Source: Myxococcales bacterium (GTDB lineage Bacteria; Myxococcota_A; Polyangia; Polyangiales; JAFGIB01). Taken from it: a DNA stretch of 42,360 bases. The DNA lies in contig JAPPOR010000401.1 of assembly GCA_028817905.1 (NCBI GenBank), forward strand, positions 1-42,360. Reading direction: 5' to 3'. Shown piece after piece: positions 1-42,360 of this stretch (position 1 is the stretch's first letter; every line of letters starts with the position of its first letter). The position numbers and the translations under genes were made by a program. Under the pieces are notes generated by a model. It did no database searches, was not told the DNA's origin, and saw nothing but the letters and a program-made list of their open reading frames with translations.

Positions 1-523
1 CCGTGAAGTAGGTGCTGACCGCGAACACGTCCCACAGCAGCGGGCTCTTGAAGTTGGGCCAGATGGTCATCTGGTTGGGAATCGGCAACGCGTAGTACAG
101 GTGCCAGACGCGGCCAACGTGGATGGTCGGGAACAGTAGGGCGCATATGACCGCGAAGATCGTCATCGCCTCGGAAAAGCGATTGATGGACGTGCGCCAC
201 TTCTGCCGGAACAGGAACAGAACCGCAGAGATCAGGGTTCCGGCGTGGCCAATGCCGATCCACCAGACGAAGTTTGTGATGTCCCACGCCCACGCCGAAG
301 GGCTGTTGTTGCCCCAGGCCCCGATGCCCTCCCAGAACAGCCATCCGACCGATAGGCCCAGAATGCCGAGGCCCGTCAGGGACACGATGAAGACCATCCA
401 CCAGCCGATCGGAGCGGGCCTTTCCGTGACCCTGCTGACCTGCTCGCTGACCAGGTGCATGTCCACGTTCTTGGGAACGAGCGGTGTCTCGCCGATTTCG
501 GCGATCGGTTGATCGGCACTCAT
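1..523 (-). CDS. actC: ActC, NrfD/PsrC-like quinol-binding membrane subunit of alternative complex III (partial)
   Basis: This gene is missing from the ORF track because it runs off the left edge; I translated the complement by hand. It starts at an ATG (521-523) that overlaps the actB stop in an ATGA arrangement. About 174 N-terminal residues are visible. A short hydrophilic lead is followed by hydrophobic helices around WWMVFIVSLTGLGILGLSVGW, FVWWIGHAGTLISAVLFLF and a segment ending HVGRVWHLYYALPIPNQ. That layout is typical of the NrfD/ActC family, polytopic inner-membrane proteins that oxidise quinol and pass electrons to the ActB iron-sulfur subunit. Its place directly after actA and actB supports ActC over an unrelated NrfD. 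The remaining subunits (actD, E, F) would lie beyond the left edge; that is inferred from the usual operon order. Confidence 0.9.
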   Translation of the reverse strand, partial: MSADQPIAEIGETPLVPKNVDMHLVSEQVSRVTERPAPIGWWMVFIVSLTGLGILGLSVGWLFWEGIGAWGNNSPSAWAWDITNFVWWIGIGHAGTLISAVLFLFRQKWRTSINRFSEAMTIFAVICALLFPTIHVGRVWHLYYALPIPNQMTIWPNFKSPLLWDVFAVSTYFT

Positions 524-3500
524 GCCTGCATCTCCGGGTTGGGATTGCGAACCTTGCCCAGGAACCTTGTGCGCGGGCGCGTGCCGATCTCGGTCAGGAG
601 CCCGTAATTGCGATCTATTGCACGCTTCTTGGCGACCTCGGTCTCGGGATCGTTGAGGTCGCCGAAGGCAATGGCGTCGGACGGGCAGACCTGCTGGCAG
701 GCCGACTTGACCTCACCATCGCGCAGTGGGCGCTGCTCCCGACTGGCCTTGATCTTCCCGTTCTGGATTCGCTGCACGCAGTAGCTGCACTTCTCGATGA
801 CGCCGCGGAAGCGGTTCGTCACCTGCGGGTTGCGCTGCATGTGGAGCGTCTCAGGGATGTCCTTGTTGAAGTTCAAAAAGTTGAACCGGCGAACCTTGTA
901 CGGACAGTTGTTCATGCAGTAGCGCGTGCCTACACAGCGGTTGTAAGCGATGTCGTTGAGACCCTCGGGGCTATGCGCCGTCGCCGCAACCGGGCACACG
1001 TTCTCGCACGGCGCCTCTTCGCAATGCTGGCAGCCAACTGGCTGGAAGCTGACGTCCGGCTCGTCCGTGTCTTCGCCGACATAGTACCGGTCGATGCGGA
1101 ACCAGTGCATCTCGCGACCGCGCGCGACCTGGTCCTTGCCGACCACCGGCACGTTGTTCTCGGCCTGACAGGCGATCACGCAAGCGCTGCACCCAGTGCA
1201 GGCATTGAGGTCGATGACCATGCCCCATTGCAGCCCCTTGGTGTAGTCGACGGTCTTCCACAGCGGTCCGACCGACGGGTCCGGCGCCCGCCACTCCGCG
1301 AAGTTGGGTCGCTCGCGATACTCCGCAAGGGTCGCGTCGATCGCCAGCGGGCGGTCTTCGTCCTCTATGCGGGGGTCACGCATCAAGTCGTGATCCTGCG
1401 TCTGCGACAGGGCGTACTGGCGGTCGAGTTTCTCGATGCGCGCGCCGGTTGCGTAGCCGGCCGCAGCCGTGGTCCGCAGCGGGTACACGTCGAAACCGCG
1501 GCGCTCAACATCATGCTCATCAGACCCGTAGCCATAACCCCCGGGGCCGACCACACGTCGCCCCCACCCAAGCGGAAGCCCGATCGAGTGAGGCGCCTGA
1601 CCGGGCTGCTTCCACGCGACGATCTCGATCGACCGCTCGCCAAGGGTCACCTTGATCATGTCGCCATTCTCGATACCCAAAGCGTCTGCGGTGGTCGGTG
1701 CGATCAGCGCAGCGTTGTCCCACACGATGCGGGTGATGGGGTCGGGCAGCTCCAGCAACCAGCTGTTGTTGGCGTAGCGCCCGTCGAGCACTTTGTTATC
1801 GGGTAAGAACACCAACTCGAGGCTATCGGCGCTGACGGCCCCCGCCTTGAGCGCGCCCCGCGCTGCGGCGGCGACATTGCCCTCCGCGATCGCCGGAGCG
1901 GCAAGGACCGCATCGACGGCCGGTTTGGCTACCCCGGCGTGCAGCAGCTTGCGGAACGCGTACTCGCTTCCGTGGCCCTCCGCCGCGGCGGTAGCGCGGA
2001 CCAAATCGTACCCCTTGGCGCCCGGCTGCCCCGCCAACGCCGAGAGCACTTCGATATCGCTGCGCCCGTACCACAGCGGCGAAATCAGCGGCTGCTGGAT
2101 GCTGTACTCGCCACTCAAGGATCTCTGGTCACCCCAGGCCTCGAGGCAATGCGCCTGGGGCGCGCTTAGTTTCGCCAGCGCCGAGGTCTCGTTTGGCGTA
2201 CTGGCAAACACGATCGAGCGTTCTACCGAACCGAGCGCCTCCGCAAAGCCCACATCCGCCGGAGCATCGTAGACAGGATTGCCACCCAGCACTATCAGCG
2301 TCCTGACCTGACCCGCCCGGATCGCCTTGGTCAGATCGGCGATGTCCCCGTACTGGTTCTTGGCCAGCGGATCAGTCGCCGGGCGATGCGAAATCGTCTT
2401 GCCAGCATTGCCGAGCGCCCGATTGATCGCGAGCACGAGGCCGTGCACGCCCGCCGGTTGCCGCGCTCCGGCCGTGACCAGGCATTCGCCGCGATGTGCG
2501 GCCAAGTCCTTGGCCACCACCTTGATCCACTTGTTCCACGCCGCGCCGTCCACTCCCGCGGGAGGAGCACCACCGAGCCCTTTCAAGCTGCCCAGGTTCA
2601 GACCGTGGGTGGAAAGCTCCCCAGCGAGCGCCGCCGCGAACGCCGCGACGTGAGAACCGGCAAGCCGCAGGCGATGGTCGGCATTGGAACCCGTGACCGA
2701 CAGACTTGGCTCGACGACATAGAGCCGATTCATGGTGTCCGACGCGGACGCCATCTGGCGACCGGCCGCAAACTGCTTGGCTGCGCGGACGGAACCCTGT
2801 TCGGTCAGCAGGAAGTCGGAATCCAACGAGAGAACGACCTTGGCCTTGGCATAGTCGTATACGGTGTGAAGCGGCTTACCGAACGCCAGGCGCGCACCGT
2901 CCAGCGCGTTGCTCTGATTGACGGGCGTATAAGTGTGAAACACAACGTTCGGCAGGGCTGCCTTCACCTTGTCTCGCAAGGCCAGGAAGGTCGGGGAGTT
3001 GCTCGGCTGGGCCAGAATGCGAACGCCCTGCCCACCACCGGCGGCCGCCGCTGCAAGGGCGTTGTCGACGTCTGCCCAGCTGGCCTCGCCGTGATCCCCC
3101 GGCCCGCCCGTGGCCGAGGCCGGCTTCTGCATCCGGTCCGAATCATACAGCTCGAGGATTTCCGCCTGGGTGTATACGTCCGTTGCCCCAAGGCTGGCCG
3201 GATGGCTCGGGTTGCCCTCGATCTTGATCGGGCGCCCCGCGTGGGCCGTCACCAAGAGACCCAGCGCCTCACCCTGTCGCTCGATCGCTGTCGCGTAGTG
3301 CAATTCGGCACCCGGCGACGACACCTCGGGCTGCGAGGTGTAGGGCAGGATGTTCTCCTCCGGCCGGCGGATACAGCCACCCAGCCCGGTCAGGGCGGCC
3401 ATCGCCCCGCTCAGCGTCACGAAGTTGCGCCGATTCACCCGCAACAGGTCGCCGGCATCGACGGTCTGCTTGACGATGTCGGAGCCGCTGGCCTCGTCCG

Positions 3501-3591
3501 CAAACCGGTCCCGCTCCGCCTTGTGCTCCAGGCTACGCCAAAAGATGCGGCGGCCCTGCCCCTGCGTCCCGTGGCCGCTCATCGGTGACAC
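520..3591 (-). CDS. actB: ActB, iron-sulfur / molybdopterin-oxidoreductase-like subunit of alternative complex III
   Basis: This 1023-residue protein carries the electron-transfer iron-sulfur clusters of alternative complex III, a quinol:electron-acceptor oxidoreductase that replaces cytochrome bc1. The N-terminus has the extended Tat region seen in this family, with WRSLEHKA followed by NRRNFVTLSG and a hydrophobic stretch ending LTGLGGC. That end also looks like a lipobox, so lipidation is possible. The middle resembles a molybdopterin oxidoreductase fold, which in known ActB proteins binds no cofactor. The C-terminal third is ferredoxin-like, with cysteine groups CTGCSACVIAC, CQHCEEAPCENVCP, CVGTRYCMNNCP, CSYC and CQQVCP. 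These fit three [4Fe-4S] clusters and one [3Fe-4S] cluster. The start overlaps the end of actA by 13 bp and the stop overlaps the actC start, so translation is probably coupled. Confidence 0.95.
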   Translation of the reverse strand: MSPMSGHGTQGQGRRIFWRSLEHKAERDRFADEASGSDIVKQTVDAGDLLRVNRRNFVTLSGAMAALTGLGGCIRRPEENILPYTSQPEVSSPGAELHYATAIERQGEALGLLVTAHAGRPIKIEGNPSHPASLGATDVYTQAEILELYDSDRMQKPASATGGPGDHGEASWADVDNALAAAAAGGGQGVRILAQPSNSPTFLALRDKVKAALPNVVFHTYTPVNQSNALDGARLAFGKPLHTVYDYAKAKVVLSLDSDFLLTEQGSVRAAKQFAAGRQMASASDTMNRLYVVEPSLSVTGSNADHRLRLAGSHVAAFAAALAGELSTHGLNLGSLKGLGGAPPAGVDGAAWNKWIKVVAKDLAAHRGECLVTAGARQPAGVHGLVLAINRALGNAGKTISHRPATDPLAKNQYGDIADLTKAIRAGQVRTLIVLGGNPVYDAPADVGFAEALGSVERSIVFASTPNETSALAKLSAPQAHCLEAWGDQRSLSGEYSIQQPLISPLWYGRSDIEVLSALAGQPGAKGYDLVRATAAAEGHGSEYAFRKLLHAGVAKPAVDAVLAAPAIAEGNVAAAARGALKAGAVSADSLELVFLPDNKVLDGRYANNSWLLELPDPITRIVWDNAALIAPTTADALGIENGDMIKVTLGERSIEIVAWKQPGQAPHSIGLPLGWGRRVVGPGGYGYGSDEHDVERRGFDVYPLRTTAAAGYATGARIEKLDRQYALSQTQDHDLMRDPRIEDEDRPLAIDATLAEYRERPNFAEWRAPDPSVGPLWKTVDYTKGLQWGMVIDLNACTGCSACVIACQAENNVPVVGKDQVARGREMHWFRIDRYYVGEDTDEPDVSFQPVGCQHCEEAPCENVCPVAATAHSPEGLNDIAYNRCVGTRYCMNNCPYKVRRFNFLNFNKDIPETLHMQRNPQVTNRFRGVIEKCSYCVQRIQNGKIKASREQRPLRDGEVKSACQQVCPSDAIAFGDLNDPETEVAKKRAIDRNYGLLTEIGTRPRTRFLGKVRNPNPEMQA

Positions 3592-4205
3592 CCCGAGCAG
3601 TGCTGGGGCGGGTTCACCTCCGCGAGTTCAAGCGCCTGCCCGGGCGTGGGCTCCCAGGTCATGTTGGTCACCTCCTCCTTGGGCCGCAGATTGGGCCCCG
3701 GGTCCCGATGGCATTCGAGGCACCAACCCATACTCAGGGGTTGGTCCTGTCGGACCACGTCCATTTGATCGACTCGCCCGTGGCAGGTCTTGCACCCGAC
3801 GCCAACCGCCAGGTGCGCGCTGTGATCGAAGTAGACGTGGTCCGCCACCTTGTGCACACGCACCCACTCGACCGGGGCATCGCTCTCCCAGCTGTCGCGC
3901 AGGCGCAACAACCGGGGGGAGTCTTTCCGCACCACCGCGTGGCACCCCATGCACGTTTGCGTCGGGGGCACCTGCGCCTCAAACGAACGCTCAACGTTCG
4001 CGTGGCAATAGCGGCAGTCCAATCCCAGCTCGCCCACGTGCAACTTGTGACTGTAGGGAATCGGCTGCTTGGGCGCGTAGCCTACCTGAAGATTCCTCGG
4101 CGACCAGTAGTACCAAATACCAAAGGTCACCGCGGCGCCACCACCTGCCACGGCCACCGCGGCGATAAGTGGAAGCAAGTTGAGAGAACGCGGGAATATC
4201 TGCAT
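3579..4205 (-). CDS. actA: ActA, pentahaem c-type cytochrome subunit of alternative complex III
   Basis: This 208-residue protein has one N-terminal membrane helix (LPLIAAVAVAGGGAAVTFGIWYYW) and then five CXXCH haem-binding motifs: CRYCH, CMGCH, CKTCH, CLECH and, four residues from the C-terminus, CSGCH. Five haems and a membrane anchor match ActA, which receives electrons from ActB and passes them to a periplasmic carrier or directly to an oxidase. It is the first visible gene of the minus-strand act operon, and its 3' end overlaps actB. Upstream lies a ~600-bp region shared with the divergent serA, which should hold the act promoter. I see no strong Shine-Dalgarno sequence before the ATG. 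Other multihaem cytochromes would fit the motifs alone; the neighbours decide the call. Confidence 0.94.
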   Translation of the reverse strand: MQIFPRSLNLLPLIAAVAVAGGGAAVTFGIWYYWSPRNLQVGYAPKQPIPYSHKLHVGELGLDCRYCHANVERSFEAQVPPTQTCMGCHAVVRKDSPRLLRLRDSWESDAPVEWVRVHKVADHVYFDHSAHLAVGVGCKTCHGRVDQMDVVRQDQPLSMGWCLECHRDPGPNLRPKEEVTNMTWEPTPGQALELAEVNPPQHCSGCHR

Positions 4206-4523
4206 GTGCGAACTCGTTCTGCGAAAGTCCCGGGAGCAACGCTCGAAGCCACTCGGTCCTAGGTGAGGGGTTCGATTCGGAACAATGGGTTAGCCAAACT
4301 ACCGTCCGTCGGGGCTCCGAGTGGTCGCTAGGGTCACGCCCGGGGCCCTGTCAAGCCTCGCCGATGCGAGAGCGGCCAAGGTCGACCCACCGTCAATCCG
4401 GACGCCGACCTGGGTTGCGCGTGCTGCGCGGGCGCCGGCGTTAAACGTCATTTCCTGGTCGGTGGTCAAGTGGGTTGTTGAGTTCTGGAGCACGAGCGGG
4501 TGCGGCCGCGGCAACAATTCCCA

Positions 4524-4592
4524 CCGTCTCGGGGCCAGCACACCGGTCCCTGCCCACGGGCAGCGCATCAGCTGGCTGGAACGAGGAGACGG
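4524..4592 (+). promoter_or_regulatory. Candidate structured leader RNA upstream of serA (nested stems)
   Basis: Three nested complementary arms are visible by eye. CCGTCTC (4524-4530) pairs with GAGACGG (4586-4592), GCCAGC (4534-4539) pairs with GCTGGC (4571-4576), and TGCCC (4551-4555) pairs with GGGCA (4558-4562). All are perfect Watson-Crick arms in the correct nesting order, leaving internal loops that could bind a ligand. It lies about 215 bp upstream of the serA start, with a terminator-like hairpin between. I could not match it to a riboswitch class known to me (T-box, SAM, cobalamin, TPP and FMN signatures are absent). Strand is assumed from the serA context; the fold is equally possible on the act side. 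Confidence 0.35.
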
Positions 4593-4740
4593 GGATGGCC
4601 CAAGCTTGCGGGATGCGCGGATGCCTGAAAAAGACCCCGTCGGATTCGCCTCCGTGCTCGCGGGCGAGTCCGGAACACCCCGAATACAAAGCGGTTTTTT
4701 CTGTCGAAACGCCACACGATAGCGCTTGACGGTTGGAGTG

Positions 4741-4765
4741 CCGGGTGCTAGCCCACCCGGGTTTT
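4741..4765 (+). terminator. Terminator-like hairpin in the serA leader
   Basis: CCGGGTG (4741-4747) and CACCCGG (4754-4760) form a perfect 7-bp GC-rich stem with a 6-nt loop, followed at once by GTTTT. It ends about 40 bp before the serA ATG. The T run is short for an intrinsic terminator. Its position fits an attenuator or a structure over the translation start region. Confidence 0.4.
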
Positions 4766-4805
4766 GCCGCCGAAGGGGCGGTCCACGACAGGCGGTGCGC
4801 GAACC

Positions 4806-6389
4806 ATGACGACGGCCAAAGTACTGGTATCGGACAAACTCAGCGAACCTGGTCAGGGTGTCCTGCTCGGGACCGAGGCCATTGAGATGGACTACAAACC
4901 CGGGCTGAGCGAAAGCGAATTGGCCGAGATCATCAGCGATTACGACGGCCTCGTGATCCGCAGCGGCTCCAAGGTGACCGCCAGAGTGCTCGAGCGCGCC
5001 AGCCGCCTCAAGGTCATTGGGCGCGCTGGAATAGGGGTCGACAACGTCGATATCCCCGTGGCCAGCCGCCGGGGCATCGTGGTGATGAACACCCCGACGG
5101 GCAACGCGGTGACGACCGCGGAGCATGCGATCTCGCTGCTGCTCTCCCTCGCCCGTAAGATTCCCCAAGCGACAGCTTCCATGCGCGCCGGAAAGTGGGA
5201 AAAGAGCAAGTTCCAAGGACGCGAGATCAGCGGGAAGACGCTTGGCATCATCGGAATGGGGAACATCGGCCGGATCGTGGCCGATCGCGCCCAAGGCCTA
5301 AAGCTCAAGGTGATCGCATTCGACCCGGTACTGAGCACGGAGCGTGCTGCCAAGCTGGGCGTGGAACTCGTCGCGCTCGACGATCTGTTCACGCGGGCCG
5401 ACTTCATCACCACGCACGCCCCGCTCACCCCCGAAACCAAGGGTTTGGTCGGCTCCGCCGCCTTCGACAAAATGAAACAGGGAGTCCTCGTGATCAACGC
5501 AGCCCGCGGTGGCATCGTCGACGAGGACGCCCTCTACGACGCGATCAAGGCGGGCAAGGTCGCGGGTGCCGGGCTCGACGTATTCGTCGAGGAGCCGGTG
5601 TCGCCCAAGCACAAGCTGCTGTCATTGGACGAAGTCGTGCTAACGCCCCACCTCGGAGCGTCTACCTCCGAAGCCCAAGAGAGAGTAGCCGTAGAGATTG
5701 CCGAGCAGGTCGCTGCGTTCTTGACGAGTGGAACGATCCGCAATGGCGTGAATGTCGACTCGCTAGAAGGAGAGGCCGCAGAGCGCCTGCGCCCATACCA
5801 ACAGCTGGCGCACCGGCTGGGCGCCCTGGTCGGGCAGCTCGGTATCACGCACGCTAGCGAACTCCGGGTGGTGTGCACGGGAGACGCTGGCCAGGCCGGA
5901 ACACGACCAGTGGCCAACGCCGCACTAGCCGGCTTCCTTGAGTGCTTTCTCGAGGAAAAGGTCAACGCGATCAGCGCGCCCTATGAAGCCAAGGAGCGCG
6001 GGATCAATCTGGTCGAGGTGCGCGAGGAGACGGGCCATCGTTATACCAGCTCCGTGCGGGTCACGGTCTCGAGCCAGGACGGATCGCACACGGCAACCGG
6101 AACCATGGGCGCCCACGAGCCGCTGCTCGTCGACCTGGACAACTACGTCCTCGAGGCAACACTCGATGGGCATCTGCTGATCGTACAGAACGACGACCGG
6201 CCCGGCGTGATCGGCGCGATCGGTACGGTGCTGGGAAAGAAGGGCATCAACGTCGCACGCATGCAGGTCGGCCTGGACAACGGAGATTCGGTCGCCATCT
6301 GGAACGTGGATCAGGAAGTCGATTCCGACACGATCGCGGAACTCCACGCGCTTCCCAACATCAATTCTGTCTTACTCGTCAAGCTGTGA
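4806..6389 (+). CDS. serA: D-3-phosphoglycerate dehydrogenase (long type with ASB and ACT domains)
   Basis: SerA oxidises 3-phosphoglycerate to 3-phosphohydroxypyruvate with NAD+, the first step of serine synthesis. I place the start at the ATG at 4806 (MTTAKVLVSDK), not the track's 4764, because the 14 added residues do not look like the family. The 527-residue length fits the long form. The Rossmann motif GIIGMGNIGR, the NAARGGIVDE segment with catalytic Arg, the Glu in FVEEP and the His in TPHLGAST are all present. The ASB domain follows, and the C-terminal ACT domain begins near HLLIVQNDDRPGVIGAIG, so serine feedback is likely. It is the first gene of serA-hisZ-purA; its TGA overlaps the GTG of hisZ. 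The upstream leader may be regulatory. Confidence 0.96.
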   Translation: MTTAKVLVSDKLSEPGQGVLLGTEAIEMDYKPGLSESELAEIISDYDGLVIRSGSKVTARVLERASRLKVIGRAGIGVDNVDIPVASRRGIVVMNTPTGNAVTTAEHAISLLLSLARKIPQATASMRAGKWEKSKFQGREISGKTLGIIGMGNIGRIVADRAQGLKLKVIAFDPVLSTERAAKLGVELVALDDLFTRADFITTHAPLTPETKGLVGSAAFDKMKQGVLVINAARGGIVDEDALYDAIKAGKVAGAGLDVFVEEPVSPKHKLLSLDEVVLTPHLGASTSEAQERVAVEIAEQVAAFLTSGTIRNGVNVDSLEGEAAERLRPYQQLAHRLGALVGQLGITHASELRVVCTGDAGQAGTRPVANAALAGFLECFLEEKVNAISAPYEAKERGINLVEVREETGHRYTSSVRVTVSSQDGSHTATGTMGAHEPLLVDLDNYVLEATLDGHLLIVQNDDRPGVIGAIGTVLGKKGINVARMQVGLDNGDSVAIWNVDQEVDSDTIAELHALPNINSVLLVKL

Positions 6390-7705
6390 CATCCGAGCGA
6401 AAGGCCTTCAGCGAGTACCTGACGCGGGCCGGAACGCCGCTTCTCACGCCCAAGGGCATGGGCGACCTCTTGCCCCCGGCAGCCGCTGCCCGTCGGGAAC
6501 TGTCACACTCCCTGGTCCACACCTTTGGGCTTGCGGGCTATGAAGTCGTCACCCCGCCTCTGTTCGAGCATGCTGCCGTCGTCGAGGGAGGAAACGAATC
6601 GATCGACCGACGCGATCTACTGCGCTTCGTGGAGCCCGAAAGCGGCGAGGTCGCCGTGCTTCGCCCCGACATCACGCCTCAAGTGGCACGCATGGTGGCC
6701 ACGCGTCTGACCGACTACGAGGCTCCCTTTCGACTCTGCTACGAGGGACGCGTCTTTCGACGTCGACGCGGGCGTGCCCGCAAGCATCAACAGATGGCGC
6801 AGGTTGGTGTCGAGTGCATAGGCATCGAGACACCGGCTGGCGACGTTGAGGTCATGGCCCTGGCGAGCGACGCCTGTCAGAGCGTGGGTCTGGCAAACTA
6901 CAGAATCGAGCTAGGCGAGGGCAGCATCATCCGCACGGTCCTTTCCGAAGTGCCGGAAGAAGCGAGGGAAAAGGCGACCGAATTGGTTGCGATGAAGGAC
7001 GGAGCTGCGCTGGACTCACTGGCAATCGATAGTGGGGTGCCGGAACGAACCCGCGACCACCTTCGACTGCTGCTCGAGTACTGCGGCGATGCGAGCATCC
7101 TCAAGCAGGCACGCAAAGCGTTTACCTGGGAGGCCGCCCAGGAGGCGCTCAAGAATCTCGCAGCCATCATTCACCGTCTTGAGCAGCTCAATCTGCCGGG
7201 CCAGGTCGGCGTGGACCTGAGCGAGACGCGCGGACTTGCCTATTACACTGGGGTGAGCTTCCAGGTGCTAGCCGACGGGCCCGGGGAAGCCATTTGCAGC
7301 GGTGGACGCTACGATGGCCTGTTGGGCCGCTTCGGGCGCGACTACCCGGCGACCGGATTCGCCCTGGATCTCGCCAACCTACAGTGGGCTCTGCGAGCCG
7401 CAGGCAGCCCCTTCTCGTCATCCGCGCCGGCTCGCCTTCTAGTCGTAGGCGCAAATGAGCTCGATCGCGAGTTGCTGTGCCGAAACGTGCGGCGCCACGG
7501 CGTCGGCGCAACTCCCTTCAAAGGGCGATTCGGCCCACGGGCGCTCGCGTTCGCGAACAGCTGGCGCTACGATGCTGTGCTGGCGCATCAGCCGGAAGGG
7601 CTCGTCGCAATCCGGGTCTCGGACCAGAGCGAGCGCCCTGTGAAGAAGATTGACGCCAATTCAGTTGCTAGACTGGCGACGTGGGCCCAAGCGAAAGAGG
7701 ACTGA
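6386..7705 (+). CDS. hisZ: ATP phosphoribosyltransferase regulatory subunit HisZ (HisRS-like)
   Basis: HisZ is a histidyl-tRNA synthetase paralogue that pairs with short-form HisG to make the first enzyme of histidine synthesis; it does not charge tRNA. The 439-residue protein has the class II-like core: TPKGMGDLLPP, VLRPDITPQVAR, CYEGRVFRRRRGRARKHQQMAQVGVECIG and ETRGLAYYTG. The motif 2 loop differs from true HisRS, and the next gene is purA, a common bacterial hisZ-purA order. The start is a GTG overlapping the serA stop (GTGA). The protein continues about 90 residues past the catalytic-like core (APARLLVVGANELDRELL onward), a region where HisRS carries its anticodon-binding domain, so it is longer than the most compact HisZ proteins. 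A divergent HisRS is the alternative, and I think it less likely. Confidence 0.87.
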   Translation: MTSERKAFSEYLTRAGTPLLTPKGMGDLLPPAAAARRELSHSLVHTFGLAGYEVVTPPLFEHAAVVEGGNESIDRRDLLRFVEPESGEVAVLRPDITPQVARMVATRLTDYEAPFRLCYEGRVFRRRRGRARKHQQMAQVGVECIGIETPAGDVEVMALASDACQSVGLANYRIELGEGSIIRTVLSEVPEEAREKATELVAMKDGAALDSLAIDSGVPERTRDHLRLLLEYCGDASILKQARKAFTWEAAQEALKNLAAIIHRLEQLNLPGQVGVDLSETRGLAYYTGVSFQVLADGPGEAICSGGRYDGLLGRFGRDYPATGFALDLANLQWALRAAGSPFSSSAPARLLVVGANELDRELLCRNVRRHGVGATPFKGRFGPRALAFANSWRYDAVLAHQPEGLVAIRVSDQSERPVKKIDANSVARLATWAQAKED

Positions 7706-7709
7706 TTCG

Positions 7710-8984
<1,275 letters not shown>

Positions 8985-9021
8985 AGTCGGAGTCTTCCAG
9001 GGTACGGACCCTCAGGAGTGG

Positions 9022-9042
9022 CCGCCGTAGCCAACACGGCGG
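9022..9042 (+). terminator. Hairpin downstream of purA, possible transcription end
   Basis: CCGCCGT (9022-9028) and ACGGCGG (9036-9042) form a perfect 7-bp stem with a 7-nt loop, 38 bp after the purA stop. No T run follows, so it is not a standard intrinsic terminator. A smaller AGGGT/ACCCT hairpin lies just upstream. Confidence 0.3.
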
Positions 9043-9207
9043 ACGGTCATCAAGGGGCACGCACAGAAGCAGTTCGGCATCAGACGGGGCGATCGAGGCG
9101 CAGTACCCTCGTGACAAACACATGACTCAGCCATGGCGGCGCGCCGAAACAGCTGGGCTATATGGTTGGTCGTCCACGTCGCCCACAGCCCCGAGGAGGA
9201 CCGTCCC

Positions 9208-10134
9208 GTGCCCACCACTAGCCTGCCCAAAGCCGCCGACGAGCGGGTCGATTGGATCCACAACATTCCATTCGTCGCAGTCCATCTGCTGCCCCTGCTC
9301 GCCGTCTTCACCGACGTCACCACGTTCGACGTCCTGCTCTGCATTTCGCTGTACTTCATCCGGATGTTCTTCATCACGGCTGGATATCACCGCTACTTCT
9401 CCCACCGGGCGTACAAGGTCGGGCGCGTCATGCAGGTCATCTTGGCCTTCGGAGGGGGCACAGCAGCGCAAAAGGGTGCCCTCTGGTGGGCGGCGCACCA
9501 CCGTCACCACCACAAGTACTCCGACACGGAACAGGACCGGCATTCGCCCAAGAAGGGCCTGTTTTGGAGTCACGTAGGTTGGATCGTTTGCCGCAAGTAC
9601 CGCCCAACCGACTATTCCGCCATCAAGGATCTAGCCAGCTACCCGGAGCTTCGTTGGCTGAACAAGCACCACTGGGTGCCGCCCGCATGCTTGGCGGTGG
9701 GGTGCTTTCTGGCCGGAGGCTGGAGCGCCCTGCTGATCGGCTTCTTCTTGTCCACCGTGCTGACCTATCACGGGACTTTCCTCATCAATTCCATGACCCA
9801 TCTGTTCGGCCGCCGCCGCTACGTGACGACCGACACCAGCCGCAACTCGCTCATTCTAGCGTTGCTGACCCTCGGTGAGGGCTGGCACAACAACCACCAC
9901 TACTATCAGTCATCTGCCAACCAGGGCTTCTTCTGGTGGGAAATCGACGTCAGCTACTACGTTCTCAAGCTGCTCAGCCTGTTCGGTCTGGTCCGCGATC
10001 TCCGAAACCCGCCCCAGCATGTGTTGAAAGCCAACCGCGTCGCGGATAGTCACTGGGACGTGGGCATGCTAGGGGAGAAGCTCTCCGACTCGATTGCCAC
10101 CCTTGGCGAATCGCCCGAGAGGCAACACCCTTAG
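9208..10134 (+). CDS. Acyl-CoA / acyl-lipid delta-9-type fatty acid desaturase
   Basis: This membrane di-iron desaturase introduces a cis double bond into a fatty acyl chain, probably to tune membrane fluidity. The three histidine boxes are clear: HRYFSH, HHRHHH and HNNHH, between hydrophobic stretches such as FVAVHLLPLLAVFTD and WSALLIGFFLSTVL. The motif order and spacing fit stearoyl-CoA-type desaturases. The track starts at ATG 9133, but a GTG at 9208 has GAGGAGGA about 8 bp upstream and removes 25 residues with no obvious role, so I prefer it (308 residues). The TAG stop is the first three bases of a dispersed TAGCCCGGAT repeat (see 10132). It is convergent with ridA. Substrate and exact bond position cannot be read from sequence. 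Confidence 0.9.
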   Translation: MPTTSLPKAADERVDWIHNIPFVAVHLLPLLAVFTDVTTFDVLLCISLYFIRMFFITAGYHRYFSHRAYKVGRVMQVILAFGGGTAAQKGALWWAAHHRHHHKYSDTEQDRHSPKKGLFWSHVGWIVCRKYRPTDYSAIKDLASYPELRWLNKHHWVPPACLAVGCFLAGGWSALLIGFFLSTVLTYHGTFLINSMTHLFGRRRYVTTDTSRNSLILALLTLGEGWHNNHHYYQSSANQGFFWWEIDVSYYVLKLLSLFGLVRDLRNPPQHVLKANRVADSHWDVGMLGEKLSDSIATLGESPERQHP

Positions 10135-10231
10135 CCCGGATCATCCACCAACCCGCGCCCTCGCACACCCGTTCGACCCCAGCAGGGCCTGTTCGCGGGT
10201 CTGGAATTGCGCCACGACTATTCCGGGCGGC
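10132..10231 (+). repeat. TAGCCCGGAT-family dispersed repeat, copy R1
   Basis: It begins TAGCCCGGATCATCC and fills the 83-bp space between the convergent desaturase and ridA genes. Its first three bases are the desaturase stop codon. At the other end, the complement reads TAGCCGCCCGGAATAG, an inverted sequence similar to the left end, and its last TAG is the ridA stop. It shares CTCGC, TCGAC and GACTATTCCG blocks in the same order with copy R3 at 16975. The right boundary is uncertain. Confidence 0.5.
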
Positions 10232-10637
10232 TACCCCCACTCGCCGCGACAGCGATCATGTCGATCTCGACGCGGGCACCGAGAGGAAGCGCCCCAACCT
10301 GAAAGGCGGCCCGCGCCGGTTTGACGCCGGTCTTGAAATAGGCCGCATAGACCTCGTTGACAGCCTTGAAATCCGCGATATCCGCGAGAAATATTGTCGC
10401 CTTGACGACGTGGTGGAAGTCGACATGGGCGGCCTTGAGAACGGCCGCGAGGTTGCCCATGACCTGCTTCGCCTGCTCTCGAGCATCGTCTGTAGGTACC
10501 AACTGGCCGGTCGCTGGATCAATGGGCACCTGCCCAGACAGAAACACGAACCCATTGGCGACGACGGCCTGGGAATAGGCGCCGACGGCCTGCGGCGCCT
10601 GGGACGTCTCGACTACCGACTTGATTCCATCGTCCAC
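10218..10637 (-). CDS. ridA: RidA family enamine/imine deaminase
   Basis: RidA hydrolyses reactive enamine/imine intermediates, such as those released by PLP-dependent threonine dehydratase, preventing damage to other enzymes. The 139-residue protein has YSQAVVANGFVFLSGQVPIDP near the N-terminus and the C-terminal signature PARAAFQVGALPLGARVEI, with the conserved Arg near 109 and Glu near 124. The track starts at GTG 10643, but the strong Shine-Dalgarno AAGGAGG ends only two bases before it. The second GTG (10637) sits eight bases away, so I choose that. It is divergent from xthA with about 50 bp between starts. The last residues (GGSRPE) and the stop fall in the R1 repeat end. Confidence 0.93.
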   Translation of the reverse strand: MDDGIKSVVETSQAPQAVGAYSQAVVANGFVFLSGQVPIDPATGQLVPTDDAREQAKQVMGNLAAVLKAAHVDFHHVVKATIFLADIADFKAVNEVYAAYFKTGVKPARAAFQVGALPLGARVEIDMIAVAASGGSRPE

Positions 10638-10690
10638 GACCACGACCTCCTTGCGTTGTGCGAAAACCCGAGTACAAGCGGGCCACTAGC

Positions 10691-11467
10691 ATGAAGATCG
10701 CTACCTGGAACGTCAACTCGGTCAAGGCCCGCAAGGATCGACTTCTCGCCTGGCTCGCTACCCACGAACCGGAGATCGTCTGCCTACAGGAACTGAAAAC
10801 GACCGACGAGGCCTTTCCCAGGCAGGAGGTCGAGGCTTCCGGATACGAGGCCATCGTTTTCGGGCAAAAGACGTACAACGGCGTCGCGATTCTCACGCGC
10901 ATGGGCTCGTCCGAGGTGAAGTACGGAATGAACGACGAGCATGAGGACGACGAAGCCCGCATCGTCAGTGCCCGCATTGCCAACATCCGCATTCTGTCCG
11001 TCTATGTTCCCAACGGCAAAGCGACCGACTCGGACAAGTTCATCTACAAGCTACAATGGCTTCGGCGACTGCAAGCCTACCTTCAGCGTGAGGTCACCCC
11101 GGAGGAACCCGTGTGTCTTTGCGGTGACCTGAATATCGCACCAGACGAGCGTGACGTCGCGCGCCCGGAGGAGTGGAAAGACTCGGTGCTGTGTGTCCCG
11201 CCGGTGCGGGAGGCCTTCGCCGAACTGATCGGTTGGGGACTGGTCGATGTCTTTCGGCAACACCATGCCGAAGGCGGCAAGTACTCCTGGTGGGACTACC
11301 GCATGCTCGGCTTTCCGAAGAACAACGGATTGCGCATCGATCACGTGCTGGCGACCCGTGCCCTCGCCGAAGCCTGCTCGCACGTCGCGATCGACCGCAA
11401 TGAGCGCAAGGGAAAGAAGCCGTCCGACCACGCACCGGTCGTGGCAACGTTTGACTGGAACGGCTGA
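10691..11467 (+). CDS. xthA: Exonuclease III family AP endonuclease
   Basis: This enzyme cleaves DNA at abasic sites and removes 3'-blocking groups in base excision repair. The protein begins MKIATWNVNSVKAR at ATG 10691; the track start at 10658 adds 11 residues lying in the divergent promoter region. The EEP-superfamily motifs appear in order: the metal-binding Glu in CLQELKT (residue 34), YNGVAIL, SVYVPNG, LCGDLNIAP with the catalytic Asp and Asn, KYSWWDYR, LRIDHVLAT and the final SDHAPV catalytic His. The 258-residue length is close to E. coli exonuclease III. It is convergent with the enoyl-CoA hydratase gene, with 17 bp between the stops. Confidence 0.95.
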   Translation: MKIATWNVNSVKARKDRLLAWLATHEPEIVCLQELKTTDEAFPRQEVEASGYEAIVFGQKTYNGVAILTRMGSSEVKYGMNDEHEDDEARIVSARIANIRILSVYVPNGKATDSDKFIYKLQWLRRLQAYLQREVTPEEPVCLCGDLNIAPDERDVARPEEWKDSVLCVPPVREAFAELIGWGLVDVFRQHHAEGGKYSWWDYRMLGFPKNNGLRIDHVLATRALAEACSHVAIDRNERKGKKPSDHAPVVATFDWNG

Positions 11468-11484
11468 TCGGCGTTCCAGCCGCC

Positions 11485-12267
11485 TCAGGAATTCTTGAAA
11501 GATGCGGCGCGCTTCTCGAGGAACGCAGTCATCCCCTCGCGCTTGTCCTCGGTCCCAAACAGGTCGGCGAAGGCCAGCGCCTCCAGCTCAACCGCAGCGG
11601 GCAGGCCCACCGAAGCGCCGTCCAACATGACCCGTTTGGCTGCGGCTACAGCCACCGGCCCCATGGCAGCGATCTCCCGAGCGGTCTTGTTCGCCAGCGG
11701 CAGCAGTTCCTCGCGCGGGACGACGGCGTTGACCAGCCCGATGCGCAGGGCGTCTTCGGCCCCAAGGGTGCGCCCAGTGTAGATTAGCTCGCGTGCAAGC
11801 CCGAGCCCGATCCGCCGAGGCAGCCGCTGGGTCCCGCCGAACCCCGGGATGACGCCCAGCTTGACTTCGGGCTGCCCGAACTTCGCCTTGTTGGAAGCGA
11901 GGATGAAATCGCAAGCCAACGCCAGCTCGCACCCTCCACCCAGTGCGAAGCCGTTGACAGCTGCGATCACGGGAACCGAGAGCGCTTCTACGGCGGCAAG
12001 GGTCTCATCCCCGAGGTCGGCAAACGCCCTGCCCTCCTCGACACCCATGTCAACCATGGCCGAGATGTCTGCACCCGCGACAAACGCACGGTCCCCTGCC
12101 CCCGTCAGAATGGCGCACCGTAGCTCGCTCCGAGAGGCCAGCGCATCCAGCACCCGCCGTAGCGCCTCGAGTGTGGCTCGATCGAGCGCGTTGAGGCTCT
12201 TGTCCCGGTTGATCGTAATCGTGCTCACCGGACCATCGTGGGAAACCAAAACGGACTCTTCAGACAT
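11485..12267 (-). CDS. Enoyl-CoA hydratase / crotonase family protein
   Basis: Crotonases add water across the double bond of trans-2-enoyl-CoA in beta-oxidation. Both catalytic glutamates of the hydratase subgroup are visible: Glu114 in [12 protein letters not shown] and Glu134 in [29 protein letters not shown] supplies part of the oxyanion hole. I take the ATG at 12267 (MSEESVLV, 260 residues), which has AGGAGAG about seven bases upstream, over the track's 12294. Because both acid residues are kept, a true hydratase is more likely than a decarboxylase or isomerase, though chain-length preference cannot be told. It stands alone, convergent with xthA. Confidence 0.9.
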
Positions 12268-12349
12268 GGGCTCTCTCCTGGCCGGATTGTTCATCCACCT
12301 GCGAACGGATCGTGCTGGATGCGCGGGGCATTCGCCGATGGCCGGATAC

Positions 12350-12420
12350 TAGCCCGGATCAATCGTGAACTGCGCATCGCCTCGCTTGTTCTTCGACATC
12401 ACACGGCTTTCGCCGTCGAC
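12350..12420 (+). repeat. TAGCCCGGAT-family dispersed repeat, copy R2
   Basis: It begins TAGCCCGGATCAATCGTGAA and aligns with copy R3 (16975) over about 70 bp, including CTCGCTT, TCGACAT/TCGACTC, ACACGG and TTCGCCG/TTCACCG. It lies about 80 bp upstream of the enoyl-CoA hydratase start and before the tRNA-Val gene. Its right limit is unclear. Confidence 0.5.
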
Positions 12421-12477
12421 ACTGAGCGGTCCGGCGGGCGCGTGGCGCTTTCGATCCGCGCTCCTACGGAATAGCGC

Positions 12478-12509
12478 GGATTCCGCCGCCCCGGCGGGCG
12501 GCGGAATCC
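12478..12509 (-). terminator. Perfect 13-bp hairpin just downstream of tRNA-Val
   Basis: GGATTCCGCCGCC (12478-12490) and GGCGGCGGAATCC (12497-12509) form a perfect 13-bp stem with a 6-nt loop, ending 5 bp from the tRNA 3' end on the minus strand. No U tract follows. It probably stops transcription or marks the 3' end for processing; a dispersed palindrome is the alternative. Confidence 0.45.
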
Positions 12510-12513
12510 ATTG

Positions 12514-12586
12514 TGGGCGATGCTGGATTTGAACCAGCGACTTCCTCCGTGTGAAGAAGGCACTCTAGCCCCTGAGTTAATCGCCC
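12514..12586 (-). tRNA. tRNA-Val(CAC)
   Basis: Reading the complement gives a full 73-nt cloverleaf. The acceptor stem GGGCGAT pairs with ATCGCCC, and the D arm is ACTC/GAGT. The anticodon arm is CCTTC/GGAGG around loop TTCACAC, giving anticodon CAC, which reads the valine codon GUG. The variable loop is AAGTC, the T arm is GCTGG/CCAGC with loop TTCAAAT, and the discriminator is A. CCA is not encoded. A strong hairpin follows. It sits between two protein genes as a single tRNA. Confidence 0.95.
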
Positions 12587-12647
12587 GGGTGGGGAGGCCT
12601 TTTAGCAATTCCTGGGGCCGGTTGGCAATGCTATGACGCCAACTTCG

Positions 12648-15263
12648 CTACTGCCCCAGTTTTGCCTTGAGCAGGTCTCCAAACGTTCCAAAGCCCTGCT
12701 TGGAGGCTTCCCTGCGGTAGTCCTTTACAGCCTTGCGTTCCTCGTCGATCTGGAGAGCCTTGACCGAACACTTAAGCCCGCCATCTCGGTCGTTGCCGAT
12801 TACCTTAACCTCGAGGTCCTGACCGGCTGGGAAGCGCTTGCGCAGATCCGTCCCGCGGTCCGTGCCTGTCTCCCCGGCCGGAATGAAACCGCGCGCACGG
12901 CGCCCAATCGCTCCGGGAAGGCGGACCTGGACGCCCCGCTGGTCAGCCTTGTCAACCCGGACGGTGACCTTGGCGCCAGGGCGAAGATTCCTTGGAATCG
13001 CTGCTGGGTCGAGGGCGCCCTTCTTGTAGTCCTCCAGTTCGACCCCCATCAGGCGCGAAAGCGAGATTCGTCGAGCTTTGCGATCCGCTCGCTCGACGAT
13101 CACGTGGATGCTTTCCCCTTCCTTGGTTGCCTGATCAGCGTGAGCCAGATCACGACCGAACTCGCTGATGTGCAGCAACCCTTCGATCCCGGGAGCCAAC
13201 TCGATAAACGCTCCGAACTCGGCAGTGCGCGTGACTTTCCCTTCGCGGACAGTCCCCTCCGCGATCGCTTCAGCATGGGTATCCCAGGGATCCGGCAGCA
13301 GTGCCTTAATCGACAGACCGACACGCGTCGTCCGGTCCCGCCGGTCGGGCTTCTTCTCACCCTCTTTCCGGGGCTTCTTGTTGCCATCACCGATCCGCAG
13401 CACCTGAACCTCGACGGAGTCGCCGACACTCGCCGCACTCGAGGGCTTGACGCCGAACGCGTGCGAGATCTCGGTCTGGTGTACGAGTCCCTCCACTCCG
13501 CCGATATCAACGAATAGACCGAACTCGCGAACCGAGGTCACGCGCCCCGTAAAGCGCTGACCAGGCTGGAGCGACTTCACGAGTTCCTTGGCCTTCTTCC
13601 GTGCCTGACGCTCGAGAATCGAACGACGGCTAACCACGATGTCCTTGCCACCCTTGCTCGCCGGTAGCAGAAACTCGAACTTGCGGCCCACCAGCTCTTC
13701 GGGATCAGTGATCTCCGACAGCGCCATCGCGCTCGCCGGGCAGAAAGCCCTAAGCCCCTGTACTAGGACATCAAAACCACCGCGATTGTAGCCGAAGACC
13801 AGCCCCTCCACGCGCCGACGCTGCTCCCGGTACTGCTTGATCGCTTCGCGCGCTGCCGGTCGGTCAACGTGGCGGTTGAGCAACACGATATGGCCACTCT
13901 CGGCCACCGCGCCCACCCGGCCCTTCATAATCCCACCCTGCTTTGGAGGCTCGGGTCTGGGAAATGACTCTGGCACCACTGGCGCCGGTGGCAGTGGCCC
14001 CTTGGCTTCGTGGGAGGACTCTTCCCCCCCTTCACCTTCGACACCAAGAGGTTCGGTGCCCGCCTGCGTGCTTTCCCCCTCTTCAGCGGAGCCCGGCACA
14101 TCGGCGGCACCCACATCCTGGACCGGGGCATCGGCGGCACCCACGTCCTGGACCGGGGCATCACCCACCCCAGCATCTGTCGCGGGACCGGCTTCGACGG
14201 CTCCGTTGGACTCCCCAGCGCGGGACGCTTGCTCGCCTTGTTGGCTTGCAACCCTTTCGGATTGTACGCGCGTCTCTTCGGGTGACTCCGGCGGCGCGGC
14301 AAGGGGCGGCGGTGGCTCGGGCTGCGGAGCCGCCGCAACGTCGGCCAGCCCCGCCTCTGGGGACTCCGCTGGCGCCGTAAGGCCGCCGGGCGTCGTGTCC
14401 ACCCCCCCCTCTGATGCCGGGGTCTCCTCGGGAGTTGTCGCGGTCTCCGCGGGAGTTGCCGCGGTCGCCTCAGGAACAGCGGGGGAAGGTACGGACTCCC
14501 CTGCCCCCTCCGCCGTCTCTTGGGCGGCCTCGTCCTGAGGCTGGGGCTCTTCAACCACCTGCGGCGGAGGGACCTCGCGCGGCTCGAACTCGTCCGCAAC
14601 GGCCAACGCCTTTCCGAAAAGGTCGACCACAATGGCCCCATCGCCTACCCGCTGAACGCGGCCGGCCACAACCTCCCCAACCGCGAAGGCGTGGCGCTTC
14701 GGGCTTGCGCCGGCGAAGTAGCGTGCAAAGGGTGCCGCACTCTCGCGCTTCTTCCCTTCGCCCTCACCGGTCGGTGCCTCCACATCGCCCGAGGAAGACT
14801 TGCGCTTACGCTTACGCTTGCGCTTACGCTTCGGCTTGCCGGCCCCGTCCTGAGCGTCAGCGTGCGCCTCGGCCCCTGCGCCCGCCTCCCCTGGGTCCTC
14901 TGCCCCGGACACAGCTTCCTCAGGAGTGTCTATGCCGGACCCTGGAGCGAGTGCATCGGTTCCCAGTTCCGCACCGCCGGATGCTTCCGTCGCCGGTGCA
15001 GCCTCAGTGGGCGTGCCAGCATCCGCGAGAGCGGCTTGAGCTCCTTGCTCCGCAGCCGGGCCGGGAGACCCATCGCCTGCGGCGACCCTGTCGGCAGGAG
15101 CCACGGGCTCGCCGGGAGCGCGGACGGCCGGTGGTCGCGCAGCGCCATCGCTATCGCCCTGGGCGGTGGGGTTCCCCTGTTCCTCGACGTTGGAGCCGGT
15201 CGGCTCTGACACGCCGGACTCCGCAGGAGGCATAGGAGGATCATCTGTCGAAGGTGCGTCCAT
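12648..15263 (-). CDS. S1 RNA-binding repeat protein with long low-complexity arm and insert (ribosomal S1-like)
   Basis: This ~871-residue protein carries several S1-type OB folds. One begins at AVGEVVAGRVQRVGDGAIVVDLFGKALAVADEF (near 200). Later ones include VEGLVFGYNRGGFDVLVQGLRAFCPAS, FTGRVTSVREFGLFVDIGGVEGLVHQTEIS, REGKVTRTAEFGAFIELAPGIEGLLHISEFG and a degenerate last one. The first ~190 residues are Ala/Pro/Glu-rich with a (KR)n tract. A second acidic, Ala/Pro/Glu-rich stretch of more than 200 residues interrupts the first S1 fold. S1-repeat proteins bind mRNA and ribosomes; this could be the species' S1 or a paralogue. The start is uncertain: ATG 15263 (MDAPSTDD) or 15275 are plausible, and no strong Shine-Dalgarno is seen. 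A TTGACA (15385-15380, minus) may be its -35. Confidence 0.8.
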   Translation of the reverse strand: MDAPSTDDPPMPPAESGVSEPTGSNVEEQGNPTAQGDSDGAARPPAVRAPGEPVAPADRVAAGDGSPGPAAEQGAQAALADAGTPTEAAPATEASGGAELGTDALAPGSGIDTPEEAVSGAEDPGEAGAGAEAHADAQDGAGKPKRKRKRKRKRKSSSGDVEAPTGEGEGKKRESAAPFARYFAGASPKRHAFAVGEVVAGRVQRVGDGAIVVDLFGKALAVADEFEPREVPPPQVVEEPQPQDEAAQETAEGAGESVPSPAVPEATAATPAETATTPEETPASEGGVDTTPGGLTAPAESPEAGLADVAAAPQPEPPPPLAAPPESPEETRVQSERVASQQGEQASRAGESNGAVEAGPATDAGVGDAPVQDVGAADAPVQDVGAADVPGSAEEGESTQAGTEPLGVEGEGGEESSHEAKGPLPPAPVVPESFPRPEPPKQGGIMKGRVGAVAESGHIVLLNRHVDRPAAREAIKQYREQRRRVEGLVFGYNRGGFDVLVQGLRAFCPASAMALSEITDPEELVGRKFEFLLPASKGGKDIVVSRRSILERQARKKAKELVKSLQPGQRFTGRVTSVREFGLFVDIGGVEGLVHQTEISHAFGVKPSSAASVGDSVEVQVLRIGDGNKKPRKEGEKKPDRRDRTTRVGLSIKALLPDPWDTHAEAIAEGTVREGKVTRTAEFGAFIELAPGIEGLLHISEFGRDLAHADQATKEGESIHVIVERADRKARRISLSRLMGVELEDYKKGALDPAAIPRNLRPGAKVTVRVDKADQRGVQVRLPGAIGRRARGFIPAGETGTDRGTDLRKRFPAGQDLEVKVIGNDRDGGLKCSVKALQIDEERKAVKDYRREASKQGFGTFGDLLKAKLGQ
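14099..14158 (-). repeat. 30-bp tandem repeat inside the S1-like gene
   Basis: Two 30-bp units differ at one base (ACCCACATCC versus ACCCACGTCC). On the coding strand they give two copies of DAPVQDVGAA in the low-complexity insert. The reading frame is kept. Confidence 0.85.
14803..14832 (-). repeat. Hexanucleotide repeat encoding a Lys-Arg tract
   Basis: Repeats of CGCTTA/CGCTTG on the plus strand encode an alternating KRKRKRKRKRK stretch in the N-terminal arm of the S1-like protein. The third-base variation suggests the charge pattern is kept by selection as well as by slippage. Confidence 0.8.
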
Positions 15264-15538
15264 CGTCGCTGCCATGCGCGTTAGCCAAATGAGCACTCGT
15301 GTGCCCTGCCCTCAAAAAGGGCGTGCGGGAGCCTAGGTCGGCAAGGGGTCGTGGTCAAGGCACCGCGAATACTTCACATTGTCAAACCCGCCACGCCCCG
15401 CCGCTACGGTTGGGGGGGAGTGGGAGAGGCGCGGCGGGTTTGGACAAATCTCATGGTTCGGTCCGTCAAGGGACACCACCCGGTCACCCGCTCTGACCCG
15501 CAACGCAAGCAGCGGGTCACCGCGGGGTCGCATCCGGT

Positions 15539-16840
15539 TCAAAGCACAAACGGGTAGTCCACCTTCAACGTCTTGGTCTGGAATTGGGGGAACTTGGCCT
15601 TGCGCACCGCCCGGGCCACACACGACCCCTGTTTTGTCCCGTGAAAGGGCCCCGTAACGACCGCATGCCGAACGCGTCCCGATCCAGCGATGCTCGCGGT
15701 CACTTGCGCGACACCCGACATGCCCTTTGCGCATGCCTTGACCGCAGGGAGGACCGTTGCGAAGCCGCGGACGATGTCCGCTCGTGAAGGCGTTTCCGGC
15801 AGGCCGGGGACGGTTTGCTCGGCGGGCGGCGCCGCCTTCCGGCGGCGGGCGGTCGAGGGTCGGCCGGCGGCCGCGCGCGCCTGCCTGGAGGCTGCGGAAC
15901 GACGGGGCTCCCTGGCCTTGTCGCCCTTCGTCCCTGCTGCTCCTTGCACCCTTCCAGATGCTACCGCTGCAGTACTCGCCGGTGGCAAAGCCCCCACTGC
16001 CTCGCCAACCGCCGACGGCTCCGATGCCGGCAGTTCGACGGAGCTGGACACGGGCGCAGGGGGAGCCAAGCGAGCGGACCCGGGTCGTGCCGCCCCGGAG
16101 GGGCCAGGTCCAGGGGCAAGACGAACCAGGGCGAACGCGACCAACCCGATCAGCAGCAAACCTCCCAACACCATGGGGGCCCCACGACGCTTGCGCTCCT
16201 GCGGATTCCGGGCCCCCTCTGGCCGCTTGGCCCGCTCTGGCCGCCTAGCCTGTGGTGGCTCCGCGGACCGCTCGGACTCGCTGACCGGCGCCGGGCCCCT
16301 TATGGGCAATGGGGGAGGCGCTTTGCGAACCGCTGGCCCTTCGGCCGACCGCACAGGTGCCGTCTGGGTTGGGTCCGAGGGTGTTGCGGCAACCGACCCG
16401 CTGGTTCCTGAGCTGGGCAGAGGAGGTGGGGTCGCGGGCGTCACCGGCGTCTCCAACGCCGGCGGCGGTACTTCGGGAATGTGCGGCGGTGGTGGCACGG
16501 GGGGCAGGTCGAAGGACGCGACCAAGTCCTCCAACTCGAGCGCGAACTGCTCGTCGGACTGGTCGCGAAGTGGGTGCTCGCCTTTGTCAAAGCGCCCACT
16601 GCTGGGCCCTTGCACGGCTGCAGGCTTTTCGCTGGCTAGCGGTGGCAGGGCAACCGGTTCCACGTCGCTCAGCCGCATCGGCGCATCCCGCGCCCCCGGG
16701 AGCGGCGGTGGCCTCAAGGCGGAGCGAACCGAAGCCTCACTCGCCTCTTGCCCCTTCGGGTCTGGGGTTTCCGGGCGGTCTGGCCGACCGCTGCCAAAGG
16801 TGCCCGTGGGAACGCCGGGTTGTCTTGCTCGCGTTGCCAT
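15539..16840 (-). CDS. AgmX / TonB-like membrane protein with proline-rich cytoplasmic arm
   Basis: This 433-residue protein appears to have a Pro/Ala-rich cytoplasmic arm (FDLPPVPPPPHIPEVPPP and similar), then a positively charged RKRRGAP and a single membrane helix (MVLGGLLLIGLVAFALVRLA). A second Pro/Ala-rich linker and a C-terminal periplasmic domain follow. That domain has two cysteines, in VKACAKGMSG and GSCVARAVRKAKFPQF, and ends VDYPFVL. This resembles the AgmX/PglI C-terminal domain of Myxococcota, which is related to TonB energy transducers and linked to gliding. I choose the ATG at 16840 because AGAAGGACG lies just upstream; the track's 16987 start has no such support. No ExbB/ExbD neighbours are visible, so the role is inferred only. 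Confidence 0.7.
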   Translation of the reverse strand: MATRARQPGVPTGTFGSGRPDRPETPDPKGQEASEASVRSALRPPPLPGARDAPMRLSDVEPVALPPLASEKPAAVQGPSSGRFDKGEHPLRDQSDEQFALELEDLVASFDLPPVPPPPHIPEVPPPALETPVTPATPPPLPSSGTSGSVAATPSDPTQTAPVRSAEGPAVRKAPPPLPIRGPAPVSESERSAEPPQARRPERAKRPEGARNPQERKRRGAPMVLGGLLLIGLVAFALVRLAPGPGPSGAARPGSARLAPPAPVSSSVELPASEPSAVGEAVGALPPASTAAVASGRVQGAAGTKGDKAREPRRSAASRQARAAAGRPSTARRRKAAPPAEQTVPGLPETPSRADIVRGFATVLPAVKACAKGMSGVAQVTASIAGSGRVRHAVVTGPFHGTKQGSCVARAVRKAKFPQFQTKTLKVDYPFVL

Positions 16841-16974
16841 ATCGTCCTTCTGTTCCGTGTGGCGCTGGGCCCAGGGCTGCGCGTGGTCCTCTTCCCCATC
16901 CGCATCCACATGATGCGCACGTTCACCCCTGAAGTAGCACACTGCGTGCCAGCCTGTTAGCAGCCCATTTCGAC

Positions 16975-17060
16975 TAGCCCGGATCATTGGTGGACTTCGT
17001 CGGCTCCTCGCTTATCCCTCGACTCAACACGGGTCTTCACCGCCTTAGAAATACGGGGAC
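16975..17060 (+). repeat. TAGCCCGGAT-family dispersed repeat, copy R3
   Basis: It begins TAGCCCGGATCATTGGTGGA about 135 bp upstream of the AgmX-like start codon. It aligns with R2 over ~70 bp and shares the right-end block GACTATTCCG with R1. There is no ORF inside. Confidence 0.5.
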
Positions 17061-17348
17061 TATTCCGTCATAGTCGCCGAAAGTCCTGTGAAGACAGCCC
17101 CCTTCGCGATTCGCACGCCGAAGCCATGAATGATGGGGCCAGCACCGGAAGAGCAGGTGCACGGACCGTGGCGTCGGTGCCCTCGATGGTGCCCTCGATG
17201 CGCACTCGCGTGCGCAGGCTGTGCACGGAGCCAGGCCATCTGACCTACCCACCCGGACCGAACAACCTTGGACCTGACAGGCCTTTCGCTCTGTCACGGA
17301 ACACGGTGGCGATCCTTGTCAGGGCTGCTCAGGCCTCCCAGGCAGGGA

Positions 17349-17376
17349 TTGATCGTGTCCTAGAAATAGGTATAAG
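17349..17376 (+). promoter_or_regulatory. Sigma-70-like promoter upstream of the PilZ gene
   Basis: TTGATC (17349-17354) and TATAAG (17371-17376) are separated by 16 bp, close to the -35 and -10 consensus in otherwise GC-rich DNA. Transcription would begin near 17383, leaving a leader of ~137 nt before the GTG. Confidence 0.45.
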
Positions 17377-17519
17377 ATAGACAGCATCAAGCCGAGTAAG
17401 CTCAACGATCCTAAGCAGTTGGTCCCCCGCCCTCGTTTTGGGTCGGCGAGCACGCTTCGGGTCCACGCGCGGGGGTCCTCCCCACCGCCTTTTGACCTTC
17501 GTTCCGGGGAGCACCTATC

Positions 17520-17918
17520 GTGACGAACATGGATGCAGGCGAACGCCGCAGCACCCCGCGGGCCCCCATCGAACTGCGGGTTGAGTACAAGCGCTTGAAC
17601 TCCTTCTTCGCAGACTACACACGCAACATCAGCCGCGGCGGCACGTTCATTCGCACGGAGCGGCCCCTGGAGATCGGGACCGACTTCATCTTCAAGCTTG
17701 GCGTGCCGACATTGGACGAGCCATTGGTGCTCCAGGGGAGAGTGCAGTGGGTCGTGACGCCTGACCAGGCGACGAGCGACCAAGAACCAGGCATGGGAAT
17801 CGGGTTCGTGTTCGATTCTGAAGCGGATCGCGAACGGGTGGCGCGGACGGTGGAATCACTCATGACGGATAGCCTCGGCCCGACGTTGGTGACCAAGTTG
17901 ATGGGCGACCGCGAGTGA
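17520..17918 (+). CDS. PilZ domain protein (Myxococcus-type)
   Basis: This 132-residue, single-domain protein has both c-di-GMP binding motifs of PilZ: RRSTPR (residues 9-14, RxxxR-like) and NISRGG (36-41, [D/N]xSxxG). The order and the FIRTERPLEIGT and GMGIGFVF segments fit the paralogous PilZ family common in myxobacteria. It would act as a c-di-GMP receptor or adaptor, perhaps in motility or surface functions. The GTG at 17520 is chosen because GGGGAG lies ~9 bp upstream; the ATG at 17529 is too far from it. The gene is monocistronic by appearance, with its own promoter and ~120 bp to prfB. Confidence 0.87.
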   Translation: MTNMDAGERRSTPRAPIELRVEYKRLNSFFADYTRNISRGGTFIRTERPLEIGTDFIFKLGVPTLDEPLVLQGRVQWVVTPDQATSDQEPGMGIGFVFDSEADRERVARTVESLMTDSLGPTLVTKLMGDRE

Positions 17919-18038
17919 TGAACCGCTAAGCCACGCTGCCAGGGGCACCAGGCTCACGAAAGGTCGTGCGCGACCGCACCTCGCTTTCCCCGCGAGTTGA
18001 CACGGCTTGCCCGGCGCGTTAACCAACGCGGCACGCAA

Positions 18039-19173
18039 ATGGACGTCCCCGTCTCCGAGATCCGGCAATCCCTCGACGACCTCGTACAGCGCCTGGAAGC
18101 GCTGGGGAGGTATCTTTGACCTGGACGGTCTCAGGCGCCAGATCGACGGCCTGAACGCCCGAAGCCAGGCTGAAGGGTTTTGGGACGATCAAGACGCAGC
18201 CCGTGCACTGATGGCCGAGCGTGCGAGCCTCGAGCAATTGGTGGAGGGCTACGACGGCATCCGAAGTGAGCTTTCGGATTGCACCGAGCTGCTGGACCTT
18301 GCGCTCGCCGAGTCCGACACGGACGTCGTGGCAGAAGTAGCCTCACATCTTCCGACGATCGGAGCTCGATTGCGCGAGATGGAGCTGGCCCGGATGCTCA
18401 GCGGCAACGAGGACCGTTCAGACGCAATCGTATCGATAAGCCCCGGTGCAGGCGGTATCGACGCCCAAGACTGGGCCGAAATGTTGATGCGAATGTATTT
18501 GCGGTGGTGCGAGCGGAAGGGCTTCAAGACAGAGCTGGTGAACCTGCAACAGGCAGATGACGCCGGCATCAAGGACGCATCGATCCTGGTGCAGGGTCCC
18601 TACGCTTACGGCTTCTTGAGAGCTGAGAACGGGGTCCACCGATTGATCCGGATCAGCCCTTTCGACTCCAACGCACGCCGACACACGGGGTTCGCGGCGG
18701 TACACGTCGTGCCGGATCTTGCGGACGACGTGGACGTCGAGATCCGTTCCGAGGACCTCAAGGTCGATCGCTTCCGGGCGAGCGGTGCAGGCGGCCAGCA
18801 TGTCAACAGAACCGAGTCCGCCGTGCGTCTCACACACATTCCGTCGGGCATCGTCGTCGCGTGTCAGGCCGAGCGCTCCCAGCATAAGAATATGGCAACT
18901 GCGATGAAGATGCTGCGCGGGCGCCTATACGAAAAGGCACGCCAAGAGAAGGAGGCCGAGTTCGCCAAAACCTACGCGAGCAACCAGATGAGTATCGATT
19001 TCGGCTCCCAAGTGCGGACCTACACACTGCAGCCATACACGATGGTGAAGGACGAGCGCACCGATCACAAGGCAACCGATGCACAGGCGGTACTGGACGG
19101 CGCTCTGGACGAGTTCATCGAAGCCTACCTGCTGAAGGCCGCAAGCGAACGCGAAGCGGCGGAGAAGAACTAG
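18039..19173 (+). CDS. prfB: Peptide chain release factor 2, with programmed +1 frameshift
   Basis: RF2 reads UAA and UGA stop codons. The ATG at 18039 opens a 26-codon frame ([14 protein letters not shown]...LGRYL) ending at an in-frame TGA at 18117. Slipping +1 at CTT-TGA-C continues as [28 protein letters not shown], the RF2 N-terminal helix region, to a total of about 377 residues. The anticodon-like SPF ([11 protein letters not shown]) and the GGQ motif ([12 protein letters not shown]) are both present; SPF separates RF2 from RF1. The track's ORF beginning at 18007 carries a false N-terminus because it reads the shifted frame upstream. lysS follows after two bases, the same prfB-lysS order as in E. 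coli. Confidence 0.96.
18104..18120 (+). promoter_or_regulatory. RF2 programmed frameshift site
   Basis: GGGGAGG (18104-18110), then TAT, then CTT TGA C (18114-18120). The Shine-Dalgarno-like run three bases before the CUU slip codon and the UGA-C stop context match the classical autoregulatory site. Low RF2 lets the ribosome shift and make more RF2. Confidence 0.95.
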
Positions 19174-19175
19174 CG

Positions 19176-20774
19176 ATGGCCACCGAGGAGGAACTGATCG
19201 CCGCCCGCCGGCGGCATGCGGAGGCGCTGCAGGAAGCGGACGCGCAGCCCTTCCCTAAGGGCTTCGTCGGAGACGACGAGGGCCGCCGCGAGGTCGTGGC
19301 CATCGCCAAGGACGAACAGCGCTGCGCGAGACTGCCGAGTGAGCAGGAGCTCTCCGACACAGCGACGCACCATCCGCTGTACGGACGCGTGATCGCGAAG
19401 CGCGGTCCTTTCCTTGTCATCCGGACGCCCCATGGAGACGCCCAGGCGTTGGTGCGCCCGGACAACCTCTCAAAGCCCGAGGCGGCACAGCTCAAGACGG
19501 TTGACCTCTCGGACCATGTAGCGGTCACTGGCCCGCTCGTGCGTACCCGGACGGGCGCCCTGACAGTCAAGGCCCTCACCTACCAACACCTCGGCAAGGC
19601 TCTCCTGCCACCTCCGGCGAAGTGGCATGGGCTACAGGACGTGGAGAAGCGGTACCGCGAGCGCTACGTTGACCTGTTCGCCAACCCGGAGGTCGCTGAA
19701 GTGTTCCGGGCCCGCAGCTTGGTCGTCTCCCAGCTGCGCCAATTCATGGAGGCGCGCGACTTTCTCGAGGTCGAGACTCCCATCCTACATCCGCTGCGGG
19801 GCGGCGCGACGGCCAAGCCCTTCAGCACCCACCACAACGCACTGGACATTCCGCTCTTCCTGCGCGTGGCACCGGAGCTCTATCTGAAGCGCCTGGTGGT
19901 CGGTGGGCTCGACCGGGTATTCGAGATCGGGCGCACATTCCGAAACGAGGGCGTCAGCTCACGACACAACCCCGAGTTCAGCCTCCTGGAAGCGTACATG
20001 GCCTACGCCACCGATGAGACGCTCATGGATCTACTCGAGGACATGTTGCGAGAGGTCGACCACGCGTTGCGCCAGCGGTTCCCTGGATTCGCTGCCGAAC
20101 GTGCAGTCGATTTCCGGTCGCGCTGGGAGCGCAAGCGAATGCGCGAGATTCTCGCGGACAGGGTGGAGCGCGCGGGCCAGGGAAACATCCCCCCGGCACG
20201 CCTGTGCAAGGCCCTCACCCGCGCGATCATCTTCGACGCCGACCAGCTGGATCGGACGTTGCGCGCGGTTCTTCCGGAACAAACCGAGGCAACGCGAGCG
20301 GCCCTTGAGGGACGCGAGACGTACGGCGCGCGCATCTCCGCCCTGTTCGAGCTCCTGGCGGAGGAGCACATGTCCTCGATGTATCGCACTGAGGCAGGAG
20401 ATCATTCTGTCCCGGTGTTCGTGACCGAACACCCCGTGGAAGTCTCCCCGCTGGCCCGGCGATGCGACGAGGACGACCGCTTCGTCGATCGCTTCGAGCT
20501 CTTCGTGGAGGGTCGCGAGCTAGCGAATGCCTTCTGTGAGCTCAACGATCCGGACGATCAGGCTGAACGCTTCGCCGCACAGGTGCAGAGTCGCGAGGGC
20601 GGCGACGAAGAGGCGATGGACTACGACCACGACTACATTCGTGCCCTTCGCCACGGCATGCCGCCGACGGCCGGCATCGGTGTGGGCATTGACCGCCTCG
20701 TCATGGCGCTGTGCAATCAACCGTCTATCCGAGACGTCCTGCTGTTTCCGCTGCTGAAGCCGGAGCACAAGTGA
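19176..20774 (+). CDS. lysS: Lysyl-tRNA synthetase, class II
   Basis: This enzyme charges tRNA-Lys. The 532-residue protein has the N-terminal OB-fold region ([22 protein letters not shown]). Class II motif 1 ([21 protein letters not shown]), motif 2 ([26 protein letters not shown]) and motif 3 ([13 protein letters not shown]) follow. HPVEVSPLA and [16 protein letters not shown] are typical of bacterial LysRS. It starts two bases after prfB and its TGA overlaps the GTG of the next gene, so translation genes and envelope genes share one transcript. Nothing essential is missing. Confidence 0.97.
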
Positions 20775-22933
20775 ACGAAGCGCGCAGCGTGGTGCGGGAG
20801 ACCCCGATAGGGTGGGTCACGGTCGCCTTTGTCGCGGTATCGCCGTGGATCGTGACCGCTCAGGTGGTCGCCGCAGCCAGCGCCGACGCGCTGCTGCTCA
20901 CCCTCGCGACGCGCCCTCAACTGGCAAACTGGGTTCCGCCCTCTATCGCGGCGAGTCTGATCGTCTGGCTACTCATGGCCACGGTTGCCAGCATCCAGCA
21001 GTTGCGCCGCAAGAGCCGAAGCCGCGGCCGATCGCGGATGCTCGCCGCCAGCATGTTCGGAGCGCTCAATGCCCTTTCGATCGGCGCCGCCGCTGCCGTC
21101 AGCGCGGTCCATGCGCAAGCGTTTTACATCCCAGGGCTCGGCTTGCGTGTTCCGGACGACGCCCTCGCCCCGCTCTCGGCGGCCGGCGCCCTGGCCGCGG
21201 TGGGGGCGCTTGGCACCCTGATCGGCTCGCTGTCGTGCTGGTCGCTGATGTCCGTGAAGCGCCGGGAAGAACTCTGGATCGCGCTCGACTTGGTCCTGCT
21301 AGGGGCAACCGCGTGGGCCCTGTCACAGCTTCCGAGCCAACCTCCCACAACGGCCCCAGACGCGCTCGCGTTGCCGGTCCTCAGGCACGTGCTCACGACC
21401 TCCTTCGTGCTGCGCTTCATCGCGCGTCTGCTCCCGCTGATGCTGGATGGGGTGGAGATGGTGGGCTTTCACCCGCTGGTCGCGTCCCGCCACCTACGGG
21501 CCAAGAAGAGTGGGTTTCTGGCAGCCATCAGTGTCCTATCGGTGCTGGCGGTCACGCTCTCGTCTTGCACCCTGACGACCACGCTCTCGATCATGGGCGG
21601 GTTCCGTCAGGACCTCAAGAGCAAGATCCTAGGCAACAAGGCCCACGTAGTGGTCGATCGGGAGCACGCCACGATCGAGGGCTGGCACCCCCTGATCGAC
21701 ACCATTCGACGGCAACCCGGGGTCACGGGCGTCAGCCCATATGTGCAAGGGGAGGTGATGATCTCGAGCGCCGCGAACCTCGGCACGGCGGTCCTCCACG
21801 GAATCGATCCCACCCTGATCGGCGATGTGAGCGACCTGCCCCGCAACCTGCGCACTGGCAAGCTCGAATACCTGTCACATCCAGAAAGACTCCTGGACCT
21901 ACCGGCGGACGTCCTGCGGGGTAACCTCTTGCCGCTGGTGGGCGCGCACGACCCTCCCTCCCCGGGCGAAGCGCGGGCGGACGCCGACGCCGGGACCGCA
22001 TCCGGCAACGCGCAAACGGGAAGTGCTGGGGCTCGTGATGGAGACAAGGAGGAACTGTCGAAGCGTATCGCGGCACTCGAGGAGTTTCTCAAGACGCCCG
22101 TTGCCAAACCTCCAGGTGGAGGCTCCGATAGCCGGGATGTGTTGCCAGGCATCATCATCGGACAGGAACTGGCCCGCTCGCTGCGTCTCTACGTCGGCGA
22201 CGAGGTAAACGTGGTTGCGCCTCTCGGAGCGCTGGGGCCGCAAGGGCTGATGCCCAAATCCCGCCCATTTCGAGTCGCCGGCATCTTCTACAGCGGCATG
22301 TACGAGTACGACATGAAGTTCACCTACGTGTCCCTCGAGACGGCGCAGCGCTTCCTCGGTACCGGCTCGGCGGTTAGCGGCGTAGAGGTCAAAGTGGGCA
22401 GGGTCGAACGTGCGCCCGCCATCGCTGCACGGCTGCGCAGCGCGCTCGACCGCAAGGAGCTGCGAGTCAAGGACTGGCAGGAGCTCAACAGCCGCCTGTT
22501 TGGTGCGCTGGCGCTCGAAAAGCTAGCCATGTTCATCGCCCTCGGAATCGCGATCCTGGTGGCGAGCTTCTGCATCGCGGGGACGCTTACGCTAATGGTG
22601 CAAGAGAAGGGTCGCGAGGTGGCCGTGCTGAAGGCGATGGGCACAGCAGACGGGGCAATCGTCGGAGTCTTTGTGATCGAAGGCGGACTCATCGGACTGC
22701 TCGGGGCATCCCTGGGGCTGTTCCTCGGCTACATGGTCTGCTTTGCGGTCGAGCACTTTGGCATCCGCATGAATCCCGAGGTGTACTACATCGACCGACT
22801 ACCGGTGCACATCGACCCAGCCGAGTTCGCCCTCACGGGACTCGCCGCCGTGGTGATCTGCCTCCTGATCACCATCTACCCAGCACTTCTCGCCAGTCGC
22901 TTGCGCCCGGTAGACGCGCTCCGCTACGAGTGA
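20771..22933 (+). CDS. LolC/LolE-type ABC permease with extra N-terminal membrane domain
   Basis: With LolD this would release lipoproteins from the inner membrane for transport to the outer membrane. I choose the GTG at 20771, which overlaps the lysS stop (720 residues); the track's 20711 start lies within lysS. The conserved LolC/E core begins near [27 protein letters not shown], continues through [16 protein letters not shown] and a periplasmic MacB-like domain, and ends in three FtsX helices ([23 protein letters not shown] onward). Before the core are about 230 residues with roughly five hydrophobic segments, absent from standard LolC/E. The periplasmic domain also holds a low-complexity insert ([20 protein letters not shown]). 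One permease gene here suggests a homodimer, as in LolF-type systems. Confidence 0.85.
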
Positions 22934-22956
22934 CGGGCGCCGTATAGGACCTCAGC

Positions 22957-23703
22957 GTGGAAACCTCTACACAATCCACCCCGGACACTACCCCTCAGCC
23001 CCCAGCGCTGGTCGCGGTGGAAGACGTTCGCAAGAACTTTATCCACGAAGGTAAACCCGTTTCGATTCTCAAAGGCATCGACCTGACGATCCAGCCCGGC
23101 GAAATGCTGTGCATCGTGGGCGCCTCCGGCGCAGGAAAGAGCACCCTTCTGCACCTGCTGGGAACACTCGACCTGCCCAGCTCCGGCCGGATCCTGTATG
23201 AGGGCGAAGACGTGACCCGCTACTCCAGCGCGCGCCTGGCCGACTTTCGCAATCGCAGCATTGGCTTTGTGTTCCAGTTTCACCACCTGCTTCCGGAGTT
23301 CACAGCACTGGAAAACGTCATGATGCCGGGCCGCATTCGGGGCCTGGCCGGGCATGAGCTGCGGCGCAGGGCGTCCACCCTGCTGGAAGAAGTGGGGCTT
23401 TCAGAACGGCTGACGCATCGCCCGGGCGAGCTGTCGGGGGGGGAGCAGCAGCGCGTCGCCTTGGCCCGCGCACTCGTCATGGAGCCGAAACTCGTTCTGG
23501 CAGATGAACCCACAGGCAACCTGGACAGCGCCACCGGTAGCGCCATGCACAAACTGCTCTTCGAGCTCAACGAGCGTCGCGGTACGACGTTCTTGATCGT
23601 CACCCATAGTCGCGAACTGGCAGCACAGATGCCGCGCGTGGTGCGGATGCGAGACGGTCGCATCGAGCAAGACCGCCGCAACGGCAAATTGCAGCAGACG
23701 TAG
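22957..23703 (+). CDS. lolD: Lipoprotein-releasing ABC transporter ATP-binding protein LolD
   Basis: LolD powers lipoprotein release from the inner membrane. Walker A is GASGAGKS (residues 55-62), the signature is LSGGEQQR (159-166), Walker B is VLADEP (180-185), and the H-loop His lies in [24 protein letters not shown] is the LolD-specific Q-loop segment that separates it from MacB and FtsE. It starts at GTG 22957, 23 bp after the permease gene. The 248-residue length is normal, with a slightly longer N-terminal tail rich in Thr and Pro. Confidence 0.94.
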
Positions 23704-23848
23704 GCCTCGACGCTTGACCTACAGGGCAGCCAAAGCTATAGCGCGCTGGGCTTTTCCAGGGCTAAGGTCTCGAAATCGCGACATCTCGATGCGGTTGCGA
23801 AACGCGGGCCACAGCCTTCCACGGCCACCGCCTGCCCAATCGCCAACC

Positions 23849-26683
23849 ATGGCCCCCTCTCGCGACCGAAACCGTTCTTGGCCCTGCCACACGCCCTCTA
23901 TGGTTGGCGCCATGTTGTTTGCGGTCGGCATCGCAGGGGTCGTGCCGCTCAAGGCCCAGCCCGACGACCCGGCCCAGGAGCCGTCGTCCGCGCCCAGTCC
24001 CGATGCTCCGCGGACATCCGCGCCCGACGCAGACCACGTTGCACCCCAGGTGACTCCTGATGCTGGAGGGGAGCGCGACCACCAGGGGCAGGGCACGGAC
24101 CCCGGCGAAACGCCGGCTGCCACTCCCCCCTCAAACGAAGGCGGGGAGCCGGCGGCCGCGGCGATGGAGCCCGCTGACCAGGCCAGTGACCAGGCCAGTG
24201 ACCAGGCCAGTGACCAGGCCAGCCCACAAAGCACAGGGGGCGGTGACACCGATGCTGCGCCAGCCTCGGAGGGCCCGCCGACCGAGGCGACCCCAAGCAA
24301 CGTGGTGCCCGCTACCATCTGTGAGGGCAAAGCCATCGCCCGTATCGAAGTAACCGGCAACGGCCGCGTCAGCGCGGACGACATTCGCGCCAGCATTGGC
24401 CTGCGCCCTGGTCTGCCTTGCACGGACCGTGAGGTAAACCGCGACGCCCGAGCCTTGTGGGACCTGGGGTATTTCAACGATGTCCAGGTCGAAGCCGAAG
24501 TCAAGCCCGACGGTCAGCTGGCGCTCACGTTTCGCGTCACGGAGCGGCCTGCGATCGGCGAAGTAGTCTTCGAGGGCAACGATGAGGTCGACAAGTCCGA
24601 CCTGGAGGAGAAGGTCACGCTCCGTCAGGGCTCGGTTCTCAGCGAGCCGAAGGTCGCCGAACAGCTAGGAAAGATCAGAGAGCTGTACGCGGAAAAAGGG
24701 TTCTTCCTCGCCAAGATCAAGTACGAGCTCGACTCGCTGCCCAACGACGAAGCACGCGTTCGCTTCGTCATCGACGAAGGCACTGAGGTCACCGTCCGCC
24801 GCATTCGTTTTCTCGGCAACAAGAACATCGAAGACGGCGAGATCAAGGGCTACATGCAGACGGGCGAGACGTCGATCTTCTCTCTCCTTAGCTCCAACAA
24901 CACGTACCGCAGGGAGGTATTCGATCAGGACCTCAACATGGTTCAGGCCCTTTACTACGATCGGGGCTACCTACTGGTCGAAGTCGCGGAACCGCTAATC
25001 GAGCTGACGCCGGACCGCAAGCACATCGATCTCACGATCCGAATCACCGAAGGACCGCGCTTCCGAGTCGGGCGCGTCAAGGTCGGCGAGATCAACGAAG
25101 ACGGTGAACCGGTGGACCCCCTGCCAGGACGCAAGTTTCTGCGCGAGAGCGTCGAGCTGAATCCCGGCGATTGGTTCAGTCGATCCACAATCGCCGAGAA
25201 CCTCCAGACCATCACTCGCTACTATCGGGACCAGGGGTACGCCAAGGTTCAGGTCACGCCCCAGACCGAGCTCAATACAGACGAACGTATCGTCCACATC
25301 GGGGTCAGCGTCCGACGCGGGCCTCTGGTCTACGTCCAGCGCATCAACTTCGGTGGCAACACCAAGACCCGGGACGCCGTGATGCGCCGAGAGCTCCGGA
25401 TCGCCGAAGGCGACCTCTACAGCCAGACCCTGGTCGAGCGGAGCAAGGAGCGCATCAATGCCCTCGGATTCTTCGAGTCGGTAGACGTCGCCGAAGAGCC
25501 GGGAGCAACCGAGGACCGCATCGTGCTCGCCTTCCAGGTTGCCGAGCGGCCGACGGGAACCTTCCAGCTGGGTGCAGGCTTTTCGTCCCAAGAAACCTTC
25601 CTGCTCACGGGCCAAATCCAGCAGCAGAATCTATTCGGTCGCGGGCAGTCGCTGTCGCTGAACATGCAGTTCTCGGGCATTCGGCAGCTGGCGCAAGTCC
25701 GCTTTGTCGAGCCCTACCTGTACGGGACGCAGTGGACCATGGCGGCCGACGTCTTCAAGATGCAGCAGCAGCTGCGAAGCTTCAACCGCGACTCCACTGG
25801 CTTCAACCTCACGTTCGGCCACCCCATCTTCAAGAACCTCTTCGACGACCATCTGCGACTGTTCGCAAGCTACCGACTTGAAGAGGTCGACATCAGCCCC
25901 GCTACGGGAGGCCTAATCGGAAGCGGTGGTGGCCTCAACTTCCAGCTGTTCCGGTTCGTGCCCCTCCACAACCTCTTCCGCAAGGGCTTGACCAGCAGTC
26001 TCCGCCTGTCGCTCCAGTGGGACAGCCGCGACAACCGCCTGTTCCCCAAACGCGGGGTATTCGCGACCGCATCGGCTGAGATCGCGGACGAACTCATCGG
26101 CTCCAACACCGATTTCGTGCGCCACCGACTCAACTATCGCTTCTATCACAAGGTGTTTTGGGAGCTGGTCTTCAAGGTGAACCTGGAATGGGGACTCATC
26201 ACGTCCTCAAACGCCCAAGGAGTGCCCGTCTTCGAGCGCTACTTCCTCGGCGGAATCCAGGACGTCCGCGGCTTTCGGCTCCAGGCCCTCGGTCCTCGCC
26301 TGGGTATCGGAACCGCCCACGACCCGACCACGCCGCCATCCCGCCAGGGCATCCCCTTTGGCGGCAACATGCAGGCCTTCTACAACCTCGAGCTGGAGTT
26401 CCCGATCGTGGAAGCGGTGGGAATCCGTGGCGTGCTCTTTCAGGACGCGGGCAACGCGTGGAATATGGAGGATCGGTTGTGCGGCCCCGATCCGAGCTTC
26501 GGAGACGCCGCAGCGTCGTCTTGCGACGTGGACCTTACGCGCCTGCGAACCTCCGTGGGGTTCGGCTTCCGATGGTTCTCCCCTCTCGGCCCTCTGCGCT
26601 TCGAGTGGGGCTTCCCGTTCGAGCCCCGCCGGCCCTTCGAAAACACCTACGAGTTCATGTTCACCGTCGGAAACGCATTCTGA
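23849..26683 (+). CDS. bamA: Outer membrane protein assembly factor BamA
   Basis: BamA inserts beta-barrel proteins into the outer membrane. The protein has a signal peptide (MVGAMLFAVGIAGVVPLKA after a basic n-region). A Pro/Ala/Asp-rich linker of about 130 residues with a DQAS repeat follows, then POTRA domains (ARIEVTGNGRVSADDIRASI opens the first), then a 16-strand barrel. GGIQDVRGFRLQ is the conserved loop 6 VRGF motif, and the chain ends YEFMFTVGNAF with the C-terminal Phe. The low-complexity linker ahead of POTRA 1 is unusual. The start is uncertain: ATG 23849 gives a good signal peptide (944 residues), while the track's TTG 23714 adds 45 residues. It lies downstream of lolCD and upstream of ompH. 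Confidence 0.93.
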   Translation: MAPSRDRNRSWPCHTPSMVGAMLFAVGIAGVVPLKAQPDDPAQEPSSAPSPDAPRTSAPDADHVAPQVTPDAGGERDHQGQGTDPGETPAATPPSNEGGEPAAAAMEPADQASDQASDQASDQASPQSTGGGDTDAAPASEGPPTEATPSNVVPATICEGKAIARIEVTGNGRVSADDIRASIGLRPGLPCTDREVNRDARALWDLGYFNDVQVEAEVKPDGQLALTFRVTERPAIGEVVFEGNDEVDKSDLEEKVTLRQGSVLSEPKVAEQLGKIRELYAEKGFFLAKIKYELDSLPNDEARVRFVIDEGTEVTVRRIRFLGNKNIEDGEIKGYMQTGETSIFSLLSSNNTYRREVFDQDLNMVQALYYDRGYLLVEVAEPLIELTPDRKHIDLTIRITEGPRFRVGRVKVGEINEDGEPVDPLPGRKFLRESVELNPGDWFSRSTIAENLQTITRYYRDQGYAKVQVTPQTELNTDERIVHIGVSVRRGPLVYVQRINFGGNTKTRDAVMRRELRIAEGDLYSQTLVERSKERINALGFFESVDVAEEPGATEDRIVLAFQVAERPTGTFQLGAGFSSQETFLLTGQIQQQNLFGRGQSLSLNMQFSGIRQLAQVRFVEPYLYGTQWTMAADVFKMQQQLRSFNRDSTGFNLTFGHPIFKNLFDDHLRLFASYRLEEVDISPATGGLIGSGGGLNFQLFRFVPLHNLFRKGLTSSLRLSLQWDSRDNRLFPKRGVFATASAEIADELIGSNTDFVRHRLNYRFYHKVFWELVFKVNLEWGLITSSNAQGVPVFERYFLGGIQDVRGFRLQALGPRLGIGTAHDPTTPPSRQGIPFGGNMQAFYNLELEFPIVEAVGIRGVLFQDAGNAWNMEDRLCGPDPSFGDAAASSCDVDLTRLRTSVGFGFRWFSPLGPLRFEWGFPFEPRRPFENTYEFMFTVGNAF
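24176..24223 (+). repeat. 12-bp tandem repeat (four units) in bamA
   Basis: Four units of GACCAGGCCAGT (the last ends C) encode DQASDQASDQASDQAS in the linker ahead of the POTRA domains. As 12 is a multiple of 3, copy changes would keep the frame. Confidence 0.95.
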
Positions 26684-26759
26684 CGCACACCGCCCGCATT
26701 TCCAGGCTCTCACACGTTGCGGCCACAACAGGGCCGTGGATCTCCCATGCGCGAACCAA

Positions 26760-26773
26760 ACCTACATGTAGGT
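26760..26773. promoter_or_regulatory. 14-bp perfect palindrome upstream of ompH, candidate operator
   Basis: ACCTACATGTAGGT is a perfect palindrome and relatively AT-rich for this genome. It lies 93 bp before the ompH start in the 180-bp bamA-ompH gap. A dimeric regulator site is possible; no regulator can be named. Confidence 0.3.
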
Positions 26774-26865
26774 AACATCACATGAATGGGCTGGTCAAGC
26801 GCGCGTCAGACGCCTTGACGCTGCCAAACCCTGCCTGGTAGCACCCCGGCACGAAAGGTACACCC

Positions 26866-27465
26866 ATGAAATCTCTGCTGAACGTCCTGTCCCTCAACGT
26901 CTTGCTCGCAGCCGCGACGACCCTCGTGGTTGCCGGCGCGCCCGCCAGCGCCGACGCGCAGAGCAAGATCGGTGTCGTCGACATTACGCGGGCGATCTCC
27001 GAGACTGAGGACGGGCGAAAGGCGCGGGACAAGCTCAAGAAGCTGACGGACAAGCGCCAGAAGGCGCTCGACAAGCAAAAGGGCGACCTGCTGAAGATGA
27101 AAGAAGCCATCGAAAAGCAGCAGGCCGTGCTGTCTGCGGAAGTGCTGGCGAAGAAGAATCAGGACCTGCAGAAAGCGTTTGCAGAACTGCAGACGAATCT
27201 CATGGAGTTTCAGCGGGAGCTCAGCGCCAAAGAGGCGGAGCTGACCAAGGACATCCTGGAACGAATGACGGAGATCGTGCGACGCATCGGCCAGAAGGAT
27301 GGCTACTCGATGATCCTGGATCGCCAGCAAGGCGGCGTCGTGTACGTACCAAGCTCCTACGATCTTACCGACGTCTTGATCCAGCGCTACAATGCTGGCG
27401 AAGGCAAGAAGTCGGGCAGGCCGAAACCCAAGGGCAAGTCAAAGGCCTCGGCAAGCAAGAAATAG
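26866..27465 (+). CDS. OmpH/Skp family periplasmic chaperone
   Basis: Skp/OmpH holds unfolded outer membrane proteins in the periplasm on their way to BamA. The 199-residue protein has a signal peptide (NVLSLNVLLAAATTLVVAGAPASADA) followed by the family opening SKIGVVDITRAISETEDGRKA. A long Lys/Glu/Gln-rich coiled coil (RQKALDKQKGDLLKMKEAIEKQ) comes next, and the closing strand region YSMILDRQQGGVVYVPSSYDLTDVLI. The C-terminal Lys/Ser tail (KPKGKSKASASKK) is extra. AAAGG precedes the ATG. The position after bamA is the usual one. A small GCCCC/GGGGC hairpin begins at the stop codon. Confidence 0.92.
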   Translation: MKSLLNVLSLNVLLAAATTLVVAGAPASADAQSKIGVVDITRAISETEDGRKARDKLKKLTDKRQKALDKQKGDLLKMKEAIEKQQAVLSAEVLAKKNQDLQKAFAELQTNLMEFQRELSAKEAELTKDILERMTEIVRRIGQKDGYSMILDRQQGGVVYVPSSYDLTDVLIQRYNAGEGKKSGRPKPKGKSKASASKK

Positions 27466-27497
27466 CCCCACCCGGCGGGGCCGGAGAGAGAGCCCTG

Positions 27498-27944
27498 GTG
27501 ACCCTCGATATCCGGAGAATCCTACGCATCCTTCCCCAGCGACCACCTTACCTGATGCTGGATCGGGTGCTCGACCTGCAGCCCCGACGCTCGGCCCGGG
27601 GCATCAAGGCGGTCACCTACAACGAGCCCTTTTTCGACGGTACCCATAAGAGCTCGCCCGTGCTCCCGCCAACTCTGTGCCTGGAGGCGATGTTTCAGCT
27701 TGCGTGCGTGCTGGCGTACGCCTCGGACGCCATCGACACAACGTGTCAGGTTTTCGTGTTCGCAGGCGTCGAGGGCGCGAAGTTTCGACACCCGGTCGTT
27801 CCGGGTGACCTTCTATCGGTTTCCATCAACGTATCCCAGCAGCGGCAAAGCGTCTGGCAATGCGAAGGCTCTGTGGCGGTCGGTGAGACCGCATGCGCTG
27901 AGGCAAGGCTGCTCACGGCCATCCAGGATGCGCCCCACGCTTGA
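27498..27944 (+). CDS. FabZ-like hotdog protein with altered active site
   Basis: The 148-residue protein aligns by eye with FabZ, the 3-hydroxyacyl-ACP dehydratase: RILPQRPPYLMLDRV, then YNEPFFDG, then SPVLPPTLCLEAMFQL. The FabZ GHFP motif with the catalytic His is replaced by GTHK, so position 49 is Thr and a His sits one place later at 50. The partner acid Glu63 is kept. LPHR is LPQR, and the PG after the second strand is PP. It may therefore lack dehydratase activity or use a shifted His. It starts at GTG 27498 with GGAGAG upstream. In many proteobacteria fabZ follows ompH with lpxD and lpxA, but neither is here. Its 3' end overlaps the next gene by 17 bp. Confidence 0.75.
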   Translation: MTLDIRRILRILPQRPPYLMLDRVLDLQPRRSARGIKAVTYNEPFFDGTHKSSPVLPPTLCLEAMFQLACVLAYASDAIDTTCQVFVFAGVEGAKFRHPVVPGDLLSVSINVSQQRQSVWQCEGSVAVGETACAEARLLTAIQDAPHA

Positions 27945-29334
27945 CAGTCGTTCCCTCTGGGTGGCAGCGCTGATGCTGTTGATGGTGTCCCACGCCGCGC
28001 AGAAGACATGGGCGGACCCCCGGGGCGGCCCCGCTGAAGGGTCCGTGATGGACCTGGAGTCGCTGAGCCTGGAGGCGGAGCGTCGAAGCGCGAATCTGCA
28101 GGCGGCCCGCCACACGCGCATGGCTGCAGAGGCGCAGCTGGACGAGGCCCGCCTGTCTCCCTTCTTTCAGTTTCAGGCCGAAGGAGGCCTAGCCGTCATA
28201 CCGGATGCAACCGGCGTACCCGGATACACGCGCGACTCGCCGAATCAGCTGACGCGCGGCTTCGGTCCAGCGATTCAAGGTCGCGTCAAGGGAGCGATTC
28301 CTGTCTGGACCTTCGGGAAGTTGAGCGCCGCGCGCGAGGCGGCCGGACACGGCGTGAAGGGCGCCGAGCACAACCTGGAGCGGGTTCGACAACAGTTGTT
28401 GTTCGACGTTCGTCGGGCCTACTTCGGCCTCCAGCTGGCACTGGACGCGGAGCAAATGCTCTCGGAGGGTCTTCCCAAACTCGAGAAGGCTCAGACGAAG
28501 CTCAAGCAGCGCCTGGCGGACGGCGACGCGGAGGTGGAGCCCGCTGACGGATACCGCCTGGCCACGACGGTCGCCGAAGTCGCGGCGCGCTCTAGCGAGG
28601 TGCGGCGTCTGGAGCGAAGCACGCGGCTGGCCCTTTCCATCCTAGCGGGCAAATCTCGCGTGCGAGTGCCCGATTGCCCGAGCAAAGCGCGCGCCCACAC
28701 ACCGAAGTCGCTGTCCTGGTACCAGACCCACGCCCGCAACAACCGACCAGAACTCGGCATGCTTCGTGCTGGCATCGGAGCGCGCAAAGCCGACCTGGCC
28801 GCAAAGCGAGCGAAGTACTTTCCCGATCTCGCGATCGGCCTCGACCTGCAGTCACAGTACATACCGGGACGTACCGCTTGGGCACACTACGACCCGTACT
28901 TCGTGGGGGGTGCGCTGATCGCACGTTGGGAACTGGATTTTGTGGGGCACAGCAGCCGCGAGAGACGCGCAGAGCACCAGCTTTTGGAGGCTGAGGCCCA
29001 ACAGGAACTGGCGCGACAGGGCATCCTCCTCGACGTCGGCGAAAAGTACGAAAGACTGACCGACGCCGATCGCCGCCTGTCGGCCTGGAAGGATGGTCAC
29101 ATGAGTGCGCGCCGGTGGTTCGTGTCCGCAGCCCAGGGACACCAGGTCGGCACGACCACCACGCGCGAGCTCATTGACGGCGTAAGTGCGTACTTCAAAG
29201 CCCGCTTCGCGCACCTACAAGCAGTCCACGACCACAACGCAGCGCTGGCCGCATTGGAACTGGCCGTAGGTGCCCCCCTTTTGACACGCGACGAGTGGAA
29301 TCTTCGCTGCGACGACGGGTTTGGAGCGGAGTAA
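27928..29334 (+). CDS. TolC-family outer membrane efflux protein
   Basis: Outer membrane factors of this family form trimeric channels that export drugs, proteins or lipids with an inner-membrane pump. The 468-residue protein has a signal peptide (LWVAALMLLMVSHAAQKTWA) and two related halves with long amphipathic helices (LSLEAERRSANLQAARHTRMAAEAQLDEARL and LSWYQTHARNNRPELGMLRAGIGARKADL). Strand regions such as GRVKGAIPVWTFGKL carry the family's small-residue pattern. I start it at ATG 27928, inside the end of the FabZ-like gene; the track's 27700 start is a shadow extension. No pump or adaptor gene adjoins it. Instead an MlaC-type carrier follows, which may hint at a lipid role (inference). 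Confidence 0.83.
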   Translation: MRPTLDSRSLWVAALMLLMVSHAAQKTWADPRGGPAEGSVMDLESLSLEAERRSANLQAARHTRMAAEAQLDEARLSPFFQFQAEGGLAVIPDATGVPGYTRDSPNQLTRGFGPAIQGRVKGAIPVWTFGKLSAAREAAGHGVKGAEHNLERVRQQLLFDVRRAYFGLQLALDAEQMLSEGLPKLEKAQTKLKQRLADGDAEVEPADGYRLATTVAEVAARSSEVRRLERSTRLALSILAGKSRVRVPDCPSKARAHTPKSLSWYQTHARNNRPELGMLRAGIGARKADLAAKRAKYFPDLAIGLDLQSQYIPGRTAWAHYDPYFVGGALIARWELDFVGHSSRERRAEHQLLEAEAQQELARQGILLDVGEKYERLTDADRRLSAWKDGHMSARRWFVSAAQGHQVGTTTTRELIDGVSAYFKARFAHLQAVHDHNAALAALELAVGAPLLTRDEWNLRCDDGFGAE

Positions 29335-29484
29335 CCTCGCCATGTCCCGAACCGAATACCGTGGCGCCGAGCCCCGTCCCATCCGCTACCCACCCCAAGC
29401 ACATGCCCTGACGCAGGTGCTCGCGGGCACGGGGTTGCCGCAGCGGCGACATGACGCGACTCAGGCCACCTGGAGGCTCTTTCA

Positions 29485-30117
29485 ATGCGACCTGCAATCC
29501 CCTTCGCTGTCCTCGCACTCCTGATGGCGTGGAGTACCGTTTCGCTGCCAAGGACGGCTACAGCGGAGGGTACTCCCGACGCCACAGCGTTTCTCAAGCG
29601 GCGCCATGCGGAAGTTGTCCAAATTCTGAGAAAGAAGCCCAAATCCGCGGCCGACAAGGCAGCTCGGGAAACCGCGCTGACGCAAAAGCTCTCCGCGTTG
29701 CTGGACTACGGGGAGCTCTCGCGCCGAGCGCTCAAAGACCACTGGGAGACACTCAGCAACGCGCAACGAAGTGAGTTCACGAAGCTGCTTTCCCAGCTAG
29801 TCGAGCGCAACTACCAGCAGAACCTGGCGTCCACGATCGACTACAAGGTAGCGTACTCCGCGACGGAAACGCGCGGTGAGGAACTGCTCGTGCAGACCCG
29901 GGTGCGCTCCGCAAAGAACCGTCGCGCCCCCGAGCTCACGATCGACTACACCCTGCTCGGAGACGCCAGTGGACTGCGCGTCTGCGACGTCGTTACCGAC
30001 GGCGTGAGCCTGGTAGCGAACTACAGGTCCCAGTTCAACCGCATCATCCGCAAGCAAGGCTTCTCGGGCCTCATCGAGCGAATGAAGAAGAAACTGGCTG
30101 AGCAAGTCGGCGACTAG
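29485..30117 (+). CDS. MlaC/Ttg2D family periplasmic phospholipid-binding protein
   Basis: MlaC carries phospholipids between the outer membrane and the MlaFEDB complex. The 210-residue protein has a signal peptide (IPFAVLALLMAWSTVSLPRTATA), then the family pattern LLDYGELSRRALKDHWETLSNAQRSEFTKLLSQLVERNY. Near the C-terminus VCDVVTDGVSLVANYRSQFNRIIRKQGFSGLIERMKKKL matches the typical MlaC ending. GGAGG precedes the ATG by a good distance. No mlaD, E or F gene is in view, so its partners lie elsewhere. It is convergent with the Crp/Fnr gene and their stop regions overlap by 4 bp. Confidence 0.9.
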   Translation: MRPAIPFAVLALLMAWSTVSLPRTATAEGTPDATAFLKRRHAEVVQILRKKPKSAADKAARETALTQKLSALLDYGELSRRALKDHWETLSNAQRSEFTKLLSQLVERNYQQNLASTIDYKVAYSATETRGEELLVQTRVRSAKNRRAPELTIDYTLLGDASGLRVCDVVTDGVSLVANYRSQFNRIIRKQGFSGLIERMKKKLAEQVGD

Positions 30118-30854
30118 AGTAGCCGCCGAAGAGCTTCGATATCCACGATCACCACGCGGCGATGGTCGAAGAGCAGCAGTTCGCGACGCTTGAGCTCACC
30201 GAGGGTGAGGGTCACGGTCTCACGTGTGGAACCGACGTAGTCGGCGATCTCCTGGTGGGTGTACTTAACACCGATCAATAGCCCCCTTGACTCAGGGATG
30301 CCATGGCGTTCGCCTGCATCGAGCAGGAACTCCGCCACACGCGATTCCACCGTACGCGACAACAGGCTCTCTATGCGCCTTTCCGCCTGCAGGCGTCGCT
30401 CCAACATGAGGCGCAGCATTTCGGTGGAAAACGCCGGCTGCGAGAAGAGCTCCTGCACGCGACCAATGGGAATTCGGACGGCCTCACCGTGGTCCGTAGC
30501 GGTGGCAGCATCGCGGTAGTGATCGCCGCCGAGCAGCGCCGTCTCCCCGATGATATCGCCCGCCCCAAGGTAAGCCACTGTGAGCGCGCGTTCATCGCCC
30601 GCGTGGCGAACCACCCGCACGCGCCCCGAAACGATCACGAAGAGCGCCGTGGGGCGCTCCTGCTGGCCATACACCTGTCGTCGTCGTGCAAAGCGAGTCA
30701 GCGTGCATCCACTTGTGAGCTCGCGGAGCACTGGCTCGTCAAGACCTGAGAAGAGCGGGCAACGCTTGAGCGTTTCCCTAACCTTGCGTTCCGGATCCGC
30801 GGAACCTCGCTCCCCAGCGCGTCCGGCGTATCCCACCCCGATTGTGCGGTCCAT
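30114..30854 (-). CDS. Crp/Fnr family transcription regulator
   Basis: This 246-residue protein has an N-terminal cyclic-nucleotide-binding-type beta barrel (CPLFSGLDEPVLRELTSGC, then VIVSGRVRVVRHAGDERALTVAYLGAGDIIGETALLGG). A long dimer helix (FSTEMLRLMLERRLQAERRIESLLSRTVESRVAEFLL) and a winged helix with YTHQEIADYVGSTRETVTLTLGELKRREL follow. The Fnr four-cysteine Fe-S set is absent, so oxygen sensing by a cluster is unlikely; the ligand is unknown. A strong AAGGGGGG precedes the ATG. It is convergent with mlaC. A CACGA-N5-TCGTG inverted repeat about 95 bp upstream could be its own operator, but this is only a suggestion. Confidence 0.9.
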   Translation of the reverse strand: MDRTIGVGYAGRAGERGSADPERKVRETLKRCPLFSGLDEPVLRELTSGCTLTRFARRRQVYGQQERPTALFVIVSGRVRVVRHAGDERALTVAYLGAGDIIGETALLGGDHYRDAATATDHGEAVRIPIGRVQELFSQPAFSTEMLRLMLERRLQAERRIESLLSRTVESRVAEFLLDAGERHGIPESRGLLIGVKYTHQEIADYVGSTRETVTLTLGELKRRELLLFDHRRVVIVDIEALRRLL

Positions 30855-31347
30855 GTGTTTCCCCCCTTTTGGTAACTAGACCTCAGTCCCCCTCGGAAAT
30901 TGGCTGTATTTCAGATGACACCAATGAATACACCATATGACGGCCTCACGACAACATCGTGCAACCACGGACCTCGGTTTGTTATCCAGGGTACATTTAA
31001 CGTCCCCCTGCCTCAACTGCTGACAGGCGGCTTCCAGTCATGCGCAAACAACTCGGATATGGCAAGTAATTTCAGAAACGCCAGGCCTCATCGCCCCCGT
31101 ACAAGTGCTGCCCAGGACGCGCGGGGCAGACCGCCAGCGATCGTCTAGCCTGTCCACGACCAAACTCGGAATATGCGCAAAACCACGCATTTGAGCGTCC
31201 CCTGGTATAGATGCGGCGCGACGCGGGGCTGCAGGCCAGACACCGGAACATCCTGCCATGACCAAGTAGACTTTCGTTGACGCTCACGCGCACCAGAAGT
31301 AGCTTGCGGGCCGACTCCAGGCTGGGAGACGGTACAAGCGGTGCCAC
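30855..31347. other. Intergenic region between the Crp/Fnr gene and DUF507 gene
   Basis: This ~490-bp divergent region has no gene I can support; ORF 30900-31148 shows no family features. The part from about 30885 to 31010 is clearly richer in A and T than its surroundings and probably holds the regulator's promoter. It contains the inverted repeat CACGA-CAACA-TCGTG at 30947-30961. No convincing promoter was found for the DUF507 operon. Confidence 0.6.
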
Positions 31348-31860
31348 ATGCGGCTCTATCGCGGAAAAATTGAAATCATCGCCGATGAAATCATCTCGAC
31401 GCTGACCCAGGCGGGTGACATCGAGGTGGCGGATGCGGCCGAAGCGAAACTCGACATCGAGGCGGTGCTCAAAGAATACCTGCGACTCGATCGCGAGGTT
31501 CTCGACGAAGCGAAGAACCGCATGGAAGTGCGCGGTCTCGGCTACGGCAATCTCGGGCGGGTGAAGTCCCAGGTTGCCAAGGAGCGGGGCGCTCCACAGC
31601 ACGACGACGTGCTCCCGTACCTACTCGAACAGATCCTGAATATTCTGTTCCACAGTCACAATATCGACGAAATCTACGCAGAGGATGTCGTGCTCCGAAA
31701 GAAGCTCACGCCACTGCTGCGAAAGCACATGGAAGTCGATAGCGAGCTGGACCGGGAGGTTCGCTCCAAGATCAAGAATCTGCAGGAAGGCACGAGCGAC
31801 TTCGAGGTCGAGTACGGCCGCGTGATGGGTCAGCTCAAGGACAAGTACAACCTCAGCTGA
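31348..31860 (+). CDS. DUF507 family protein, two domains in tandem
   Basis: DUF507 proteins have no known function. This 170-residue protein seems to hold two copies of the domain. The first opens MRLYRGKIEIIADEIISTLTQAGDIEV; the second runs from VLPYLLEQILNILFHSHNIDEIYAEDVVLRKKLTPLLRKHM. Each has the helix-rich Leu/Ile pattern and a following Glu/Asp/Lys-rich helix. In other deltaproteobacteria the domain also occurs as single short genes in pairs. There is no signal peptide or membrane helix, so it is probably cytoplasmic. It leads the operon with yicC (9 bp later) and gmk, which points to a role near RNA or nucleotide metabolism by association only. Confidence 0.8.
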   Translation: MRLYRGKIEIIADEIISTLTQAGDIEVADAAEAKLDIEAVLKEYLRLDREVLDEAKNRMEVRGLGYGNLGRVKSQVAKERGAPQHDDVLPYLLEQILNILFHSHNIDEIYAEDVVLRKKLTPLLRKHMEVDSELDREVRSKIKNLQEGTSDFEVEYGRVMGQLKDKYNLS

Positions 31861-31869
31861 GATGCCCGC

Positions 31870-32742
31870 ATGCTAAGCATGACCGGCTATGGCCGAGCCC
31901 AAGCGGACCTGATGGGGGGCCATATCGTCGTTGAGGTGCGTTCGGTCAATCATCGCTACCTGGACGTGCGTGTAAGGTTTCCGGCGGAACTCAGCACCCA
32001 TGTGGCACGCGTCGAAGCACTCGTTAGAGCGTCCCTCGTGCGTGGACGCGTCGACGTGTCCGCCCGCATGGTTGGATCGGTGGGCGGCACGGTCACTCTG
32101 GATCGCACCCGAGCGAGGGCTGCATACAACGAATTGCTGACGCTACGCGACGAGCTGGCGCCGGGGCAGGAGGTGCCGCTCTCCATTCTGGGAACCTTCC
32201 CGGACCTGTTCTGCCGCGACGACGCGCCGGACCAGGAACAGGTTGAGGCAGCCGTCGAGGCTGCGACCAAGCACGCGATGGCAGGTCTCGTCGCGATGCG
32301 GCAAGGCGAAGGGGAGGCGCTCGCCCGTGATCTTGGAAACCGCCTGGACTCGGTACGTCGTATCATTCGGGCGATCGAGCCACACACCGGGGCTATGGTG
32401 GCCGACTATCGGACCCGACTGCACAAGCGGATCGCAGCGCTGCTTGAGGGTGCGGGGGCTGAACTGGATGCCGCGCGCTTGGAGCACGAGGTCGCCGCAT
32501 TCGCAGATCGAGCAGACATCAATGAGGAGCTGGCGCGTCTGGCCAGCCACTGCGACCAGTTCGAGAGATTGACCACCGAAGGAGGGCCCCAGGGTCGTCG
32601 GATGGATTTTCTCTTGCAGGAAATGGGGCGCGAGGCGAACACGATCGGCTCGAAGATCGCGGACGTTGAGATCACCCGTCATATCGTCGAGTTGAAGGCC
32701 GAACTCGAACGGATGAGGGAACAGGTGCAGAACGTGCTGTGA
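31870..32742 (+). CDS. yicC: YicC family endoribonuclease
   Basis: YicC proteins are stress-linked endoribonucleases. This 290-residue member has the N-terminal signature MLSMTGYGRAQ, the segment VEVRSVNHRYLDVRVRFP, and the C-terminal DUF1732 part with DINEELARLASHCDQF, then GRRMDFLLQEMGREANTIGSK and ITRHIVELKAELERMREQVQNVL. All are close to the family consensus. It starts nine bases after DUF507 and ends 13 bp before gmk; yicC-gmk pairing is widespread. Confidence 0.94.
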   Translation: MLSMTGYGRAQADLMGGHIVVEVRSVNHRYLDVRVRFPAELSTHVARVEALVRASLVRGRVDVSARMVGSVGGTVTLDRTRARAAYNELLTLRDELAPGQEVPLSILGTFPDLFCRDDAPDQEQVEAAVEAATKHAMAGLVAMRQGEGEALARDLGNRLDSVRRIIRAIEPHTGAMVADYRTRLHKRIAALLEGAGAELDAARLEHEVAAFADRADINEELARLASHCDQFERLTTEGGPQGRRMDFLLQEMGREANTIGSKIADVEITRHIVELKAELERMREQVQNVL

Positions 32743-32755
32743 TAGAATCCGGCAC

Positions 32756-33385
32756 ATGGATGACGACCTGCTCCTGTTGATCATCTCGTCACCTTCGGGC
32801 GCCGGCAAGACCACCCTCACGCGCGACCTCTTGGCGCGGTTCCCGGACCTCATGTTCTCCGTGTCCCACACGACGCGACCCGCCCGCGCGCAAGAGGTCG
32901 ACGGCAAGGACTACCACTTCGTCGACCGCACTCGGTTCGAACAGCTTGTCGCGCAGGCGCGCTTTGCCGAATGGGCCGAAGTGCATGGCAACTTGTATGG
33001 GACGACCGTGGACGAGATTCAGCGCTGCCGCGACCAGCGCAGGACGGGTGTGGTATTCGACATCGACTATCAGGGCGCCCGCCAGATCAAGGCCAGCCGA
33101 CCGGATGCCGTAAGCGTGTTCGTCCTGCCCCCATCGATGGACGAGCTCAAGCGTCGGCTTCGGGCCCGAGCGTCGGACGATGAAGCAACCATTGAGAGAC
33201 GCTACAACAACGCCAAGCGCGAGATCGAACACTATGGCCTGTGCGACTACGTCGTCGTGAACGATCAGCTCGAAGCGGCCAAAGAGCGACTAAGGGCAAT
33301 TGTGTACGCTGAACGGTCGAGACGCTGGCGCATGGCGCACGTCGCGGAATCGCTGCTTCGACGAAGTCAAGATGCACAACCATGA
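32756..33385 (+). CDS. gmk: Guanylate kinase
   Basis: Gmk phosphorylates GMP to GDP. The 209-residue protein has the P-loop SSPSGAGKTT (residues 11-20). It also has the GMP-binding segment VSHTTRPARAQEVDGKDYHFV, where Ser, Arg and Tyr contact GMP, then FAEWAEVHGNLYGT and VVFDIDYQGARQIK. The lid and C-terminal part (VFVLPPSMDELKRRLRARA, YNNAKREIEHYGLCDYVVVND) are intact. Its TGA overlaps the ATG of the next gene as ATGA, an unusual coupling of a housekeeping kinase to a secreted protein. Confidence 0.96.
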   Translation: MDDDLLLLIISSPSGAGKTTLTRDLLARFPDLMFSVSHTTRPARAQEVDGKDYHFVDRTRFEQLVAQARFAEWAEVHGNLYGTTVDEIQRCRDQRRTGVVFDIDYQGARQIKASRPDAVSVFVLPPSMDELKRRLRARASDDEATIERRYNNAKREIEHYGLCDYVVVNDQLEAAKERLRAIVYAERSRRWRMAHVAESLLRRSQDAQP

Positions 33386-35244
33386 CCGCGGGACGCTTGC
33401 TCGCGTGGGTCTTCACCACGGCGCTCACCTGGGCGGTCTTGGCAAACCGTTCGCCTCCTGGGGCCGCCGCAGAGCCGACCGTGCGGGATCGTCTTTGGCT
33501 CGCGGTCGATGACGACGACGACGACGGCGATGGTCGCCCGGACCGGCAGCAGGCGGAAGCCGTCCCAGTGGACGATCTGGTAGAGGTGCCTGCAGCCCTG
33601 GTCGCGCATGCGATCGGTGTCGGGGTGGTGGGTGACAACGCCCGCCTGGTCCAAGATGGCGTGCCCACCGCGCGCGAGTGGCAAGCGAACACGCCCGGTG
33701 GCCCCTTACGACTGCAGGGGCTTGAGCTCGGAACCGCCAAACTGCGCGTGCGCAACGCCGACGGGCATCACGATATCCCCGTCCAGGTGGTTCGCCTGGG
33801 ATTGCTCGATGCACGCAACCAGCCCATCGACCCGACCCGCTCTGCCCTCCAGATCTCGCGCCGCGTCACCAACGATCGTTCGCTCCCGGATGGCGCTGGG
33901 CATGACTTGGAGAGCCCCGACAAACGCAACTTCCGCGTTGAGCTGGTAGCACCCAAGCGCGCCGGACGAGATCAGACGGTGCATGTCGTCGCAACACGCA
34001 GCGACGGAGTCAAGCGCGCCAAGCTGGTGGCCCGTATGCGACGAGCTACGCCCCGGGCCGCCTTCCGCTCGCGCTTCCTGCGACTGGTAGCGGACCGAAT
34101 CGATCGTGATGCTCCGGGGGTCAAGAGCCAGGTGCTTCACGCGGGACTACACGACCGCATTCGGATCGCGTGGCAGAGTCCCTCGGGATGGCTCAGCCAA
34201 GACATCAGCATGGGCACGCCTGCATCTGCCAAGACGAGGCGCCCACACAAGCGGCGGAGCGACTGGCAGGCCATCCTGGAGGGACGCCTGCACGTGCTCA
34301 TTCTGCGAACCTACGCGGGCGGCCCGCCCGTCATCGGCCGCGATGACATGTCCGCGGTCCTGATCGCGCGCGAGCAGATCCGCACAGCCAATGAGGTCTG
34401 GGCACAGTGCGGCATCACCTTCGGCCCAGCGGCTGAAACGATGATCACCGTGGTTGCACCGCCTCCGCCCTCGCTGATCTCCGTCGGTGACGGTGATGGA
34501 CTGCCAGCGCGAGGCGATGGCACTATCCAGCTGCAGATCAACGGCGTTGTCGTGGGGCCTCTTTCCACCATCGCGGGAGCACGCCCGTTGGACACGGCGC
34601 TCACCCTGGCAGAAGCGATTCGCAAGGCCGGCTTCTCGGTCCGCGTGACACGCAATCCAAGCGCGCAGTTCGGCGTCCACCCGAGTGCCGACCTATTGGT
34701 TCGTAGCCGATCAGGCGATCTTGCAACGGTCGCGCACGCCCTTGGGCAACCGCTTTCCACCGACGGGCGGCAACGCGTGCGTCTAGGCGTTGTAGACCTT
34801 GGGGACGGCTTGCAGGAGTTCAACAACATGAACGCACGCGCAGGCTCTCTGGAGGAAAGGGCGCTTGTGAAATCCCTTGCGGACGACGATCCGACGACCA
34901 TCGACCTGTTCATCATCAACCACTTCTCCCAGGGGACCCGGCAGGGCGAGGCCTTTATCGAGGCGAGCGGCGGCTCCGTTGTCAACACGGTCATCCTCGA
35001 TCGCAACGGGCTACGACAACGCGATACCGCATGGACGCTCGCACACGAGGTCGGGCACGTACTGCTGGACGAGCCACTGCATCCCGACAACCTGGGCCCC
35101 GATCGACCGTGGCTGCTGATGGACTCGGACAGCAATCGAGGCACCGTCTACGGCCCCAAACGGATCACGTCCGATGAGTGTACGAAGGCCCGGTACGAGA
35201 GCGGACCGGAAGCGTCCCCGTCCCTGCTAACAATGGCACCGTGA
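33382..35244 (+). CDS. Secreted putative metalloprotease with HEVGH motif
   Basis: This 620-residue protein has a signal peptide (LLAWVFTTALTWAVLANRSPPGAAA) and then DDDDDDGDGRPDRQ, an Asp-rich segment like calcium-binding thrombospondin-type repeats. The next ~450 residues match no family I can name. Near the C-terminus HEVGHVLLDEPLHPDN (from residue 555) has the zinc-protease HExxH core. A third His lies at position 13 of the motif, not at 11 as in classical metzincins. WLLMD 20 residues later could act as a Met-turn. A zinc-dependent peptidase is the best guess; the substrate is unknown. It overlaps gmk by ATGA at its start and the next gene by GTGA at its end, so it sits tightly inside the DUF507-yicC-gmk transcript. 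Confidence 0.65.
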   Translation: MTAGRLLAWVFTTALTWAVLANRSPPGAAAEPTVRDRLWLAVDDDDDDGDGRPDRQQAEAVPVDDLVEVPAALVAHAIGVGVVGDNARLVQDGVPTAREWQANTPGGPLRLQGLELGTAKLRVRNADGHHDIPVQVVRLGLLDARNQPIDPTRSALQISRRVTNDRSLPDGAGHDLESPDKRNFRVELVAPKRAGRDQTVHVVATRSDGVKRAKLVARMRRATPRAAFRSRFLRLVADRIDRDAPGVKSQVLHAGLHDRIRIAWQSPSGWLSQDISMGTPASAKTRRPHKRRSDWQAILEGRLHVLILRTYAGGPPVIGRDDMSAVLIAREQIRTANEVWAQCGITFGPAAETMITVVAPPPPSLISVGDGDGLPARGDGTIQLQINGVVVGPLSTIAGARPLDTALTLAEAIRKAGFSVRVTRNPSAQFGVHPSADLLVRSRSGDLATVAHALGQPLSTDGRQRVRLGVVDLGDGLQEFNNMNARAGSLEERALVKSLADDDPTTIDLFIINHFSQGTRQGEAFIEASGGSVVNTVILDRNGLRQRDTAWTLAHEVGHVLLDEPLHPDNLGPDRPWLLMDSDSNRGTVYGPKRITSDECTKARYESGPEASPSLLTMAP

Positions 35245-36755
35245 GCCGTTCAGCTCAACGGGACAGCTCAGGCCTCGACCTACAACGAGCCGATCGGTTG
35301 GCTGCTGCCATGTTGGGGATCAGCGCGGCCATCACCCTTGCCCTGGGCTACATTGCCTTCACCAACAGCGATTTTTTCGCCGACGACATGCTATCGCTGT
35401 TCGAGCTGCGGCGGGACGGGGTGGGCCGATTCCTGCAGAGCCCTGTCAACGTGCAGTGGGTGCCCCTGCACAGGCTGGCGACGTGGGCAATCGACAGGGC
35501 GTTCGGGCACCGCTTCGGAGCGGCGCTGTCGGTATCCCTGCTATTTCATGTCGCTGGACTCGCGATGCTCTATCGCGTTGTCAGGAGACTCACGAAAGCG
35601 CAACGGTCGGCCTCTGGGCGCGACCGGGACGGACTTGCCGAGCGAGTCGCACCGGCGATGCTCGTGCTGCTCTACGCGACTCATCTCTTCGTGGGGATCC
35701 AGCTACTGTGGTGGTCCTCTGGACTGCACCGCTTGCCATACGCCCTCGCGACGCTGGTTGCGATGGACCGCTGGCTAGAGTTTCGCGAGACCACGCGCAA
35801 GCGAGACGCAGTCTGGGTTGCGTTCGCCACCCTCGTGGCGGCCGGATTCTACGCAAAAGGCCCCCTCGTGGTCCCCCACGTGCTCGCACTCGAGGCCTGT
35901 CTGATTCGTCATACGCCGTCGGAGCGACGCCTGACCCATCTGAAGGCAGCAGCGGCTCTGATGGCGTGGGCTGGACTCGTCGGATGGCTCGGTCTGAGCC
36001 TTTCGGGGCAAACGTCGTTCGTCCAGGCCAACCTGTCCCTGATCGCTCAGATCGAGTGGGAGGCACTCAAAGTGCTGCTGGCCGGCTTTGTCGGACAAGC
36101 CGCGGGACTCTACGTTCCCCTCGCGAGCCGCGCGGGCTTCCTCGTTGTCGCTATCCTCGGGATCGCAGCAGGCGTGGCGAGTGTCCGACAGCGTCGGGAA
36201 CATGTGTGGAGCTGGGTTCTGATCGGGGTTGCGATCACGGCCAACACGGCAGTCCTGGCGCTCTCCAATCGCGGCGCGGTCTGGGGCGTCATGCTGGCTC
36301 ACGGGCATCGCTACTATCTCGATCACTTGGTGGTCCTGATCCCTCTGCTGGCGCTGGTGCTTCCCGACGCGCTCGGGAGATCCTCGAGCACACCTCGGCG
36401 ATGGATTGTATGCGCCGCAATCGTCATGTTTGCCAGCGCCTCGAACGTGGCAGGGCTCCACGGCCTGTTGCGGAGCCGATATGCACCCTTTGTGCAGACG
36501 CACGCGTTCTTCGAGCGCTTCGGCGACGAGCTCGCGCGAGTGCGGGCCACGGTACCGCGACCAGAGCGCGTGTTTCAGAACGGACGGATGCCGCGACCCC
36601 TTCTCGGCATCGCTCCCCAGTACAACAGCTGGAGCCATATGGCGATGGCCATGAACCTAGACCTGCAGTTCAGCCCACGAGGGAAGTGGCTGATCGAGCC
36701 AGACGGCTCGATCGTTAGAAAGGCAGCAAACGGCAGTCCACAGCAGCGGCGCTAG
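35241..36755 (+). CDS. Polytopic membrane protein, possible glycosyltransferase of the GT-C type
   Basis: The 504-residue protein (from the GTG at 35241, overlapping the previous stop; the track's 35178 lies inside that gene) has about ten hydrophobic helices. Examples are MLGISAAITLALGYIAFT, VAPAMLVLLYATHLFVGIQLLWW and YLDHLVVLIPLLALVLPDAL. After the first helix comes SDFFADDMLSLFELRR, with paired Asp residues in the first periplasmic loop as in GT-C glycosyltransferases that use lipid-linked sugars. The C-terminal ~100 residues are soluble. I recognise no exact family. It could equally be an uncharacterised membrane protein without sugar activity. The translational coupling to the metalloprotease gene suggests they act together. 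Confidence 0.6.
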   Translation: MSRSAQRDSSGLDLQRADRLAAAMLGISAAITLALGYIAFTNSDFFADDMLSLFELRRDGVGRFLQSPVNVQWVPLHRLATWAIDRAFGHRFGAALSVSLLFHVAGLAMLYRVVRRLTKAQRSASGRDRDGLAERVAPAMLVLLYATHLFVGIQLLWWSSGLHRLPYALATLVAMDRWLEFRETTRKRDAVWVAFATLVAAGFYAKGPLVVPHVLALEACLIRHTPSERRLTHLKAAAALMAWAGLVGWLGLSLSGQTSFVQANLSLIAQIEWEALKVLLAGFVGQAAGLYVPLASRAGFLVVAILGIAAGVASVRQRREHVWSWVLIGVAITANTAVLALSNRGAVWGVMLAHGHRYYLDHLVVLIPLLALVLPDALGRSSSTPRRWIVCAAIVMFASASNVAGLHGLLRSRYAPFVQTHAFFERFGDELARVRATVPRPERVFQNGRMPRPLLGIAPQYNSWSHMAMAMNLDLQFSPRGKWLIEPDGSIVRKAANGSPQQRR

Positions 36756-36783
36756 AAGATGCGGGACAGCCGCAGAACGTCGC

Positions 36784-36837
36784 GTGAAGCCGAGACTCTG
36801 CGGGATCCGATACGGAGTTGGTGAACGATCCGGGCTA
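36784..36837 (-). repeat. TAGCCCGGAT-family dispersed repeat, copy R4
   Basis: Read on the minus strand it begins TAGCCCGGATCGTTCACCAA and ends TCTCGGCTTCAC. It matches copy R5 (42307) at 43 of 54 positions by my count. It fills most of the 92-bp gap before the thiamine-binding-type gene and ends 10 bp from that start codon. Confidence 0.65.
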
Positions 36838-36847
36838 TGCTGCGCCC

Positions 36848-37168
36848 ATGCACGTAATTGCCGATTTCTGTGTGGTCCCCCTGGGGGTCGGGGTCTCCGT
36901 TTCCGAGTATGTGGCCGCGTGCCAGCGAGTCCTCCAGGAGGCCGGGCTTGAGCATCGCATGCACGCCTACGGGACCAACGTCGAGGGCGACTGGGACGCC
37001 GTCATGACCGCGCTGCGCACCTGCCACGAGTGCATCCACGGGATGGGGGCACCGCGTATCAGTACCTCGCTGCGCCTCGGAACCCGCACCGACCGCAGCC
37101 AGCACATGGAGGACAAGATGCGCAGCGTGGTAGAGGCGCTAGCCCGCATCCATCACCAAGGCACGTGA
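36848..37168 (+). CDS. MTH1187/YqgV family thiamine-binding-type protein, C-terminus supplied by a repeat
   Basis: The small protein MHVIADFCVVPLGVGVSVSEYV...HAYGTNVEGDWDAVMTALRTCHECIHGMGAPRISTSLRLGTRTD fits the MTH1187/YqgV family. These ferredoxin-like-fold proteins bind thiamine or related thiols and form tetramers. I begin it at ATG 36848; the track's 36818 start reads through repeat R4. The last residues, ARIHHQGT, and the TGA stop come from the left inverted repeat of the MITE-like element at 37140. The domain proper ends before it, so the protein may be functional with a foreign tail. Its leader DNA is also repeat-derived. Confidence 0.8.
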   Translation: MHVIADFCVVPLGVGVSVSEYVAACQRVLQEAGLEHRMHAYGTNVEGDWDAVMTALRTCHECIHGMGAPRISTSLRLGTRTDRSQHMEDKMRSVVEALARIHHQGT

Positions 37169-37298
37169 TGATCGTGCAAGTGATCGGCTTCGCAGCTGTC
37201 GCTGAGGGAGGGAATACTCGCTGTATTTTCGACTGAAGCGAAAGCCCCGCGGAGTCGAGCAGTTGTGCGAGGGCGCGTGATTTGGTGATAGATGCGGC
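37140..37298 (+). mobile_element. MITE-like element, copy 1
   Basis: A ~159-bp element begins TAGCCCGCATCCATCACCAA and ends TTGGTGATAGATGCGG; the ends are imperfect inverted repeats of up to 28 bp. The first 56 bp are identical to copy 2 at 42160. The rest is similar, with a 14-bp insertion (or a deletion in copy 2) near 37263 and a 1-bp indel. Inside, AATAC-TCGCT-GTATT and TTTCG-ACTGAAG-CGAAA can form small hairpins. There is no transposase. The left end overlaps the 3' end of the thiamine-binding-type gene. Confidence 0.7.
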
Positions 37299-37346
37299 GA
37301 TGCTCACGGCGCTAAGGCCTGTCGCCACGGTGGCTCGTCGAGTAAC

Positions 37347-38204
37347 ATGATGGGCATGCCCCAGGTGCTTGCTACGTGCGGTGGAGACGGGTGTCCCGTC
37401 TGCCGAGCACCGGTTCGGCCGCGAATCCATCTAGGGGCGTACACACTGTTCGCATGTGAGACGTGTAGTTGCTGGTGCAGCGACGCAGGCGCGAGAAATG
37501 TGCCCACCGGTTTCGATCCGGCCGACTACTTTGACAATGATGGGGCCGACCGCGCGCGCTGGCGCTCGCTGCTTTCGAACGTGGCCGAACAGGGGGAAAT
37601 GCCGCGCAAGATCCTCGACGTCGGGTGTGGAACGGGGGCCTTCCTGGAAGAAGCCGCCCACCAGGTTCCGTCGGCAGAGTTGACCGGTATCGAGCTCGAC
37701 CCTGAACGTGCAGCACTCGCTAGACGCCGCAACCCGGAGGCCCACGTGCGGCAAGGCGATGCCCTCAGGGTACTCAGCCAGATGGATGGGCGCTTCGACT
37801 TGATCACGCTGTGGGATGTGTTCGAACATGTATGCGACCCGCGCGCCCTGCTTCAGGCCCTCGCGACCCGACTGCGCGAGGGCGGGACCATCTTCATTCA
37901 GACCATCCATGAGTACTCGCTGGTGCCCACCCTCGGGCGCCTCAGCTATCGCCTGACGGGTGGTCGCTTGCGGACAGCGGCACGCCGCACCCACGAGGCC
38001 CATCACCTGGTGTTCTTCAGCCGAGCGGGGCTCGGGCTGCTCGCCGATGCGGCCAACCTTTCTATCACCCGCCGCTGGTACGACCGCTTGGCCCGTGCTC
38101 GCATGGACGGCCACCCCGTGGTGACCGCGGCGACCGCAGCCCTGCTGACCGCCGAAAACGCCATGGGCAACGGGCTGTTCATCAACCTGGTACTGCAATC
38201 GTAG
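37347..38204 (+). CDS. SAM-dependent methyltransferase with N-terminal zinc-ribbon
   Basis: This 285-residue class I methyltransferase has a small N-terminal cysteine cluster (CPVC at 16-19 and CETC at 37-40) likely to bind zinc. The SAM-binding motif ILDVGCGTGAFLEEA starts at residue 89, GIELDPERAALA is the second strand acidic residue region, and FDLITLWDVFEH is motif IV. This architecture, zinc ribbon plus methyltransferase plus EAHHLVFFSRAGL, is common in surface-polysaccharide and secondary-metabolite clusters (UbiE/type 11-12-like). The start could be 37347 or the ATGs 3 or 9 bp later. The substrate is unknown; the nearby glycosyltransferases suggest a sugar or lipid-linked glycan. Confidence 0.83.
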   Translation: MMGMPQVLATCGGDGCPVCRAPVRPRIHLGAYTLFACETCSCWCSDAGARNVPTGFDPADYFDNDGADRARWRSLLSNVAEQGEMPRKILDVGCGTGAFLEEAAHQVPSAELTGIELDPERAALARRRNPEAHVRQGDALRVLSQMDGRFDLITLWDVFEHVCDPRALLQALATRLREGGTIFIQTIHEYSLVPTLGRLSYRLTGGRLRTAARRTHEAHHLVFFSRAGLGLLADAANLSITRRWYDRLARARMDGHPVVTAATAALLTAENAMGNGLFINLVLQS

Positions 38205-38224
38205 GACAAGACGGGTGGCGTCGT

Positions 38225-40465
38225 TCAACGGGGATAGGCGTCCACGGCTACCTTCCCGGCGTTGCGTACCTGCTCCAACGTGACCTCGCAACGACCGATG
38301 GGGCCGTGGTCGGAAACCAGCGTCCAATAGGGCCCGGTCTCAACGAACTCCCCCGTGCGGTTGGTCTCAAGCGGAACGACGACCTCAAACGAACCGTCGC
38401 CTTCCGCGACCGCCCATGCGCGATAAGGCAAGTCATGGCCGCGAAACTTGAGGTTGATCCTGGCCTCGACAATCGCGCGGCCCGGAGCCTTGCCAGCAAG
38501 CCTCGCCCCCGCGACACGCTCGTAGGCCCACAGTGCTGGCAGGTAGAACGGAACGCCCTGAGCTCGCTCCTCCGAGGCCCAGCGAGGCGCGAACTGTGCA
38601 GCATGGCGAACGCCCCTGGATGCCACGCCGCTGCCCGCGAGCGCGGTGACCGCCATCGGAACCTGTCTCACAAAGTCGAGGTCCACCATTCCGCCGGCTG
38701 GCCCGCCCCTCAGAAGCGTACGCCTTTGAGGACCGAGACGTATTCCCTGATAGAAAGCGGCCCCCGTCACCAACCATCCCAGGTCGCGTGCCTCCATGAA
38801 GTGCAGCGCACGCGCAACATCGCCCGTCAACGCCCGCCGAACCTGGGCCACCCCATCGGCGCTGACCACGTAGAGAAAGCCATTTGCAACCACGCCAGCG
38901 CGTGCCGGCCACATCATGTGGTGGGCACGCCCCCAATCGACCAATACGCCTGCGCGTGTGCCGTCAGCACGCACGTGGTTGTGCTCGGACAGGTATGCGG
39001 AGGCCCCGGCGACTGCCTTGGGTCGGGGCTCGCTCTCCAATCGCATGCGCCCCCGTATCCCCTCATCTGCCAACCCTAGGGCCAGCGTGACAAGCAACAG
39101 CGCGGGACCGGGCATCCATGCCGGGCGCGGCATCCAGCGACCAAGAAGCTGATACACGCCCAAGGCGGACCAGACCACGAGCAGGGGAAACAGCGCGCGC
39201 ACGAAACGCTGCTGCATCATGGATAGCAGCAGCAGCCATCCTCCCATGGTAAGCATGGCGAGCGCCGCGCCGCGCGCGCGGCGCAGGGACCAGAATATCC
39301 CCGCGGGCAACAGCACCGGGCTCGCGTAGGCCAACGCGCCAAAGTGATAGACCGGCCAGGCGAGGCCCCTGGAAAGCAGCGGCTCAGCCTCATCCACGCC
39401 CTGCATCGACACGTTTGCGCGCAGCATATGACCGAAGACGGCCTTCTCGATCGGGTCGCGCAGGGTGTCCCAGGCGCCCAACCCAGCCAAGCCGAGGAGA
39501 AGTAGCCCACCGGCGGCCAGCGCCCGAGCACCCACGGCCCGCGGGTCGCTCCGCTCCGGCAACAGGCGCCAGGCAAGCCCGTGGCCGATTGTCAGCGCAA
39601 GCGCGACGGCCAACATGCAAAGGGGGTAGAGCAAAGAGGGGTACGCAAAGGCGAACCAGCGACCGTGAACGCGCAAACCCGGCAAGAACGTCCAGGCGAT
39701 CACCCCCGCGGCCACCCCGAACGCGAGGGCACCGGAGCCCACCCATTGAGGCGCGCTTGAGCGGCCGTGCAAGGCCCGGGCGAGCAGCACCAGCGCGACC
39801 GGGACGCTATAGAGAAGGCTGACGTTGAACAGGTACACGCCTGCCCACAACAGCGTCGCCCCCGAGAGTTCCCAGGCCAGTCCGGCGTGGCTCTGCCGCA
39901 GGCGAACCACAAGCCACAGCACAAGCGAGATCACAAGCGGGCCCTCGAGCACATGGTGATCGGTATTGCCCACCAGCGACATACGGACACCGATCGGGAC
40001 CATCCCCGCAAGCGCGGTCACGCCCAACAGGAGCCAGGCTCGGCCCGATGAGCGGTGGGACAGGGACGCACAAAGCGTACAGGTCAACCCGATCGTTACC
40101 AGGCCGAGGACCACCGGCACCCAGACGATCACGCCGGCGGCTCGCACCTCGTCGCCGGCGCAACCGAACAGCCAGGGCCACAGCGCAAGCAGCTGGTCAT
40201 AGCCCGGCGGCCAATGGCAATAGGCCCCTTCGGGCCAATACATGAGCGGGTCAAAAACCGGCGCATGCGGGAACTCCTGGGCGGTGCGCAGCGCGCGATG
40301 CAAATGATAGGCACCGTCTCCAGTCAGAGCAGTGGGGTAGTCGCCGACGAGCGCCGTACGGCTAGATGAGGCCCTCAGCCACAGGCCAGCCGCCAGTAGC
40401 GAAAACCCTCCAGCCCAGGTGGCCCCGAGCTGAAGCACCCTGTCAGGTGGCAACCTACCCCCCAC
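38225..40465 (-). CDS. STT3/PglB-like membrane oligosaccharyltransferase homologue
   Basis: The 746-residue protein has about 12 hydrophobic helices and a C-terminal soluble part. Three features recall the STT3/AglB/PglB family, which moves a glycan from a polyprenyl carrier to protein. They are [10 protein letters not shown] (Asp50, the first-loop acidic motif), [11 protein letters not shown] (168-175, like the DHHVAE segment) and [24 protein letters not shown] (the position of WWDYG, here VDWG). The loss of both Trp residues in that motif means acceptor recognition may differ or the protein may be another GT-C enzyme. The start is a GTG at 40465 without clear Shine-Dalgarno, so the N-terminus is tentative. 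It is divergent from the GT2 gene with only ~35 bp between. Confidence 0.72.
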
Positions 40466-40500
40466 GTGACATACAATATTGGTGTACCAAGACGTTATTG

Positions 40501-41289
40501 GTGAACACCTTGAAGTGCTCCGTGCGGCTCTCGATTCTCATTCCAGCGTACCAGGAACAAGCCACCATCGCCGAGGTATTGCGGCGTGTAGCAGCAGTTC
40601 CGACGGAAGCCCACGGCTTCGACAAGGAGATCGTCGTCTGCGATGACGGCTCGACGGATGACACCCTGGCGATCGTCGATGCGGTCGCACGGGAGGTTCC
40701 CTGCATCACCGTCGTGAAGCATGACCGCAACCGTGGCAAGGGTGCCTCGATTCGCACATGCCTACGCGCGGCCACCGGTGACTACTGCCTGGTGCAGGAC
40801 GCCGATCTCGAATACGACGTAACTGACTACCCATCCATCCTCTCCGCACTGGCACAGGGTGCAGACGTCGTCTATGGGTCACGCTTCTTGCGCCGTCGGA
40901 TCCCGCAAGGGATGCAGCTGCCCAACTGGATCTGCAACCATATCCTGACCACCACCTCCAATCTGCTCTTCGGTACGCACATCACCGATGAAGCGACTTG
41001 CTTCAAGGCCTTCCGAACACCTCTGCTGCGTGACCTGAAGCTCGAGTGCGACAGCTTCGATTTCTGCCCTGAGGTCACCGCCAAGGTGGGTGCACGTGGC
41101 ATCGCGATTGTCGAGGTGCCGATCGGCTACCACGCACGCACCCACGCCGAGGGCAAGAAGATCCACTGGGTGCACGGCTTCCAGGCCCTGTGGGCGCTAT
41201 TGAAGTACCGGGCGATCACGTGGAGTGAACAGGCCACACCCCGCCTGCAGCCATCCTCCGACGCCGAAGTCATGAACGATCCGCGCTAG
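40501..41289 (+). CDS. GT2 family glycosyltransferase (polyprenyl-phosphate mannose/glucose synthase-like)
   Basis: Enzymes of this type move a sugar from a nucleotide donor to polyprenyl phosphate. The fold opens with [31 protein letters not shown] binds the nucleotide, [17 protein letters not shown] follows, and QDADLEYD holds the DxD metal motif. [13 protein letters not shown] and the later [14 protein letters not shown] are typical of Dpm1-like proteins. No C-terminal membrane helices are present. The start is not clear: GTG 40501 or GTG 40522, both without good Shine-Dalgarno. The track's 40366 start overlaps the divergent STT3-like gene. A DPM-like enzyme next to an STT3-like protein suggests it supplies the lipid-linked sugar. 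Confidence 0.85.
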
Positions 41290-41293
41290 CTAG

Positions 41294-42076
41294 CTAGCGG
41301 TCCCCCGTCCGCGGTGCCACAGGCCCGTGCATCTTGAGTGCTTGGTAGCTCGCGTGGTCGGTAGCGGCATCAACAGCCTCGCGTAGGGCGATGTCGTCCG
41401 GTTCCGTACGGCGCGCCTCGATCCCATCGCGCTCGGACCCGCTGGCCTGCCACTGTTCGACCATGGCAGTTGGCAGGGCTAGACCCAGAAAGTCGTAGAG
41501 TCTCTGGAGCTGCAGGCCCTGTCGATACAGCCCTTCATAGTCCAAGACGAAGACCGGGCGACCACGGCGCAGGTTCTCGAGGGTGTTGCGGTTCGCGGAG
41601 TTCCACTCCGCCATGGCCGCTTGCCAGCCACGCTCCACGGGCCAGTCTCGCCGCCCTGCCCCGCCTCTTCGGCGCGTTGCATCGGCCCGACGCTGGTACG
41701 ATAGCGCGACTGCGTAGGGCTCGCGCAGCATGTGGATCACTCGGCAATCCGGAAACCACCTGTCCAGGACGTCGTAGTATTCGGTCAGCCTTGGCAGTTT
41801 GTCGCCGATCCAGATCGCGTCATCGAAGTACGCCCAGGCCTGACGGTAGTATGGCTGGGGACGGGCGTGGTGGGAGTCCTCGGAACTGAACTCGAGGCAA
41901 AATCGCTGCTTCTCGAATAGCGCTGGTGTAAACGCCCCCGGCTGCTTGAGGCGCCAGGCGTAACGTTCACGACCCATCACGATGCGGCGATCGCACCGAA
42001 GGAAGTCGGCCATGGTCGTGGTCCCTGAGCGGGAACTTCCTGTGATGAACAGATGGCCCTTGGTGACGAGGTGCAT
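41294..42076 (-). CDS. Sulfotransferase family protein
   Basis: Sulfotransferases move sulfate from PAPS to a hydroxyl or amine. FITGSSRSGTTTMADFL (residues 10-26) is the 5'-phosphosulfate-binding loop, and CRVIHMLREPYAVALSY holds the 3'-phosphate-binding Arg. KLPRLTEYYDVLDRWFPD and FVLDYEGLYRQG also fit the bacterial Sulfotransfer_3-like group. I take the ATG at 42076 (260 residues) with AGGGAG upstream; the track's 42169 start adds 31 residues next to the MITE. The gene lies tail to tail with the GT2 gene, 4 bp apart. A sulfated glycan is a reasonable target, but none can be named. Confidence 0.87.
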   Translation of the reverse strand: MHLVTKGHLFITGSSRSGTTTMADFLRCDRRIVMGRERYAWRLKQPGAFTPALFEKQRFCLEFSSEDSHHARPQPYYRQAWAYFDDAIWIGDKLPRLTEYYDVLDRWFPDCRVIHMLREPYAVALSYQRRADATRRRGGAGRRDWPVERGWQAAMAEWNSANRNTLENLRRGRPVFVLDYEGLYRQGLQLQRLYDFLGLALPTAMVEQWQASGSERDGIEARRTEPDDIALREAVDAATDHASYQALKMHGPVAPRTGDR

Positions 42077-42159
42077 GCCCGGCTCCCTGGTCGTGCTGCT
42101 AGCCAGGGTGACACGAACGGCGGGGCGCGCCGAAGCTTGAAGAAGCGCCCAACGGGCCT

Positions 42160-42308
42160 TAGCCCGCATCCATCACCAAGGCACGTGATGATCGTGCAAG
42201 TGATCGGCTTCGCAGGGGTTTCGGTGAAGGAGGAATACTCGCAGTATCTTCGACTGAAGCGAAAGCCCTGCGGAGTCGAGCACGTGATTTGGTGATGTAT
42301 GCGGGTTA
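42160..42308 (+). mobile_element. MITE-like element, copy 2
   Basis: A ~149-bp copy of the element at 37140. The left end TAGCCCGCATCCATCACCAA and the complement of the right end (TAACCCGCATACATCACCAA) match at 24 of 28 positions by my count, both ending in CACGTG. It lies ~85 bp upstream of the sulfotransferase start and abuts repeat R5. A 35-codon frame (MIVQVIGFAGVSVKEE...) is open here but frameshifted in copy 1. Confidence 0.7.
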
Positions 42309-42360
42309 GCCCGGATTATTCATGAACTCTGCGTCGGATCGCGCAGGGATTCGGCTTCAC
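42307..42360 (+). repeat. TAGCCCGGAT-family dispersed repeat, copy R5 (runs off the edge)
   Basis: It begins TAGCCCGGATTATTCATGAA directly at the right end of MITE copy 2, sharing the bases TA. It matches R4 at about 80 percent over 54 bp and continues past the window end. Confidence 0.65.

What the first reader, a model, noticed from the sequence alone, without database searches (positions are those of the whole stretch)
37140..42308. Two-copy MITE-like element with 28-bp terminal inverted repeats
Seen: two ~150-160-bp copies, 5 kb apart in the same orientation, with an identical 56-bp left part and matching inverted ends (TAGCCCGCATC...CACGTG). The internal small hairpins are kept. There is no transposase, and a one-base indel breaks the only small ORF, so the DNA and not a protein seems to be the conserved unit. 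This is how a non-autonomous transposable element looks; I could not match it to a named family.
Basis: partly seen in the sequence, partly recalled or inferred. Interest (0 to 1): 0.7.

Follow-up and report, generated by a model that had tools for sequence, protein, structure and literature searches.

The report
Cross-phylum hairpin MITE family, CTAG-flanked
The two repeats belong to a family of roughly 160-base, protein-less jumping DNA hairpins that has filled this bacterium's genome with hundreds of copies, and relatives with the same ends and hairpin layout occur in many bacterial phyla although the enzyme that moves them is still unidentified.

Summary
The two copies (37143-37298 and 42163-42305) belong to a 158-bp element, "A", with about 280 assembled copies in this 11.1-Mb genome: 559 ends against 1 in the control pattern. 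A sister subfamily, "B", is also abundant. Together they make up about 1.4% of an unbiased sample, and many contigs end inside them. Element A folds almost end to end into one hairpin, lies between genes, and is flanked by CTAG. Where the flank deviates it tends to be the same 4-mer in direct orientation on both sides (window copy 2: TTAG/TTAG), which points to a 4-bp target duplication. One A copy sits inside a B copy whose intact relatives show the empty site. So the MITE reading holds. Beyond it, the ends CTAGCCCG[G/C]AT..TCA occur in many phyla on hairpins of about 165-250 bp, and in one subclass an asymmetric, covarying hairpin layout is shared by Myxococcota and Gammaproteobacteria. No element carrying its own transposase was found; IS1380, IS4/IS5-type and RAYT candidates were tested and not supported. 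The likely mechanism is mobilisation in trans by an unidentified, CTAG-preferring, probably DDE transposase.

The parts
37139..37142 (.). CTAG at the left edge of copy 1 (presumed target duplication; the right-hand copy at 37299-37302 has decayed to GATG)
37143..37298 (+). copy 1 of element A (156 bp between the flanks, hairpin, no ORF of its own)
42159..42162 (.). TTAG, left copy of the 4-bp target duplication of copy 2
42163..42305 (+). copy 2 of element A (143 bp, 15 bp shorter than the 158-bp standard copy); 28-nt terminal arms 42160-42187 / 42281-42308
42306..42309 (.). TTAG, right copy of the target duplication of copy 2, shared with the left edge of the next element
42306..42360 (+). 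beginning of a sister element (subfamily B, CCCGGATTATTCATGAA...), cut off by the end of the contig
16974..17138 (+). divergent, nearly full-length B-type copy
12349..12418 (+). half element (one end plus about 65 bp)
36771..36837 (+). half element just 3' of the gene ending at 36755
10132..10189 (+). weak half element
41257..41289 (+). element end (...CATGAACGATCCGCGCTAG) overlapping the last codons of the glycosyltransferase ORF 40366-41289
36848..37168 (+). MTH1187-family gene whose last codons and stop come from element copy 1: the TIGR00106 match ends at residue 97 and the element begins at codon 98
   Evidence: and sequence

Best explanation
The repeats are copies of a MITE-type non-autonomous transposable element. 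SHOWN: hundreds of dispersed, nearly identical, gene-less, palindromic copies; conserved ends CCCGCATCCATCACCAA...TTGGTGATGGATGCGGG; CTAG flanks; intergenic bias; one nested insertion with an empty site; relatives with the same ends and hairpin layout in other phyla. MODERATELY SUPPORTED: a 4-bp target duplication. INFERRED: a transposase supplied in trans binds the two ~20-bp ends, cuts the element out at the junction with CTAG, and inserts it into another NTAG (mostly CTAG) site with a 4-bp stagger. The ends of earlier insertions offer fresh CTAG sites, which would explain the head-to-tail and nested clusters. The conserved bulged hairpin between the ends may be recognised by the enzyme or by a host factor, or may help the element move when the DNA is single-stranded. 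No protein is made from the element.
For: Copy number: 277+282 ends against 0+1 in the control; 22 copies or fragments in 180 kb of contigs picked without regard to the element, 1.4% of the sequence, and 8 of 20 such contigs have a copy within 60 nt of an end. Recent spread: 22 full-length copies are 94-99% identical to the consensus. Target duplication: non-palindromic flanks are shared in direct orientation in 3 of 39 elements not chosen by flank (shuffle P 0.015), and in 5 of 44 when all DTAG-flanked ends are added (P 0.0012; 1 inverted). Empty site: joining the flanks of A copy L042:2530-2688, minus 4 bp, gives a sequence that aligns end to end with intact B elements, with the insertion point at B's internal CTAG. 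Location: 19 of 21 copies lie almost wholly outside predicted genes, against 11% of random 160-bp windows. Patchiness: the end pattern is in 15 of 184 genomes of the order, 641 hits here and 99 in G127, but 0 in most close relatives of G127. Structure: 93.5% of cells pair and 16 of 33 pairs have compensatory changes on a cross-phylum alignment; none of 500 shuffles reaches this.
Against: No autonomous element or transposase with these ends was found in any genome or locus examined. Most flanks are CTAG, a palindrome, so the duplication test rests on few informative copies, and about half of the non-CTAG cases are mixed. No orthologous empty site in a relative was tested. Conservation of internal structure across phyla is more than a plain MITE needs.
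Confidence: 0.75

Rival explanations
1. A REP/REPIN-like element mobilised as single-stranded hairpin DNA by a RAYT-type (Y1, HUH) transposase. The tetranucleotide plus CCCGGAT foot looks like known REPs, for example GTAGCCCGGATGCAATCCGGG of Pseudomonas mendocina.
For: End sequence resembles that REP. 31-34-bp mini palindromes CTAGCCCGGATNNTTCATGAANNATCCGGGCTAG exist. The hairpin is long, bulged and asymmetric. RAYT-like genes occur in the same family of genomes.
Against: The only Y1_Tnp match in this genome is a weak, frame-broken fragment that abuts an A copy at a contig end. RAYT loci of the relatives carry no A/B elements close by; only one B-type end lies in a fetched flank. Direct 4-bp duplications are not expected from Y1 enzymes (established knowledge). 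The flanks read CTAG, not the GTAG...CTAC of inverted REPs.
Confidence: 0.12
2. A conserved structured RNA or transcription-terminator cassette spread by selection or gene conversion, not by transposition.
For: Strong hairpin with covariation; intergenic and often at 3' ends of genes.
Against: No Rfam match. Nested insertion with an empty site, mosaic clusters, patchy copy number from 0 to hundreds among relatives, near-identical copies.
Confidence: 0.08
3. Remnants of a known IS family, such as IS1380 or an IS4/IS5-type IS with YTAR-like targets, whose full-length copies were lost from this fragmented assembly. This is a special case of the MITE reading in which the partner is already known.
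For: A 4-bp NTAG target and CC-starting ends would suit such an IS (own knowledge). The shortest of the contigs fetched is about 2.6 kb, so collapsed multi-copy IS could be missing from this bin.
Against: No PF13701 or PF01609 match in the genome. The single DUF772 gene here and those in relatives lack these ends. IS1380-type genes in element-bearing genomes do not lie between such ends.
Confidence: 0.25

Closest known systems
Bacterial MITEs in general (Correia, ERIC, Nezha, Chunjie, QMITE; review PMC10969869)
   Same: Under 500 bp, no transposase, terminal inverted repeats, direct repeats around younger copies, intergenic, stable stem-loop, partial and clustered copies
   Different: GC-rich, not AT-rich; the whole element is one hairpin; ends and part of the interior are shared between phyla; no parent IS known
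Chunjie MITE of Geobacter uraniireducens (178-235 bp, intergenic, partial copies; PMC10969869)
   Same: Similar size, intergenic, many partial copies; host belongs to a lineage long classed in the Deltaproteobacteria, as do many element-bearing MAGs here
   Different: Sequence could not be compared here (original paper not held), so identity or relation is untested
REP/BIME/REPIN with RAYT transposase (PMC2817692)
   Same: Tetranucleotide followed by CCCGGAT; palindromic; high copy number; intergenic
   Different: About 160-200 bp with asymmetric interior, CTAG at both edges, direct 4-bp repeats, no linked intact RAYT
IS5/IS701-type IS with YTAR targets (own knowledge)
   Same: 4-bp NTAG target preference
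   Different: No transposase with these ends found

Membership tests
MITE | short (<500 bp), no coding capacity | tested here: met
   158-bp standard copy, no ORF of its own
MITE | terminal inverted repeats | tested here: met
   28-nt arms in copy 2, 22-nt in copy 1, 86% complementary
MITE | multicopy and dispersed in the genome | tested here: met
   559 ends, control 1
MITE | target-site duplication around copies | tested here: met
   4-bp direct NTAG repeats, shuffle P 0.015 to 0.0012; most flanks are the uninformative palindrome CTAG
MITE | empty sites | tested here: met
   one nested A-in-B insertion against intact B copies; orthologous empty sites in relatives not tested
MITE | autonomous partner IS with the same ends | tested here: inconclusive
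   none found in PF13701, PF01609, PF05598 and PF01797 searches or between end pairs; the fragmented assembly may hide it and other transposase families were not searched; a known partner is usual but not required to call something a MITE
REPIN/RAYT | REP palindrome with its own small stem at each end and GTAG/GGAG foot | tested here: not met
   ends pair with each other over the whole element, foot is CTAG
REPIN/RAYT | RAYT gene in the genome flanked by the repeat | tested here: not met
   one broken Y1 fragment next to an A copy at a contig end; RAYT loci of relatives lack the repeat close by
Known structured RNA (Rfam) | match to a family above threshold | tested here: not met
Chunjie MITE | sequence identity of ends and target repeat | not testable with these tools
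   original paper not held

The most novel reading that the evidence does not exclude
An ancient, cross-phylum family of gene-less hairpin elements with a shared 20-bp end and a conserved asymmetric internal hairpin, moved in trans by a so far unrecognised enzyme that uses CTAG targets and reads the folded hairpin, not only the terminal repeats; in effect a new mobilisation system of which only the substrate is visible.
Probability: 0.25. Interest if true: 0.85.

Novelty: new variant of a known kind. Interest (0 to 1): 0.6.

Why it matters
The same ends recur in Myxococcota, other Deltaproteobacteria-classed MAGs, Nitrospira, Planctomycetota, Verrucomicrobia, Gammaproteobacteria, Bacteroidota and others, in hundreds of copies per genome in some, and they break the assembly of this genome. 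Such a widespread orphan substrate points to a widespread enzyme that has been overlooked, and element-rich complete genomes give a direct way to look for it.

Tried and rejected
Autonomous partner: IS1380 (PF13701) absent here and not between such ends elsewhere; DDE_Tnp_1 (PF01609) absent; DUF772 transposases lack the ends; RAYT/Y1. End pairs 0.8-4 kb apart in 80 loci of many phyla and in about 380 kb of two complete MAG chromosomes enclosed ordinary genes or chance partners. Viral contigs gave mostly chance single hits plus a few elements. Plasmid searches found single copies in Persicobacter and Ca. Magnetococcus, no IS with these ends. Rfam: nothing. Literature: no paper in the library was found to print these ends as a mobile element; the one relevant match is the P. 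mendocina REP. An apparent strand asymmetry of ends in G185 is probably a listing artefact. In G185 and G184 the flank test was uninformative: 1 direct, 1 inverted. L407, an IS1380 pseudogene next to an end, is an insertion next to or into that gene, not an autonomous copy.

Full report
OBSERVATION. The two copies are as described. The whole genome (11.1 Mb, 1110 contigs) holds the 17-bp end CCCGCATCCATCACCAA, with up to 2 mismatches, 277 times forward and 282 times reverse; the reversed control pattern occurs 0 and 1 times. Alignment of retrieved copies defines element A as 158 bp between CTAG flanks. Window copy 2 lacks 15 bp and window copy 1 has a damaged right edge. A sister subfamily B (CTAGCCCGGATTATTCATGAA..., about 160 bp) is interspersed and often adjoins A, sharing the CTAG; the window's last 55 bases are such a B, and the contig ends in it. 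In 180 kb of contigs picked without regard to the element, 22 loci (1.4% of the sequence) belong to the family, and 8 of 20 contigs have a copy within 60 nt of an end.

MOBILITY. Full-length A copies are 94-99% identical to the consensus. Because CTAG is a palindrome it cannot separate a target duplication from an inverted end; deviating flanks can. Among 39 elements not chosen by flank, 3 have the same non-palindromic 4-mer on both sides in direct orientation (TTAG, TTAG, CTAC) and none in inverted orientation (shuffle P 0.015). Adding all ends of the genome with A, G or T before TAG gives 5 direct and 1 inverted of 44 (P 0.0012). A copy of A inside a B element, at B's internal CTAG, gives an empty site when the flanks are joined: the joined sequence aligns over its whole length with intact B copies, although the right-hand 4-mer there has changed. 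Of 21 elements, 19 lie nearly outside predicted genes, against 11% of random windows. Copy 1 has replaced the end of an MTH1187-family gene: the family profile ends at residue 97 and the element starts at codon 98.

DISTRIBUTION. The end pattern CTAGCCCGSATNNWTCA is found in 15 of 184 genomes of the order: 641 hits here, 29 in G004 of the same family, 34 in G085, 99 in G127, and none in most close relatives of G127. Where both ends were found they mostly enclose 160-250-bp hairpins without genes; 31-34-bp mini palindromes also occur.

STRUCTURE. Elements from this genome, G004, G033, Rhodanobacteraceae, Dokdonella, Sedimenticola and Granulosicoccaceae align over their length. The arms are asymmetric: CACGCGCCCTCGC(TTG) on one side, CTGCGCGATCATCGCGCG on the other, with a tip of the type AATAC-loop-GTATT. 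On this alignment 93.5% of cells pair against 81.7% after shuffling, with 16 pairs changed on both sides and no shuffle as high; sliding the partners destroys the signal. The structure was derived from the same alignment, so the percentage paired is favoured; the double changes are the stronger evidence. A second layout (tip GAGGCGTACT...AGTACGTCGCAGG) is seen by eye in Deltaproteobacteria-classed MAGs, Nitrospira and G127; it was not tested statistically. Rfam has no match.

PARTNER. No element with these ends and a transposase was found. IS1380 and DDE_Tnp_1 are absent from this genome. The DUF772 transposases here and in relatives lack the ends. The only Y1 transposase match is a broken fragment abutted by an A copy, and RAYT loci in relatives do not carry the repeat close by. 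IS1380 genes in element-bearing genomes are not bounded by the ends. Because the assembly breaks at repeats and the shortest contig fetched was 2.65 kb, a multi-copy IS could be missing here; complete MAG chromosomes were only partly examined.

VERDICT. A MITE in the working sense, by every tested feature except that no autonomous partner is known. It is a variant and not just another member, because the ends and, in one subclass, an asymmetric hairpin are shared between phyla while the moving enzyme is unknown. How it moves (DDE transposase in trans, CTAG target, 4-bp stagger) is inferred.

Noticed in passing
G000 loci L031:7221, L041:6822, L102:18867/19049, L105, L106, L110, L114, L115 and others: A second repeat family in the same genome with ends CTAGCGACCTTGTCC...TCAAGGTCGCTAG, also CTAG-flanked; A copies adjoin its ends in places (L237, L239).
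   Followed up: partly
L031:7428-7510, L041:6637, L046:879-972: A third repeat family with ends TAGAATCCTTGAC...GTCAAGGATTCTA, also next to TAG.
   Followed up: no
L119:1278-1665 (G000:C60): Frame-broken RAYT-like (Y1_Tnp) gene with short tandem repeats GGACGATTCAAAGCA upstream and an A element directly downstream at the contig end.
   Followed up: partly
window 38225-40465 (-) and 40366-41289 (+): A protein with sub-threshold similarity to archaeal STT3 oligosaccharyl transferase next to a glycosyltransferase with sub-threshold similarity to AglJ, suggesting an N-glycosylation-type gene pair in a bacterium.
   Followed up: no
L043:6103-6198: Long near-perfect inverted repeat (GGCTTCACAGGGTATTCGGCGACC...) that looks like a B element with its interior rearranged.
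   Followed up: no
L306:3837-4823 (CP070689.1): A permease-like gene lies between two 29-31-bp mini palindromes with the same ends, like a composite unit.
   Followed up: no
L401:8639-8865, L403:4746-4972 (G185): Longer element variants carry an extra 49-bp hairpin at the same internal place.
   Followed up: no
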